From assembly GCA_030068145.1 (NCBI GenBank), contig JAPJBO010000250.1:62001-126000 (forward strand): a stretch of DNA of 64,000 bases, written 5' to 3'. Source of the DNA: Diplonema papillatum (taxonomy: Eukaryota > Euglenozoa > Diplonemea > Diplonemida > Diplonemidae). Position numbers and translations under genes: made by a program. The first letter of the stretch is position 1. Each line of letters begins with the position of its first letter. The notes under the pieces were generated by a model. It ran no database searches, was not told the DNA's origin, and saw nothing but the letters and a program-made list of their open reading frames with translations. Positions 1 through 64,000 of this stretch are shown here, one piece after another.

Positions 1-410
1 CGGTTCCGGGGGCGCCAGCCACGCGGGCGGGATGCCCGGGCTGTGGTCGCGGCAGGCTTGGGCCCTCGAGTACGCGAGAACTTCGCGGAACACGCCCCTG
101 ACCTCCTTCGCAAGCAGAGCTTGCACGGCGAAGAGGCACGGCTTGTAGACATCGCGGGGAAGATTCGCGCAGCCGTCTGCTGCTGCCGCCGCCGCCGCCG
201 CCGGAGGTGACGGCGGCTTCGGAAACTCGCAGTCGGTAGGAACGGGCGGCGTAGACACGCCGTCGGCGGTCGGGAGGCGCGGGGCCCTGTGAGACTCGCC
301 TGTCACGCTGCAGTACGGGTGGGTCGCTTTGTCGTGGCCACACAGTCGACAGCCTCCGTGCGGGTTGCCTGTGTGCGGGGTGGTGGGTTTGAGCGTGAAT
401 AATCGAGCTC
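1..410 (-). CDS. Partial zinc-knuckle protein, runs off the window edge
   Basis: On the minus strand a frame stays open from about 410 to base 1 and continues outside the window. It starts near an FTLKPTTPHTG stretch, then shows the knuckle CRLCGHDKATHPYCSVTG, a Pro/Ala-rich linker with an Ala run of eight coded by GCG/GCA repeats, then a less biased segment (LPRDVYKPCLFAVQALL) that looks like folded protein. The knuckle has spacing C-x2-C-G-x2-K-x5-C and the same spacing recurs in the copies at 3.9-5.4 kb. No start codon is identifiable at the upstream side, so this may be an internal or last exon. The family is not recognised; zinc binding is inferred from Cys/His spacing only. The same sequence is partly duplicated at 765-975. 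Confidence 0.5.
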
Positions 411-764
411 GGGGTTTCAGAGAGAAATATCGCTTGTTATTCTGGGGGTTTAGAGAAATTTCGCTTGTTATTCTGGGGGTTTAGAGAAATTTCGCTTGTT
501 ATTCTGGGGATTTAGAGTGAAAGTTCGCTTGTTAGTTCGCTTGAAACTCTGGAATGTTTCGTGTGGGTTTGAGATTCTAGGGTTTAGAGTGAAAGTTCGC
601 TTGGCACTCCAGTTTAGAACAAAGGTCAAAACACAATTTTGCGCTTGAAACTCTGGAATTTTTAGAGTCGGTTTTAGAGTGGAAGCTCGCTTGAAATTCT
701 AGGGGGGGAGCAAAGGTTGAAACTCCGGCAAGTTTAGAGTAAAGGCTTGCTTGAAACTCTGGGG
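411..764 (+). repeat. Array of ~31-bp motif (TTTAGAG..TTCGCTTG)
   Basis: Units of the form TTTAGAGAAATTTCGC followed by TTGTTATTCTGGGGG recur with a period of 31 bp (for example 451 and 482) and then degenerate into looser copies containing AAGTTCGCTTGAAACTC. The same motif marks one end of many dispersed repeats in this window, always in plus orientation. Confidence 0.85.
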
Positions 765-975
765 TTTCGACTGCTGCTGCCGCCGGAGGTGACGGCGGCT
801 TCGGAGACTCACAGTCGGTGGGAACGGCCGGCGGAGACGCGCCGTCTGCGGTCGGGAGGCGCGGGGCCCTGTAGGACTCGCCTGTCACGATGCAGTACGG
901 GTGGGTCGCTTTGTCGTGGCCACACAGTCGACAGCCTCCGTGCGGGTTGCCTGTGTGCAGGGTGGTGGGTTTGAG
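765..975 (-). pseudogene. Partial duplicate of the zinc-knuckle exon
   Basis: This repeats the segment at about 200-390 with a few substitutions. The minus-strand frame keeps the knuckle (CRLCGHDKATHPYC, then IVTG) and the Pro/Ala-rich linker, but the Ala run is shorter. Downstream, instead of the LPRDVYKPC segment, the frame runs into the 31-bp motif array. It is therefore a truncated copy joined to repeat sequence. A still shorter copy, only the Pro-rich part, lies at 3346-3425. Confidence 0.65.
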
Positions 976-1006
976 CGTGAATAATCGCTTGAAGCTCCGG
1001 GTTTAA

Positions 1007-3012
1007 CCCCTTACCGACCAGCGACCTCCACAGGGGTCGTTAAATAGCCCATTTCTTAGATATGCCGAAAAGTTGGGACAGGTGTGTCGAAAACAGCTTT
1101 CAAGGGCGGAAATGAAAATATATGTGGCGTATCTCTTTATTCCCGCCCTTGAACCTCGGTAATCCGGCTCCCCCTCGAGGAGTCGACAAGGCGCCGATCT
1201 GACATGACCAGGATTTAGACCCAAACCCCGGAAATCCGGCTCCCCCTCGAGGAGTCGACAAGGCGCCAATCTGACATGACCAGGATTTAGACCCAAACCC
1301 CGGAAATCCCGCTCCCCCCTCGAGGAGTCGACAAGGCGCCAATCTGACATGACCAGGATTTAGACCCAAACCCCGGAAATCCCGCTCCCCCCTCGAGGAG
1401 TCGACAAGGCGCCGATCTGACATGACCAGGATTTAGACCCAAACCCCGGAAATCCGGCTCCCCCCTCGAGGAGTCGACAAGGCGCCAATCTGACATGACC
1501 AGGATTTAGACCCAAACCCCGGAAATCCCGCTCCCCCCTCGAGGAGTCGACAAGGCGCCGATCTGACATGACCAGGATTTAGACCCAAACCCCGGAAATC
1601 CCGCTCCCCCTCGAGGAGTCGACAAGGCGCCAATCTGACATGACCAGGATTTAGACCCAAACCCCGGAAATCCGGCTCCCCCCTCGAGGAGTCGACAAGG
1701 CGCCAATCTGACATGACCAGGATTTAGACCCAAACCCCGGAAATCCCGCTCCCCCCTCGAGGAGTCGACAAGGCGCCGATCTGACATGACCAGGATTTAG
1801 ACCCAAACCCCGGAAATCCCGCTCCCCCCTCGAGGAGTCGACAAGGCGCCGATCTGACATGACCAGGATTTAGACCCAAACCCCGGAAATCCCGCTCCCC
1901 CCTCGAGGAGTCGACAAGGCGCCGATCTGACATGACCAGGATTTAGACCCAAACCCCGGAAATCCCGCTCCCCCCTCGAGGAGTCGACAAGGCGCCGATC
2001 TGACATGACCAGGATTTAGACCCAAACCCCGGAAATCCCGCTCCCCCCTCGAGGAGTCGACAAGGCGCCGATCTGACATGACCAGGATTTAGACCCAAAC
2101 CCCGGAAATCCCGCTCCCCCCTCGAGGAGTCGACAAGGCGCCGATCTGACATGACCAGGATTTAGACCCAAACCCCGGAAATCCCGCTCCCCCCTCGAGG
2201 AGTCGACAAGGCGCCGATCTGACATGACCAGGATTTAGACCCAAACCCCGGAAATCCCGCTCCCCCCTCGAGGAGTCGACAAGGCGCCGATCTGACATGA
2301 CCAGGATTTAGACCCAAACCCCGGAAATCCCGCTCCCCCCTCGAGGAGTCGACAAGGCGCCGATCTGACATGACCAGGATTTAGACCCAAACCCCGGAAA
2401 TCCCGCTCCCCCCTCGAGGAGTCGACAAGGCGCCGATCTGACATGACCAGGATTTAGACCCAAACCCCGGAAATCCCGCTCCCCCCTCGAGGAGTCGACA
2501 AGGCGCCGATCTGACATGACCAGGATTTAGACCCAAACCCCGGAAATCCCGCTCCCCCCTCGAGGAGTCGACAAGGCGCCAATCTGACATGACCAGGATT
2601 TAGACCCAAACCCCGGAAATCCCGCTCCCCCCTCGAGGAGTCGACAAGGCGCCGATCTGACATGACCAGGATTTAGACCCAAACCCCGGAAATCCCGCTC
2701 CCCCCTCGAGGAGTCGACAAGGCGCCAATCTGACATGACCAGGATTTAGACCCAAACCCCGGAAATCCCGCTCCCCCCTCGAGGAGTCGACAAGGCGCCG
2801 ATCTGACATGACCAGGATTTAGACCCAAACCCCGGAAATCCGGCTCCCCCTCGAGGAGTCGACAAGGCGCCAATCTGACATGACCAGGATTTAGACCCAA
2901 ACCCCGGAAATCCCGCTCCCCCCTCGAGGAGTCGACAAGGCGCCGATCTGACATGACCAGGATTTAGACCCAAAACCCCGGAAGAAGTCGAGGGTGCCCG
3001 GTCGGTAAGGGG
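1007..3012. mobile_element. TIR-bounded element carrying the 73-bp satellite
   Basis: CCCCTTACCGACC at 1007-1019 and its perfect inverse GGTCGGTAAGGGG at 3000-3012 bracket the whole satellite block. The outer flanks on both sides are 31-bp motif units, and joining them at a TA or TAA leaves nearly a continuous motif (GGGTTTAAGAGAGAAAG), as expected for insertion into that array with a short TA-type duplication. No transposase is encoded. About 130 bp of non-satellite sequence lies between the left terminus and the array. The call rests on the inverted ends and flank reconstruction; the superfamily is not determined. Confidence 0.6.
1150..2985. repeat. 73-bp satellite array, about 25 copies
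   Basis: The unit reads CTCGAGGAGTCGACAAGGCG, then CCGATCTGACATGACCAGG, then ATTTAGACCCAAACCCCGG and AAATCCCGCTCCCCC. It contains CTCGAG, GTCGAC and GGCGCC palindromes. Central copies (about 1750-2560) are essentially identical, while the outer copies mix variants (CCGATC versus CCAATC; CCCGCTCCCCCC versus CCGGCTCCCCC). Because 73 is not divisible by three, the apparent minus-strand peptides shift frame each unit, so coding is unlikely. Confidence 0.95.
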
Positions 3013-3345
3013 ATAAGAGAGAAAGTTCGCTTGTTATGCTGGGGGTTTAGAGTGAAAGTTTGCTTGACACTCCAGTTTAGAACAAAGGTTAAACCACAAT
3101 TTTGCGCTTGAAACTCTGGAATTCTTCGGGTGGGTTTGAGATTCTAGGGTTTAGAGTGAAAGTTCGCTTGGCACTCCAGTTTAGAACAAAGGTTAAAACA
3201 CAATTTTGCGCTTGAAACTCTGGAATTTTTAGAGTCGGTTTTAGAGTGGAAGCTCGCTTGAAATTCTAGGGTTTTGGAGTGAAAGTTCGCTTGTCACTCC
3301 AGTTTAGAGCGAAGGTTGAAACTCCGGCAAGCTCGAAACTCTGGG
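3013..3345 (+). repeat. 31-bp motif array, right flank of satellite element
   Basis: Copies of TTTAGAGTGAAAGTTCGC followed by TTG resume immediately right of the inverted terminus, including longer blocks (CACTCCAGTTTAGAACAAAGG) also seen at 600-640. This is the continuation of the array at 411-764 that the satellite element interrupts. Confidence 0.8.
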
Positions 3346-3425
3346 GTTTCGACTGCTGCTGCCGCCGGGGGTGACGGCGGCTTCGGAGACTCGCAGTCGG
3401 CGGGAACGGCCGGCGGAGACGCGCC

Positions 3426-3860
3426 GTTGGCTTGAAACTCCAGTTCAGAGTGAAGGTTCGCTTGACTCAGGATTTAGAGTGAGAGTTCGCATGCAATTCC
3501 AAAGATTTTAGAATGAACGTTGGCTTGAAACTCCAGTTCAGAGTGAAGGTTGGCTTGAAACTCCGGCACTTTCTGAGTAAAAGTTCGCTTGAAACTCCAG
3601 TTCAGAGTGAAGGTTCGCTTGACTCAGGATTTAGAGTGAGAGTTCGCATGCAATTCCGAAGATTTTAGAATGAACGTTGGCTTGAAACTCCAGTTCAGAG
3701 TGAAGGTTGGCTTGAAACTCCGGCACTGTCTGAGTAAAAGTTCGCTTGAAACTCCAGTTCAGAGTGAAAGTTCGCATGCAATTCCGAGGATTTTAGAGTG
3801 AAGGTTGGCTTGAAACTCCAGTTCAGCGTGAAGGTTCGCTTGAAACTCAAAGGTTGTGGC
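3426..3860 (+). repeat. 157-bp tandem repeat built from the 31-bp motif
   Basis: CTTGACTCAGGATTTAGAG recurs at 3461 and 3618, giving a 157-bp higher-order unit made of diverged TTCGCTTGAAACTCCAG motifs, with a third partial unit to about 3860. Confidence 0.8.
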
Positions 3861-5016
3861 TCTTCTGACCACGTTGTGGGAAAGTTGTGGGTGCACAGTA
3901 CTGCAATTTGCCAGAGAATTGGTAACGAACGCACCTGTGACCGTGCAGAACCTGTCTTTGTCCTTCCTCAGGCCGCAGACGCCGCAACTGGCGGCCTGTT
4001 TGCTGCTGCCGCTCGCGACGTGCGCCAACACCAAGCGGGGGGTTCCCCCGTCGGTCAGCACGAACTTTTTTTGTGCTACCAATGCATTGTTGGTACCAGA
4101 ATTTAGTAGTTGGCAGCGTACTACATGAAACTTGCCAAAGCAGGTGAGTTCCGCTAGTGCGCACAAACAGAAATCATGCGGCACTGGATCGGGTCACGGG
4201 AGAAAAGACTCTAGCCAGCATGAGCCACAATGTATTGTGGATGAATGTTGCGGCTATTTTGTGGGAAAGTTTGTACTGCAATTTGCCAGAGAATTGGTAA
4301 CGAACGCACCTGTGACCGTGCAGAAACTGCCTCTGTCCTTCCTCAGTCCGCAGACGCCGCAGCTGGCGGCCTGTTTGCTGCTGCCGCTCGCGACGTGCGC
4401 TAACACAGCGGGGGGGTCCCCCGTCGGTCAGCACGAACTTTTTTTGTGTTACCAATGCTTTGTTGGTACCAGAATGTAGTAGTTGGCAGCGTACTACATG
4501 AAACTTACCAAAGCAGGTGAGTTCCGCTAGTGCGCACAAACAGAAATCATGCGGCACTGGACCCTAATTATCTGGGTCAAGGGAGAAAAGACTCTAGCCA
4601 GCATGAGCCACAATGTATTGTGGATGAATGTTGCGGCTATTTTGTGGGAAAGTTTGTACTGCAATTTGCCAGAGAATTGGTAACGAACGCACCTGTGACC
4701 GTGCAGAAACTGCCTCTGTCCTTCCTCAGTCCGCAGACGCCGCAGCTGGCGGCCTGTTTGCTGCTGCCGCTCGCGACGTGCGCTAACACAGCGGGGGGGT
4801 CCCCCGTCGGTCAGCACGAACTTTTTTTGTGTTACCAATGCTTTGTTGGTACCAGAATGTAGTAGTTGGCAGCGTACTACATGAAACTTACCAAAGCAGG
4901 TGAGTTCCACTAGTGCGCACAAACAGAAATCATGCGGCATTGGACCCTAATTAGCTGGGTCACGGGAGAAAAGACTCGAGCCAACATGAGCCACAATGTA
5001 TTGTAGATGAATGTTG
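3861..5016 (-). pseudogene. 383-bp tandem repeats with zinc-knuckle coding fragments
   Basis: GTGGGAAAGTTTGTACTGC recurs at 4261 and 4644 (period 383), with a first, diverged unit from about 3868. On the minus strand each unit holds a short coding block reading ASCGVCGLRKDKDRFCTVTG (or RKDRGSFC) and then AFVTNSLANC. The knuckle has exactly the C-x2-C-G-x2-K-x5-C-x-V-T-G spacing of the protein at 1-410. Units 2 and 3 lost bases just downstream and shift frame before a C-run, so they are broken. Each unit also carries AACTTACCAAAGCAGGTGAGTT, described separately. I treat the block as an amplified exon fragment. Confidence 0.55.
4494..4530. other. Near-palindrome with 5' splice donors on both strands
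   Basis: AACTTACC and GGTGAGTT lie six bases apart around AAAGCA, so a donor-like CAG/GTGAGT reads on plus and GGTAAGTT reads on minus. The same arrangement occurs at about 4120-4155, 4885-4915, 9800-9825, 50675-50695 and, weaker, at 57195-57220. It belongs to a dispersed repeat (GTGCGCACTAGCGGAACTC). Whether either donor is used cannot be seen. Confidence 0.45.
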
Positions 5017-5213
5017 CGGCTATTTTAGAGTTAACGTTCGCTTGAAATTCCGGGGGTTAGGGTCTCCGTGTGACCGTTCATGAATGGGTTCTCTTAGAGC
5101 AAGAAAGGGCTATGTGGTTACGGGTTGTATATTTAGTGCACGCTTTCGGTATGGGTTATGGCTAGCCATGTCCGGGACTGTTTGTGACCGACACCAAGTA
5201 GATTCCTTCGTGG
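5017..5213 (-). mobile_element. 5'-truncated USP-element copy (3' end only)
   Basis: Matches the terminal ~200 bp of the element at 25335-26880, beginning with the AAGTTCGCTTGAAATTCCGG end and stopping after CCTTCGTGG. Orientation is such that the element's coding strand is minus. It lies immediately after the tandem block and before the fourth zinc-knuckle unit. Confidence 0.75.
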
Positions 5214-5221
5214 CGTAGTCT

Positions 5222-5450
5222 TGTGGGAAAGTTTGTACTGCAATTTGCCAGAAAATTGGTAACGAACGCACCTGTGACCGTGCAGAAACTGCCTCTGTCC
5301 TTCCTCAGGCCGCAGACGCCGCAGCTGGCGGCCTGTTTGCTGCTGCCGCTCGCGACGTGCGCCAACACCAAGCGGGAGGATCCCGATCCGGCATCCTCTT
5401 GGCCGGCACCTGTCGGCAGCGTGTCGGTGGCAACAGTCGGCGGCCCGTCC
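5222..5450 (-). pseudogene. Fourth zinc-knuckle fragment
   Basis: Another copy of the 383-bp unit's coding block (SCGVCGLRKDRGSFCTVTG on minus), cut off on its upstream side and followed by unrelated GC-rich sequence. No complete gene can be assembled. Confidence 0.5.
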
Positions 5451-6753
5451 CTGCAGCGGACCATCAACGCCGGCTGCGTTCACCTCACCACCCTCTCCCC
5501 CCCAAAAATGTGGGGCACCCTGTGTGTCTCTGGTTGTTCACGACGCATTGCAACCTTGAAAGAGAAAAGCTGATTAGCGTGTTGGGGGGTTCCCGATTTC
5601 TTCCAGGCCTTCTTGCACGGTGTGCTGTGACAGCTTGGAACTGTTACGAACAAGAGGAATCCGACTGGTAGAGATCAGGTCAACGCACGGGTAAACGGCG
5701 GGAGTCACGATGACTCTCGTCTTCTAATTTTAGACGGGCGTGAATGGACCAATAAGATTCCTTCTGTCACTACATACTGTATTGGGGAGCTTCGCTTCAG
5801 CCATCATGTGGCTGTCCTTCGTCGTGGGTCTGCCCAGCCTGGTAAACCATGGTGTGCCCTATGATAGTTGAGACTAGAATGCGGAATATCTGTAGCGATG
5901 GCCTGCGTTAGTCATTAGAGTGACTACCTCTTCGATCGTACCGTGTTGTGCTTCAGGAGCTTTGCGCTGGGCTTTTGATGTTTTTCCTTAAGGAATTGCA
6001 TAGGACTTGGCTTGAGGAGGTTTTCGCCTTGTTTTCGCATTCTGCAGCCATTGTTTCTGCCTAAACAAGCGTCCGACTACTTTTCCCGCCCTTTCGGAGC
6101 GTTTTATGGGCACCTGAGGTCCTTTCAGGGTCCCGGCGGTTTTGCGACACATTTTGTGGGTGTTTTATGAACCCGCACCGGTGTGGATCAAACTTTCCTG
6201 GGGTTTCCGACTGTTTTTGGGTTCCCTGCGTGGTTGTGTCCTAGTCGGGCTGTTTTTTTTTGTGGCTGCGGTTTTATTCGAAGCATCGTCTTCTTTGCGT
6301 CCCTTTCCCTTCCTCGCCGGTGTGCATGCTTCTACGATTTCTGGCTTCGACTTCATCGGTGGCGCTGGACACTTGTACTTCCGTTGGGCGGCGTCGGCAT
6401 CCCTGGTCTTCGTGCTGCACAGCTCCACACAATCCTATGAAGCTCCAGGGGATAGACCTAATAGAATATGAGACGATGCCAACTCCCCACCTGACTGGTG
6501 TCTCCAAACGAGGATTCGCGAGCCGAAGCCCGTTTGTCGCTGGAAACGGATAAGCTACGGATCCGAAGACCCTAACCCCACAAGGGAGCAGCTGCCGTCT
6601 TCCCATCATTGGATAAGTAAAGCGACAACAAGAGTAGTGGTATTTCATTGTTGCGGCCTCCCACCTATTCTTCTACACCTCTCGTGTCACTGCACAAAGT
6701 CAGACTAGAGTCAAACTCAACAGGGTCTTCTTTCCCCGCTGACAGTTTCAAGT
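5451..6753. other. Unassigned stretch with two dispersed-repeat scraps
   Basis: No supportable gene. About 5865-5960 holds a ~100-bp repeat (TGACTACCTCTTCGATCGTACC core) that recurs at 6990-7100 and, diverged, at 51910-52010. About 6145-6205 (GACACATTTTGTGGGTGTTT) recurs at 31550-31610. Around 6430-6470 is the phrase GAAGCTCCAGGGGATAG, also near 30580. Confidence 0.5.
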
Positions 6754-6968
6754 CCCCCCTCCCCTTTGCACTAATAAAATACGTTTCGAGCGTCACCCCT
6801 TACTGGCCCCGAAACCCCCGCTTGTGGGCCTTCTGAGGCCCCTCACTTAACCCGCCAAAAACCGTTTAGGGCCCGGTTTGGGCCGCACAGACAGTGGCTT
6901 CGGGGCCGGCATACAGTACGGGATGACGTCAAAAAATGCTTTATTAGTGCAAAGGGGAGGGGGGGGGG
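6754..6968. mobile_element. Fold-back MITE, 215 bp
   Basis: CCCCCCTCCCCTTTGCACTA followed by ATAAA at 6754-6778 is the inverse of the right end at about 6941-6968 (TTTATTAGTGCAAAGGGGAGG). Complementarity continues inward, with imperfect CGTTT/CGTCA and GGCCCCG/CGGGGCC pairs, so the whole element can fold on itself. No coding capacity and no clear target duplication were found. Confidence 0.7.
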
Positions 6969-7960
6969 TTGGCATCTTATCATATGGTGCACCGCGATAG
7001 TGTGAGTTCAGAATGCAAAATATATCTGTAGCTAGATGGCGTGCATTAGTCACGAGGTGACTGCCTCTTCGATCGTACCGTGTCGTGCTTCAGGCGCTTG
7101 CACTCATTCGAATACCATCATAGACAGCGGCAGGCAACTCGATGCAGTTCCAGGGGATACAGGTGCACCGACTTAGGCTGACTAGGTCCCGAACACCGCG
7201 TACATTCTTTCACCGTCTTTGGCCCCTGGCACACGTTGGCAGACCCTCAAAACACCTTGAAAGACCTCTTGGACACCTCGGAACCCCCCAGAACACCTTA
7301 AAAACACCCCAGAACACGTTGGAAAGCACCCAGAATACCCTGAAAGACCACCAGAGCACCTTGGTCTATGAGAAAGGTTCATCCCAGCCTTCTGGATGCC
7401 AGCCATGCCGGGAGCGAGACAGCCCCGACTTTTCGGACGCAACGAAACGCCTAAAAACACGGAAAAGCTAGAAGAGTTCTGGCCTGGCAAGGCAACACGG
7501 GGGGGTTAGGGGGAGAGGGGAAAACAAGAAGAAGAAGAAGAAGAAGCAAACAGTGCTCCCGCTAACGAAAAACTGCGAGCGCAAGGTGCCCCCCTGCAAC
7601 AGAAGCTAATAGCCTGCACCAAACGCGAGAGCCTAGCGGGAGAGAAAAAAAAAAGCCTAACCCAGGTTTTTGGGGTTCCTCACTAAAAGTGAGGTTAGCG
7701 GGAGCACTGAAAGCAAAACAAACAAAAGAAAACCCGGAAAAAGCGTGCGAGGAAAAAGAGGCCAGCACCCTCGCAGGGCGCTTGTTTCCTCTTCTTCTCC
7801 TTTTGTTCGCTCTGGGCTAGGGAAGGATTTTTGCACGCGGGCCGAGCGGTGGGGAAGGCTTCGTTTGGGTTAGGGGATCGAGCCGGATGGTCAGCCAAAG
7901 CGGGGTGCATGTACCCGTCGTGAGTGTTACCAGCTAAACAAGAGGCCTAGTCAGCTACAC
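6969..7960. other. Unassigned stretch with minor repeats
   Basis: Contains the ~100-bp dispersed repeat at 6990-7100, a loose ~22-bp tandem array with GAACACCT-type units at 7240-7365, and an (AAG)7 tract at 7529-7548. Open frames here are short and lack any recognisable domain. Confidence 0.4.
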
Positions 7961-9060
7961 ACCCACCACTACAGTGTCACGCCTGATGCCGCAACCCCTT
8001 AACCCGGGCGGCGGCGCTTTGGCATGAGCCAGGAACCTCAAGGGGAGCAGCGCGAGAGACATCATCCACGCTTCAAAGGCCCACACACACCCACCACTAC
8101 AGTGTGCAAGCACGTGAAGTTCGGCCGACGTTGGACCACTTGAACTTCTCTGCTCGTGGGCAATGCTGAACTGGCGTTTCGTGACACGTCGCTGATGCAC
8201 AGTGCTTGCCGCATAGCCGCCGGCACATGCTCCTCTTATCTTCCGTCTATTTGGTACCATGTTTCGTCACATGCACAACTATGTTGCAGATGAGCAGTTG
8301 TTGCTTCATCGCCGGTATCCCTCTACTTCTTTGGTCACACGTTCGGCCGATCATGTCCACACAGCCACGTGCAGCCACGACAAGAAATTGCGTGTCACGA
8401 AACGTCGGTTCGGTACCACGCAAGAGAAGTTCAAGCGGTCCAACCTTTTGCACGCGGGCCGAGCGGAGGGGAATGCTTTCGTATAGATCAGGGATCGAGC
8501 CGGATGGTCAGCCAAAGCGGGGTGCATGTACCCGTCGTGAGTGTTTACCAGCTGAACAAGAGGCCTAGCCAGCTACACCCACCACTACAGTGTGGAACAC
8601 TCCCCCGGGACGACGAAGGCCGGGGAGAGCCGGGGGCAGTGAAGTGGCTGGTGACCCCTCCGAAGAGCCTCCCTGGCCCTGGCCCACGCCGGATGCCGCA
8701 ACTCCTCGACCCGGGCGGCGGCGCTTTTTGGCATGAGCCATATGCCTCAAGGGGAGCAGCGCGAGAGGCACCATCTACGCTTCAAAGGCCCACACACCCG
8801 CCACTACAGTGTGTACTACTTACCGAGTTCCACTGGTGTGGGCTTGCCACTGGTGACCCCTCCGAACAGCCTCCCTGGCCCTGGCCCACGCCGGATGCCG
8901 CAACTCCTCAACCCGGGCGGCGGCGCGATTTGGCATGAGCCAGGAACCTCAAGGGGAGCAGCGCGAGAGGCATCATCTACGCTTAAAAGGCCCACACACC
9001 CACCACTACAGTGTACTACTTACCGCGTTCCACTGGTGTGGGCTTGCCACGACCGTGCAA
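7961..9060 (+). repeat. ~205-bp tandem/dispersed repeat block
   Basis: Phrases CAAGGGGAGCAGCGCGAGAG and CCCACCACTACAGTGTG recur near 8040, 8750 and 8951 (last two ~205 bp apart), with GGATGCCGCAACTCCT between them. The first unit is separated from the others by a module (8270-8440) that belongs to the 158-bp repeat family of the next block and by GGATCGAGCCGGATGGTCAG, present at both 7877 and 8494. Confidence 0.75.
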
Positions 9061-9394
9061 ACACGTGAAGTTCCAGACAAGCTTGTTTCCGTAAGTCCCC
9101 TGGACGGGTATGTTCATCTTGCCCCTACGCAATGTAAGTGATAGGTTTACCCTGGATGGTTTAATTTCTCTTCGTTCTTTCTTGCAGTCATTGCACCAAG
9201 AAGAATCCCGCAGACTTTACGTCAGCGAACACAAGGCGCAGGCAGGCCAGTAAGCAGAAACCGGCCGACCTCGGACCACTTGAACTTCCCTGCTCGTGAG
9301 CGATGCTGAACTGGCGTTTCGTGACACGCCAGTGCTTGCCGCATAGCTGCCGGTCCCTGCATGCTCCTCTCTCGCCTTCCGTCTATTTGTGGCT

Positions 9395-9546
9395 GGTGCC
9401 ATGCTTTTTGTTGAACGCTTACGCCCGCCACTAAACCCAGATTTACCTGTGTTTCGTGTGGGCTACAGCACATTTACCTCCTTTGATCTATCGCAACTGG
9501 CAGTCTCCTCAAGCATTTCCTACAAAGCAGGTGCTTATACAACAAA
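9395..9546 (+). repeat. Dispersed repeat family A copy
   Basis: Matches GTTGAACGCTTACGCCCGCC to CCTACAAAGCAGGTGCTTAT. Other copies lie at 19165-19330 with 19590-19670, 20440-20667, 21115-21200 (plus) and 41395-41620, 45925-46145 (minus). The fuller copies extend ~90 bp further left to AAATACTCGAGGGACTGCC. It shows no coding capacity. Retroposed origin is inferred from scattered, end-variable copies. Confidence 0.65.
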
Positions 9547-9889
9547 ACTATGTTGCAGATGCGCAGTTGTTGCTTCATCGCCGGTACCCCTCTTCTTCTT
9601 TGATCACACGTTCGGTCGTGGTTGGACCACTTGAACTTCTCTTGAGTGGTACCGAACTGACGTTCCGTGACCCGCATAACCTTGTCGCGGCTGCGCAGCG
9701 CTTGCTGCACAGCTGCCAGTTCCGCATGCTGCTTTCTCTTTCTGTCTGCTCGTGGCGGGTACCACGTTTTGTGAGTTTTTTGTTTGTGCGCACTAGCGGA
9801 ACTCACCTGCTTTGGTAAGTTTCATGTAGTACGCTGCCAACTACTATTTTGTTTAGTACCAGCAATGCGTTGTTAACACAAAAAAAAAA

Positions 9890-12450
9890 TCTATGTTGCG
9901 GATGCGCAGTTGTTGCTTCATCGCCGCCTGCTCACTTCCTCTGTGAGCACACGTTCAGCCGAGGTTGAACCACTTGAACCTGTCTGCTTGTGGCTGGTTC
10001 CAGGTTTCGTGACATGCAAAACCAAGTTGCAGACGTGCAGCGATCGCTTCGGTTGCTCTCGACATGCAAAAAACTACGTTCCGGATGCGCAGTTGTTGCT
10101 TCATCGCCGCCTGCTCGCTTCCTCTGTGAGCACACGTTCAGCCGAGGTTGGACCACTTGAACCTGTCTGCTTGTGGCTGGTTCCAGGTTTCGTGACATGG
10201 GTCCACCGGCCCCGCGGCAGCGTTTACCAAAAAGACACAAGGTTTTGACCCTGCATGATATCTCTTGTCTCGGACCAAGTAAACAATGTCTGATTCCACT
10301 GATTCCGACTCACTGGTTCGAAATCCGCTGGCTCCGTGACAAGAACAGATTTCGTCGCGGACCCGGAGCCCGATCACGAGCCTGAGGCTCGTGAAGGCCC
10401 GATGAATCTTGATGCAAAACCAAGTTGCAGACGTGCAGCGATTGCTTCGGTTGCTCTCGACATGCAAAAACTACGTTCCGGATGCGCAGTTGTTGCTTCA
10501 TCGCCGCCTGCTCACTTCCTCTGTGAGCAAACGTTCAGCCGAGGTTGAACCACTTGAACCTGTCTGCTTGTGGCTGGTTCCAGGTTTCGTGACATGGGTC
10601 CACCGGCCCCGCGGCAGCGTTTACCAAAAAGACACAAGGTTTTGACCCTGCATGATATCTCTCGTCTCGGACCAAGTAAATAATGTCTGGTTCCACTGAT
10701 TCCGACTCACTGGTTCGAAATCCGCTGGCTCCGTGACAACAACAGATTTCGTCGCGGACCCGGAGCCCGATCACGAGCCTGAGGCTCGTGAAGGCCCGAT
10801 GAATCTTGATGCAAAACCAAGTTGCAGACGTGCAGCGATTGCTTCGGTTGCTCTCGACATGCAAAAACTACGTTCCGGATGCGCAGTTGTTGCTTCATCG
10901 CCGCCTGCTCGCTTCTTCTGTGAGCACACGTTTAGCTGAGGTTGGACCACTTGAACCGGTCTGCTTGTGGCTGGTTCCAGGTTTCGTGACATGGGTCCAC
11001 CGGCCCCGCGGCAGCGTTTACCAAAAAGACACAAGGTTTTGACCCTGCATGATATCTCTCGTCTCGGACCAAGTAAATAATGTCTGATTCCACTGATTCC
11101 GACTCACTGGTTCGAAATCCGCTGGCTCCGTGACAACAACAGATTTCGTCGCGGACCCGGAGCCCGATCACGAGCCTGAGGCTCGTGAAGGCCCGATGAA
11201 TCTTGATGCAAAACCAAGTTGCAGACGTGCAGCGATTGCTTCGGTTGCTCTCGACATGCAAAAACTACGTTCCGGATGCGCAGTTGTTGCTTCATCGCCG
11301 CCTGCTCGCTTCTTCTGTGAGCACACGTTTAGCTGAGGTTGGACCACTTGAACCGGTCTGCTTGTGGCTGGTTCCAGGTTTCGTGACATGGGTCCACCGG
11401 CCCCGCGGCAGCGTTTACCAAAAAGACACAAGGTTTTGACCCTGCATGATATCTCTCGTCTCGGACCAAGTAAATAATGTCTGATTCCACTGATTCCGAC
11501 TCACTGGTTCGAAATCCGCTGGCTCCGTGACAACAACAGATTTCGTCGCGGACCCGGAGCCCGATCACGAGCCTGAGGCTCGTGAAGGCCCGATGAATCT
11601 TGATGCAAAACCAAGTTGCAGACGTGCAGCGATTGCTTCGGTTGCTCTCGACATGCAAAAACTACGTTCCGGATGCGCAGTTGTTGCTTCATCGCCGCCT
11701 GCTCGCTTCTTCTGTGAGCACACGTTTAGCTGAGGTTGGACCACTTGAACCGGTCTGCTTGTGGCTGGTTCCAGGTTTCGTGACATGGGTCCACCGGCCC
11801 CGCGGCAGCGTTTACCAAAAAGACACAAGGTTTTGACCCTGCATGATATCTCTCGTCTCGGACCAAGTAAATAATGTCTGATTCCACTGATTCCGACTCA
11901 CTGGTTCGAAATCCGCTGGCTCCGTGACAACAACAGATTTCGTCGCGGACCCGGAGCCCGATCACGAGCCTGAGGCTCGTGAAGGCCCGATGAATCTTGA
12001 TGCAAAACCAAGTTGCAGACGTGCAGCGATTGCTTCGGTTGCTCTCGACATGCAAAAACTACGTTCCGGATGTGCACTTGTTGCTTCATCGCCGCCTGCT
12101 CGCTTCTTCTGTGAGCACACGTTCAGCCGAGGTTGGACCACTTGAACCTGTCTGCTTGTGGCTGGTTCCAGGTTTCGTGACATGCAAAGCTCTCCACGTT
12201 TCGCGACATGCAAAACTACGTTCCGGATGTGCACTTGTTGCTTCATCGCCGCCTGCTCGCTTCTTCTGTGAGCACACGTTCAGCCGAGGTTGGACCACTT
12301 GAACCTGTCTGCTTGTGGCTGGTTCCAGGTTTCGTGACATGCAAAGCTCTCCACGTTTCGCGACATGCAAAACTACGTTCCGGATGTGCAGTTGTTGCTT
12401 TGTGGCCGCGCCGCTCACTTCTTCTGTGATCACGTTCGGCCAAGGTTGAA
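9890..12450 (+). repeat. 397-bp tandem array with 158-bp sub-units
   Basis: ACTACGTTCCGGATGCGCAG recurs every 397 bp (10064, 10461, 10858, 11255, 11652, 12049) and then every ~158 bp (12208, 12365). The 397-bp unit equals the 158-bp unit plus a ~239-bp insert starting GGTCCACCGGCCCCGCGGC. Units 3-5 are nearly identical. The insert carries a perfect CACGAGCCT/AGGCTCGTG hairpin and a B-box-like GGTTCGAAATCC. Plus-strand peptides (for example MSDSTDSDSLVRNPLAP, or FVADPEPDHEPEAREGP in another frame) are short and frame-shifted between units, so I do not call genes. Confidence 0.92.
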
Positions 12451-12567
12451 CCACTTGAACTTCTCGCCTTTCTTCGTGCTGTGGTAGTACTTGCCTCCTC
12501 CAATTCCAAGCGCGATGGCGGTCGCGTATGTCATCAAAAAGATCACCAGCTGCGGGGTTGGTTATTA

Positions 12568-12782
12568 CTTTTTTAGAGTTAAAGTTTGCTTGAATTTCCG
12601 GGGGTTTAGGATCTCCGTGTGACCGTTGTGTTAAATGGGTCTCTTAGAGCAAGAAAGCTATATGGTTATGGGTTGTGTATTTGGTGCACGCTTTCGTTCT
12701 GGGTTTTGGCTAGCCGTGTCCGGGACTGTTTGTGACCGAGTACATTCCTTCGTGAAGTAGTCTTGGGCCCCCCACGTTCTAC
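12568..12782 (-). mobile_element. 5'-truncated USP-element copy
   Basis: Begins with the standard end (AAAGTTTGCTTGAATTTCCG) and runs to CCCCCCACGTTCTACAAG, where homology to the 25.3-kb element stops. Diverged by several substitutions and small deletions. Confidence 0.75.
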
Positions 12783-12799
12783 AAGTACTTTTTTTGCAA

Positions 12800-13066
12800 G
12801 TTTTCTACGTTTCACGTGTTCGGCGGTACTGCAGAGCCACCGGCCTACGGGTCAAGTGGCTACCGATTTCCCAAACTTAAGCACCAGGCGTGGCGCAACT
12901 TGGGGCTTGGCGCTCGCGCTGAACACAAGCTCGTCGAGACGGTCAGCCACAGGGGCAGAGCTTACGGGGTTGTGGCACTGTGCTGCCTCCGACTCAAGCT
13001 TTTTTGCAAGCTGTGGTTGACCGTCACGTTCCTGGACCAGGAGCGGCCTTTTTCTTTTTTCTTCTT
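12800..13066 (+). mobile_element. SINE-like element, copy 1 (left-truncated)
   Basis: Starts at CACGTGTTCGGCGGTACTGC and ends with GGAGCGGCC plus a T/C-rich tail. It is one of four ~270-310 bp copies (others at 18157, 31050 and 36366). This copy lacks the AGGTACCAGGGAAAGCC head, and I could not find a target duplication. Confidence 0.7.
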
Positions 13067-13389
13067 CTGCCCTAAACCCCCCTCATATCAACCCCTTCCG
13101 GGAGGATAAAACGCTTAGTTTGTAGTCAGCAGGTAATGTTTAGACAGACAGAGCCTCTCATGCATGCGTGGCGCAAGCATCAGCGCGAGTTGTATTCGAA
13201 AGGCGACTTTCCGGTCCAGAACGTATTCCCCCGCCCCCTAACTATGATTTCCCCCCCGCGCCTCATGAGCCACGGAATCCTAGGCTGAGAGCGCTTTGGA
13301 CGTTCCGACCCAGCGGGTCTGGGGCTCGGTTCGCGGCCGGTACTAGGAAGCAACGGGGACGCTGATGGTTCGATTCGCAGAATTTTATT

Positions 13390-13960
13390 TCCCTTCACTG
13401 GGATGGCTGCCGTGACGAACCTAGCTTCTTCGTATCGCATGCGGAGAGAGGAGAGAGAGAGTGGAGAGAACGACAGTGAGGGTTTGGAGGAGGACGCGGC
13501 GTGCGTTGGGGCCCGTGAGGAAGCACCGGCCACCTTGCTAGATAACACCTGCCTTGGAAGAGGCACCTTATTACTCGCGGGGGTAGGCACCCCTGCGGAT
13601 GCCCTCTTCCGTGTGCCTCCGCGCGGAAGGAACACTAGGAAAAACTTTTCAAAGGCCGCGGAAGTCAGCGGACCGGAGCTACCGGAGATGCGTTGTGTGG
13701 TAACCTGATACGTGTGTGTGCGATGATGTGGGTTTGCGTGGCAGCCTGATACGTGTGCGCTGGCTGTTACACGGCTTGATGCTCCGCATGGATGCTTGGT
13801 GCCGTGTGCCGTGGGCACCGCCCGCTGCACACGGGGATTCGTTTGCGACAATAAAACCTCGAAGGGAAAAAGACTGCGTGGTTATCCCACTCAAGGAAAA
13901 AAGCACTTGCTGACGGAACCGTTTCTTGCGCCCTCGGAACATCACTGGCTGATAGGAACG
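13390..13960. repeat. Dispersed repeat B with an uninterrupted GA tract
   Basis: Shares AATTTTATTTCCCTTC, the GA-rich tract (13443-13470), GGGTTTGGAGGAGGACGC, CCCTCTTCCGTGTGCCTCC and GCGACAATAAAACCTC with 49760-50640. The other copy is split at its GA tract by a retrotransposon fragment, so this copy represents the empty site. A minus-strand open frame of 223 codons crosses it but is compositionally biased and not conserved as protein between the two copies. Confidence 0.75.
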
Positions 13961-14099
13961 TGTGCATACCTTGCCACCAATCCCGCTGCCGCCTCCGTCA
14001 TCATCTTCATCTTCGGGCGCTGTGCTATTGCTCGTGAGACTGTGTGGGTGGAGTACTCAGATTGTACGGTGCAGCTTGAATACGCGGGTTCGGTGTCGG

Positions 14100-14426
14100 G
14101 ATTTTAGAGTCTCCGGGTGATCTTCGTCGAATGGGTTATTTTAAAGCTGATACGTACTGGGTGGGTTTGGGGGGGCGGCATGCACGGCTTCGCGGGTTGG
14201 GTGTCGGGCTTTTAGCGTCTCCGGGTGATCTTCGTCGAATGGGTTATTTTAAAGCTGATACGTACTGGGTGGGTTTGGGGCATGCATGGGGTCTCCGTGT
14301 GACCGTTGGAAAAGGTTTAAGAGCAAGAAAGGGCTATATGGTTACGGGTTGTGTATTTGGTGCACGCTTTCGGTATGAGTTATGGCTAGCCATGTCCGGG
14401 ACTGTTTGTGACCGACACCAAGTACC
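14100..14426. repeat. 110-bp tandem pair plus USP-element 3' scrap
   Basis: TTTTAGAGTCTCCGGGTGATC followed by TTCGTCGAATGGG appears at 14103 and again about 110 bp later. From 14288 to about 14426 the sequence switches to the USP element's internal 3' region (GTCTCCGTGTGACCGTT to GACCGACACCAAGTAC). Confidence 0.7.
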
Positions 14427-14769
14427 ACACTCTTATTGTGGAAATGACACGTGACTTTACGCGTTATGCCAAGATGCCAGAAACGTGTTAACATGTGATC
14501 ACACGGGTTTTTACTGTGTCCTGTGCTACGTCTTTTCACATCCTGTGCCACATGTTAATAGCACGTGAAACCCTGGAACATGCTTCGGACTCTGTCAACG
14601 ATAAGGTGCGTTCGCTCAAGCCGTCGCAAAAGCATACCTCTCTCCTTCTTCTTGTGCAGCCGCGAGCGTGAGGCAGAAGACGGCGATAAGGAGCAGCAAG
14701 GCGCACCATGTCGACATCGGATTTCTCCCACCCCCGCTGGTCGCTTTAGACTACCTGCTAGGTGTGCTG
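14427..14769. other. Unassigned spacer
   Basis: About 340 bp between the USP-element scrap and the 48-bp satellite. No recognisable gene or repeat was seen; it contains short open frames only. Confidence 0.4.
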
Positions 14770-17620
14770 AATCCGTAGATGTAACTTGCTGAGACTAGCT
14801 GTCTGTTGGGTGCTGGTACCGTGTATGTAACTTGCTGAGATTGGCTACCTGTTGGGCGTGCTGAAACCATAGATGTAACTTGCTGAGACTAGCTGTCTGT
14901 TGGGTGTGCTGGTACCGTGTATGTAACTTGCTGAGATTGGCTACCTGCTGGGCGTGCTGAATCCATAGATGTAACTAGCTGAAATTAGCTGCCTGTTGGG
15001 TGTGCTGAATCTATAGATGTAGTTTGCTGAGATTGGCTACCTTTTGGACGTGCAATCCAAGGATGTAACTTGCTGAGAATTAGCTGCCTGTTGGGTGTGC
15101 TGAATCTATAGATGTAGCTTGCTGAGATTAGCTGCTTGTTGGGTGTGCTGGTACCGTTTTTGTAACGTGTTGAGATTGGATGCCTGTTGGGCATGCTGAA
15201 TCCGAAGATGTAACTTGCTGAGACTAGCTGTCTGTTGGGTGTGCTGGTACCGTGTATGTAATTTGCTGAGATTGGCTACCTGTTGGGTGTGCTGAATCTA
15301 TAGATGTAGCTTGCTGAGATTAGCTGCTTGTTGGGTGTGCTGGTACCGTTTTTGTAACGTGTTGAGATTGGATGCCTGTTGGGCATGCTGAATCCGTAGA
15401 TGTAACTTGCTGAGACTAGTCTGTTGGGTGTGTTGAATCCGTAGATGTAACTTGCTGAGACTAGCTGTCTGTTGGGTGTGCTGAATCCGTAGATGTAACT
15501 TGCTGAGACTAGCTGTCTGTTGGGTGCTGGTACCGTGTATGTAACTTGCTGAGATTGGCTACCTGTTGGGCGTGCTGAAACCATAGATGTAACTTGCTGA
15601 GACTAGCTGTCTGTTGGGTGTGTTGAATCCGTAGATGTAACTTGCTGAGACTAGCTGTCTGTTGGGTGTGTTGAATCCGTAGATGTAACTTGCTGAGACT
15701 AGCTGTCTGTTGGGTGTGTTGAATCCGTAGATGTAACTTGCTGAGACTGGCTGTCTGTTGGGTGTGTTGAATCCGTAGATGTAACTTGCTGAGACTAGCT
15801 GTCTGTTGGGTGTGTTGAATCCGTAGATGTAACTTGCTGAGACTAGCTGTCTGTTGGGTGTGTTGAATCCGTAGATGTAACTTGCTGAGACTAGCTGTCT
15901 GTTGGGTGTGTTGAATCCGTAGATGTAACTTGCTGAGACTAGCTGTCTGTTGGGTGTGTTGAATCCGTAGATGTAACTTGCTGAGACTAGCTGTCTGTTG
16001 GGTGTGTTGAATCCGTAGATGTAACTTGCTGAGACTAGCTGTCTGTTGGGTGTGTTGAATCCGTAGATGTAACTTGCTGAGACTAGCTGTCTGTTGGGTG
16101 TGTTGAATCCGTAGATGTAACTTGCTGAGACTAGCTGTCTGTTGGGTGTGTTGAATCCGTAGATGTAACTTGCTGAGACTAGCTGTCTGTTGGGTGTGTT
16201 GAATCCGTAGATGTAACTTGCTGAGACTAGCTGTCTGTTGGGTGTGTTGAATCCGTAGATGTAACTTGCTGAGACTAGCTGTCTGTTGGGTGTGTTGAAT
16301 CCGTAGATGTAACTTGCTGAGACTAGCTGTCTGTTGGGTGTGTTGAATCCGTAGATGTAACTTGCTGAGACTAGCTGTCTGTTGGGTGTGCTGGTACCGT
16401 GTATGTAACTTGCTGAGATTGGCTACCTGCTGGGCGTGCTGAATCCATAGATGTAACTAGCTGAAATTAGCTGCCTGTTGGGTGTGCTGAATCCATAGAT
16501 GTAGCTTGCTGAGATTAGCTGCTTGTTGGGTGTGCTGGTACCGTTTTTGTAACGTGTTGAGATTGGATGCCTGTTGGGCATGCTGAATCCGAAGATGTAA
16601 CTTGCTGAGACTAGCTGTCTGTTGGGTGTGCTGGTACCGTGTATGTAATTTGCTGAGATTGGCTACCTGTTGGGTGTGCTGAATATAGATGTAGCTTGCT
16701 GAGATTGGCTACCTTTTGGACGTGCTGAATCCAATGATGCAACTTGCCGAGGACTAGCTGCCTGTTGGGCGTGCTGAATCCATAGATGTAGCTTGCTGAG
16801 ATTAGCTGCTTGTTGGGTGTGCTGAATAACTTGCTGAGATTAGCTGCCTGTTGGGTGTGCTGGTACCGTTTTTGTAACGTGTTGAGATTGGATGCCTGTT
16901 GGGCATGCTGAATCCGAAGATGTAACTTGCTGAGACTAGCTGTCTGTTGGGTGTGCTGGTACCGTGTATGTAATTTGCTGAGATTGGCTACCTGTTGGGT
17001 GTGCTGAATATAGATGTAGCTTGCTGAGATTGGCTACCTTTTGGACGTGCTGAATCCAATGATGCAACTTGCCGAGGACTAGCTGCCTGTTGGGCGTGCT
17101 GAATCCATAGATGTAGCTTGCTGAGATTAGCTGCTTGTTGGGTGTGCTGAATAACTTGCTGAGATTAGCTGCCTGTTGGGTGTGCTGGTACCGTTTTTGT
17201 AACGTGTTGAGATTGGATGCCTGTTGGGCATGCTGAATCCGAAGATGTAACTTGCTGAGACTAGCTGTCTGTTGGGTGTGCTGGTACCGTGTATGTAATT
17301 TGCTGAGATTGGCTACCTGTTGGGTGTGCTGAATATAGATGTAGCTTGCTGAGATTGGCTACCTTTTGGACGTGCTGAATCCAATGATGCAACTTGCCGA
17401 GGACTAGCTGCCTGTTGGGCGTGCTGAATCCATAGATGTAGCTTGCTGAGATTAGCTGCTTGTTGGGTGTGCTGGTACCGTTTTTGTAACGTGTTGAGAT
17501 TGGATGCCTGTTGGGCATGCTGAATCCGAAGATGTAACTTGCTGAGACTAGCTGTCTGTTGGGTGTGCACCGTGTATGTAACTTGCTGAGATTGGCTACC
17601 TGTTGGGCGTGCTGAACCCA
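14770..17620. repeat. 48-bp satellite array with 325-bp higher-order units
   Basis: The core unit is TTGAATCCGTAGATGTAACT, then TGCTGAGACTAGCTGTCTG, then TTGGGTGTG. It is homogeneous from about 15600 to 16390. The flanks mix at least four diverged 48-bp types. On the right side TGCTGAATCCGAAG recurs at 16581, 16906 and 17231 (325-bp higher-order period) and at 17518 after a shortened unit. The total is about 59 monomers. The period of 16 codons leaves two minus-strand frames open in the core, but variant monomers carry stops. Confidence 0.95.
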
Positions 17621-17773
17621 CCCCCTGCCGCAAGATCAGGTCGCTTTCGGGGAGCGTAGCTGAATTAGTTCAATAATGCGAGCAAGTGCGGTCTTCGGAG
17701 GCCTGTTGTTGCCCATTCGTCTATTTTGGAGCACGCGCTATATTCTGGCTAGCAAGAAACGGAGCGAGTCAGA

Positions 17774-17778
<5 letters not shown>

Positions 17779-17800
<22 letters not shown>
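17779..17800. repeat. (GA)n microsatellite
   Basis: About eleven GA dinucleotides in a region with no other assignable feature. Flanks 17621-18120 are T-rich on the right with no convincing gene. Confidence 0.9.
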
Positions 17801-17804
<4 letters not shown>

Positions 17805-18156
17805 AAACAAAAAGTCAAGAAAAAGTCGGTGAATGAACACCTGCTCTTCAGGTCGCGCTTCTCTCATTTTTTTGTGTGTTCTGGCTTCTTTCTTGCTCTT
17901 TGTGTCTCATTTTGTTTTCTGCTTTTACTTTTCTTTTTTGTATGAGTGTCTGTGTTTTCATTCTTTCAGCGGTTTATTGCCTTGGTTTCTTTTTTTTGGT
18001 TTCTCTTCTTCTTTTGTCATTCTTTCTGAGGTTTCGTTGCATTAAGGGGTGCGTGGGCCTCTGTTTTATTCTCGTGCGAGAGTTGGATTTTGGTGGAATT
18101 CCTTTTTCTGCCGCAACTGGGACTAGACTTTTTTTTTTTTTTTTGCTCCTTTATAT

Positions 18157-18473
18157 ATAGGTACCAGGGAAAGCCTGCTACACGGGAGCCAAGCTTCACG
18201 TGTTCGGCGGTACTGCAGAGCCACGGGCCTACGGGTCATGTGGCTACCGATTTCCCAAACTAAAGCATCAAGACTTGGCGCACCTTGGGGCTTGGCGCTC
18301 GCGCTGAACACAAGCTCGTCGAGACGGTCAGCCGCAGGACAGATCCGACGGGGTATTTTGGCACTCTGCTGCCTCCGACTCAAGCTTTGCAAGCTGTGGT
18401 TGATCGTCACGTTCCTGGACCAGGAGCGGCCTTTTTTCTTTTTCTTTTTCTTTCTTCTTCTTCGCTCCCTTAT
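18157..18473 (+). mobile_element. SINE-like element, copy 2, with target duplication
   Basis: Flanked by GCTCCTTTATAT (18145-18156) and GCTCCCTTATAT (18474-18485), an 11/12 match. The left duplicate is preceded by a run of about 18 T. The body runs from GGTACCAGGGAAAGCCTGCT to GGACCAGGAGCGGCC and ends in a (T)nC tail. No A box is recognisable, so a tRNA or 5S origin is not shown. Confidence 0.85.
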
Positions 18474-18719
18474 ATCCCACGGGATCCCCATGGTGGTGCA
18501 GTAGTAGCCGACGGTCAGTCTTCCTGGTTCTGGAGATCTCCGACACTTCGTGCTCGTAATACTGTTTAGGTAACAATCTCGAAAACTGGGGAGAGACGGG
18601 CGCTTTGTTTTGCGAGTGCCGGCTGATTGACCTTCCCCGGCTTCCCTACCTTTCAAAATACTCGACGTAGCAGCAGTTTCGTCGAGCATTTCCTTCCAAG
18701 CTGGCGCTGATATAAACGT

Positions 18720-19160
18720 AAAAAAGTTCGCTTTTTAGAGTTCAAGTTCGCTTGAGTTAGGGTCTCTGTGCGACCGTTGGTCTAGAGCAAGTAAGTTTTT
18801 AGAGTCATAGTTCGCTTGAGAATCCGGGATTTTAGAGTCTCCGGGTGACCTTCGTCGAATAGGTTATTTTAAAGCTATTACGTACTGGGTGGGTTTGGGG
18901 GGGCATGCATGGCTTCTAAGTTTTTGCTTTACTTTTTCAACCCTCCTTCCTACTATTCAGGCTGAGAAGGTCTATCAACCACCGAAAACACGCTTTGCCC
19001 GCGTCTTTCTAGCCTTCACGCTACAATTTGAGGCAACCCGCCGAAAAACTAAGCTTACTGGGAGGAAGGGTGAAGGTAAGAAATGTATTTGAACACAGTC
19101 AGTTTGTGATGCTCTCGAAAAAAGAAGAAAAAAAAGAACAACAAATAAATGCGTAGCTTT
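18720..19160 (+). repeat. 31-bp motif copies and a ~110-bp dispersed scrap
   Basis: Two TTCGCTTGAG motif copies at 18735 and 18805 are followed by the GTCTCCGGGTGACCTTCGTC block. At 18955-19080 a scrap (TATCAACCACCGAAAACACG to GGCAACCCGCCG) recurs at 50960-51030. Confidence 0.6.
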
Positions 19161-19164
19161 GTGT

Positions 19165-19670
19165 TCGAGTGAAAAATACTCGAGGGACTGCCTTGTGCTC
19201 ATTTCGGCGGAGGCTAGCGGGGGGGAGAAAAGAGTGCAACGACTGCTTTTAGTGGGACGCTTGCGCCCGCCACTAAACCCAGATTTACCTGTGGTTCGTT
19301 TGGGCTACAGCACATTGACTTCGGTAGTGGGGAGTCATCGGCGTGCCGATGAGGGTTTGCAAGAACGTGCTTGGAATGGGTGGGTGCTCAACACCGCACT
19401 GGTCCCGTCTGCGCCGTGTTTTGGTCCTTTAAGCCACGCACACATAAGGCGGACCATCTTCAGCGCGGAACCTGAGTCTCTGCAGACAGGACTGCGGTGT
19501 GAGTCTGGTTTGTCAGGCGGCTGTTCGTAGCTCGTCACAGCCAGGACCACCCGTGCTACTAGAGCGAATCCGTCACGGGGATTTACCACACAGCACATAT
19601 ACCACCTTTGAGATTTCGCAACAGCAGTCTCCTCAAGTATTTGCTACAAAGCAGGTGTGTATACAAAGTA
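19165..19670 (+). repeat. Dispersed repeat A interrupted by repeat C
   Basis: Family A sequence runs from AAATACTCGAGGGACTGCC to GGCTACAGCACATTGAC (about 19325) and its end part resumes near 19595 (CACAGCACATATACCACCTT). Between them lies family C (GCAAGAACGTGCTTGGAATG to CGTAGCTCGTCACAGCCA, 19360-19545), which recurs at 38715-38900 and inverted at 45070-45250. The order suggests family C inserted into a family A copy. Confidence 0.65.
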
Positions 19671-19755
19671 AAAAGAGAAAAATGAGAGCTCGTCACTCGC
19701 ACAACCACGGCTCATACAACGCCGATGATGATCATCATGACAAACGGGGAAGTGA

Positions 19756-19833
19756 GTGTCTGGATCCGTCGACGACGATGATTCGAATGAGTGCAAACGC
19801 CAGAAGCACAACACGGTGCGATCGAAGAGGTAG
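19756..19833 (+). pseudogene. Retrotransposon ORF C-terminal scrap, KRxKHxTxRxKR end
   Basis: A short frame reads VSGSVDDDDSNECKRQKH and ends NTVRSKR-stop at 19831-19833. The final twelve residues match the pattern K-R-x-K-H-x-T-x-R-x-K-R-stop also found at 35115 and 44380. The 35-kb instance is the end of a decayed non-LTR retrotransposon, so this is inferred to be the tail of a related 5'-truncated copy. An upstream His/Asp-rich frame (from 19681) is out of phase. Confidence 0.45.
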
Positions 19834-20439
19834 CCATCCAGTGGCAAAATGCAGGCCACCTCTAAACGATATTCATGCTAACCTCAACTGCCTTCGCTGA
19901 TCGTCGTGCCAGCTCGCTTTTTGCGCAAAAGCTGGATGCAGAACGCAACTAAAAACGCCACGGTTCCACGGTGACGAGCTTCTCATTTGTCTCCAATTTC
20001 ATGCTTGGTATAAATAAATGGGTGCGAAGTTGCGCTTTTCCGTTTACTGTCACGAAATACGGCCCCACCTCTTACAGTAAGTTCGCTCAGGGGTCCGGGG
20101 TTTTAAAGTCTCCGGGTGGCCATCGTCGAAAAGAGAGTGAAGGCTCAATGTGTGAAGCTAACTTTTCTTTTCACGTTCATGCGACATTGGACCCCAATTT
20201 TCCTGGGTCACGGGAGAAAGTCGTGTGCGTGTGATGAGTTACCGTACGACAACTAAGTGTCGGTTGTTCGCTCTTCAAAAAAAAAGGATCTGGCGCTTCC
20301 TTTATTTGTGTGCGCAGTTGCTACAGCACATTCCTGCTCCTTTTTTGATTATTTCTTTTTGCATCTGGCGGTCTTCCCCAGTATTTCCTAAACAGAGACG
20401 GTGCGTTTTCAAAAGAAACACAAAAAAGAAGCAGAAGAA

Positions 20440-20667
20440 GAAGAAGAAGAAATACTCGAGGGACTGCCTTGTGCTCATTTCGAAGGAGGCTAGAGGGGGA
20501 GAAAACAATACAACTACAAAGTGGGTCTTTTTTGTTGAACGCTTCCGCCCGCCACTAAACCCAGATTTACCTGTGTTTCGTGTGGGCTACAGCACATGTA
20601 CCTCCTTTGATCTATCACGACTGGCAGTCTCCTCAAGCATTCCTACAAAGCAGGTGTTTATACAGTA
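20440..20667 (+). repeat. Dispersed repeat A, near-complete copy
   Basis: Runs from AAATACTCGAGGGACTGCC to AAGCAGGTGTTTATACA and abuts a (GTA)4 tract that starts the next element. An (AAG)n-type tract sits just upstream at 20425-20450. Confidence 0.7.
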
Positions 20668-20945
20668 GTAGTAGTATGTGTCGTCTGCCCAAGCAGCCGG
20701 AGACAGCAGGCGCAGGGGGCAGGTCTTGCTTTACAATTCTCTTCTTCATGGAGACCCGCCCGCGGCAATCCCGACTGTCCAATCACTGTCGAGAAAGGTT
20801 TGTGCCCTATAGTGATGAGGTGGTTGACCAGGCCCCCACGAAGCCTTATACACAACACGGCTACAACACAAGGATGCAGCCCTGCTTAGGTGTGCACTCA
20901 GCCATCACAGGGCCTCAGATCTCGCTACTTGACCTGACACAGCTG
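20668..20945 (-). mobile_element. (ACT)n-tailed element, partial copy
   Basis: From GTAGTAGTAGTATGTGTCG to CACTCAGCCATCA this matches 27180-27415. The triplet tract lies at the same boundary in both copies (four units here, about ninety there), so on the minus strand it behaves as a variable 3' tail. No domain could be recognised in the minus frames. Confidence 0.65.
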
Positions 20946-21114
20946 CCACCCAGAAGGCCGCAGCAGTAACCTTCGCAATAAAGGCACGCGCGGCTGAGTG
21001 TATGTAGGCGATCCATACAACAGCTGCATAAGACGCAGCTTGATCCGAGAGCTCGCTAGGGGAGGTGACGCTGCTCACCTGTCAGTCTCACAACTGACTG
21101 CTGCGCCCAAAATC

Positions 21115-21200
21115 TCCTGGGCTATAGCACATTTACCTCCTTTGATCTATCGCGACTGGCAGTCTCCTCAAGCATTTCCTACAAAGCAGGTGCTTATACA
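21115..21200 (+). repeat. Dispersed repeat A fragment
   Basis: GGCTATAGCACATTTACCTCC to ACAAAGCAGGTGCTTATAC, the shared right end of the family. Confidence 0.7.
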
Positions 21201-21399
21201 AAAAGATAAATGCGTAGTTTTGAAAGTTGGGGAAGGCTAGGAAGTGAGAAAGAAGTGGTAATCGTGGTAAACTTTGGGAAGGAACAGGAACTGCGTAACA
21301 CGAACTGAGAGAAGTTACGAGACGCTACGCTTCTACGAAGGAGGGAGTGGGGGGGGGCATCTTTGCGGAAGTTTATATACTTAGAAGGCCTGGTTTGTG

Positions 21400-22345
21400 C
21401 CTTGCCCTGAGGAGAAGAAGAGAGTCCGAGAGTGAGTGTGTCTCCGACGTAATGGACTTGCCTTCACGCACTGAAAGACCGGAGGTGAGCTGTAGAGCTG
21501 GATGATCGAAAAGTACCAGATTGGAGAATGTGTGTATCTTCAACTGGACTTTTTCGCTGAACCCCGTGTGCCCCGAACTACCAAGAACTGAAGGATCGGA
21601 TGTCGCCGATGTGGTAAACTTGCACCCGCAAGATCGGATACCAACAAGGAACAGGTTCGGAGAATGTGTGTGTCTCCAAGTGGACGTCTTCGCTGAACCC
21701 TTTGCCCCGCACAGAAGAGAATCGGAGAGTAAACGTGTCTCCGGTGTGATGAACATGCACTGAAAACCCGGCAGGCGAGCTGCAGAGCCAGATAATCGAA
21801 AAGTCCAGAAAACCCAGAATGGAGAATGTGTGTATCTTCAACTGGACTTTTTGCTGAACCCCGTAAGAAACGAAGGATCGGATGTCTCCGATGTGGTGAA
21901 CTTGCACCTGCAAGATCGGAGGTGAGTCGTTGAACTGGACACCAAAAAGGAACTGGTTCGGAGAATGTGTGTGTCTCCAAGTGGACCTCTTCGCTGAACT
22001 CTTTGCCCCGCACAGAAGAGAACCGGAGAGTAAGTGTGTCTCCGGTGTGATGAACCTGCACTGAAAGACCGAGGCGAGCCGTAAAGCTGGATAACCGAAA
22101 AGTACCAAATTGGAGAATGTGTGTATCTTCAACTGGACTTTTTCGCTGAACCGTAAGAAACGAAGGATCGGATGTCTCCGTGCAAGATCGGAGGTGAGTC
22201 GTCGAAGTGGATACCAAAAAGGAACAGGTTCGGAGAATGTGTGTGTCTCCAAGTGGACCTCTTCGCTGAACCCTTTGCCCGCACAGAAGAGAAACGGAGA
22301 GTAAGTGTGTCTCCGGTGTGATGAACATGCACTGGGCGAGGCTCG
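21400..22345. repeat. ~295-bp tandem repeat, about three units
   Basis: GGAGAATGTGTGTATCTTC followed by AACTGG occurs at 21523, 21821 and 22112 (298 and 291 bp apart). Each unit also has a second sub-unit, GGAGAATGTGTGTGTCTCC. Minus-strand frames of up to 262 codons cross it, but the unequal periods shift the phase, so I do not call a gene. Confidence 0.88.
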
Positions 22346-23265
22346 CTGTAAAGGATTAACATATCAGAACCTAAGGGGGGGTCAGTTCGCGGTCATCCGA
22401 CGTTCGCAAAATTTGCACGGGACGGTCAAAAATTGACTTTTACGCACTCTTGCACTCGATCGCAAAGGAAACAAACGCGTAGTTGTGTTTTACTTTTTAC
22501 TGGTTCGGAAAAATGGTCGGAGTTCCGGGAGGGGGTGTTTTGGGGGGAATAAGAAGGGTAAAAAAGGCTTAAAGGTTTTACGACAAAAACCTGTCTGCCG
22601 GGTAAGATCGCTGAACTAGAAGCAGAGCGTCTATGCGATGACGGTGTCCGAAGAAACGGTTGGTAACCTGTGCAGTACAAATGCAAGGCATTGACCTGCG
22701 GAATGCTGGTCCCGACGGTGAGCGGCGGGCACCTGACAGGGCTGGGAAAAAGTCGCATTTCAAACTTCATCGAACCTCTTCAGGGCCGATGGTGACATTC
22801 GTACCAGTTCAGCTTATAGATAGATAAATCAATGTCGATGGGCGGAACACTCGATACATATAAAGGGTTCTCCTTTTCCGACTCAGGAAGCCTCGTTCTT
22901 GTACCGGAGTAGGAACTTGATACTGCAGATCCAAGCAGTGGTTCCCTGGCAGGAACTGGTTCTCTGCCACGAGCAGTGGCATCGACGAGAAAACAGCGTC
23001 TGTCGATGGACCTTTCCGTGTTCTGCCTTCGTGCACTCTCCTGCCGACACTTCGAGCCCTCGCAGCGCTTGCAGGGTATCTCTGCCCAGGGATACAGCGC
23101 CTCTCCAGACCCCTCTCGTCCACCGTCCTGACGCACCGAGCCGCCGAAGCCAACCTATTGATTTCTTTCTTGTCGGCAAAAGCTCCCCATCGTGGGTTCC
23201 TTGGAGCGCCCCGAGCATCTTCAACAGCGTCCTCATTTTCCCCGCGAGCGCAGCTCCGTCCATGC
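22346..23265. other. Unassigned stretch
   Basis: No repeat copy or recognisable domain. Overlapping open frames exist on both strands near 22880-23320, but none shows a family motif. Confidence 0.35.
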
Positions 23266-23269
23266 GCTT

Positions 23270-23525
23270 CGCCTTTCTGGTCTGTGCTGCTGGCGAAGAG
23301 CGGGGCGGCCCGCCTCATCCTCTGCTCCCGGACCGAGGGCCCCCCTGCGGGAAACCGCGGCCCTCTGCAACGGGGCGGCGGCCGGGCGGCGCGATTTGGC
23401 GGTCACCGCCGACGTCATCGACGTCACCAACGAGCGTGCCGTGCACGCTTGGGCGTCCGAGTTCGTCGCGCGCAACCCCGCCGACACCCGTGCGTCCTCC
23501 TCCGTCCGACCACCCAGAAACAGAA
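23270..23525 (+). pseudogene. SDR-like Rossmann fragment, frameshifted
   Basis: One plus frame reads LLAKSGAARLILCSRTEG and the next frame continues PLRETAALCNG, then LAVTADVIDVTNERAVHAWA. This order is that of short-chain dehydrogenase/reductases after the glycine-rich loop: beta strand 2 with the Arg cofactor residue, then the D-V Asp region and the variable helix. The frame changes within a C-run at about 23340, which may be a real mutation or a sequencing error. The Gly-rich loop and the catalytic YxxxK are not visible, so it is a fragment. A tandem repeat starts directly after it. Confidence 0.45.
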
Positions 23526-23825
23526 ACCCACACACCAAATGAGCCCAAACTGGACGCTTGGATTCGAATAACGTGTGTTTGTGGGTTTTTGATTCTGGAC
23601 AGTCTACGGCTCGTATAGTGAGTCGAATATCCCACAGCACAGTTCACAGTGGTTCTGAGTCTTGGGGGTCCTTGGCACCTTCTTAGGAAAACCCCCACAC
23701 GCATTCCTCGGCCCATACACAGAAGCCCACATACCCAATGATTCCAGATTTGACATCCGGATCCGAATCATGTGTGGGTTTTTCATTCTGGACAGGCCAC
23801 GGCTCGTATAATGAGTCTCTGCGTC
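23519..23825. repeat. ~200-bp tandem duplication
   Basis: CACGGCTCGTATAATGAGTC near 23805 and TACGGCTCGTATAGTGAGTC near 23605 close two units that each begin with a CCCACA-type stretch and contain GTGGGTTTTT and ATTCTGGACAG. Confidence 0.7.
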
Positions 23826-23849
23826 TTCCGGTCCAACCGCCTTCTGTCC

Positions 23850-24120
23850 GCGTCGCGGCAGGTCCATTCCGGATTCGACTTCAAAGTCGACGGTAAGTTC
23901 TACGAACGTCACCTCCCAGAAGCTCACACAAACTGCCGGGCTTCGAGCAGCACCGGCATCCCTCCGGATCAAGGCGTTCGCGGCTGCAATGCTCGACGGA
24001 ATGAGCGGGGCCCAGCTCGCCCGCTACACGGCGCGGGAGGCCGGCAAACGAGGCCGCCCGAGGACCGGGAAAGATGCAGAAGCACCAGCGACAACAACTT
24101 TGTGGACACGGTTTTTTTGC
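23850..24120 (+). CDS. Possible two-exon fragment with a 59-bp intron
   Basis: A frame reading QVHSGFDFKVDG stops being open after GAC-G/GTAAGT at about 23892, a perfect donor. An acceptor CGAGCAG at about 23951 rejoins in phase to APASLRIKAFAAAMLDGMSG, then AQLARYTAREAGKRGRPRTG. The second part has the composition of a helical, basic protein. No family was recognised. The splice call is inference from consensus signals and frame agreement only. The start and end are unknown. Confidence 0.35.
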
Positions 24121-24129
24121 AGGTTCCTG

Positions 24130-25330
24130 GCGCGCAGTACTTCTGTTCCAACGTTATTTGTGGAGTAGAAGGTCGGTATTTTAAAGTCTCCGGTTGACCG
24201 TAGAGGCTTGGGTATGGAGGGGGGGGGGTTGAGAAAAGTGAGAGGGTGCCGCTCGTTTCGGGTGATGTGTCACTCCGTTGTGAAACCTTGTGAAGTCCCC
24301 TAACGCGTTTAGGGGGTGGTTGGCTGTTACTTCTTCGCCCCCCTCCTTCCTTGCGTCTTCTTTTGTGCTCGGGGTGCTCTCCTTGGTCAGCTGTCGACGG
24401 GGGAAATTGTGGAACACCGTAAAAGTGAGCAGAAAAAGGTGGATAGAGAAAGCAGATACTCGGAAGGTGAAAGCGGCGGAAAGCGTGTGGGGGCGGGTCG
24501 TTGTTATTGGTGCTGGTTTTGAGGGATAAGGAAAAGGTAAGAAATCTTTTTGCGGTGTCTGGTGGTCCGTGCTACCTAGAGGCTTTTCGTGATATTCTGC
24601 AGATGCTTTGAGCTATAATATTTGTGTCTATGCTTTCAGTCGTCTTATTAACCACGGATAAGTGCGCAAATGGTGTCAGCCGAAGCTGATAAAAGCTTCG
24701 GTGCCGCACGGTTGCTTAGCAGCGGCTGCCAAACATCCCGTGACACCGCGCAATTTTGCTTGTTCGATTAACCTACATGTGTTCTGTTTAAACCGCTGCC
24801 AACGTTCTTTTTAGCTGTAACAAATACTGTCTCCAGGGAAGCAGAAATTGGTTGTCGGCAAAAAAATATGAAAATAACTTTTTAGCCATGCAAGATAATC
24901 CCTGAGTGGCAAACGCGTTTTATTTATCATAAAATGTAGGGTAAGGTGCCTTAGGGGACTAGTCCCAATGTGAAATGTGCCCTTAGGACTCCACTTGGAA
25001 ATTGTTACCTTGACTTTTGTCAGGGAAATGCACTTAGCAAATTTTGAGCAAATTTTGGAAATTTTCATTTTTTCCAGATTTTTGCTGATTTTTGCCGATT
25101 TTTCCAGATTCCCTAAAATGTATGGTGGCGACCCTTTGATTGCTCTTTGAACCCTCCTTCACTCTTCCCACTGGGCTCCGCGGGCACCACTGAAAAGAGG
25201 CGGGGATTGGAAAGAAAGACGTGTTTGTTGTGAACGAAGGGTGGGGGGACTGCAAGAACGTGCTTGGGGAATGTGTTCAACGCCGTGCTGGTTTTACACG
25301 GTGCACTCTAGCACTGGGTGGTCGTTGTTA
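24130..25330. other. AT-richer intergenic stretch
   Basis: No gene supported. At 24515-24560 GTAAGAAATCTTTTTGCGGTG resembles 26825-26850 and 37745-37765. AGATAATCCCTG near 24890 recurs near 32620. Hairpin-forming CGAAGCTGATAAAAGCTTCG lies near 24682. Fragment GCAAGAACGTGCTTGG of family C lies at 25252. Confidence 0.4.
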
Positions 25331-25334
25331 TTGG

Positions 25335-26880
25335 TGCTGGTTTTAGAGTTAAAGTTCGCTTGAAATACCGGGGTTTTAGGGTCTCCGTGTGACCGTTCAT
25401 GAATGGGTTCTCTTAGAGCAAGAAAGGGCTTTGTGGTTTCGGATTGTATATTTAGTGCATGCTTTCGTTATGGGTTATGGCTAGCCATGTCCGGGACTGT
25501 TTGTGACCGACACCAAGTACATTCCTTCGTGGAGTGTAATCTTGGGCCCCCCACGTTCTACAAGTTGAGCAGGGGTTGCCTTGTAGCCCGTACCGGTCTG
25601 TTGTCCGCGTTTTTATGTATTTTCTCGTAGAGTAGTGCTTGGGTTTCGCGACATTTGCGGTGCTTCACGTAGTGCGGGTTGCTTCCGCCCTAATATAAGG
25701 TTTTTTTTGGGTAGATTTGCTGGGTAAAACTGTTCGTTGCTCGCCACAGTTAAGGCACTCTGGGCACACTGGGTACCCGTGGTTAGTGAGGTTATTCGTC
25801 TGATGTAGTCGTCGTTGCTGTGCGTCGTTTACAGTGCTTCTTTTTACACCAGGGCTTATGGTGGCGTAGACTTTTGAAGCGTGGTTTCCCCACGGTTCGT
25901 CCGTCGCTGTGGCAGTAGGGACATCTATCTCGTTTCTGGGTGGTGCTTCGCAGCGTTGTTTCTGTTTGTGACTTAGTTCTGGGTGGTTTCTTCTTGCAGT
26001 AACGTAGGTGCGTCCGTAATCCTTGTTTTCCCTTCAGTTTGAGGCCGGTTGTTGTTGTGCGTGTGTGGCAGTGGGGACATCGTAAGTCGTCTTCACTGCT
26101 GGTCTCTGTTTCCGCGGTGGTACTGGAGGTCTGTGACGTGCCTGGTGTTGTGGGTGTTCGTGTGGGGGGTGTGCTGTCGTGTCGTTGTGTGGGTGTGTCG
26201 GTAGATGTCTCGTCTCCGCGCATAGCTCTAAGTATGCTTTGAGTCGAGTCCGGCTCTTGTGTTGTGGTTCTGGGCGTGGCAGGCTTTGGGGGTTCATAGT
26301 GGTTGTGGTATGATGGGTCAATGGGTGGAGGGACACCTGTCTGTGGGTTGTCTTTGAGCTGGTAGACGCAGAGGTATACTTCGTTGTCGGTGTAGTTTTG
26401 CGTCGAAGTGGAGTGCGTCTGTAGTCCGTCGAAGCGAGTCCAACGTTGGTTAGCGTCGATATCGTTGAGGGCGTGAATGACGTAGTGCCCGGCGTTGTTG
26501 TGGCCGGAGTGTACTGCTACGGCTTTGAGTATGAGTGGTGTGTTTTGTCCTGGAAGCGTGATAGAGTGGTCGGCGCGTATAGCGGTACGGTTCGTCGCTT
26601 GGCGTCTACGGGCTCTTTGAAGCTGGATCAACAGCATTGAATTAATGCGGTGAAATGTTGTTGTTGCGAGGGTGGTATCGGTGATTTTGCAGACTTCGCA
26701 TCTGTAGTCGGCGGCGGGGCCAGGTTTGATGTGATTGTTCAGGCACCGTTGGATCGAGTTGTCGATTGGTGGTAGGAAGGTTATGTCGTGGTCTTCGGGT
26801 GGGTTGGTTTTGAGGGAGAAAAAGGTAAGAACTCTTTTTGCGGTGGCCTCCGCTGAACGTGGTTAGCACAAACTCAAGAG
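25335..26880 (-). mobile_element. USP-element, most complete copy
   Basis: Bounded on the left (its 3' end) by the 31-bp-motif terminus AAGTTCGCTTGAAATACCGG. At least six other copies share that end but stop at different interior points: 5017-5213, 12568-12782, 14288-14426, 37283-37575, 40845-41344 and 49085-49689. A common 3' end with variable 5' ends is the signature of target-primed reverse transcription. The copy contains about 450 bp of 3' untranslated region and the protease/zinc-finger ORF. The upstream limit is blurred: sequence to the right matches other dispersed repeats. Confidence 0.75.
25792..26862 (-). CDS. USP (peptidase C19) C-terminal half fused to two C2HC zinc fingers
   Basis: The frame is open from just below a TAA at 26863-26865 to a TAA at 25792. 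An ATG at 26637 is the first Met, but protease homology begins upstream of it, so the copy is probably 5'-truncated. Before the Met: YRCEVCK (finger-type CxxC) and a hydrophobic MLLIQLQRA strand. After it (numbering from that Met): LILKAVAVHSGHNNAGHY around residues 36-52 with the His-box GHY (His51), then RWTRFDGL (65-72) and VYLCVYQLK (87-95), which is the canonical order of the USP C-terminal lobe. A Thr/Pro/acidic linker (100-184) leads to CPHC..H..C (187/190/210/214) and CPYC..H..C (239/242/260/264) and a basic end. The Cys box with the nucleophile is absent. By homology it would be a deubiquitinase; activity cannot be expected from this copy. Confidence 0.72.
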   Translation of the reverse strand, partial: PRSAEATAKRVLTFFSLKTNPPEDHDITFLPPIDNSIQRCLNNHIKPGPAADYRCEVCKITDTTLATTTFHRINSMLLIQLQRARRRQATNRTAIRADHSITLPGQNTPLILKAVAVHSGHNNAGHYVIHALNDIDANQRWTRFDGLQTHSTSTQNYTDNEVYLCVYQLKDNPQTGVPPPIDPSYHNHYEPPKPATPRTTTQEPDSTQSILRAMRGDETSTDTPTQRHDSTPPTRTPTTPGTSQTSSTTAETETSSEDDLRCPHCHTRTTTTGLKLKGKQGLRTHLRYCKKKPPRTKSQTETTLRSTTQKRDRCPYCHSDGRTVGKPRFKSLRHHKPWCKKKHCKRRTATTTTSDE

Positions 26881-26923
26881 GTCTAGTCAACTATTCCCCG
26901 CAGTATTTTAGCATACTTTCAAA

Positions 26924-27620
<697 letters not shown>

Positions 27621-28255
27621 GGGAGTGAAGGACGTTGTGATTGTCTGGGAATATAGGGGCTTGCGGTGCTCTCCGTCGGCTGGGCACTACCTCTGCCTTT
27701 GTTTAATTCCTATGGGTTGCTGTGGGAATTGGGGCAAAGCGCATGGCAGGATGAGCACGTTCCCGAACCAACACCAGGAAGGTTTGGGATGCGGCGGGGT
27801 TTCAGGTAGACAGCCACTTCGGCGTTACTGAATAGACCAACCCCAGCAGGATCAAAGAACTGTCAGTCCCACCTGCCTCACTATTTTTCACACTTGCACG
27901 TACTCTTGAAGCCGGTCAACCCCGTCTGGCTATTTCTGATACGCGTGTGCAAGACACTGGCACGCAGCTCCTGCAGGGAGTTGGCAGGTACCCTTTCGTG
28001 TGGCAGCATGGCTCGTTCTTGGCGGTCTTCGGCAGTTGCCCGGCTGGGGACCTTTTTTGCTGACTCTCTCGCAGTCCCCGCTGGCCATAAGGTTCAAACC
28101 CTCCGAACAACAGGCTAAAAGGGCCCTGTTCGGCTGCGCAGGGCGCATAGCCAACATGCGCATCATCGTACGTCGCCAGCATCCTTCTATCCTTCTGCCC
28201 GAACTCTCAACCTCCTTTTGGCATCGTCTCATAAAGAGGGGGGGGTTCGGTGTAT
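27621..28255. other. Unassigned stretch
   Basis: No recognisable gene or repeat copy. Confidence 0.35.
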
Positions 28256-28575
28256 GTATAAGTATACACCAGAAAAGCGTGTGTGTGCTGCAACCAAAAT
28301 GCTCGTACTCGGAACGCTTAACACCGCTACCCTGTGCTGTCCAGTCAATCAGGCGTGCCTTCGTCAGCGTCGTGTCTGCAAACAGGACATGCGTCTTGCT
28401 GCACACAGCTGGCCTTTAAGTAGACACCCGAAAAGCGTGTGTGCTGCGACCGAAATGCTCGTACTCGGAAAGCTTAACACCGCTACCCTGTGCTGTCCAG
28501 TCAATCAGGCGCCTTCGTCAGCGTCGTGTCTGCAAAACAGGACGTGCGTCTTGCTGCACACAGTCGGGACCACTT
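28256..28575. repeat. ~165-bp tandem duplication
   Basis: GCTCGTACTCGGAA and TAACACCGCTACCCTGTGCTG occur in both units (near 28300 and 28455), each introduced by AGAAAAGCGTGTGTG or CGAAAAGCGTGTGTG. Similar hairpin words occur at 46200-46440. Confidence 0.8.
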
Positions 28576-28639
28576 CATGCTAGGAAAGCGCGGGCAAAAT
28601 CCCTTCGGGAGAGGTGGGATGACGCAGGACGAAGGGATT

Positions 28640-30265
28640 GCTTGAGAACGGTTGCGAAGTGGAACGACTCAGGTCGAAAGGGTTGCTTCTTCATAACGGT
28701 TGCGGAGTGGAATTACCAGTGGAATGACTCAGTAGAATGACCCGGGTGCTTTTTACATGATGGTTGCAGAGTGGAATCACTGGTGGGGAAGAACTGTCTC
28801 AGGTCGAAAGGGTTGCTTCTTCATAACGGTTGCGGAGTGGAATTACCAGTGGAGCGACTCAGTGGAAGACCCAGCTCAAAAAGGGTGCTTTTTACATGAT
28901 GGTTGCAGAGTGGAATCACCGGTGGGGAAGAACTGTCTCAGGTCGAAAGGGTTGCTTCTTCAGAACGGTTGCGGAGTGGAATTACCAGTGGAACGACTCA
29001 GTGGAAGACCCAGCTCAAAAAGGGTGCTTTTGACATGATGGTTGCGGAGTGAGTGGAGTGACTCGTCTCAGGTCGAAAGGGTTGCTTCTTCATAACGGGC
29101 TGCGGAGTGGTTACTCAGTGGAACGACTGTGGAATGGCGCAGCTCAAAAAGGGTGCTCTTTTGCAGGATGATTGCGGAGTGGAACTCCCAGCGCTATGGC
29201 TCGTCGCAGGTCGAAAGGGTTGCTTCTTCACAATGGGCTTACTCAGTAGAACGACTGTGGAATGGCGCAGGTGTTCTTTTGCAGGATGATTGCGGATTGG
29301 AACTCCCAGCGCAATGACTCATCGCAGGTCGAAAGGGTTGCTTCTTCATAACGGTTGCGGAGTGGAATTACCAGTGGAATGACTCAGTAGAATGACCCGG
29401 GTGCTTTTTTACATGATGGTTGCAGAGTGGAATCACCGGTGGGGAAGAACTGTCTCAGGTCGAAAGGGTTGCTTCTTCAGAACGGTTGCGGAGTGGAATT
29501 ACCAGTGGAACGACTCAGTGGAAGACCCAGCTCAAAAAGGGTGCTTTTTACATGATGGTTGCGGAGTGAGTGGAATGACTGGTCTCAGGTCGAAAGGGTT
29601 GCTTCTTCATAACGGGCTGCGGAGTGGTTACTCAGTGGAACGACTGTGGAATGGCGCAGCTCAAAAAGGGTGCTCTTTTGCAGGATGATTGCGGAGTGGA
29701 ACTCCCAGCGCTATGACTCGTCGCAGGTCGAAAGGGTTGCTTCTTCACAATGGGCTTACTCAGTAGAACGACTGTGGAATGGCGCAGGTGTTCTTTTGCA
29801 GGATGATTGCGGATTGGAACTCCCAGCGCAATGACTCATCGCAGGTCGAAAGGGTTGCTTCTTCATAACGGTTGCGGAGTGGAATTACCAGTGGAACGAC
29901 TCAGTGGAAGACCCAGCTCAAAAAGGGTGCTTTTTACATGATGGTTGCGGAGTGAGTGGAATGACTGGTCTCAGGTCGAAAGGGTTGCTTCTTCATAACG
30001 GGCTGCGGAGTGGTTACTCAGTAGAACGACTGTGGAATGGCGCAGCTCAAAAAGGGTGCTCTTTTGCAGGATGATTGCGGAGTGGAACTCCCAGCGCGAT
30101 GACTCGTCGCAGGTCGAAAGGGTTGCTTCTTCACAATGGGCTTACTCCGTAGAACGACTGTGGAATGGCGCAGGTGTTCTTTTGCAGGATGATTGCGGAT
30201 TGGAACTCCCAGCGCAATGACACATCGCAGGTCGAAAGGGTTGCTTCTTCATAACGGGTTATTTC
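28640..30265. repeat. Complex ~115-145 bp tandem repeat
   Basis: AGGTCGAAAGGGTTGCTTC recurs about twelve times at spacings of roughly 115-145 bp, separated by alternating sub-units (GGAATTACCAGTGGAACGAC, GCTCAAAAAGGGTGCT, GAACTCCCAGCGC). Sets of sub-units repeat as larger blocks about 386 and 517 bp apart. Plus-strand peptides of 60-90 residues reappear, but no consistent long frame exists. Confidence 0.9.
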
Positions 30266-31036
30266 CTTTGCAGAGGCGTTCGCAGCCGTTGTACTTCCAC
30301 CTAAAGGCCGAACCCATTCCTTCTTAATAAAAAAGAATAGTTGAGTTGCAGCTCTTGACAAAGATAGATGGAAAAAAGAAGGTGTTTTAATTCTTCGCTT
30401 TTTCTCACGAACGGGGGGGTCGGTCCTGCTTTCGGCTTTGTAGGTTCTCCCGACTCCCAATTCGTGGTTACCACAAACTCAAGAGGTCTAGTCAACTATT
30501 CCCAGCAGTATTGGCATACTTTCAATAAGAAATTAGACCACGGTACACCGTGATCGACAGCTCCAAGCGATTCCATGAAGCTCCAGGGGATAGGAATGAA
30601 CCTGAAAGACCGTGGTGCAACGGCTTCTACCTATAGATATGGAAATACAGCTATGGAACGCTGGGCCGGTCGGACTCGCTAACCGCCAATCCGGAGGGAC
30701 GAGCAGTTAGGTGTCTTGCGGTCTTTGCTTGCTTGGTAAGAAATTCTGATGGCGAGTTTCGATAGAATACACGCAAATGGGATGCCGCATAGTTAGCTGG
30801 CTCTCGCGGGGGATGCACAATTCACTTCTCGGCCAGTTTGCCCACTCAGCAGCTTTGTCTTCCCGTCCCTTGCCCTCGTATTCTTCCGCAGACGCTTTTT
30901 TCTTTCGGTTTTGTTTTCCAGACTGCTTGGTTTTCTTTAGAGTGAAAGTTCGCTTGAAACTCCGGGGTTTTAAAGTTTCTTTCTTCGTTCGCTTTCCTTT
31001 TGTGTTTCCGGCCTTTCTTTCCTTTTTTTTTTTTTG
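30266..31036. other. Unassigned stretch with short shared words
   Basis: 30465-30525 (CACAAACTCAAGAGGTCTAG) repeats the sequence at 26866-26920. A 31-bp motif copy lies at 30937-30975. Nothing else is assignable. Confidence 0.4.
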
Positions 31037-31049
31037 CCTTCACGTAGTG

Positions 31050-31332
31050 AAGGCAAGGTACCACGGGAGCCAAGCTTCGGCGGTACTGCAGAGCCACGGG
31101 CCTACGGGTCAAGTGGCTACTAATTTCCCAAACTAAAGCATCAAGGCGTGGCGCATCTTGTGGCTTGGCGCTTGCGCTGAACACAAGTTCGTCGAGACGG
31201 TCAGCCACAGGGCAGAGCGGCCGGGGTTGTGGCACTGTGCTACCTCCGACTCAAGCTTTGCAAGCTGTGGTTGACCGTTACGTTTCTGGACCAGGAGCGG
31301 CCTTTTCCTTTTTCTTCTTCTTTTTCTTTCTT
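31050..31332 (+). mobile_element. SINE-like element, copy 3, with perfect target duplication
   Basis: CCTTCACGTAGTG flanks it at 31037-31049 and 31333-31345, a perfect 13-bp duplication. The left duplicate follows a T-run and the right end is the usual GGAGCGGCC plus T/C tail. The head is rearranged: the CACGTGTTCGG part is missing between GGAGCCAAGCTT and CGGCGG. Confidence 0.88.
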
Positions 31333-31399
31333 CCTTCACGTAGTGTGGCGTGACATCGGTAGTGTAGGTCGCAATTGTGCACGTGCGCGTGCGTAGGGA

Positions 31400-32815
31400 G
31401 TGAGGGACACGGGAAAGGAAGACATTGTGAAGGCGGGTGAGGGGGGGTTTCCTTTGTAGAGCTACGCAGTGTGCTCCAGCACCGGGTGGGAGTTCACTGT
31501 GCGGTCAAAGTGCCGGGTGTGGGGAACCTATAGAACTGCGGTTTGGCGACACATTTTGCGGGTGTTTTATCAACCCACACCGGTGTGGATCTAACTTTCC
31601 TGGGGCTTCCGAATGTCACCTACGAACAACACAGGTAGTGGGTTGCTTCTCCTAGCTAACCAGGGATTATTCTAATCCCCGAAATTCGGGAAATTCATGG
31701 TTAAAAAGTCTGTAGCATGGCCGGAAAAAAAAATTCCACGTTGAGCGAGCTTTTTTGAATGGCCTGTAAGCCTGGTATGCGACCTTCGTGGGCGCGTTGC
31801 TGCTTCGCCACTTTGTTGTAGACCCACTTGTGGGTCCTGCGGGCCTGCAGCCTGCGTGTCTCTGGCCTTGCAAGCACAAAAAATGGTTCACCAGAAACTC
31901 CTGTGGTTAAAAACCCTTTTTTAACCGGCCTGTTTTGAGAATTCTTTTTTTTTTCCCCGTTGACAACTTGTGTCAGACTAGCCCACCCGGGGGTGGTTGA
32001 TTCCTTCAGGCAGGGTCTCCCCCGTCCAGTGTTTGCTTGGGTCCTAGATGATGGGCGCCCTTTCGGCTGTTTATTTTCTTTTTCGCTCTCTCTCTCTCTC
32101 TCTTTTTTTTTTGTGTTTCCGACGATCCCGTGGGACGTACAGATTGGTGTCTTTCGACCTTTGTTTGTTTGTGAGGTTCAGCTTGGTGCGTGTGGTCGGT
32201 GGGCGGGGGGGTTGGTTAGGAAGCTCTACTGTATCGGGCTAGACTTTAATTCATGCTTGAGCCAGGATGCCCACTCCGCAGCCTTTCCGCTGGGCTCTTG
32301 GTAGCTGATCCGCTCGCATACACTTTTCATTACAGTGGCGTTGCGCGCTGCGAAGTCGTCCATGATTTGCCAGTACGTCACGTTGCATTGTCCATAAATT
32401 CTCGCCAGGTCTGCTTCGGGTCCATAACTCCGCACGTGAAGCTCGTCGTTGGCCGTGAGCACGTGCTTAGCACTTCCTCGTTCAACGCATCCTACGACGG
32501 CGCACGCCTCGCTCGTTCTAAACGGCATGATCGTCCTTCGGACCAGGGCCTGGAGCAAGTCCGTCGCGCCGTTTTTTTTTTTTTTTTTGGTGAAGAAATA
32601 CTTTTTTAACCATGCAGGATAATCCCTGTAGCTAACCGTTGGAAAATTGCCCACCCTTTCCCCCAAAGCGACTTCGCCGGGTTGTTTCTCCAACCTTGGT
32701 GAGTCCTTTTCTTCCATCTCGCAAGGTACCATGTATTCGGTTGATTCATGAATGACTACTGAACGAGTTTTCCCTTCCTTTTATGCGTGCTACGTGAGCA
32801 ACGATCCCACAGCCA
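31400..32815. other. Unassigned stretch with paired dispersed scraps
   Basis: 31550-31610 matches 6145-6205. 31955-32030 (TGTCAGACTAGCCCACCCG) recurs at 43700-43735 and 48830-48880. 32110-32195 (CGACGATCCCGTGGGACGTA) recurs at 33245-33330. A (TC)n tract lies at 32088-32102. No gene supported. Confidence 0.45.
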
Positions 32816-32824
32816 ATTCCGACC

Positions 32825-33085
32825 CAACATTTGGACCCAAAAGTTGGACCCAAAAGTTGGACCCAAAAATGTGGGCCCAAATTTTTGCACCGCATTTGGT
32901 ACAATGTGCCACACCGCAAAAGTCCGGAGTGACACCCGCAAATCCAGTGTGAAATCCAGTGGACACCCGCAAATCCAGTGTGAAATCCAGTGGACACCCG
33001 CAAATCCAGTGTGAAATCCTGTGGACACCCGCAAATCCAGTGTGAAATCCTGTGGACACCCGCAAAAACAGCCGAATGCGTGCCA
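32825..33085. repeat. Two adjacent short tandem arrays (~14 bp and 31 bp)
   Basis: GGACCCAAAAGTT units at 32825-32870 are followed by a 31-bp array (GGACACCCGCAAATCCAGTG then TGAAATCCAGT; period 31 between 32961 and 32992), about five copies. The 31-bp period opens all three minus frames with the same periodic peptide. Confidence 0.88.
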
Positions 33086-33899
33086 CACCCGCAAAATGGA
33101 CCGCACAGTTACCCACCCGGTGCTGGAGCACGCCGCGTACTATGGTTAACTGCGGGGAAAGGTTCTCAGCCAGGTCCGGGGGTCCGTGTCGCAATTCGCA
33201 GCGAATTTCGACGGCTTTCCGTTTACCAAACGGTTTGTTTGTGTTTCCGACGATCCCGAATGGACGTACAGATTGGTGTCTTTCGACCTTTTGTATGTTT
33301 GTGAAGTTCAGCTTAGTGCGTGCTTGTGGTGATCGGTTTGTTTTGTTCTGCGCCGAGGATCTAGTATCAGAAGGTGCGTTGTGGGGGTCCGTATTTTTTC
33401 TTTAGAGTGCAGAGATCGAGAGCCTAGGACATTTAGGAGCATCACAGACCTGCTATTGGCTCGCTCTTCCGCGCGCAATAAGTCGCGCGCAGTCCCCTTA
33501 AGAAGTAGTGCGCGTCTCGGGTTAAGTGTGTCCCGTACGGTTAGTGGTGTGGTCGGTGGGCCAGTTCCCCGTAGTTCAACACGAGGGGGGGGTGTCTTTT
33601 TTTTTTTCGTTTCTTGTTTTTTTGCTGAGTGCTTCAGGGATGCAGCCTTGGGTCCTGGAGAGCATTTCTAAGCTACCTTGCACTTTTTCGTCACAAAATA
33701 AGGACAATTTTGGGTAATTCGAGCGTCTTAAGATCGGAAACCCCAGGAGACAAGCCACCTGGTCCAGGCCAGAATCGGTGAATTTCGGGGGGGAATTCCG
33801 TTGTGGTGACCACTTCCCTGCAGTCAGCCCTGGCGGAGGTGGGACGGAAGAGCCACAAAGGTGCAGCACTAGCTCCGAAGAGGAACGAATAGGATGAGA

Positions 33900-35117
33900 A
33901 GGAAGGACAGACTGGGAGTCACGGTTTGACAGGTAGTGACCAGCAAAAAGGAGAGCAGGAACGGCTCTATCAGAGGCACCGCGCCGGCCGGGTCGAAGTG
34001 ATCGCGGGACCGGAGACCTTCGCGGCGGTCGGAGGAGAGAGGTAGTTCCGGGCGCTGCAGTATTGGCTGGATGGGAAGTGCTGATCGGTCGCCGTCGACT
34101 TTTAAGTGTGCACCGGACTGGATCTTCCGGGCAGTGTCGTAGCGACAACGGACCGGACACTGTTGAGCATGCGCGCGAGGGTACTCGCAAAACTTTTAAA
34201 AACCGTCAGTGATGCGCTGGTGCGAAACGGCGACGGACCGCTTCTGCCAGGCAGGAAACTGGAGAAGATAGGGTCGCTGAGAACGGTGGAAGCCTCACGG
34301 GGTACGAGATGAGGCCGATCTTCCGTGGTGGTACGGAGACGATGGAAGTGCTCGAGACACAGCTGACGACGGCACGAGTTCAGCGGCGAGGCGCGGGGGA
34401 TGGATCTTTTCCCGACGTACGGAGATGGAAGGGCGAAGCGTGCGGCGAGATGGACGGTGTTCAACGACGCTACGGAACACGAAAGGTGGAGTGAGCGGGT
34501 GTGCCACGAGCACCAGAAAGTGAAGTGCGGCGTGTGAAAGCGTCGGGGCAAGTCGGTGGCGTGGTGCTGTGAGGCCCACCACCTAGCGGTGATTCTGCCG
34601 GCAACACCGCATGACGCAATGCGCGACGTGTAAGACGATAGCATAGTGCAGCCGCAACGAACACCTGACCATGGCATGCCGACGTGCGCACTGCAGCCGG
34701 CTTGCGGACTTGCGAAGTCGAAGGCCCAAACTGTGCTGTCGGAAGGGGCTGGTGCTCCCGGAAGCAGCGGGAGAAGTTGGGACCGAAGAGCGGGAAACCT
34801 CATCGCCACCGAGAGCGAAGGTCGAGAAGACGGTGCCAACGCGAGCGAAGAAGCGGCAATCGGACTCCGGCGGAGCCGGTATCAAAAGGCGCAAAGGACG
34901 CATCAAAGCGCAAGCGAAGAAGTCGAGCGGGCAGACGACCCCACAGAAGGCCACGCGGTCATCGCCCTAGCGCCTTGAAGAAGCAGAAATCGACGCGCAA
35001 GCGATGAACCTGGACGAGCAAACGAAGAAGAAGCGAGGCACCAAACGCGCGCCTGAGCGCGACAATCAAGACGAGCTAAAGAGGCGAAAGCATGACACAT
35101 CACGTACGAAGAGATAA
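33900..35117 (+). pseudogene. Decayed non-LTR retrotransposon, C-terminal region
   Basis: Frames with many stops and shifts align in order with the intact protein at 57.5-59.5 kb. AVDF-stop-VCTGLD (near 34095) matches ALDFELFTGMD. MRARVLAKLLKTVSDAL and GPLLPGRKLEKIGSLRTV match its RLGAMLAVL..LPTARLERVKSLHTLG. MRPIFRGGTETMEVLE (34309) matches VRPVFAAGAETAAVLE. DLFPTYGDGRAKRAARW (34400) matches DVFPQYDSALRAERAQQW. VCHEHQKVKC and CCEAHH match the Cys/His-rich tail. The end is a basic frame finishing LKRRKHDTSRTKR-stop at 35115. The reverse transcriptase domain is absent, so the copy is 5'-truncated as well as decayed. Confidence 0.72.
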
Positions 35118-35354
35118 CCGCGACACCTGCGATGCAAATTATCGCCCCAGATTGTTTGCATTCTAACCCAAACTATCAGAGGCGGTCGCGGTCGAAGACG
35201 GCAACCCGAGCGAGGAGTAAGGTTGGTAATCAGAATGACAGTCAGAATGGCCATGCTGAAGACAAGGTTGCAGAAACTGGTGCTTGGCCGAGGATAAGAT
35301 GGCTATGGCGGCAGGGACAGAACAGAGACAGCGAGTCCTTCTTGTGTGGGGTAG

Positions 35355-36266
35355 TCACGCCTTCGCAGTCCCACTTGCTTTCCGGAGAGGGACGAGTTGG
35401 AATGCAGGTACCGTGTCCAAAGTCTCCCTCTCGCCAGCGAAAGAAGCAAACAAGCCAAGAGCCTCTCCTTGCGCGTCATTCCGACACTCCAATCCCTCTT
35501 GGGCAAGAAGGTGATCCGCAATCACGTTCAGAGGCCCAGGTGGCGTTTGCTTCAGCTCCTCTACTCTGGGAGAAACCGGAAGCTCTCCGGACTGCATCCT
35601 TCTGTTCCAGAGATCGTAGAGCAGTTTGCCCACAACAACATTGGCCTTGAATCGCATGCTTCGGGTGAGGGCATGCAGTTTATCAAGATGTAACTTCTTA
35701 TCAGCTTCCCTTCCATGCAGACACAAGTTGGACTCAGCTTGCTGAGCAAACACATCCTTTCGTCTATGACTGTCCACATCAAATCACCATGGGACTCTTG
35801 ATTGCGTGCTGCCGGCCAATTTTACCTGTGGGCTGTCCAAGATATCCTGCAGATCTTGATCGGCCTCTGCCATCCGTCACGATAACGCGATTATTTTCAA
35901 GGATCTGTACAAGCACGCAATGGTCGTAGCTGAGCTTTTCCTTCAGTCCTCTTGGCGAACGTTGAAGGGCCGGTAGCGAGCTTTGCTTAGGTTCTTGCAA
36001 ACGTGAGCCAACCGACTTTTGCGAGTCCTACGATAGCGTTCGAGTCTACTTTTCAACAAATCCTTCATGCGCATTCCACGGCGGCACGAAAGCACCACCC
36101 CCGACACCCCCTGTCCACCGACACCCCGAAGGCTCCATTTTTCAAAAGGCTTGGGCCTTTTGTGGAAGGCCCAAGCAAGAGGAACCGTTTTGGTCACTCC
36201 AAAGCTCCGGGTTTTGCGCCGGTGCGTGGCGTTTGAAAAAATTCCCCTACAAAAAAAAAAGGACAC
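35355..36266 (-). pseudogene. Unrecognised coding-like block in three shifted frames
   Basis: Minus-strand frames in sequence read DLLKSRLERYRRTRKSRLAH (36.07 kb region), then LSYDHCVLVQILENNRVIVT, then LHALTRSMRFKANVVVGKLL and later DHLLAQEGLECRNDAQGEAL. Composition and absence of repeats suggest a former protein. The middle segment has the look of a retroelement integrase C-terminal barrel, but I cannot support that by a motif. Frames change near 35960 and 35780. Confidence 0.35.
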
Positions 36267-36365
36267 CCCAAGGTCAGTTCCCCGTAGTTCCCCCGTAGTT
36301 CCCCTTGGCTATACCGACCACACCAGTTAGTCCTCTTTTTTTTTTTTTTTTTTTTTGAGCACGGC

Positions 36366-36668
36366 AGGTACCAGGGAAAGCCTGCTACACGGGAGCCAAG
36401 CTTCACGTGTTCGGCGGTACTGCAGAGCCACGGGCCTACGGGTCAAGTGGCTACCGATTTCCCAAACTAAAGCATCAAGGCTTGGCGCACCTTGGGGCTT
36501 GGCGCTCGCGCTGAACACAAGCTCGTCGAGGCGGTCAGCCGCAGGGCAGAGCGGACGGGGTTGTGGCACTGTGCTGCCTCCGACTCAAGCTTTTTTGCAA
36601 GCTGTGGTTGACCGTCACGTTCCTGGACCAGGAGCGGCCTTTTTCTTTTTTCTTCTTCTTTTTTCTTC
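36366..36668 (+). mobile_element. SINE-like element, copy 4, with perfect target duplication
   Basis: TTGAGCACGGC lies at 36355-36365 and 36669-36679. The left copy is preceded by a run of about 20 T and the right copy by the element's T/C tail. This is the fullest body (AGGTACCAGGGAAAGCCTGC to GGACCAGGAGCGGCC). Confidence 0.9.
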
Positions 36669-36679
36669 TTGAGCACGGC

Positions 36680-37282
36680 CTCAGCAGGCCGAGTTTGGGC
36701 CCTCTCTTCAGGTTGTTCTTCTTCTTTTTCACCTGGTATGTCTTGAGTTAGGGATCTCCATGTGAAGCACGGACATGTAAACTTTGACAGTGACATGATC
36801 TTCAGTGACACAAGAGAGAGTTGTTTTCGTTGAACGCGAGTGCCTGATCGGTTTTACGTAAAGCTGGATCCAGGACGCAAGTGAAAGCGCCACGGTTTGC
36901 GGCGACGAGCTTCTCATTTCCTCCTACATTTCATGTTCGGTTAAAAAGAAAAAAGACGCGCGTCAACCCGCTGCTGGCGCGCAGGTGGGGGCGGGTGTGC
37001 TTGTGTGGCAGTTGCGGGGACTGTGGGAGGGCAGGTCTCGCAAAGATTTCACGTTCAAAAAGAAATGAGCGGGGGGGCGCTTTCGTTTCGTTTGTGCGAA
37101 TAGGGCACCCACGCTGCGAACTGAGGGGTGAAACATGCTGTTTTCCAAGCCTGGCTTAAAGTTCCAAGGAGCCGTCGTTGACCGTTGAGAGGGCCACCCC
37201 ACGTTGCGGTACCAGTTCCCTTTCTACTTTCTCATACCCTCGCGGTGCACGGTATTTGCTGCAATCGGTTGTGATGGCCCTT
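36680..37282. other. Unassigned stretch
   Basis: 36862-36940 (AAGCTGGATCCAGGACGCAA to TTCATGTTCGG) recurs diverged at 19930-20015. No gene supported. Confidence 0.4.
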
Positions 37283-37575
37283 GCTTATTAGAGTAAAAGT
37301 TCGCTTGAAATTCCGGGTTTTTAGGGTCTCCGTGTGACCGTTCATGAATGGGTTCTCTTAGAGCAAGAAAGGGCTAAGTGGTTACGGGTTGTATATTTAG
37401 TGCACGCTTTCGTTATGGGTTATGGCTAGCCATGTCCGGGACTGTTTGTGACCGACACCAAGTACAATCCTTCGTGGAGTGTAGTCTCGGGCCCCCCACG
37501 TTCTACAAGTTGAGCAGGGGTTGCCTTGTAGCCCGTACCGGTCTGTTGTCCACGTTTTTATGTATTTTCTCGTAG
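37283..37575 (-). mobile_element. 5'-truncated USP-element copy
   Basis: Very close to 25335-25630, ending at GTATTTTCTCGTAG. It contains only 3' untranslated sequence. Confidence 0.85.
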
Positions 37576-37944
37576 ATTGCCCTTGCTTTTTCTGTCAATG
37601 TCTGGTCCCGCGTGTCGCACGGCACGCACGTTGCACTCGCAAAGGGGCTTCAGAAACGCGGGTCTCATCAACCCTGGATGAGACCAACTAGCATGTGGTG
37701 AGTGGGGGTGAGGGTGAGGGGTGGAACTGCTGTTATTGGTAAAAGTAAGAAATCTTTTTTGCTCCGCTGGCCCGGTAGTTTGTGCTAGCCGCCAACTTCT
37801 TTTACTCTCGTTCTCTTCTCTTGTCACTACTGTACGTACTCTTTCACTCTTTTTCTCACTTTGGCTAGCCAAAAAAAGACTCCTGTGACCGACACCACGA
37901 ACACATTCGCAATGAATGTGGCCCTCGGCCACCCCACGTGCATA

Positions 37945-38410
37945 CATGTTGAGCATTGAGTTCTGTTGAGGACATGAACCACATGGAATAGCATGCACAT
38001 GTTGAGCATTGAGTTCTGTTGAGTACATGAACCACATGGAATAGCATGCACATGTTGAGCATTGAGTTCTGTTGAGTACATGAACCACATGGAATAGCAT
38101 GCACATGTTGAGCATTGAGTTCTGTTGAGTACATGAACCACATGGAATAGCATGCACATGTTGAGCATTGAGTTCTGTTGAGTACATGAACCACATGGAA
38201 TAGCATGCACATGTTGAGCATTGAGTTCTGTTGAGTACATGAACCACATGGAATAGCATGCACATGTTGAGCATTGAGTTCTGTTGAGTACATGAACCAC
38301 ATGGAATAGCATGCACATGTTGAGCATTGAGTTCTGTTGAGTACATGAACCACATGGAATAGCATGCACATGTTGAGCATTGAGTTCTGTTGAGTACATG
38401 AACCACGTGG
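37945..38410. repeat. 53-bp satellite, about 8.5 copies
   Basis: The unit is GCATGCACATGTTGAGCATT, then GAGTTCTGTTGAGTACATGA, then ACCACATGGAATA; GCATGC starts at 37991 and 38044. All minus frames are open across it, and because 53 leaves remainder 2 modulo 3 each frame encodes the same 53-residue period (a 159-bp cycle). Confidence 0.95.
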
Positions 38411-38411
38411 A

Positions 38412-38591
38412 ATGGTGTACCCCACAAAGCGCCAAACCCTCGACCAAGCGACCTTTTCCCAGATGCTCGACGCCCTCTCGATGAAACGGGTGCTCGCCCA
38501 CGCCCTCGACCCAGAAGCACGAAGGTGGCGAGGCTGCAGGATGCCCTTTATCGTCGAATTCTACTCCGAAGCAACGCCGGTGCACAACTAG
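38412..38591 (+). CDS. Small 59-codon ORF inserted in the 53-bp array
   Basis: ATG to TAG frame beginning MVYPTKRQTLDQATFSQMLD and ending FYSEATPVHN. It replaces part of one satellite monomer: the left flank is CCACGTGGAAT (like CCACATGGAAT) and the right flank is CTAGCATGCACATGTTGAGC. GC content is higher than the array. The start and stop may be fortuitous and the piece could be a captured exon. The family is not recognised. Confidence 0.3.
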   Translation: MVYPTKRQTLDQATFSQMLDALSMKRVLAHALDPEARRWRGCRMPFIVEFYSEATPVHN

Positions 38592-38714
38592 CATGCACAT
38601 GTTGAGCAGGGGTTGCCATGTAGCCTGTATCGGCCTGAGCCAACACTGTTATTTTGATGGAATGTTCACTGGGGAAGGGTCCGACCTACCCAGCAACGTC
38701 GAAAAGGGGGATTG

Positions 38715-38900
38715 CAAGAACGTGCTTGGAATGGGTATGTGCTCAACAACGCACTGGTCCCGGCTGCGCCGTGTTTCGATCCTTTAAGCCACGGACACAT
38801 AAGGCGGACCATCATCAGCGCGGAACTTGAGTGTCTGCAGACAGGACAGCGTGCGAGTCTGGTTTGTCAGGCGGCTGTTCGTAGCTCGTCACAGCCAACG
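38715..38900 (+). repeat. Dispersed repeat C copy
   Basis: GCAAGAACGTGCTTGGAATG to CGTAGCTCGTCACAGCCA, about 90% like 19360-19545. Confidence 0.75.
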
Positions 38901-39281
38901 TCGAAGAGGGGGAGGGGGAAAGAAGATAGAAACTGCGGTGGAACTGCGGGGGGAGAGGAAAAACGTAGTTTAGGGCTCTTTACGGACGAGCGGGGGGTGA
39001 TCCACCTATTTCGTAGCAGATAGAAATGCGTAGTTTTAGTTGTGTCATTTTTCTTCTTTTCGCCTGTCGACAACGTTATTCACTTGCAGCGTCTTCTCAT
39101 GCCTTTTAGGGACGGTGTTCTGAGGTTTCTTGCTTTACCATGGCGTTCTGGACTTTACGATGCCATCAGAGTAAGAAAGAAATGTGAAAGCTGGAAAGGT
39201 TCATTCTTGTTGCGTCAGTGGGGAGTCATTTGCATGCAAATGAGTACCGCACTGTGTACCACACCGCTATGGACCACACGA

Positions 39282-39600
39282 CAGGGCTTACGCTCCGTTT
39301 TCGGTCTCAGAGAAAATACGTGTGGTCCACATGTGGGCGCTTAAGGTTCGTAAGGGGGAAAAAACCTTTCCCCTTATGTGCGACGGCAAAAAAAAAAAAA
39401 ATAGCGTCGCTAGGTAGCTACTGGACTTGGCGACACCTGGCTGTGCGGCCTGACCACTAGTGGGCCTAGACTCCCCTGCACGTGGACCAATAAATCAATA
39501 TCCACATGTCGTACCTGAGGATCCACACGTGGGGGAACAAAATCCAAAAAGAATTAACGTGTGGAAATCCACACGTTCCACACGTGGAGCGTAAGCCCTG
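39282..39600. mobile_element. hAT-like MITE, copy 1 (319 bp)
   Basis: Perfect 15-bp terminal inverted repeats CAGGGCTTACGCTCC (39282-39296) and GGAGCGTAAGCCCTG (39586-39600). Flanks CCACACGA and GCACACAA match at six of eight positions. The interior is non-coding and has several ACACGTGG/CCACACGT inverted words. CAGGG termini with an 8-bp duplication fit the hAT superfamily. Confidence 0.8.
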
Positions 39601-39749
39601 GCACACAATAAGAACGAACGAGCAACCGTTCAAAACTTTTCACAGCTTTGGTTCGTTTTCGATAGGCTCCCATTGCCGTCCGGCTTACATACAACTTCCT
39701 CTTGAAGCAGCGTGGAGGTTTGAAGGACTGGTGTAGTGGAGCTTTACAC

Positions 39750-40844
39750 GTCTCTCTTTTCAGAGTGAAAGCTTCGGTTTCTTCTAACTCCAGCTTCCGG
39801 AGCCACTCGGGTGACCTTCCGGCAGATGAGGGCGGGGAGGGAACGACTTACTTCTTTCTAGAGTACAGAGAAAGTTCGATTGAGGATCCGGGGCTTCAGA
39901 GTCTCCGGGTGACCATCGTGGAAAAGGTTCCTCTGTGGGATCGTAAACTTAGGCGTGCTTAATTTATTTTTGTTGCTAGCGGTGTGTGCATGTTCGTGTG
40001 TGAGTGTGTCTCTTTGTTGTCTGTTGCCGACTATTCGAGTTTTTTTATTTATTCGCAGCATTGACAAAGATGGTGGGAAGGAGGTAAAAGGCACGTTTTC
40101 CTGGGCGCGTGTCTTCACGGAAGTCCTTTTTTAGAGTGAAAGTTCGCTTGAAACTCCGGGGTTTTAAAGTCTCCGGGTGACCTTCGTCGTTGTGGGAAGA
40201 TATCCTTTGTGCTCTGAGTGTCGTAAGAGTGGTGGTTACACGAGGTAAGAGGATCGGTGGGTACGTAGTTGTTGGTCATTGGTGGTTTCGGCCATTGTCC
40301 GTACCTTACTTACGGTAGGCCCTCCTCAGTATGGAGCCGCAGTAGGTGACTGTCTGTCTTCTTCACTGTTTTTTTTTTTCTTTCCTGTTGAACCACCTCC
40401 AGAACACAGCCAGTACACCCTAGATGGGTACAATGGTACCGACCTGTCAATAGTCCACCCACACCAAAGTAGTCTTTCGGCCGCTCCCAGAGACTGAAAT
40501 CTCGAAAGGGAGTTTCTGCTCTTCGTATTCGAACCGTACCACTTACGGCCGACTCACGCGGTCGGTTTGCCGAATGCCGCTTTCTCTCCGTGTACGGAAA
40601 AGGTCGCGTTGGCAGAAACGGTGAAGATGATAATTGTCACAGGGTTGGTGAAATGAAAGCGAGAATTTGGAGTAAGCCCTGATTATTAGATTCGCGGTTA
40701 AACGAAGCTAGCGCACAAGGTTTGCCTGATCTCGCACCTACTTTCCGATACCAAATAGATGCTCTATTCAAACTCGGAGTGTTGCCCCTGGGTTTGCGCC
40801 AGGTGGCCCCACGAGTGTGCACAAAACAGCAGAGAAGATTATAT
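39750..40844. other. 31-bp motif copies and unassigned sequence
   Basis: Motif copies with the GTCTCCGGGTGACC continuation lie at 39862-39930 and 40130-40190; the first continues like 53440-53600 (TTGCCGACTATTCGA). 40200-40840 has no supportable gene. Confidence 0.5.
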
Positions 40845-41344
40845 TTTTAGAGTTAAAGTTCGCTTGAAATTCCGGGGTTTTAGGGTCTCCGTGTGACCGT
40901 TCATGAAATGGGTTCTCTTAGAGCAAGAAAGGGCTATGTGGTTACGGGTTGTATATTTAGTGCACGCTTTCGTTATGGGTTATGGCTAGCCATGTCCGGG
41001 ACTGTTTGTGACCGACACCAAGTACATTCCTTCGTGGAGTGTAGTCTTGGGCCCCCCACGTTCTACAAGTTGAGCAGGGGTTGCCTTGTAGCCCGTACCG
41101 GTCTGTTGTCCGCGTTTATATGTATTTTCTCGCAGTGTGGTGCTTGGATTTCGCGGCGCTTGCGGTGCTTCACGTGGTGCGGGTTGTTTCCGTCCTAAAA
41201 TAAGGTTTTTTTTGGGTAGATTTGCAGGGTAAAACTGTTCGTTGCTCGCCACAGTTAAGGCACTCTGGGCACACTGGGTACCCGTGGTTAGTGAGGTTAT
41301 TCGTCTGATGGAGTCGTCGTTGCTGTGCGTTGTTTACAGTGCTT
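40845..41344 (-). mobile_element. 5'-truncated USP-element copy reaching the ORF end
   Basis: Homology runs from the motif end through GGGCACACTGGGTACCCGTG to CGTTGTTTACAGTGCTT, so it includes the 3' untranslated region and only the last ~17 codons of the zinc-finger ORF. The stop region differs by point changes (TCTGATGGAGTC instead of TCTGATGTAGTC). Confidence 0.85.
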
Positions 41345-41394
41345 TTACAGTACTTGTGCCACGAGTGTGCACAAAACAGCAGAGAAGGTTATGT

Positions 41395-41620
41395 TTTTGT
41401 ATAAGCACCTGCTTTGTAGGAAATACTTGAGGAGGCTGCCAGCTGCAAAAGATCAAAGGAGGTAAATGTGCTGGAGGCCCACACGAAACACACGTGAACC
41501 TGGGTTCAGTGGCGGGCGTAAGCATTCAACAAAAAAGACCCATGTTGTAGTTGTATTGTTTCTCCCCCTCTAGCCTCCTTCGAACTAAGCACAAGGCAGC
41601 CCCTCGAGTATTTTCAAAGT
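41395..41620 (-). repeat. Dispersed repeat A, inverted copy
   Basis: TATAAGCACCTGCTTTGTAGG to GGCAGCCCCTCGAGTATTTT, the inverse of the copy at 20440-20667. Confidence 0.75.
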
Positions 41621-41637
41621 GGAAGCGTGCTCCGGCG

Positions 41638-42475
41638 CAGGGCTTACGCTCCGTTTTCGGTCTCAGAGAAAATACGTGTGGTCCACAAGTGGGCGCTTAA
41701 CATTCGAGGGGGAAAAAACCTTTCCCCTCATGTTACGACGGGCGATTTGTTCTTCGCTTACACCACCGTGTGTTGTTTGCTCACTCAGGACTTTTGACCT
41801 GTTGTGTTTGTGTGATTTGTCGTGTAGGGGTAGACCCGCATGACCTCACGTCCGTTCAACACGTGGTTCGGTAGTTACACAGCATTTTACAGCGCTTTGG
41901 ATCCCTTCTGTTCTTTGTCGGGTAGCATCGTCGAGCATTTCCTTTCAAGCTGGCGCTTATGTAAAATACTCGACGTAGCTGCTTCGACTCCGAATGGAAG
42001 GGGGGAAATATAGAGGTAAGGGGCAAATACAATACAAACACAATCTGATTTGTTCTTCGCTTACACCACCGTGTGTTGTTTTCTCACTCAGGACTTTTGA
42101 CCTGTTGTGTTTGTGTGATTTGTCGTGTAGGGGTAGACCCGCATGACCTCACGTCGGTTCAACACGTGGTTCGGTAGTTCCAGCACTTTGGATCCCTTCT
42201 GTTCTTTGTCGGGCAGCATCGTCGAGCATTTCCTTTCAAGCTGGCGCTTTTGTAAAAAAATAGTGTCGCTAGGTACGTACCTAGGCCAGTAGCTACTGGA
42301 CTTGGCGACACCTGGCTGTGCGGCCTGACCACTAGTGGGCCTAGACTCCCCTGCATGTGGACCAATAAATCAAAATCCACATGTGGTACCTGTGGATCCA
42401 CACGTGGGGGAACAAAATCCAAAAAGAATTAACGTGTGGAAATCCACACGTTCCACACGTGGAGCGTAAGCCCTG
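41638..42475. mobile_element. hAT-like MITE, copy 2, interrupted by a nested insertion
   Basis: The same 15-bp terminal repeats lie at 41638-41652 and 42461-42475, with duplication CTCCGGCG (41630-41637) versus GTCCGGCG (42476-42483), seven of eight identical. The insertion landed in a 35-bp tandem array (AAGCGTGCTCCGGCGCAAAT), so the pre-insertion sequence is known. Relative to copy 1, about 510 bp (41744-42256) is extra. Confidence 0.85.
41744..42256. repeat. Nested insertion with internal ~300-bp duplication
   Basis: GATTTGTTCTTCGCTTACAC starts units at about 41746 and 42047, each ending in CGTCGAGCATTTCCTTTCAA and GCTGGCGCTT. The end sequence also occurs at 18680-18715, so it is a dispersed family. 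Confidence 0.75.
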
Positions 42476-42575
42476 GTCCGGCGCAAATGTATTTTCAAAG
42501 TGGAAGCGTGCTCCGGCGCAAATTCATTTTCAAAGTGGAAGCGTGCTCCGGCGCAAATTTATTTTCAAAGTCTCC
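42476..42575. repeat. 35-bp tandem array
   Basis: ATTTTCAAAGTGGAAGCGTG then CTCCGGCGCAAATTC, period 35 (42481, 42516). It continues on the other side of the hAT-like insertion at 41609-41637. Confidence 0.85.
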
Positions 42576-42648
42576 GGGCGACCTTCGGCAAAATGGGTTT
42601 ACAAAATTGAAACATTTCCGGAGTTGGGGTTTGCACTGAGAAACGAGG

Positions 42649-42870
42649 TGTGCACTCAGCCATCAGGCTATTGGCTGCTAAGCACCCCCCGACAGGTCGA
42701 TTTGCCACTTTTGTGGCCCTCTATTCGCCGGGCGGTGCTGTCAGCACTGGTTCCGCGTCGCATCAGTACATGATGCTGGCGGTTGGGGGATCGGCGTCCG
42801 CGACTCAATTAAGGTGCGGTTAACAGTGTCGCCACGTGAAGGCCCCCCATGACACCATTCCCGTCAGTAT
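42649..42870 (-). mobile_element. (ACT)n-tailed element, internal fragment
   Basis: CACTCAGCCATCAGGCTATT to CCCCATGACACC, about 95% like 27398-27612. Both ends are truncated and the tail is lacking. Confidence 0.7.
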
Positions 42871-43290
42871 AGATGTACTATTCAAAAAAGAATTTGCACT
42901 TTTCCTTTGTTAATGATGGTGAGTTTGAACCCCCTGCTGCTTGCGATAACCAATACCTACTTCCTTAGAGCGTGTACTACTTGGTACAGCTAAAAAGGAA
43001 CGTCGGCAGCGGTTTAACCGAACGATCCACCTATTTCTTCGCAGAAACTTTGACAAAATTGCGGATCAATACACAACTGTTCGCAACTTGTTAGAACTTT
43101 GCAGAATTCTGCAGAACTCTGCAGAACTATGGGTCAACACTGATTGTGCGGCAAAAGTGGCCCTTCTGGAGTCACGTAGCAAAAAGCTGGCTCAGTGTGG
43201 TACTCATTTGCTTGCGCTGACTCCCGACTAACGCAACAAGAAGACGAAACGTTGTGAAGAGTTCTGCTAAACAGTAGGTGAATCACCCCA
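42871..43290. other. Unassigned spacer
   Basis: About 420 bp between the (ACT)n-element fragment and the 109-bp array. No recognisable gene; a short GCAGAACT-type tandem word occurs near 43110. Confidence 0.35.
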
Positions 43291-43600
43291 AAATATGCAC
43301 CATGTTTCAGAAACGCGGGCAGAGCAAATATTGCAGATATTCACTTCGTTCCGGAACGCAAAGAAGCAGATACTGACAAAGCTAGTATCGCCAATATGCA
43401 CTTTGTTCCAGAACGCTGGCAGAGCAAGCATTGCAGACAATCACTTCGTTCCGGACTGCAAGCAAGCAAGTATCGCAGATATTGACAAAGCAAGTATCGC
43501 CAATATGCACTTTGTTCCAGAACGCTGGCAGAGCGAGCATTGCAGATAATCACCTCGTTCCGGAACGCAAGCAACGCAATTATCGCAGACATTTTCTTCG
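43291..43600. repeat. 109-bp tandem repeat
   Basis: CCAATATGCACTTTGTTCCAG occurs at 43391 and 43500 (period 109) with GCAGAGCAAGCATTGCAGA and GATATTGACAAAG sub-words. About three units. Confidence 0.85.
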
Positions 43601-44211
43601 GTCCATAGGCATTGGTTGCTTGTGACACGTAGTTGCTTGCATTTACCTTCCAAACCATATCAGGCGAGTGCATTTCATTTCTTTTTTTTCCCCCGAGCGA
43701 CAGCTTGTTGTCAGACTAGCCCACCTGCCCCGCATTGTTGGAAGGTTCTCTACCGTTATGGAGGCTGCTTAGTCTCCGCTTTTTTTTCTTTTTTTTTTTT
43801 TGCTTGTTTGCCCCCCGTTTTTGTTTATTTTACCACACATGAAATGTTCGATCGGGGATGGGTAGCTCGGCGCCGCAATCTGTGGGCGTCACATGCGTCG
43901 CATCGCACACGGTGCGTAAAAGTCGATCTTTGAGTGCGTGAGCCCCTCCGAAGAAAGGTCCATCACACTAGTTCCAGGCTACTTAGCCCGGGTCTCTGGG
44001 TCGCGTCCCCTCCTTCTCTCGGTCGCCTGGTCTTGCGTCTTGTTGGTCCGTCCGGGCTGGTCGCTTCGCGCTTCCCCTTCGTCTTGCATCACCTCGTCTC
44101 CACTCCCTGCCTCACTGGGCTTCTTCGGTTTGTGCCACCTGCCGCTTTACTGCTCGCGTCGCATCGCACACGGTGCACTAGACATGCCATTTACTAGTCA
44201 CTTGCCACTGA
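43601..44211. other. Unassigned stretch
   Basis: T/C tracts and one scrap (GTCAGACTAGCCCACCTG, 43700) of a three-copy dispersed family. GATCTTTGAGTGCGTGA at 43927 recurs at 48734. No gene supported. Confidence 0.4.
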
Positions 44212-44382
44212 TCTTCGAGATCTCGGCCGCGGAAACAACCTGCGAGGGAGAAAAGGAAGTGCGCCGAATCATCTGAATCCTCGTCATCAAACTGCACATC
44301 GGACGTGAAGCGCGCACCGGAGACAAACAGTACGCGGGGAAAGAAGCGACCGAAGCATGGCACGACGCGTGCAAAGAGGTAG
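44212..44382 (+). pseudogene. Retrotransposon ORF C-terminal scrap, KRxKHxTxRxKR end
   Basis: The frame opens after a TGA at 44209 and reads SSRSRPRKQPAREKRK, then CAESSESSSSNCTSD, then KKRPKHGTTRAKR-stop. The end matches those at 19831 and 35115. The following untranslated sequence (ATCGTCACAGATTGTTG) also resembles that after 35115 (ATCGCCCCAGATTGTTTG), so homology extends past the stop. The Ser/Lys/Arg-rich composition resembles the basic tail of the 57.5-kb protein. It is interpreted as a 5'-truncated retrotransposon tail. Confidence 0.5.
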
Positions 44383-45480
44383 TCTGTAGCGGCTTGTGCA
44401 GTCTATCGTCACAGATTGTTGCTGCATAACAAGTTCAAACTACTGATCTTACTAGTCATATGACTACTGTCAGTTGAATGAGTCCACTTTTGGGGAAGAA
44501 AACGTACTCTGATAAAGGGATTCCTTCACAAAATGCAGTAGTCACTAGTAAGAATATTTGACGACCAGTAAGAATGACTACTGCAGTAGTAGTCCGGTCA
44601 CGTCAAAACAGTAGTAAGTCACTTTTCAGTAGTAATAAAACTAGTCAGACCACGGGTTTTTCAAAGACTAGTTCACCGTGCAGGCATAGGCCACCGGCTA
44701 CCCCCCCGGCTAGCAAGAGGCCGAACCTACCCGCCTCGAACACTTCCGGAACGACTTCAGGGGAAGTATAACGAAATCCCAACCGAAACCCCCCTCCTCC
44801 CTTTCCAGAGAAACTTACTCCTCGCGTGAAGGAGAAGATTACCCGTACTGGTTTTTTTTTTTTTTTTGGTGGTGCCGTGACACTGCCGTCGATCCCGACG
44901 ATCAGTTTTCTCTTTTATCTTTTCATTTTTTTATCTTTTTCTTTTTTTTTCCCCCCACCCATCGTTTTGGCCGGTCGAGCGACTGCCCGTCCGTTTGCTG
45001 CGATTTCATCGAGAGGGAGTTCCACCAGGTCCCCCCCCGAGAGATGGACTTTCCTGTTCTCTTGGCAGGGGTGGTCCTGGCTGTGACAAGCTACGAACCG
45101 CCGCCTGGCAAAGCACCCTCGCACCGCTGTCCTGTCTGCAGACATCTTCAGGTTTCGTGGTGAGGATAGTCTACCTCATTTGCCGCCGTGGCTCGAAGGA
45201 CCGAAACACGGTGCAGACGGGACACGATGCGGTAGTGAGGACGTATCACTACCAAGCCGAGCACATTCTTGCCGTCTCCCCCCGAAGCTAGCGAGTTGGG
45301 TACCGATGAATCGAAAAAGGTTATCCCCCGCCCTGCCAACAAGGGAGAGGAATCATGCTGGGTGCCGATATAGAACGGCCCCCCCCTACAAGAGCGATCA
45401 CACCCCGGACTCCCACTCCGGATTGCGGTAGTGGTTTTGCGGTCGTTTGTGCGGTCGGCCTCACTCCCTCAATGCGGGAG
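44383..45480. other. Unassigned stretch with repeat C (inverted)
   Basis: 45065-45250 is a diverged inverse copy of family C (GTGACAAGCTACGAACCGCC to GACACGATGCGG). 44430-44660 is rich in ACTAGT/ACTACTG words on both strands. No gene supported. Confidence 0.4.
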
Positions 45481-45483
45481 TGG

Positions 45484-45551
45484 CACTCCTTCAATGCGGG
45501 AGTGGGACCCCCTAAATGGTCACTCCCGCACTTTTTCACTCCCGCATTGAC
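45484..45551. repeat. Inverted-repeat hairpin cluster
   Basis: TCAATGCGGGAGTG (two direct copies) faces CACTCCCGCATTGA at about 45537-45550, with a further CACTCCCGCA copy between. It could form a strong cruciform; function unknown. Confidence 0.75.
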
Positions 45552-45924
45552 TTAGTATATGGCTGTTGAAGTCCGGGGTGCAGTTAAAAAAATCAGGGCC
45601 CCCGCCCTGCCTGTGACTGCGGTGTGGCAATGCGAATCAAACTCCGCAGAGAACAAAGGACAAGGGGGGTGTCCGCGCACCAGATTGGTTGGGGTACGAA
45701 AGAGAAAAGAACTGCAAGGAAGGAATCCTGCGAGCTGAGGGCAGCACGTCGCACCGGCGGAATGCCATACTGGAAGGGGGGGATGGGAGGGGGATTACAA
45801 GAACGCGCCTGTGCTTGGAATGGTGTGCAACGACCGCACTTGCTACGAAAGCCACGAGAGTTTTTCACATGTTGCGTTGACAACATGTGACACGAACACG
45901 CGAACACATGATTTTATTTTTTTG

Positions 45925-46145
45925 TGTATAAGGACCTGCTTTGTAGGAAATACTTGAGGAGGCTGCCAGCTGCAAAAGATCAAAGGAGGTAAATGTGCTG
46001 TAGCCCACATGAAACAAAGGTGAATCTGGGTTCAGTGGCGGGCGTAAGCGTTCAACAAAAAAGACCCACTTTGTTTGTAGTTGTATTGTTTTCTCCCCCT
46101 CTAGCCTCCGTCGAAATGAGCACAAGGCAGTCCCGAGTATTTCCA
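45925..46145 (-). repeat. Dispersed repeat A, inverted copy
   Basis: GTATAAGGACCTGCTTTGTA to CACAAGGCAGTCCCGAGTAT. Confidence 0.75.
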
Positions 46146-46495
46146 CGTGTGGTCACATGCTACACGATAGAGCCCAGCCTCAGAAGCTGGAGTTCAAGAG
46201 GGTGTGAGCGCCGAGCCACACCCGAAAAGCGGGTGTGCTACAACCAAAGCGCGTGTGAAATGCACCCGGAAAGCGGGTGTGCTACAACCAAAGCGCGTGT
46301 GAAATGCACCCGGAAAGCGGGTGTGCTACAACCAAAGCGCGTGTGAACTGCACCCGGAAAGCGGGTGTGCGTCCAACCTCAGAAGCTTGAGTTAAAGAGG
46401 GTGTGCCCGAGTCACACCCGAAAAGCGGGTGTGACACCCGCTTTTTCAACTCCCACTTTAACTCCAGCTTCTGAGGCTGACTTCACCGTGTGGTG
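46146..46495. mobile_element. Fold-back element with tandem mini-hairpins
   Basis: CAGCCTCAGAAGCTGGAGTT (46175-46194) has a perfect 20-bp inverse at 46460-46479; GTGTGGTCAC and CCGTGTGGTGATC lie outside. Between them a 44-bp unit repeats about three times (46261, 46305), each with stem CACCCG/CGGGTG and loop GAAAG. The spacers are as conserved as the stems and inverted ends bracket the array, so it is not a CRISPR. Confidence 0.75.
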
Positions 46496-46585
46496 ATCGT
46501 CAGGCCAAATCTTCCCCCTCCCCCCCCAAAGCCAAAGGGTGCGGGCCTCCACCGTCAGGTGGGCAGGCTAGTTTCGGGTGGCTAA

Positions 46586-47228
46586 TCGGCGCTTGTAGTC
46601 GAAGACGGCGGTGCCCTCCTCGACACGGGCGGAGTGTGTTAAGACATTCAGCTCCGTTGCACGGGGCCGAAAACCGCAAGCAGCAGCTACCACCGCAAGA
46701 TGTCTTAGAGAGCCGAGCGCCGGATGGAGAAGCTGACAACCTCGCACGATCCATCCATCCCCCGAAGGATCTCGCCCCACATGTCCCGAAAGCAGCGTGT
46801 TGGAAACTCAAAGCCGACTGGTGAAAGTGGCAAGTGGGCTCGCAGCTTCTGGGTCATGCTTTTAAAACGCGAACCGGCGCTTGTAGTCGAAGACGGCGGT
46901 GCCCTCCTCGACACGGGCGGACTGTGTTAAGACATTCAGCTCCGTTGCACGGGGCCGAAAACCGCAAGCAGCAGCTACCACCGCAAGATGAAACAGAAGT
47001 CTTAAAGAGCCGAGTGCCGGATGGAGAAGCTGACAACCTCGCACGATCCATCCGTCCCCCGAAGGATCTCGCCCCACGTCGTGTCCCGAAAAAAGCAGCG
47101 TGTTGGAAACTCAAAGCCGACTGGTTTAAGTGCTCCCGCAGCGTCTGGGTCATGCTTTTAAAACGCGAACCGGCGCTTGTAGTCGAAGACGGCGGTGCCC
47201 TCCTCGACGCGGGCGAACCCCGTCTCAT
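46586..47228 (-). pseudogene. Three tandem fragments of the C2-domain exon
   Basis: CGGCGCTTGTAGTCGAAGAC starts units at 46586, 46874 and 47171. On the minus strand each encodes RVEEGTAVFDYKRR with or without FKSMTQKLR, equal to residues ~141-166 of the intact protein at 47882-48757. Here the piece is joined to unrelated sequence containing GTTGGAAACTCAAAGCCGAC. The unit length is about 290 bp. An inverted scrap of the joined sequence lies at 56815-56910. Confidence 0.65.
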
Positions 47229-47545
47229 CAGAGTTCACGCACTACTACCACCTGCTGTAACAAACAAAGATATGTGGCGCTTTGGGGAACCGACGTTCTT
47301 GCTTCTGAGGTTGGGTGGGGAGAGTGCGGCTACTCTGTTTGCATAGTCCCGCGTCGCACAGAGATGGAGGAGGAGAGGTACGGGCCGGCTGAAGTCGCTC
47401 ATGCTGGGCTCCTCGGAGGAGTACGCTGCGTTGGCCAACGCCGGGTGCGGCGCGAGGCGCGCCCTGCGCACCGGCGACGACGAGTCGGACCGGAGGGTGG
47501 TGTTGAACCCCGGGGACGCCATCTGCCGTCGTCGCCGTAGTACCC
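47229..47545 (-). pseudogene. Duplicate of the C2 protein's C-terminal segment
   Basis: The minus frame MASPGFNTTLRSDSSSPVRR then LAPHPALANAAYSSEEPSM matches residues ~217-275 of the gene at 47882 with a short deletion (ASPTS lost). Downstream it continues into DYANRVAALSPPNLRSKN, as does the parent locus in another frame. Confidence 0.6.
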
Positions 47546-47881
47546 GCGCGGGCCATGCAGAATGTCATCACATGTGGAACGCTGAGGTTTTCTGACACAC
47601 CAGATTCCGCTCTTCTGTGCCTACCACTTCGTCTTCGTCCATCCAGGGTCACCAGCCCGTCGAAGATCATCATGCCCGGGCGCCGGAATCACCGCACATC
47701 CTCGGGTGAGACGTGCCGCCTGTGTTAAGACATTCAGCTCCGTTGCACGGTGCCGAACCCCCGTGCAAGCAGCTAACACCGCAAGATGAAAACAGAAGTC
47801 TTGAGCCGAGTGCCGGGTGGAGAAGTTGACGCTTTGGCGGACTGACGTTCTTGCTTCTGAGGTTGGGTGGGGAGAGTGCGG

Positions 47882-48757
47882 CTACTCTGTTTGCATAGTC
47901 CCGCGTCGCACAGAGGTGGAGGAGGAGAGGTACGGGCCGTCTCTGCAGGATTGGCTGAAGTCGCTCATGCTGGGCTCCTCGGAGGAGTACGACGTTGGGG
48001 ACGCTGCGTTGGCCAACGCCGGGTGCGGCGCGAGGCGCGCCCTGCGCACCGGCGACGACGAGTCGGACCGGAGGGTGGTGTTGAACCCCGGGGACGCCAT
48101 CTCGCTGTCGTCGTCGCCGTACCCGCGGGCCGCCGGCGTGGCGGGGGCCGTGTAGAACGGGCGGCGGACCTTCAGGATCCCGCCAGGCCTCGGCGAGCTC
48201 TGGTCCGCGTGGGGCGTCATGAGCACGTCGAAGATCATCATGTCCGGGCGCCGAAACCACTCCCGCAGCTTCTGGGTCATGCTTTTGAACGCGAACCGGC
48301 GCTTGTAGTCGAAGATGGCGGTGCCTTCCTCGACAAGGGCCGGCGCGGTCTCGTACTCGTTCGTTGCGCTCGTCCCCTGGAACGCGAAGTGCGTCTTCGC
48401 GACGGACCCTGCGTGCGGCGGCGGCAGGTTCCGCGCCTCGATCACGTGGATGATGAAATCGACCCGCCCGTCGTCGAAGTTCTGGCTCTGGTCCCGGATC
48501 CGGATGATCAGCTCCGGGTGCGCCAGCGTCGGCCCGGTGGAGAACTGCCGCTTCGCGGGCGTGTTCTCGTCGATCGGCGGCGGGTACGACGGGCTGCACG
48601 TGGCACGGCGCCTGCTCGTGTGTTGGGTGGGTGGACGTGTTGTTCGTGGTGCTGGTGTTAAGGAATCAGGGAAGGATCGGGGTATGAATGGTGTGCCCCT
48701 GCCCTGTGCTGCGCAGTTCCTGCGTATAAGTCGATCTTTGAGTGCGTGACCCATCAC
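47882..48757 (-). CDS. C2-domain-like protein
   Basis: Open frame of 291 codons. Residues ~99-198 look like a C2 domain: GRVDFIIHVIEARNLPPP is the typical first strands, then KTHFAFQG, EEGTAIFDYKRRFAFKS in the place of the conserved wrapped strand, and PDMMIFDVLM. The canonical calcium-binding aspartates are not evident, so calcium-dependent membrane binding is uncertain. The C-terminus is Ser/Pro/Ala-rich. The first ~50 codons overlap a dispersed repeat (GATCTTTGAGTGCGTGA) and an acceptor-like CACGAGCAG/GCGCC at about 48610 suggests the exon starts near residue 50. The true start and end are uncertain. Partial copies lie just downstream. Confidence 0.55.
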   Translation of the reverse strand: MMGHALKDRLIRRNCAAQGRGTPFIPRSFPDSLTPAPRTTRPPTQHTSRRRATCSPSYPPPIDENTPAKRQFSTGPTLAHPELIIRIRDQSQNFDDGRVDFIIHVIEARNLPPPHAGSVAKTHFAFQGTSATNEYETAPALVEEGTAIFDYKRRFAFKSMTQKLREWFRRPDMMIFDVLMTPHADQSSPRPGGILKVRRPFYTAPATPAARGYGDDDSEMASPGFNTTLRSDSSSPVRRARLAPHPALANAASPTSYSSEEPSMSDFSQSCRDGPYLSSSTSVRRGTMQTE

Positions 48758-48829
48758 ACTACTATTGTATTGCGTAATTCTTGCAAACTTCGGTTTTCTG
48801 TTTGTTTGTTCTTTTTTTTTCCCGACGAC

Positions 48830-49084
48830 AACTAGTGTCAGACTAGCCTACCCGAAGGCAGTTGATTCCTTTAGGCAAGATTTCTCTACCGGCGGAAGTT
48901 GTTTGGGGTAACGTCTTTTTTTTTCTTTGTGCGGTCGACGATATACGTCGTTCTGATGTCTGACGACTTTGTTTCTTTGCTTGCTTTGTTTTCCTTGTGG
49001 ACCTTTTATTTCCTCCTTTCAAACTAAAAATTTCTTCCTTCCTTTTTTTTTTTTTTTTTTTTTCTTCGGGGGTAGTACCGTTGA
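48830..49084. other. Spacer with a dispersed scrap and T-rich tract
   Basis: 48830-48880 is the GTGTCAGACTAGCCTACCCG family; a run of about 22 T precedes the next element. Confidence 0.5.
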
Positions 49085-49689
49085 ACTTTTTTAGAGTTAA
49101 AGTTCGCTTGAAATACCGGGGTTTTAGGGTCTCCGTGTGACCGTTCATGAATGGGTTCTCTTAGAGCAAGAAAGGGCTTTATGGTTACGGATTGTATATT
49201 TAGTGCATGCTTTCGTTATGGGTTTTGGCTAGCCATATCCGGGACTGTTTGTGACCGACACCAAGTACATTCCTTCGTGGAGTGTAATCTTGGGCCCCCC
49301 ACGTTCTACAAGTTGAGCAGGGGTTGCCTTGTAGCCCGTACCGGTCTGTTGTCCGCGTTTTTATGTATTTTCTCGTAGAGTAGTGCTTGGGTTTCGCGAC
49401 ACTTGCGGTGCTTCACGTGGTGCGGGTTGCTTCCGCCCTAATATAAGGTTTTTTTTGGGTAGATTTGCTGGGTAAAACTGTTCGTTGCTCGCCACAGTTA
49501 AGGCACTCTGGGCACACTGGGTACCCGTGGTTAGTGAGGTTATTCGTCTGATGTAGTCGTCGTTGCTGTGCGTCGTTTACAGTGCTTCTTTTTACACCAG
49601 GGCTTATGGTGGCGTAGACTTTTTGAAGCGTGGTTTCCCCACGGTTCGTCCGTCGCTGTGGCAGTAGGGACATCTATCTCGTTTCTGTG
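49085..49689 (-). pseudogene. USP-element copy with a frameshifted second zinc finger
   Basis: Near-identical to 25335-25945. It retains the second C2HC finger (RDRCPYCHSDGRTVGKPRF, then SLRHHKPWCKKKHC), but an extra T in a T-run at about 49622 puts the two halves in different frames. The upstream break follows CTATCTCGTTTCTG, so the protease, linker and first finger are missing. Confidence 0.8.
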
Positions 49690-49759
49690 TGAGTGTTTTT
49701 GGAAACACTTTTCTTGTGTAGCCACTTGTCGTGGCAGATTCTAGTGCACCGATTGTACT

Positions 49760-49833
49760 GCGAAAGATTTTATTTTCCTTCTCTGGGGAAGAGTTGCAGC
49801 GCCAAACCTCGCTTCTTTGTACCACATGGAGAA

Positions 49834-49876
<43 letters not shown>

Positions 49877-50640
49877 GAGTTAGAGTGCAGGGACCATCTC
49901 TCCGAGGAGTATCCGGTCGCCCCACTACTATCCCGTACTACTACGGCGGGCGCAAGTCGTTGCGCCGTGGGCGCGGAGCGAGCCGTGGCCCTGTCAAAGA
50001 TGATTGTTGCACCGATGGTGGCGCAGCCGGGGGCGTTCTGACTGGCGGACGAGACCGCCTGGCAGGCGTGTGTTGGCACGTTGTTTCGCGGGCTCTCCTC
50101 CTTTTGGCAATAGCCCGCCCTATGGCGGCGGCTAGCATCTTGACAGAGAATCTCAACTCCCACTGAACATAGGGTACGTCGTGCGGATATTCAGGCACGG
50201 CATCGTTCCAGCTGTTACGGGTTACAGAGAGACATAAATAGAGACAGAGAGGGTTTGGAGGAGGACGCTGGCGTGCGTCGGGGCCAGTGAGAAGCACCGG
50301 CCACCTTGCTAGAAAAATCCTGCCGCGGAAAAGGAGCCCTTTCATTCGCTGGGGTCAGCACCCCTGCGGAGGCCCTCTTCCGTGTGCCTTCACACGGAAG
50401 GAAACAGTAGACTTTTTTAAGCCCGGCGGAGGTCAACTCCGGAGCTACCGGGGAGAGTGTGCTTACGTTGTGTGGTAACCTGATACGTTCGTGTGGTGTG
50501 CGTCGATTGTCTAATGAGCTTGAAGCCCCGCATGGGCTTAGTTCCGTGCTGTGGGCCGGTGCACGCGGTGATTCGTTTGCGACAATAAAACCTGAGGGGG
50601 AAAGACCGCGTGTTTGTCCCTCTCAAGAAAAAATTAGTAC
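49760..50640. repeat. Dispersed repeat B, split copy
   Basis: The left part (AAGATTTTATTTTCCTTC to TTGTACCACATGGAGA) and right part (GACAGAGAGGGTTTGGAGG to GCGACAATAAAACCTG) together equal 13390-13960. The split is at the GA tract. Confidence 0.75.
49838..50217 (-). mobile_element. 3' fragment of the 60-kb non-LTR element, in a GA tract
   Basis: From the (GA)n tract and GAGTTAGAGTGCAGGGACC it matches the 3' end of the element at 60062-60410. The minus frame reads SWNDAVPEYPHDV then LRFSVKMLAAAIGRAIAKRR, against SWNDAKPVYPQDV and LKFPIKVLAAAVGRAVARQK. It is truncated 5' at about 50217 and retains the terminal RNDLRPP-type end. Nearly all substitutions are compatible with a recent but inactive copy. 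Confidence 0.82.
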
Positions 50641-51043
50641 GGTGCTTTCTTTTGTTTGTGCGCACTAGCGGAACTCACCTGCTTTGGTAAGTGTCATGTC
50701 CAATGGGGCGACAAGAAGCCAAACTTGCCCTGGGCTTAAACCAGTGCGTAAGTCAACCATCTTGATCAACACCGGATGCATTTGAAAGGGCGAGCACGAA
50801 GCCTTCCGTTTACGCTGTCAACTACTAATTTTCAGCGTTATTTGTGTGTACCAACGATTGCATTGTTAACACAAAAAAGACAGGCGCTTCGTTTTGTTTG
50901 TGCGTGCCGGTTGATCGGTTTTCCCACTTGTATTTACCCTGTGTATATTCAGGTAAGGAATTCTGATCAACCACCAAAACACGCTGCCTGCGTCTTTTTA
51001 GCCTGCACAATACATTGAAGGGCAACCCGCAAGATTGTTAGTC

Positions 51044-51418
51044 CTAAAAAACAGCGCACCTGGTCATGTCCGACAGCGAAGCGGCAGAGGTGAGGGACGC
51101 CCCCTCACGGGGGTCGCGTGAGATGAGTTGTACCGGGACGCGGAAGTAAAGCGATTCGGTTTGCAGAACGTCGGCCTGCGTGATGAAGGCCAGGTTCATC
51201 GCCGCGTTGAGCCGGCGGCTGGCGGTGCTCGCATCGGGCGCGGGCGCCGCGGCCGCGGTGCGCGGCCTCTGCGTGGCCATCAGTTCGGAGAGTGATGCCG
51301 ACACGGGTGCGGGGGCTGCTTCTGCTGCTGCTGCTGGTGCTGCTGGCGGTGGCGCTGGCCTCGCCGGCACGGCCGCGGCGGCGGCTGCTGGCGTTGCGGC
51401 AGGCACCGGGGGCGGCAA
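51044..51418 (-). CDS. Ala/Pro-rich protein or exon, unrecognised
   Basis: Frame of 124 codons starting MPPPVPAATPAAAAAA. The first ~70 residues are Ala/Pro low complexity, the rest is normal in composition (LNAAMNLAFITQADVLQTES, then LYFRVPVQLISRDPR) and ends RCAVF. The GC-rich composition differs from the surrounding repeats. It could be the first exon of a host gene. No domain recognised. Confidence 0.4.
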   Translation of the reverse strand: MPPPVPAATPAAAAAAVPARPAPPPAAPAAAAEAAPAPVSASLSELMATQRPRTAAAAPAPDASTASRRLNAAMNLAFITQADVLQTESLYFRVPVQLISRDPREGASLTSAASLSDMTRCAVF

Positions 51419-51627
51419 CTGTTGTTTAGCGTTTGTGTTTCTGGTGTCGGCGATGGACGCTCGGGTGTCATCGTGGTTTATAATTGGGTCACCTACCTTA
51501 GGGGCCTAAGAACAATTTTTAATGACCTTAGGGGCCTATTCGGGGACCTCCAGGTCCTATAAATCCTCAATTATTTTCGGCACCCACTCTTTGTGAGGAT
51601 TAGTGAACCCCAACTCCGACCAAGCAC

Positions 51628-51912
51628 CTACAGGTTAATTTCCACTTTTTCCCCATTTTCATTTTTATGGAGTGCCCTCGCTCTTTTTGGCATTCTGGGG
51701 CTGGAATTTTCGAAGCATATCTTACCGTTGCCACCCTTGGAAGTCAAAACGTTGACATGATGCGGCACTAGTCTGCTATCGTCTTCTGAAGATGCCAGTG
51801 GGAGGAACCCTCGTCGAAGGTCGTAGGACGGATTCGGTCCGGCCTTCTTGGCGTTGAACGGGAATTCGGGATTGGGCTTGACCGTGCTGTTGCTGCTCCA
51901 CGACAAGGACAT
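51628..51912 (-). CDS. Unrecognised 94-codon ORF with GGNGKIC motif
   Basis: MSLSWSSNSTVKPNPEFPFN start and VNVLTSKGGNGKICFENSS near residues 53-71. A similar block (FLTFEGGNEKICSKWVNS) is encoded on the opposite strand at 52645-52715, and a DNA-level echo (AAGGGCGGAAATGAAAATAT) lies near 1099. It may therefore be a repeat-derived rather than a unique gene. Confidence 0.35.
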   Translation of the reverse strand: MSLSWSSNSTVKPNPEFPFNAKKAGPNPSYDLRRGFLPLASSEDDSRLVPHHVNVLTSKGGNGKICFENSSPRMPKRARALHKNENGEKVEINL

Positions 51913-52094
51913 GATCTAGAATGCAAAGAACCTGTGGCGATACTCTGCATCTGTTCTCTTTCGTGACTACCTCTTAGAGCGCACCGTGGCATGCTTCCGG
52001 CGCTTGTTACCTATCTGCACCTGCCGCCTTGACCGCAGCGCTCTCAGTATTCGGTGGGCGGCCTCGCGGTGCTGGGTTTGCGGGGGGCTTCTGT

Positions 52095-52396
52095 GCCAAG
52101 AGTCGACCACCGTTACCCGCTCAAGGGTCGACCACCGTTACCCGCGCAAGAGTCGACCACCGTTATCCGCGCAAGAGTCGACCGCCGTTACCCGCGCAAG
52201 AGTCGACCACCGTTTCCCGCTCAAGGGTCGACCTCCGTTACCCGCGCAAGAGTCGACCACCGTTACCCGCTCAAGGGTCGACCACCGTTACCCGCGCAAG
52301 AGTCGACCACCGTTACCCGCTCAAGGGTCGACCACCGTTACCCGCGCAAGAGTCGACCGCCGTTACCCGCTCAAGGGTCGACCACCGTTACCCGCC
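52095..52396. repeat. 25-bp minisatellite, about 12 copies
   Basis: GTCGACCACCGTTACCCGCG then CAAGA, alternating with CTCAAGG ends; period 25 (52102, 52127). All three plus frames are open and encode the same 25-residue period. Each unit includes a GTCGAC palindrome, as does the 73-bp satellite. Confidence 0.93.
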
Positions 52397-52540
52397 AAGC
52401 GTGGCGGCGTCGAGATGAAGCACTTCCTCGCGCACAGTCCTTCCCGACCTATTGTTGTCTTCATCGCCATCCTCTTCGTCCTCTTCCTCTGTAGACCCCA
52501 CACTCTTCATTTCCGTGGCCGCCCGCTTCCTACGAGGCAT
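52388..52540 (-). CDS. Acidic, NLS-like N-terminal exon candidate
   Basis: The internal Met of a longer frame gives MPRRKRAATEMKSVGSTEEE, an acidic run EDEEDGDEDNN, then RTVREEVLHLDAATLGG and a stop at the start of the minisatellite. GGCGG/GTAACGG at the junction is a plausible donor, so the array might be intronic. No family recognised. Confidence 0.3.
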   Translation of the reverse strand: MPRRKRAATEMKSVGSTEEEDEEDGDEDNNRSGRTVREEVLHLDAATLGG

Positions 52541-53018
52541 TTCATCGCCCAAGTTCCTGGGATTTCGACTGCTGATAAAAAAGATAATAAATGTGGAAAA
52601 AGCTCTAAAAAAAAAAGCCGATTTTCCGGGGGTTTCCCAATCTTGCCACATTAACGATTTTTTGACGTTCGAGGGCGGCAATGAAAAGATATGCTCGAAA
52701 TGGGTGAATTCCATATTTATGGGAAATTTTTGGCGCCCCCTAAGCACACCTACAGAAAAATTCCAGATTAAGCCGGACATATATGTCCGGTTGGTCGGAG
52801 TTGGGGTAACTTCTTTTTGGCGGCGCCGCTCTAGCGGCGCCGCAGGCCACGGTGGAGTGTGCGGCGCGCCTTTGTTTTATTTTATGTAATTTTTAATTTA
52901 GAAATCGTAAAAAAACCCTTTGTTGATGCGCTGCCATAGGGTGTCGGTTTTGAACGGCCAACATGAGAATGACTGATTTAAGCGAATGTTGCCCTAACTG
53001 TTATTACGGAAGAACGAT

Positions 53019-53350
53019 GTACCTGTCTCGGTCTCTGCGGGGAGGAGTTCGAGCCCCCCAAGGCGGCGCGGGATGACTGGGCTGTGCACGCCGGAGCGCT
53101 TCGCGAGGCCTCCGGTGCGCCGGCGACGACACGACGGCGGTCGCGCTGCGCACCGCGCACGAGAGGCAGGCGTACAGCGAGCTAATCGGAGGGCACCGCG
53201 ACGCGGAAGTCGCTGAACCTGGTCCCGAGGATCACGACCGGGTTCTCGTCTCCGCCGCGGGCCGCGTCGAACACGCGCCGCGGCAGCGCAGGCGGCGGCG
53301 GCGGCGGCGGCGGGGGGCCGCCGGCCTAGGGTACGGTCACTGTCTAGTCT
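53019..53350 (-). pseudogene. Duplicate of the UVR-gene 3' end, copy 1
   Basis: GTACCTGTCTCGGTCTCTGC to the Gly/Arg-coding CCG run repeats 54612-54900, with small deletions and altered frame. It ends in GGGTACGGTCACTGTCTAGT, which also ends copy 2. Confidence 0.65.
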
Positions 53351-53439
53351 CAAAACTCATCATCCGCAACGACTGCTCTTTTGTCGACGGCTACTCGACT
53401 CCTTTGGCTTCAGTTCACAAGGCATCCAGCGAGACTAGT

Positions 53440-53700
53440 TTTAGAGTGCAAGTTCGCTTAGGCATCCGGGGTTTTATAGCCTCCGGGTGACCGTAGTCAT
53501 AAAGGTTCCTTTAAGGTATAGTATGTTTGTGTGTATATCTTTGCTGCCTATTGCCGACTATTCGACATATTTTAGCGCGCGCTCTTTTTCCTATGTGCTT
53601 TTCCAAGTCACAAGAGCCATGGACCGACACCGAGTTCACGTTCGCGATGAAAGCGATCTCGGGCCCCCCACGTGCATATGTTTTGCCGGAGAATTACTTG
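53440..53700. repeat. 31-bp motif with diverged USP-element-like sequence
   Basis: TTTTAGAGTGCAAGTTCGCT, GTGACCGTAGTCATAAAGG and later GACCGACACCGAGTTCACG, TCTCGGGCCCCCCACGTGC. The order is that of the USP-element 3' region but only short words are conserved. Confidence 0.5.
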
Positions 53701-53935
53701 GACCGGAAAGGTGTTGGACTTTTGGGGGGTTTAAAAAATCTTTGGACTTTTCTCCGGCCAACCAACATTTTTCGTGTCGAACAAATGCAATTTGTCAAGA
53801 ACAAAAAGCTTGAAAAACAGATCGATGGCAGCGTACTATCCTCACTCCCGTTAGATGAACAAAACAGGTTTGAAGGAAGTGCGCACAAACAAAGTAAGCA
53901 AATGTTGCCCTATATTTTCATGATGATGAAAGAAT

Positions 53936-54260
53936 GATGTACCTGTCTCGGTCTCTGCGGGGAGGAGTTGGAGCCCCCCAAGGCGAGGCGCGGGATGACT
54001 GGGCTGTGCACGCTGGAGCGCTTCGCGAGCCCCACGGCCGGCCTCCGGTGCGCCGGCGACGACACGACGCCGGTCGCGCTGCGCACCGCGGCCGGCGGCC
54101 CCCCCGCCGCCGCCGCCTGCGCTGCCGCGGCGCGTGTTCGACGCGGCCCGCGGCGGAGATGAGAACCCGGTCGTGGACCTCGGGACCAGGTTCAGCGACT
54201 TCCGCGTCGCGGTGCCCTCCGATTAGCTCGCTGTACGCCCGCCTCTCGTAGGGTACGGTC
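53936..54260 (-). pseudogene. Duplicate of the UVR-gene 3' end, copy 2
   Basis: Begins 678 bp before the equivalent point of the intact gene (53936 versus 54614). The intervening block (TTTTGCCGGAGAA, GGACCGGAAAGGTGTTGG, CTCCGGCCAACCAACAT) is duplicated too at 53685 and 54360. The exon end, stop and downstream sequence were therefore duplicated together. Confidence 0.7.
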
Positions 54261-54587
54261 ACTGTCTAGTCTCAAAACTCATCATCCGCAACGACTGCTC
54301 TTTAGTCGACGGCTACTCGACTCCTTTGGCTTCAGTTCACAAGGCATCCAGCGAGACTAGTTTTGCCGGAGAAATACTTGGACCGGAAAGGTTTTGGACT
54401 TTTGGGGGGTTTAAAAAATCTTTGGACTTTTCTCCGGCCAACCAACATTTTTCGTGTCGAACAAATGCAATTTGTCAAGAACAAAAAGCTCGAAAAACAG
54501 ATCGATGGCAGCGTACTATCCTCACCCGTTAGATGAACAAGACAGGTTTGAAGGAAGTGCGCACAAACAAAGTGAGCGAATGTTGCC

Positions 54588-55550
54588 CTAAATTTTCATG
54601 ATGATGAAAGAATGGTGTACCTGTCTCGGTCTCTGCGGGGAGGAGTTGGAGCCCCCCAAGGCGAGGCGCGGGATGACTGGGCTGTGCACGCTGGAGCGCT
54701 TCGCGAGCCCCACGGCCGGCCTCCGGTGCGCCGGCGACGACACGACGGCGGTCGCGCTGCGCACCGCGGCCGGCGGCCCCCCGCCGCCGCCGCCGCCGCC
54801 GCCGCCTGCGCTGCCGCGGCGCGTGTTCGACGCGGCCCGCGGCGGAGACGAGAACCCGGTCGTGGTCCTCGGGACCAGGTTCAGCGACTTCCGCGTCGGG
54901 ACCGCCGGCTTTCGGAGGATCGGCGACTGCGACCGCTGGGTGGCCGCGAGGGGCTTCGAGGAGGCGAGCGAGCTGCGGCGGTTGAACAGACTCGGGACGG
55001 ACGCACGGCGGCCGGTGTTGACTGGAGACGCGGTGCTTGACCGCGCGCTTGATTTCGTGTACGGGGTGGCGAGGGATTTGTCGGATCGCGCGGAGGGGAT
55101 GGCGTTCGAGAGGCGCGCTGTGTCCGTTGGAGAGCAGCGGGAGGAGTTCTGCCGGGTGGACGTCGTGGTGTCGGCTCGGGAGGAGTCCTGCCAGACGGAG
55201 TCGCACAGCGACGAGTTGGCCCGCGGGGAGAAGTCGCCAGAGGCGACGCTGGAGCGCCGCCTGTTGATGTTCCGGATCTTCTGCTGGATGACGGTCGCTT
55301 CGCTGAAGTCCTCCCGCCCGACGGCGTCATCCTGCGCCGCGTAGAGCATCTCCATCACCTGCGGCGTGATCGCACCCTGCTTCAGCGCTTCTATCTCGTC
55401 TTGGATGGCCTGCGCCGTGAAAAAATCGTTCCGCCCGACCGCCGCCGCCTTCGCCCTCTGCAGCGCGGTTAGCTGGCTCACCCCCTGCGGCTTCATCCCG
55501 TGGTTATGCCCCACCCCCTGGCTGCCCCGCATCGGCGCCACCGCCATCAT
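54588..55550 (-). CDS. Protein with two UVR-like motifs
   Basis: Open frame of 320 codons. Residues ~27-57 (LQRAKAAAVGRNDFFTAQAI, then QDEIEALK) and ~67-97 (LYAAQDDAVGREDFSEATVI, then QQKIRNI) are two coiled helical UVR-type motifs, the pattern A-V-x-R-x-D-F-x-x-A-x-x-I-x-x-x-I. Such motifs mediate protein-protein contacts in UvrB/UvrC and in several eukaryotic scaffold proteins. The rest is Ser/Arg-rich with a Gly run of ten and ends VHHSFIIMKI. There is no nuclease or helicase domain, so it is not a repair enzyme by itself. The start is the first Met in a region without closer alternatives. The 3' end is triplicated downstream. Confidence 0.6.
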   Translation of the reverse strand: MMAVAPMRGSQGVGHNHGMKPQGVSQLTALQRAKAAAVGRNDFFTAQAIQDEIEALKQGAITPQVMEMLYAAQDDAVGREDFSEATVIQQKIRNINRRRSSVASGDFSPRANSSLCDSVWQDSSRADTTTSTRQNSSRCSPTDTARLSNAIPSARSDKSLATPYTKSSARSSTASPVNTGRRASVPSLFNRRSSLASSKPLAATQRSQSPILRKPAVPTRKSLNLVPRTTTGFSSPPRAASNTRRGSAGGGGGGGGGGPPAAVRSATAVVSSPAHRRPAVGLAKRSSVHSPVIPRLALGGSNSSPQRPRQVHHSFIIMKI

Positions 55551-55792
55551 CCCCGGCCTCCCCGGACTCGTGACGGCGACCCTTTTTCCTTTTCGTCGCC
55601 CCTCGTGCGCCCCCGCAGCAAAGAAAAAAAAAACGGGAGAGGGGCCGCGGGTGTTTTGGGGGTGTTTTGTGTTAAGAGTGCAAGTTTTGTTTATTTTTTT
55701 GTTTTGCTTTTTTTTTGAACTTCTTGTTTTGACAGCTTGTTGTTTCCTGTGGAAAGATAATATGGCACTTTCTCGTGCGGGTGCGTGTGTTA

Positions 55793-56502
55793 CAGGGGGG
55801 GGCTAAATACAATTGTGCACAATTGTATTCCAAAGCACGCACGCCAATCCATGCCCCGGCAGAACTTGACAGTTGTTGAATAGAATTGTCTTGGAATACA
55901 ATTGTTTCTACAGAAGTCGCCTTGTCACGCGGCCAAGACGGAGACAGTCCGGCCAAGCTGCACGAGCCGATTCGTCCAAGCCTACCAAGGGCGCCAAAGC
56001 GCCAAAGCGCCACCTACAAACGCTCCGCCGACGAATGCGCCGCCTTCCAAAATCACTCTACTTCTCCACTGATTTTGCGCAATCTTCTACGGCCGGGCCG
56101 CAGCAGTAGATCTCGAAATAGTCGGCGACGCCACAGCACTGGGCGTCGCCCTTCGCCACCGCCGACCACTTACGACAAACCATGACCCGGCAGGGACGTC
56201 ACGCTACTTAGTACGCTTGCGCAGTGACTCGTAATAGCCTACAAAGGTTTCACAACAGTCACTGACAACTTGACAAACGTGACCACCGGTCTCCAGTCTA
56301 CCGGAGTCCAGACCGGTTGTGGAGGGTCCACGATTAGAAACCGTGTGCACAATTGTATTCCAAGGCAACTGCACCAAAACCAACTGTGTTCCAACACAAT
56401 TCTATTCAGCTGGACGGACTCTGAAACCGGCCAAAAAAAAAAAAGACAACTGTATTCAAAGGACACAATTGTATTCCAAGACAATGTATTTAGCCCCCCC
56501 CT
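55793..56502. mobile_element. Non-autonomous DNA transposon with TTA duplication (710 bp)
   Basis: The left end CAGGGGGGGGCTAAATAC and right end GTATTTAGCCCCCCCCT are inverted, flanked by TTA at 55790-55792 and 56503-56505. Sub-terminal GGAATACAATTGT words recur in both orientations (55818, 55893, 56345, 56465). No transposase. TWA duplications are typical of the PIF/Harbinger superfamily, which is an inference here. Confidence 0.75.
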
Positions 56503-56578
56503 TTAACAATGGACTTTTCAAGGCAAACCTGGGTCATACTCAAAAGGGGGTTTCGTAGGTCAAAATGGGAACCGAGGG

Positions 56579-56618
56579 GCGCATTTGAAAGATTTCGTGG
56601 CAGATCTTTCAAATGCGC
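56579..56618. repeat. Perfect 15-bp stem hairpin
   Basis: GCGCATTTGAAAGAT (56579-56593) and ATCTTTCAAATGCGC (56604-56618) with a 10-nt loop TTCGTGGCAG. No T-run follows, so it is not a bacterial-type terminator. Confidence 0.85.
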
Positions 56619-56814
56619 ACCTCGACGCTGAACGAATATACATGGAAGCGACCCAGAACGGGCACCTGTGGCTCTTGCAGATACCCGCGAATTAACTTAA
56701 ATACGGCGTAGTTCGTCCGTTTAACGTGGCCCCCCTCGTAGCGAGAGGGGTGCGTGTGTGTGCGTGTTTTCAGGTAACGGCTGAATCGAGGTACAGCCCA
56801 CTTGCCACTTTCAC

Positions 56815-56910
56815 CGTCGGCTTTGAGTTTCCGACACGCTGCTTTTGGGGACGGATAGACCGTGGGAGGTTGTCAGCTTCTCCATCCGGCACTCGGCTCA
56901 AGACTTCTGT
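56815..56910. repeat. Inverted scrap of the 46.6-47.1 kb duplicated unit
   Basis: GTCGGCTTTGAGTTTCC and GAGGTTGTCAGCTTCTCC are the inverse of the sequence joined to the C2 exon fragments near 46735-46820 and 47030-47120. 56911-57500 holds no supportable gene except a weak splice-donor-palindrome repeat at 57180-57280. Confidence 0.6.
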
Positions 56911-57525
56911 TTTCTTCGCTGCGCGGGGTATTCGGCCGTGCTACAGCTGAATGTCGTTACACCGGCGGCACATCTCACCCCAGGATAAGGCAAACTCTCT
57001 CTGTTCAATGAACTTGGCCTGGCTGTTCCCAACTCCTGGTGTAAACACCCATCATGGTCGCGCAGTCGCCACCTGGGTCACAGTTTTGATTCCTGTTCCG
57101 AGACTCGCTCGCACGGGGAAGTGGCGCGAGTCACTCGCCGCCAAGCATTCTGCAATGCTGACGACTGCTACCCGTGTGTGTGCACACTAGCGGTTCTTAC
57201 CCTGTTCTGGTAAGTTGCACGTTGTGACTTACATGCTGCCAACTATGGAATATTAGTCCAAAAATACTTGTTGTTGTTAACTCTTTACGGACGGGTGGTA
57301 TACATTTATGTCGAAATTGGAAGACTCAACATGTGCTCGGCCAGCGCGCCTCCAGGACGAAGAAATAGATGCTGTGTAGATGGGTAACGATACCGCTCCA
57401 ATGATCCCCCCCAGGTCTTTTGAGTGTGTCCTGAGGATCTCCCAACAGCTTTCTTGGCCCCGGACAGCCCCCCTCCCTTCCTCCCTAAGTTTTAGTAAGG
57501 GATTGCAAAAGTACTATCGTAAGTG

Positions 57526-59553
57526 CAAGGGCGGGTCCTGCTGGACATGCGACGGGCCGAGCGGCACCATGTGTTGCGGGGGCAGCTGCGACAGTCCGCC
57601 TGGACGCAACTTGCTGCGGAGCGCCCGTCCTATGACGGGGTGCAGCACGGTGTAGACTACGTGCGCACCAACGAGGAACGCCGCCGGGCGACGGCGAGTG
57701 CTGCGCTGCGGAAGGCCCTCACGACCATCCTGGCCGGCGGCGTCTACTACGCAACGCGCTGGGGGCGCGGCGCCGGCAACGGAGACCGCCGGGGCGACTC
57801 CGGCGACGGCGGTGACGGTTCGGCCGCGTCCCCCGCCTCCTCCTCCTCCTCTGCTGAGGGGTCCTCCGGGCCCTCCTCCGGCGGCGAAGACGATCGGACC
57901 GCATCAGCTGATGCTTTCGACGAGGTGACCTCGAGCAGCGAAAGCGCTCCCCGGGCCCGTGGCCGTGACTGCCCCGACTGCGAGCTGCGGGTCCCCGACA
58001 CCGCGGAGCACCTGTGGTGGGCATGCCCCGCGTACGGCAACATCCGGAGAATGGACTGCTTCGCGGCCCTCATACGGGCTGACCGCTCGCGCTGGCCCTC
58101 CTGCACCCGGGTGCACGGTGTCATCACCGTGGGACTGGATATTGATGCCACGGCCCTGCATCGCATGATGGGAACGATCCTTGCAGCCAGGACTGAGGCG
58201 AGCCTTGCGCGCTGGAAGTCCGCGCCGGTGACCCACGCCTGGGTGCTCGCCGCCTCCACACAGGCGACCGCCCACAGATTTCGGTACAACGACCTACCGG
58301 ATGCGCCGCGGAAATGGAACTTTGGCGCCCCGATGATGCGCGCTCTGAAGGGCTGGTTGGCGGCGCTGCGGTGGACCACCTTTGAAGGGGTCTCCAATAT
58401 CGAGCTCGCTCTGGACTTCGAGCTGTTCACAGGGATGGATGTCAAGCACTGCCCCAAGAGGCCGAAGGTTCAGCGCCCCGCTGGCCCCGTATCGGTGGCC
58501 GAACGGGGTCAGCGGCTAGGAGCGATGCTCGCAGTGCTGTGCCGCCTATGCGAGACTCTGAAGCTGCCCTCGCCGCTGCCGACGGCGAGACTGGAGAGGG
58601 TGAAGAGCCTCCACACGCTCGGTGTGCCGCGGGTGATTGGCGGGCTGCAAGTACGTCCCGTCTTCGCGGCGGGCGCGGAAACGGCGGCTGTCCTGGAGGC
58701 CTGTGCCACGCGTGCCCTGCCCGTCGGTGGGCTGACAAGCCAAGTGTGGGGTAGGGACGTGTTCCCGCAGTACGACTCGGCTCTACGCGCTGAGCGCGCT
58801 CAGCAGTGGGAGGTGCGGAGGCCGGTGCTGACACGCTCTGCGCACCCAGTGCTGGTGCCCGCGTCGCAGGCCATGACGCGAGGGCGTTTTCAGGTCTGCG
58901 ACAAGTGCGCGAAGAAGAAGTGTCCGTTGTGCGCCTCGAGCTCACAGCGCACGCCGGAGCAGTGTTGCCGGGACCACCACGAGCCCGGTGACGGTGTCCT
59001 CACGCAATGCTGCGGAGCGCACCACCTGACGCGTTGCGGCGGCTGCGCCAATGCCTCCGTGTGCTGCCGGAGTGGCCACCACCGGGCGGGAGACCGGCCG
59101 GACGACGCCGACGACGAGAACGAGGCACCTGCACCTCCGGCGGGACCTCAACCGGCACCGGCAGCGCCCCGACGCGGGCTCCGACGCAAACGCGGGGAGA
59201 CGAGCGAGGAATCCTCCGGCTCCGGCCAGGGAGACTCACCAACGATCGATCGCGCTGCGCCGCTACGGCGGCGTGCTGCGGAGGACCCTTCCGTCCCACG
59301 CACCCCCCCAGCGCGGCGGCGCCGACGCACTCAACTGCCAACGCCGCAACTCCGGGCCAACACCCCCGCCCGACGAACGCCGCCCAATGCGCAGCCCCCG
59401 GCTGCGTCCATCCGACGCGCGAACCGACGCAAACGCGAGGAAAGGAGCGAAGGGTCGTCCAACGATGGCTCCGGCCGGGAGGCCACAATGACACCCACTC
59501 GTAGGCCGCCTCCGCGGCGACGTAACAGACGCGTTCCATCTGCTGTGACGTAG
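57526..59553 (+). CDS. Non-LTR retrotransposon polyprotein, post-RT C-terminal part
   Basis: The frame opens right after a TAA at 57520 and runs 676 codons to TAG at 59551, without a convincing start, so the copy is 5'-truncated. Landmarks (counting from 57523): CPDC..H....C at residues 150-168, the CCHC finger that follows RT in R2-like and related elements; ELALDFELFTGMDV (~302); LGVPRVIGGLQVRPVFAAG (~372); DVFPQYD (~413); a Cys/His-rich block (CDKCAKKKCPLC, QCCGAHH, CGGCANASVCC; 458-520); then a Ser/Arg/Lys-rich tail with two RRKR..SEESS-type segments. The order LALDFE..RPxFAAG is shared with the pol at 60.1 kb. RT itself is missing. The tail would suit nucleic-acid binding. Confidence 0.75.
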   Translation, partial: QGRVLLDMRRAERHHVLRGQLRQSAWTQLAAERPSYDGVQHGVDYVRTNEERRRATASAALRKALTTILAGGVYYATRWGRGAGNGDRRGDSGDGGDGSAASPASSSSSAEGSSGPSSGGEDDRTASADAFDEVTSSSESAPRARGRDCPDCELRVPDTAEHLWWACPAYGNIRRMDCFAALIRADRSRWPSCTRVHGVITVGLDIDATALHRMMGTILAARTEASLARWKSAPVTHAWVLAASTQATAHRFRYNDLPDAPRKWNFGAPMMRALKGWLAALRWTTFEGVSNIELALDFELFTGMDVKHCPKRPKVQRPAGPVSVAERGQRLGAMLAVLCRLCETLKLPSPLPTARLERVKSLHTLGVPRVIGGLQVRPVFAAGAETAAVLEACATRALPVGGLTSQVWGRDVFPQYDSALRAERAQQWEVRRPVLTRSAHPVLVPASQAMTRGRFQVCDKCAKKKCPLCASSSQRTPEQCCRDHHEPGDGVLTQCCGAHHLTRCGGCANASVCCRSGHHRAGDRPDDADDENEAPAPPAGPQPAPAAPRRGLRRKRGETSEESSGSGQGDSPTIDRAAPLRRRAAEDPSVPRTPPARRRRRTQLPTPQLRANTPARRTPPNAQPPAASIRRANRRKREERSEGSSNDGSGREATMTPTRRPPPRRRNRRVPSAVT

Positions 59554-59562
59554 ACACGGAGT

Positions 59563-59689
59563 GTGCATAGTGCGTTGCTCAGGGTAGTCGAAGGCCTGAC
59601 AATCACACTAATGCAACAAATTTACACATACTATCGTCCCTCGGGACTACTGACAGGCCTTCTACTACCCTGAGCAGCGCACTGTGCAC
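59563..59689. repeat. 36-bp arm hairpin just after the retrotransposon stop
   Basis: Arms 59563-59598 and 59654-59689 pair at 33 of 36 positions (ends GTGCATAGTGCG and CGCACTGTGCAC), with an inner GTCCC-TCG-GGGAC hairpin. It lies 9 bp after the stop codon. Either a structured 3' untranslated region or a tiny fold-back insertion. Confidence 0.8.
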
Positions 59690-59800
59690 GGGTTGCCCAA
59701 TGTAGGCAAAAAACGAATCCTGGAGCAAAAAAACAGCAAAAAAACAAAAGAAAACAAAAAGAAAACAAAAAAGCACAAACGAAACAAAAAAACAAGGCCC
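59690..59800 (+). other. A-rich 3' tail of the 57.5-kb element
   Basis: AAAAAAACAGCAAAAAAACA and similar for about 100 bp, following the hairpin, consistent with the end of a retrotransposed transcript. 59801-60060 shows no gene. Confidence 0.5.
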
Positions 59801-60061
59801 TCCTGATGAACCCAAATACTCGTGCACACGCCCGGTCGAACCTTGCTACACCGCACCTAAGCTACCAAAAACGCCCAGCTCTTCACATCCTGCCTGCCAA
59901 GACCATTCAGCTACTGCTCAACAATCCTGATAATTCTGCAGACTGCTTCAAAAGCTTCTGATAAGTACTCGAAATGCCACCTCACCAGACCGCTGGCCTG
60001 CACGTGGAAGACCCTGGCTCACCCGAGCCAGCAAGAGTGCACCAGCAGACCACCAGGGCAA

Positions 60062-60146
60062 AAAAACAGAGAGAGAGAGAGACGAGTTAGAGTGCAGGGA
60101 CCATCTCTCCGGGGAGTTTCCGGTCTCCTCACTTCTCTTCGCACTG
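60062..60146 (-). mobile_element. 3' untranslated end of the non-LTR element, at a (GA)n tract
   Basis: CAGAGAGAGAGAGAGACGAG at 60066-60086 marks the 3' boundary. The adjacent GTTAGAGTGCAGGGACCATC and the 3' part of the frame are shared with 49838-50217, but sequence beyond the GA tract differs between the two loci. Confidence 0.8.
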
Positions 60147-63100
60147 CTACGGCGGGCGTAAGTCGCTCCGGAGGCGCGCTGCAGGTTGCGGCTCTGCTAC
60201 AGTGAGTGGCGGCACCGGAGTTGGTGCTGCAGCGGGCGCTCTGGCCGGCGGGCGAGCTCGTCTCGCGGGGGATCGCCGCCTTGTAACGCTGCGGGCCCTC
60301 TTCTGCCTCGCGACTGCGCGGCCTACGGCGGCGGCTAACACCTTGATGGGAAACTTCAGCTTCCATTGAGCGAAGGCTACGTCCTGAGGGTACACGGGTT
60401 TGGCGTCATTCCAGCTGTCTTTGGAGCAAACTGCTACTATGCCGTTTAACATCGCCTCTGTCCTCCGTCCAGCCGCAAAACGTGGACGGTGTGTGAATCC
60501 CGGCATTGCCGGCGCACCCAGACAGCGTAAAGAGCATACACCCTGACGCCACTTCCCGGGGAAGGCTGAGGCCCCCGTGTCAGCAAAGCTTAGGTCGTTG
60601 ATGGCTCGTGTTAGATATCCTATCTGCAACCCTTTTTCGGCAAACGTTTCCCCAGGCAGCTTGGATCGCGTGTAGGCCTCAAAATCCAAAGCGAGTTCCA
60701 CGCCGGTCGTAGGGAGAGGGGGGGTGTTGACCCAACGTAGATTCCTTAGCCAGTAGACTAGCGTCGCCGCGAAGCGCGTCCCGATCTGCTTCGTGAGGAG
60801 CTCACGGCTGTCCCTTGCCAGCTCAACGTCATATCTCCCTGCCGCGGCGGAGGCAAGCTCCCAGGGGCGCGTCGTCGCGATATTACGCTGCGCTTGCGCC
60901 ATCTCGATGGAGATGGTCCCGATCAGCTTCTGGACCCTCTCCACGAGTACCGGCGGGGTTCCGATGGGGGGAATCCCCCGTGTGCTCAGGCATAGGGGCA
61001 TATTCTGTGCCGCCACTCCTGCGACGTCGAGTCGGCAACGTAGATTGACCCACCTGCCCCCCGGTCCCGGGCATTCCCAGAAATAGTGCAGCAGGGTCCC
61101 CGGCGTCCCACCGTCGCAGAACTCGCATACGCCGTCATCCGTTCCCCATTTTCTGTTGCACCACTCGCGAGAGTACACCGCTCCTGCGATGCATTTGCGG
61201 ATTGCAAAGCTGAGCCTGTCCTCCGTCGCGCGGTTCTGCCACAGTCTGTTCAGCAGGCGCACATCCACCCCCCTCTCGATACCCGAGTAGCCTTGCCTTT
61301 GTGTCGTCAGGTAGCGCCACGCTCGAAGACGCAGGCCCTCACGGACGAAGTGCAGTGTCTCCTTCCCGGAAAAAGGCACGGTCGCACCTTCGAACGATAG
61401 CAACTCGAAACTGTGCCGCTTCGCCGGCAGGAAACGTATCTCTCGAAGGAGATTGGATATCAGCCCGACGGGGCCCTTTAAGGAGGCGTCAGCCCCGGAT
61501 ACAAGAAGGGCATCCATTCGCAGCCGAAACCTCTCCTTCTGGTATTGCTTCGCGGCGGTGCGGAGTGAGCTGTACCCGGAGGCGCATGCCGGATCGCACA
61601 AGTGCGCCTTCGCAACAAGGGTAAGTGTCGCGAGGGGGCTCTTCGCCCGATTTGAGCGAGGAATCAAGCAGGCGGAGAGAGCCGTGCGAAGGACGGAGTT
61701 GTTCGCAAAGCCACCGGCCGAGTTGGCGCAGTAGGCCGCGCCGTAGTGCGCGGATGCCGCGATCGTCTGCATGACGCGGAACTTGGTGCGCGGCTTCAGT
61801 GGCGACGCTTCCAGCCTGGCTGCGGCTTCCACGGTCGCGTCAGACCTACCGTTGTCCACAGGCCCTTCTGTGCCCAGGGGAACGCCCAGAACCTTAACGG
61901 TCTTCACCGACTTCACCGCCTTGCCTCCAACCTCGAGACGGGGGCCTTTTTCCGACGTCGAGAAGGAGGCACACTTGCCTTCGTTGAGAGCGAGGCCGGT
62001 CAGACTCCCGAATATCGCGGTGACTTCTATTCCTTCCTGGAGCAGCTTCGCGAGTCGCGAGAGGAGGTACAAGTCATCAGCAAAGGACTTCGGACTCACT
62101 CGTGCCCGGCTGACCAGGGCTTTCGAGAGCACGGACAGAAGGGCGTTGATCAGGACCACGGAGATAGGGCAGCCTTGGAGGATGCCGTTCGTGACCTTGA
62201 ATTCATCGCCCACTCCCAGCGGGTACTTAAAACGACGTCTGAGGTACTTATAGACGTGGCGCAGCGGCGCCAGCACACGCTCATGCAGCCCCAGAGCCTC
62301 AACTAGGTCGAGTACCAAACCTTGTGGAACGCGGTCAAAACATTTCGCAAAGTCGAGCGCGATCCCATGTAGCGGCGTTCCGTTAATAAGGGATTCCTCT
62401 ATCGACAGCGCGATGTCCATGACGACGTCGTCGCAGGAGTGGCCTTTCCGGAAGCCATGTTGAGACTCGTGTATCCACTGCTCTTGCCAGACAAGAACCT
62501 CCTGCAGACGCACACTAGCCCAAAGACGATAAACGACACTGGAGACGGTGATGGGCCGCAGCTTCAGGGGGTCATCTCCTTCTCCCTTGGGAATCAGGGT
62601 GACTAGCGCGTCTAGAACCCCGTCGGGCCATAGGCCCGTCTCCTCGACTTCGTTCAGTACTGCAGCAAACCCTTCCAGGATTGTGTCCGGCAGGGCCGCA
62701 ACTTCTCGCATGCGCCAGCCGTCCACGCCGCATGACGATTGCACACCTTTCTTCCTCGCTATCGACCGTAGGCGGTCGGCCGTGATGGGGCCCAGTTGGC
62801 ACGGGTGTTGCGCAATAAAGTCACCATATTCTCGCAGGAAGGGGGCGAACTCGGGTTCCTTTTTCCCGGCATACATGCGTAGCACGGGGTCCCACTTCCT
62901 CCTTACCGTCGCGTCAACTTCCACCAAGTTCGCCGTGAGTCGCCCGTCGCGACCGTTCGTAAAATAGAATGTCGGCGGCGCCTCCTTCTTCACCCAAGCA
63001 AAAGACTCCTTACCCAGAGGGTTACGGAGCTCGCGCTGACACCTTGCGATTTCCAGGTACCTCGAATTTAACGTAGTCTGGGCCAGGCTCTGGCACACGT

Positions 63101-64000
63101 CCGAGATAGTGTGTGATAGGCCCCGCGCGGCCTTCGCCGATGGCGGTATCAGTGGCAAAGCACACTTCCCGTCCGTACGCTGGAGGATGAAGCTTTGAAA
63201 CGACCGTATTTTGTCCCACTGCCCTTTGAGCAGGAGCGACAACGGGCACGGGGCGCTGGACATATCCTCCCATTTGGCTCGTGCGGCCGAGTATTCCCGC
63301 ATGCGTCCGAGAAGACACCTGGCTCTCTTCAGAGGTGCGGTGTCGGCCCCCGCACCCTCCGGGGACGGCCTCGCGGACACGCGCTGGGTGCTCAGCCTCC
63401 GCCGCTCTCCTCGCCCGCGGTAGGCCGCCAGGTTACCCTCAATCTTGGACTTCTGGAGCAGATAATCCTCCGCCGCCCGCGAGATACGCAGCCAGAGAAA
63501 ATCCACCCTCTGGCTGTCTTCTAGTCCGCGGGGGCACGGGTCGGCGAGTCGGTATTTCGCGACTACAGCTTTGAGAGCTGCGGTGTCGGTACGGTCAGTC
63601 AGACCGGATCCAGGGATGGCACGGGGGAAGCGGAACACCGCGTTAAGTTGCTGGAAAGCGGTGAGGTGAAGCTCAGCTCGAATCGCCTTATGTGTCGGGA
63701 ACCCGGCCTCGAAGGTTTCTACGTTTCCAAGAGCGGAAGAGGCGATTTCGTTGGTAAGCACAAGGTCAATGCGTGACGGCTCCCCGTGGTAGCAGGTGTG
63801 CTCCGGAGGCCTGCTCAGGGACTTCGCGTGAAGCTCGGCACAGTCAGTCCACCCGTTTCGCAGTGCGAAGCGTAGGGCAGGAGAGTTCAGAGGGTCTGTG
63901 TTCAGGTCACCTGCAACTACAATCGGTACCGCGCCCAGGCGCCGGCGCATGCCCCAGAGAACCCCCTCGACCAACTTCTCACGTTCAATCCGAGCCGAGT
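60147..64000 (-). CDS. Non-LTR retrotransposon polyprotein (EEP endonuclease, RT, CCHC), runs off the window
   Basis: Open to the window edge, at least 1283 codons. N-terminal visible part is the end of an apurinic-type endonuclease: VVAGDLNTDP (63.9 kb), SRIDLVLTNE (63.77 kb) and FPTHKAI (63.69 kb, replacing the usual SDH with THK). RT follows: VTLIPKGEGDDPLKLRPITV, QHGFRKGHSCDDV, LDFAKCFDRV (motif A, 62.34 kb), NGILQGCPIS (motif B), SFADDLYLLS (motif C, 62.07 kb) and LNEGKCASF. A CCHC finger CEFCDGGTPGTLLHYFWECP is at 61.07-61.13 kb, then VELALDFEAYT and HRPRFAAGRRTEAML, shared with the 57.5-kb protein, and a basic tail ending RSDLRPP. No RNase H is recognised. The frame is intact within the window, so the element may be active. 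Confidence 0.92.
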   Translation of the reverse strand, partial: SARIEREKLVEGVLWGMRRRLGAVPIVVAGDLNTDPLNSPALRFALRNGWTDCAELHAKSLSRPPEHTCYHGEPSRIDLVLTNEIASSALGNVETFEAGFPTHKAIRAELHLTAFQQLNAVFRFPRAIPGSGLTDRTDTAALKAVVAKYRLADPCPRGLEDSQRVDFLWLRISRAAEDYLLQKSKIEGNLAAYRGRGERRRLSTQRVSARPSPEGAGADTAPLKRARCLLGRMREYSAARAKWEDMSSAPCPLSLLLKGQWDKIRSFQSFILQRTDGKCALPLIPPSAKAARGLSHTISDVCQSLAQTTLNSRYLEIARCQRELRNPLGKESFAWVKKEAPPTFYFTNGRDGRLTANLVEVDATVRRKWDPVLRMYAGKKEPEFAPFLREYGDFIAQHPCQLGPITADRLRSIARKKGVQSSCGVDGWRMREVAALPDTILEGFAAVLNEVEETGLWPDGVLDALVTLIPKGEGDDPLKLRPITVSSVVYRLWASVRLQEVLVWQEQWIHESQHGFRKGHSCDDVVMDIALSIEESLINGTPLHGIALDFAKCFDRVPQGLVLDLVEALGLHERVLAPLRHVYKYLRRRFKYPLGVGDEFKVTNGILQGCPISVVLINALLSVLSKALVSRARVSPKSFADDLYLLSRLAKLLQEGIEVTAIFGSLTGLALNEGKCASFSTSEKGPRLEVGGKAVKSVKTVKVLGVPLGTEGPVDNGRSDATVEAAARLEASPLKPRTKFRVMQTIAASAHYGAAYCANSAGGFANNSVLRTALSACLIPRSNRAKSPLATLTLVAKAHLCDPACASGYSSLRTAAKQYQKERFRLRMDALLVSGADASLKGPVGLISNLLREIRFLPAKRHSFELLSFEGATVPFSGKETLHFVREGLRLRAWRYLTTQRQGYSGIERGVDVRLLNRLWQNRATEDRLSFAIRKCIAGAVYSREWCNRKWGTDDGVCEFCDGGTPGTLLHYFWECPGPGGRWVNLRCRLDVAGVAAQNMPLCLSTRGIPPIGTPPVLVERVQKLIGTISIEMAQAQRNIATTRPWELASAAAGRYDVELARDSRELLTKQIGTRFAATLVYWLRNLRWVNTPPLPTTGVELALDFEAYTRSKLPGETFAEKGLQIGYLTRAINDLSFADTGASAFPGKWRQGVCSLRCLGAPAMPGFTHRPRFAAGRRTEAMLNGIVAVCSKDSWNDAKPVYPQDVAFAQWKLKFPIKVLAAAVGRAVARQKRARSVTRRRSPARRARPPARAPAAAPTPVPPLTVAEPQPAARLRSDLRPP

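Follow-up and report, generated by a model that had tools for sequence, protein, structure and literature searches.

A retrotransposon family of Diplonema papillatum that resembles permuted Penelope-like elements and carries a ubiquitin-specific protease domain

The window analysed here, a 64,000-nt stretch of the Diplonema papillatum genome, contains a minus-strand frame that is open from 26812 to a stop codon at 25792-25794, with an ATG-initiated ORF at 25792-26637 (281 aa). An earlier note on this DNA had read in it the signatures of a ubiquitin-specific protease (USP) in order, then a Thr/Pro linker and two fingers of the form CPxC..H..C, and all of these are present in the frame: YRCEVCK, VAVHSGHNNAGHY, RWTRFDG and VYLCVYQLK, followed by the linker and both fingers. 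The span then proposed, 25335-26880, holds for the element copy at 25341-26812 and fails for 26813-26880, which is flank. The description of seven copies with one end in common and the other end differing is also correct: there are seven minus-strand copies with a shared 3′ end and varied 5′ ends. The features are as follows (EN, endonuclease; RT, reverse transcriptase).

25341-26812, minus strand: 5′-truncated copy of the USP-bearing retrotransposon, family A; 1472 bp, 26812 being the 5′ break and 25341 the 3′ end
25795-26812, minus strand: open frame equivalent to residues ~1675-2013 of the 2013-aa frame of copy L010; without EN, RT or catalytic Cys
26353-26812, minus strand: C-terminal half of the USP domain, with the second CxxC (CEVC), the catalytic His (GHY) and the third residue, Asp (RWTRFD)
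25996-26079, minus strand: first C2HC finger, CPHC..H..C (motif)
25846-25923, minus strand: second C2HC finger, CPYC..H..C (motif)
25380-25394, minus strand: conserved 3′-tail hairpin, GGTCACACGGAGACC; four pairs kept in 10/10 aligned tails
49088-49691, minus strand: 5′-truncated copy, 98.8%
40844-41344, minus strand: 5′-truncated copy, 95.4%
37284-37576, minus strand: 5′-truncated copy, 94.9%
5023-5216, minus strand: 5′-truncated copy, 93.3%
12570-12786, minus strand: 5′-truncated copy, 85.1%
14290-14425, minus strand: 5′-truncated copy, 87.9%; the alignment ends short of the exact 3′ end

The copy at 25341-26812 was compared with eight longer copies of family A, over 1451-1474 aligned bp, and with two of subfamily B; identity is 99.5-99.9% to the former and 95.4% to the latter. 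This copy is a dead element: EN, RT and the catalytic Cys are missing because it begins at residue ~1675, past Cys 1558. In the profile comparison with the C19 family that had been suggested, Pfam UCH (PF00443) matches the 281-aa ORF at E = 1.1e-4 over profile positions 199-254 (22.4 bits, slightly below the curated cut-off of 23.9) and a long copy at 1.1e-11. Six of the seven window copies have 3′ ends within two bases of one position (the seventh alignment stops ~40 bases short), the 5′ breakpoints all differ, and five more places with shorter matches (41-81 bases) are other tails or fragments. The hairpin pattern of the 3′ tail (≤1 mismatch) occurs 15 times in the window against 0.04 expected.

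All 15 hairpins lie on the minus strand, as does a LINE-like ORF at 60150-63974; extra tails in 12 other loci, some of them perhaps inside the element's own 3′ region, are on the same strand in six cases and on the opposite strand in one. There is perhaps a strand bias of insertion or survival relative to polycistronic transcription. The ORF at 60150-63974 is a 1275-aa frame which, judged by its matches to RVT_1 (9e-21) and Exo_endo_phos (5e-5, just below cut-off), is a LINE with an AP-type endonuclease. A long (CTA)n microsatellite at 26925-27190 is situated ~110 bases upstream of the copy at 25341-26812 and does not abut it; microsatellites are favoured by permuted Penelope-like elements. 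Tandem arrays occupy 1147-3123 (period 73), 14714-16900 (48), 37838-38473 (53) and 10069-12368 (397 bases).

When the D. papillatum assembly (271 Mb, 2910 contigs) was searched with the DNA query, the best 40 scored of 2685 candidates were 95-100% identical: the element is a high-copy retrotransposon in this genome. The longer copies that such a query was expected to find do exist, with complete USP, RT and endonuclease. Among the ten longer stretches of the element that we examined, the longest intact frames are of 2013 aa (L010) and 2040 aa (L012); among other copies, from the EN-RT search of the genome, frames reach up to 2762 aa. In L010, a single frame encodes in order a Pro-rich N-terminus, a GIY-YIG domain (residues 596-635; Pfam E = 0.0053, below cut-off), a CxC linker, an RT (motifs including FIDD at residue 1306), a whole USP (UCH at 1554-1824, E = 1.1e-11, profile positions 6-254 of 254) and two C2HC fingers. 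The earlier note had predicted that the full-length parent would carry the Cys box, which we find as TTNSCF at residues 1554-1559 (catalytic Cys, 1558), and possibly an RT upstream; the longer copies have both an RT and a GIY-YIG endonuclease upstream in the same frame. A dispersed retroelement family, as was foreseen, is what these longer multi-copy relatives with EN, RT and USP in one frame amount to. A single-copy host gene with repeats confined to its 3′ UTR was rejected, given the many copies found by DNA, EN-RT and USP searches, and a chance ORF was rejected on conservation. In one copy the element's N-terminal region is built of tandem repeats that code for Pro/Thr-rich units and are spaced by roughly 190 bases (L017:1172-3167).

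Seven families (A and C-H; one locus each for C-H) have RT and USP in one frame, their RTs being 36-86% identical between families. With EN-RT as query, 53 of 716 candidates were scored and fell into identity groups of ~100, 98-94, 84 and 60%, with one at 73%. In the Pfam UCH search of the genome, the best 149 scored of 935 candidates are all above cut-off and 0/14 control genomes are positive; 34 rows, mostly occurring once, score above the repeats, 54 lie at 85.3-85.9 bits and 41 at 76.5 bits, and the frame is exactly 1562 aa long in 13 and exactly 1585 aa in 12. The USP search also recovered 13/13 rows of the EN-RT search that have 2210-aa frames and 5/5 of its C-family rows. The series EN-CxC-RT-USP-fingers lies in one open frame in families A, C and D, and likewise, with one finger, in G. 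In families C (L040) and D (L039) the stretches examined each contain one frame, of 1984 and 2132 aa respectively, that spans EN, RT, USP and fingers; for E (L047) and F (L046) the stretches examined contain RT and USP and end before EN, CxC and fingers; G (L048) and H (L049) have a Penelope-like RT and a USP with one finger, the EN being cut in L049. Scores of the G/H type account for 95 rows of the UCH search, two loci of which were examined (C253, C205).

UCH is above cut-off in A, in C (2.3e-9), D (8.9e-14), E (2.4e-16), F (1.1e-7), G (5.7e-23) and H (1.1e-20), and in P0001, a SLACS-type protein described below; the match reaches the last profile position in A, D and E, and 232-240 of 254 in C, F, G, H and P0001. 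GIY-YIG is above the Pfam cut-off in D (1.9e-5) and G (1.1e-4) and below it in A (0.0053) and C (0.018). The CxC between EN and RT reads CAC in A, C and D and CPC in G and H, and over EN-CxC-RT families A and G align at E = 2.9e-123, with 32% identity over 980 columns.

The putative RT is identified by ordered motifs (DK, HDF..MYT, GIPMG.NAS.D.AN, FIDD and FLG). Its matches to RVT_1 are weak (A, 0.12; D, 0.11, and 0.026 as best of three; E, 0.056), the Pfam scan gave no RVT_1 match in C, F, G or H, and one of three members matches PADLOC Drt4, presumably an RT, at 0.0076. No relative of EN-RT was found among 5.8 billion proteins (8000 candidates scored per search), viral contigs likewise gave no relatives, and the PDB gave chance matches only, so that Penelope-like membership rests on domain order and motifs. 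Chlamys-type Penelope-like elements are characterised by the combination of an N-terminal GIY-YIG, a CxC linker and the loss of the CCHH motif, and the Diplonema layout appears to resemble that of the permuted Penelope-like elements Chlamys and Naiad, reportedly described by Craig et al. in 2021. The likeness to LINE or SINE copies that the earlier note had claimed does not stand, and such an origin was rejected: the EN and RT are of different types, the element appearing to be Penelope-like with an N-terminal endonuclease, its RVT_1 matches at 0.026-0.12 or absent and its RT unlike the SLACS-type RT in profile comparison. A hammerhead ribozyme was also rejected, because five loci (45705 bases) gave no Rfam match at gathering scores.

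Copies in the genome and in the window alike are 3′-coterminal and 5′-truncated, and the 3′ ends examined read CTCTAA with some additional A's, beyond which the flanking sequences are unrelated. Families A, B, C and D and other copies have the final ~70 bases in common, and the 4-bp hairpin in the ten aligned tails includes one compensatory change. Flanks were compared for 17 copies, including a reference (L012) without a 5′ flank; direct repeats stand at the copy ends in 2 of the 16 copies with flanks: copy L015 lies between perfect 168-bp direct repeats, and the copy at 40844-41344 has a direct repeat (40 bp aligned, 95%) on both sides, which adjoins its 3′ end but stops ~14 nt before its 5′ end. 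Longer flank repeats that fail to touch both ends also occur at L010, W25341, W40844 and W5023, that of W5023 (148 bp) being part of a tandem array. The flanks of the other copies gave short matches only.

Several observations bear on whether the USP is functional. The catalytic Cys, His and Asp/Asn and both CxxC/CxC pairs are kept in 7/7 families, the alignment places the triad in P0001 too, and the Cys box is canonical (GLPNLGNTCF) in G and H. A profile of four USPs matches 89 PDB sequences at E ≤ 0.01, the best being USP36 (2.4e-12), from the Cys box to the end. Between the young subfamilies A and B the USP is under purifying selection: its dN/dS is 0.079 (bootstrap interval 0.028-0.168), with 0.054 for EN, 0.035 for RT, 0.32 for the linker before the USP and 0.39, with a very wide interval, for the fingers. 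The corresponding values for USP and RT are 0.147 and 0.045 between A and C (dS 1.2 and 2.1) and 0.31 and 0.034 between D and E (dS 1.7 and 3.1, near saturation); the G-H value for the USP is 0.107 (dS 2.8, near saturation). From its sequence, the element USP is likely to have deubiquitinase activity. Furthermore, in a search with the D-type USP at least 29 of the 134 scored matches agree with the query at every one of its 292 residues, which indicates recent activity.

A protein search with the element USP found three proteins (P0001-P0003) among 1732 candidates, all from Diplonema papillatum, and P0001 and P0003 bear the NCBI product name 'SLACS'. P0001 matches RVT_1 (5.2e-20) and UCH (2.7e-7), Pfam reports no GIY-YIG in it, and in a profile comparison its RT does not resemble the Penelope-like RT (hhalign 0.2%, both profiles being shallow). 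Its USP stretch has full-length 100% matches, at the top score, in at least 18 genome places (120 scored of 723 candidates). Past the USP, a C-terminal region at ~2130-2324 (WGWAALNWLAVAHG...) has no Pfam match at E ≤ 0.1. Many SLACS-type matches lie near contig ends; telomere-directed elements were rejected, telomeric repeats being present in 0/5 contig starts examined, and two of these five begin with, or soon reach, long poly(T), that is, a poly(A) tail where the assembly breaks.

The SLACS-type USP is 48-51% identical to the USPs of A, C and F and 33-35% identical to those of D and E. Because the USP:RT distance ratio is 1.7-2.8 in 20/21 family pairs (and 2.0-2.1 against EN-RT for A, C and D), the USP offers a clock that is rough but usable; on that clock the SLACS-type USP, at a distance of 0.78-0.84 from A/C/F, split after D and E did (1.1-1.4). 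In a 16-row USP tree, {A, C, F, SLACS-type} has support of 100/99; the tree left out four of nine USP loci (L056, L057, L058 and L061), which failed the motif filter, together with the 70% SLACS-type family, and it includes one of the three SLACS-type proteins, P0002 and P0003 lacking the His part. Forcing A, C, D, E and F together without the SLACS-type USP costs 15.5 log units (AU p = 0.024), or 17.6 log units (p = 0.00096) with one long host row removed, and uniting all element USPs in one clade gives a borderline result (p = 0.0497), these p-values flattering the result because the groups were named after the identities were seen. A clade of A, C and F without the SLACS-type USP is not rejected (p = 0.098), so that the exact place of the latter is unsure. 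Bearing in mind that it branches inside the Penelope-like USPs, the domain has probably moved between retroelement classes. Alternatively, each class would have acquired a similar host USP by itself, or both would have drawn on one source, without any exchange between them. In favour of this are the single SLACS-type sequence in the tree, the modest p of 0.024 for 16 rows, the naming of groups after the fact and the surviving A, C, F clade; yet the contrast in identity between A/C/F and D/E and the order of splits on the rough clock both speak against this account, which we regard as improbable.

Movement between classes may have been accompanied by exchange among the Penelope-like families. 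D and E (L039 and L047) have RTs that are 84% identical and USPs that are 42% identical (USP:RT distance ratio 5.7); from this contrast, and from dN/dS of 0.31 vs 0.03, it follows that either constraint is uneven or the USPs were swapped. As the AU test does not reject a D+E USP clade (p = 0.42), it is the distance ratio by itself that hints that D or E exchanged its USP. We also observed a 702-aa frame (L062:902-3007; G000:C9:543900-547500) that combines a metallo-β-lactamase (MBL) domain (Lactamase_B 3.2e-8, above cut-off) with UCH (6.5e-32), and the USP of this frame is 55% identical to that of family G. The label of L060 as a host USP is doubtful, L060 being an MBL-USP frame, and since the G and H USPs group with it they may represent a separate capture. 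The 702-aa frame, which is seemingly low-copy, may be a domesticated piece or the source of the element USP. With slightly less than an even chance, in our estimate, USPs are portable counter-defence modules of diplonemid retrotransposons, swapped among Penelope-like families, passed to an unrelated non-LTR class and related to an MBL-USP gene; if so, one would suspect that hosts of this lineage use ubiquitin to defend themselves against retrotransposition.

We hypothesize, and consider it rather probable, that a Penelope-like retrotransposon with an N-terminal GIY-YIG took in a USP as a working part of its polyprotein, where it guards the element's own RT/RNP. The EN would nick the target, the RT would prime on the element's conserved 3′ tail (hairpin and CTCTAA), the C2HC fingers would bind nucleic acid, and the USP, working in cis, would strip the element's own RT/RNP of ubiquitin and thereby shield it from proteasomal removal during integration. 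Such cis-protection of the retrotransposition complex would be the most likely role for the USP. A less likely role, to which we give perhaps one chance in four, is that the USP acts at the integration site, on chromatin components or on repair factors (H2B-ubiquitin, as for Ubp8 in SAGA, or PCNA), so as to clear the site or bias repair: chains that we take to be SAGA-type Ubp8 are among the PDB matches, with USP7 and USP36, and the putative nucleic-acid-binding fingers after the USP could place it on DNA, but the resemblance to Ubp8 is that of USPs in general, its profile E of 1.1e-11 to 7e-11 being no better than those of USP36 or USP8, and no targeting partner is known. The USP might instead cut the polyprotein so as to release EN, RT and fingers, as the pol proteases of other retroelements do; the great length of the single frame (up to 2762 aa) would suit such a function, and Pfam reported no other protease domain in the scanned frames. 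However, USPs recognise ubiquitin, not short peptides, and Pfam reported no ubiquitin-like fold in the scanned frames, which leaves this reading quite improbable. We rank lowest the reading of the USP as a passenger, picked up from the host by accident (3′ transduction) in a single lineage and then multiplied by hitch-hiking. Host DNA can indeed travel with retroelements (PMC6431247, in the part available), and the MBL-domain frame encodes a USP akin to the G/H one, but seven families with divergent RTs have the USP (RT families without it may have been missed, because families were partly found via the USP query), catalytic residues are kept in all seven, and the A-B dN/dS is 0.08.

We have documented the anatomy and conservation of the USP-bearing element and the selection on it, and its EN-RT-USP-finger layout is, on good support, a new architecture. 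A search of the literature (open-access papers, subscription papers being mostly outside it) found no USP-bearing retrotransposon, and in the open-access literature we found no Penelope-like element in a diplonemid, the search giving a trypanosomatid paper; our findings suggest that Penelope-like elements are present in Euglenozoa. For D. papillatum, the available part of the genome paper lists retrovirus-related, LINE-1, SLACS and R2/jockey elements and some DNA elements (PMC10161547). A USP-class deubiquitinase would join the known cargo of retrotransposons, and a single genome has the USP module in two retroelement classes that are unrelated to each other. A testable question emerges: do ubiquitin marks limit retrotransposition, and do elements counter with a deubiquitinase of their own?

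Compared with Chlamys and Naiad, the Diplonema element has the same N-terminal GIY-YIG, CxC linker, RT motif set and 3′-coterminal copies, and, as in Chlamys, no Cys pair between GIY and YIG; it differs in its added C-terminal USP and C2HC fingers and its very long Pro-rich N-terminus, and it has no database sequence match. Canonical Penelope-like elements have a single ORF with RT and GIY-YIG, and target-site duplications (PMC3846280, in the part available). The SLACS-type proteins of the same genome share the C-terminal USP (whole in P0001); unlike the Penelope-like element, they have an RVT_1-matching RT without profile similarity to its RT, and Pfam detects no GIY-YIG in them. Cellular USPs (USP36, USP8, Ubp8, USP15 and USP7) have the same USP layout, triad and zinc Cys pairs, whereas the element USPs are fused to a retrotransposon, share 12-27% identity with three USPs encoded by this genome and have in A-F a Cys box, NSC/NTC, without the preceding Gly, that of G and H being the canonical GNTCF. 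The Burro giant Gypsy elements of planarians are likewise retrotransposons with extra domains that their authors tie to ubiquitination, but they are LTR elements, with MATH/RING-type domains and no USP named in the part of the paper available (PMC6431247). Helitrons and Helentrons, as far as the available part of the paper goes, are DNA transposons with domains of the OTU or VTD fold, VTD activity having been measured there and the USP being known here from sequence; what they have in common with the Diplonema element is a deubiquitinase in the element's main protein with its active-site residues kept, and for the OTU and VTD domains of Helitrons the authors suggest protection of transposition proteins (PMC9741609).
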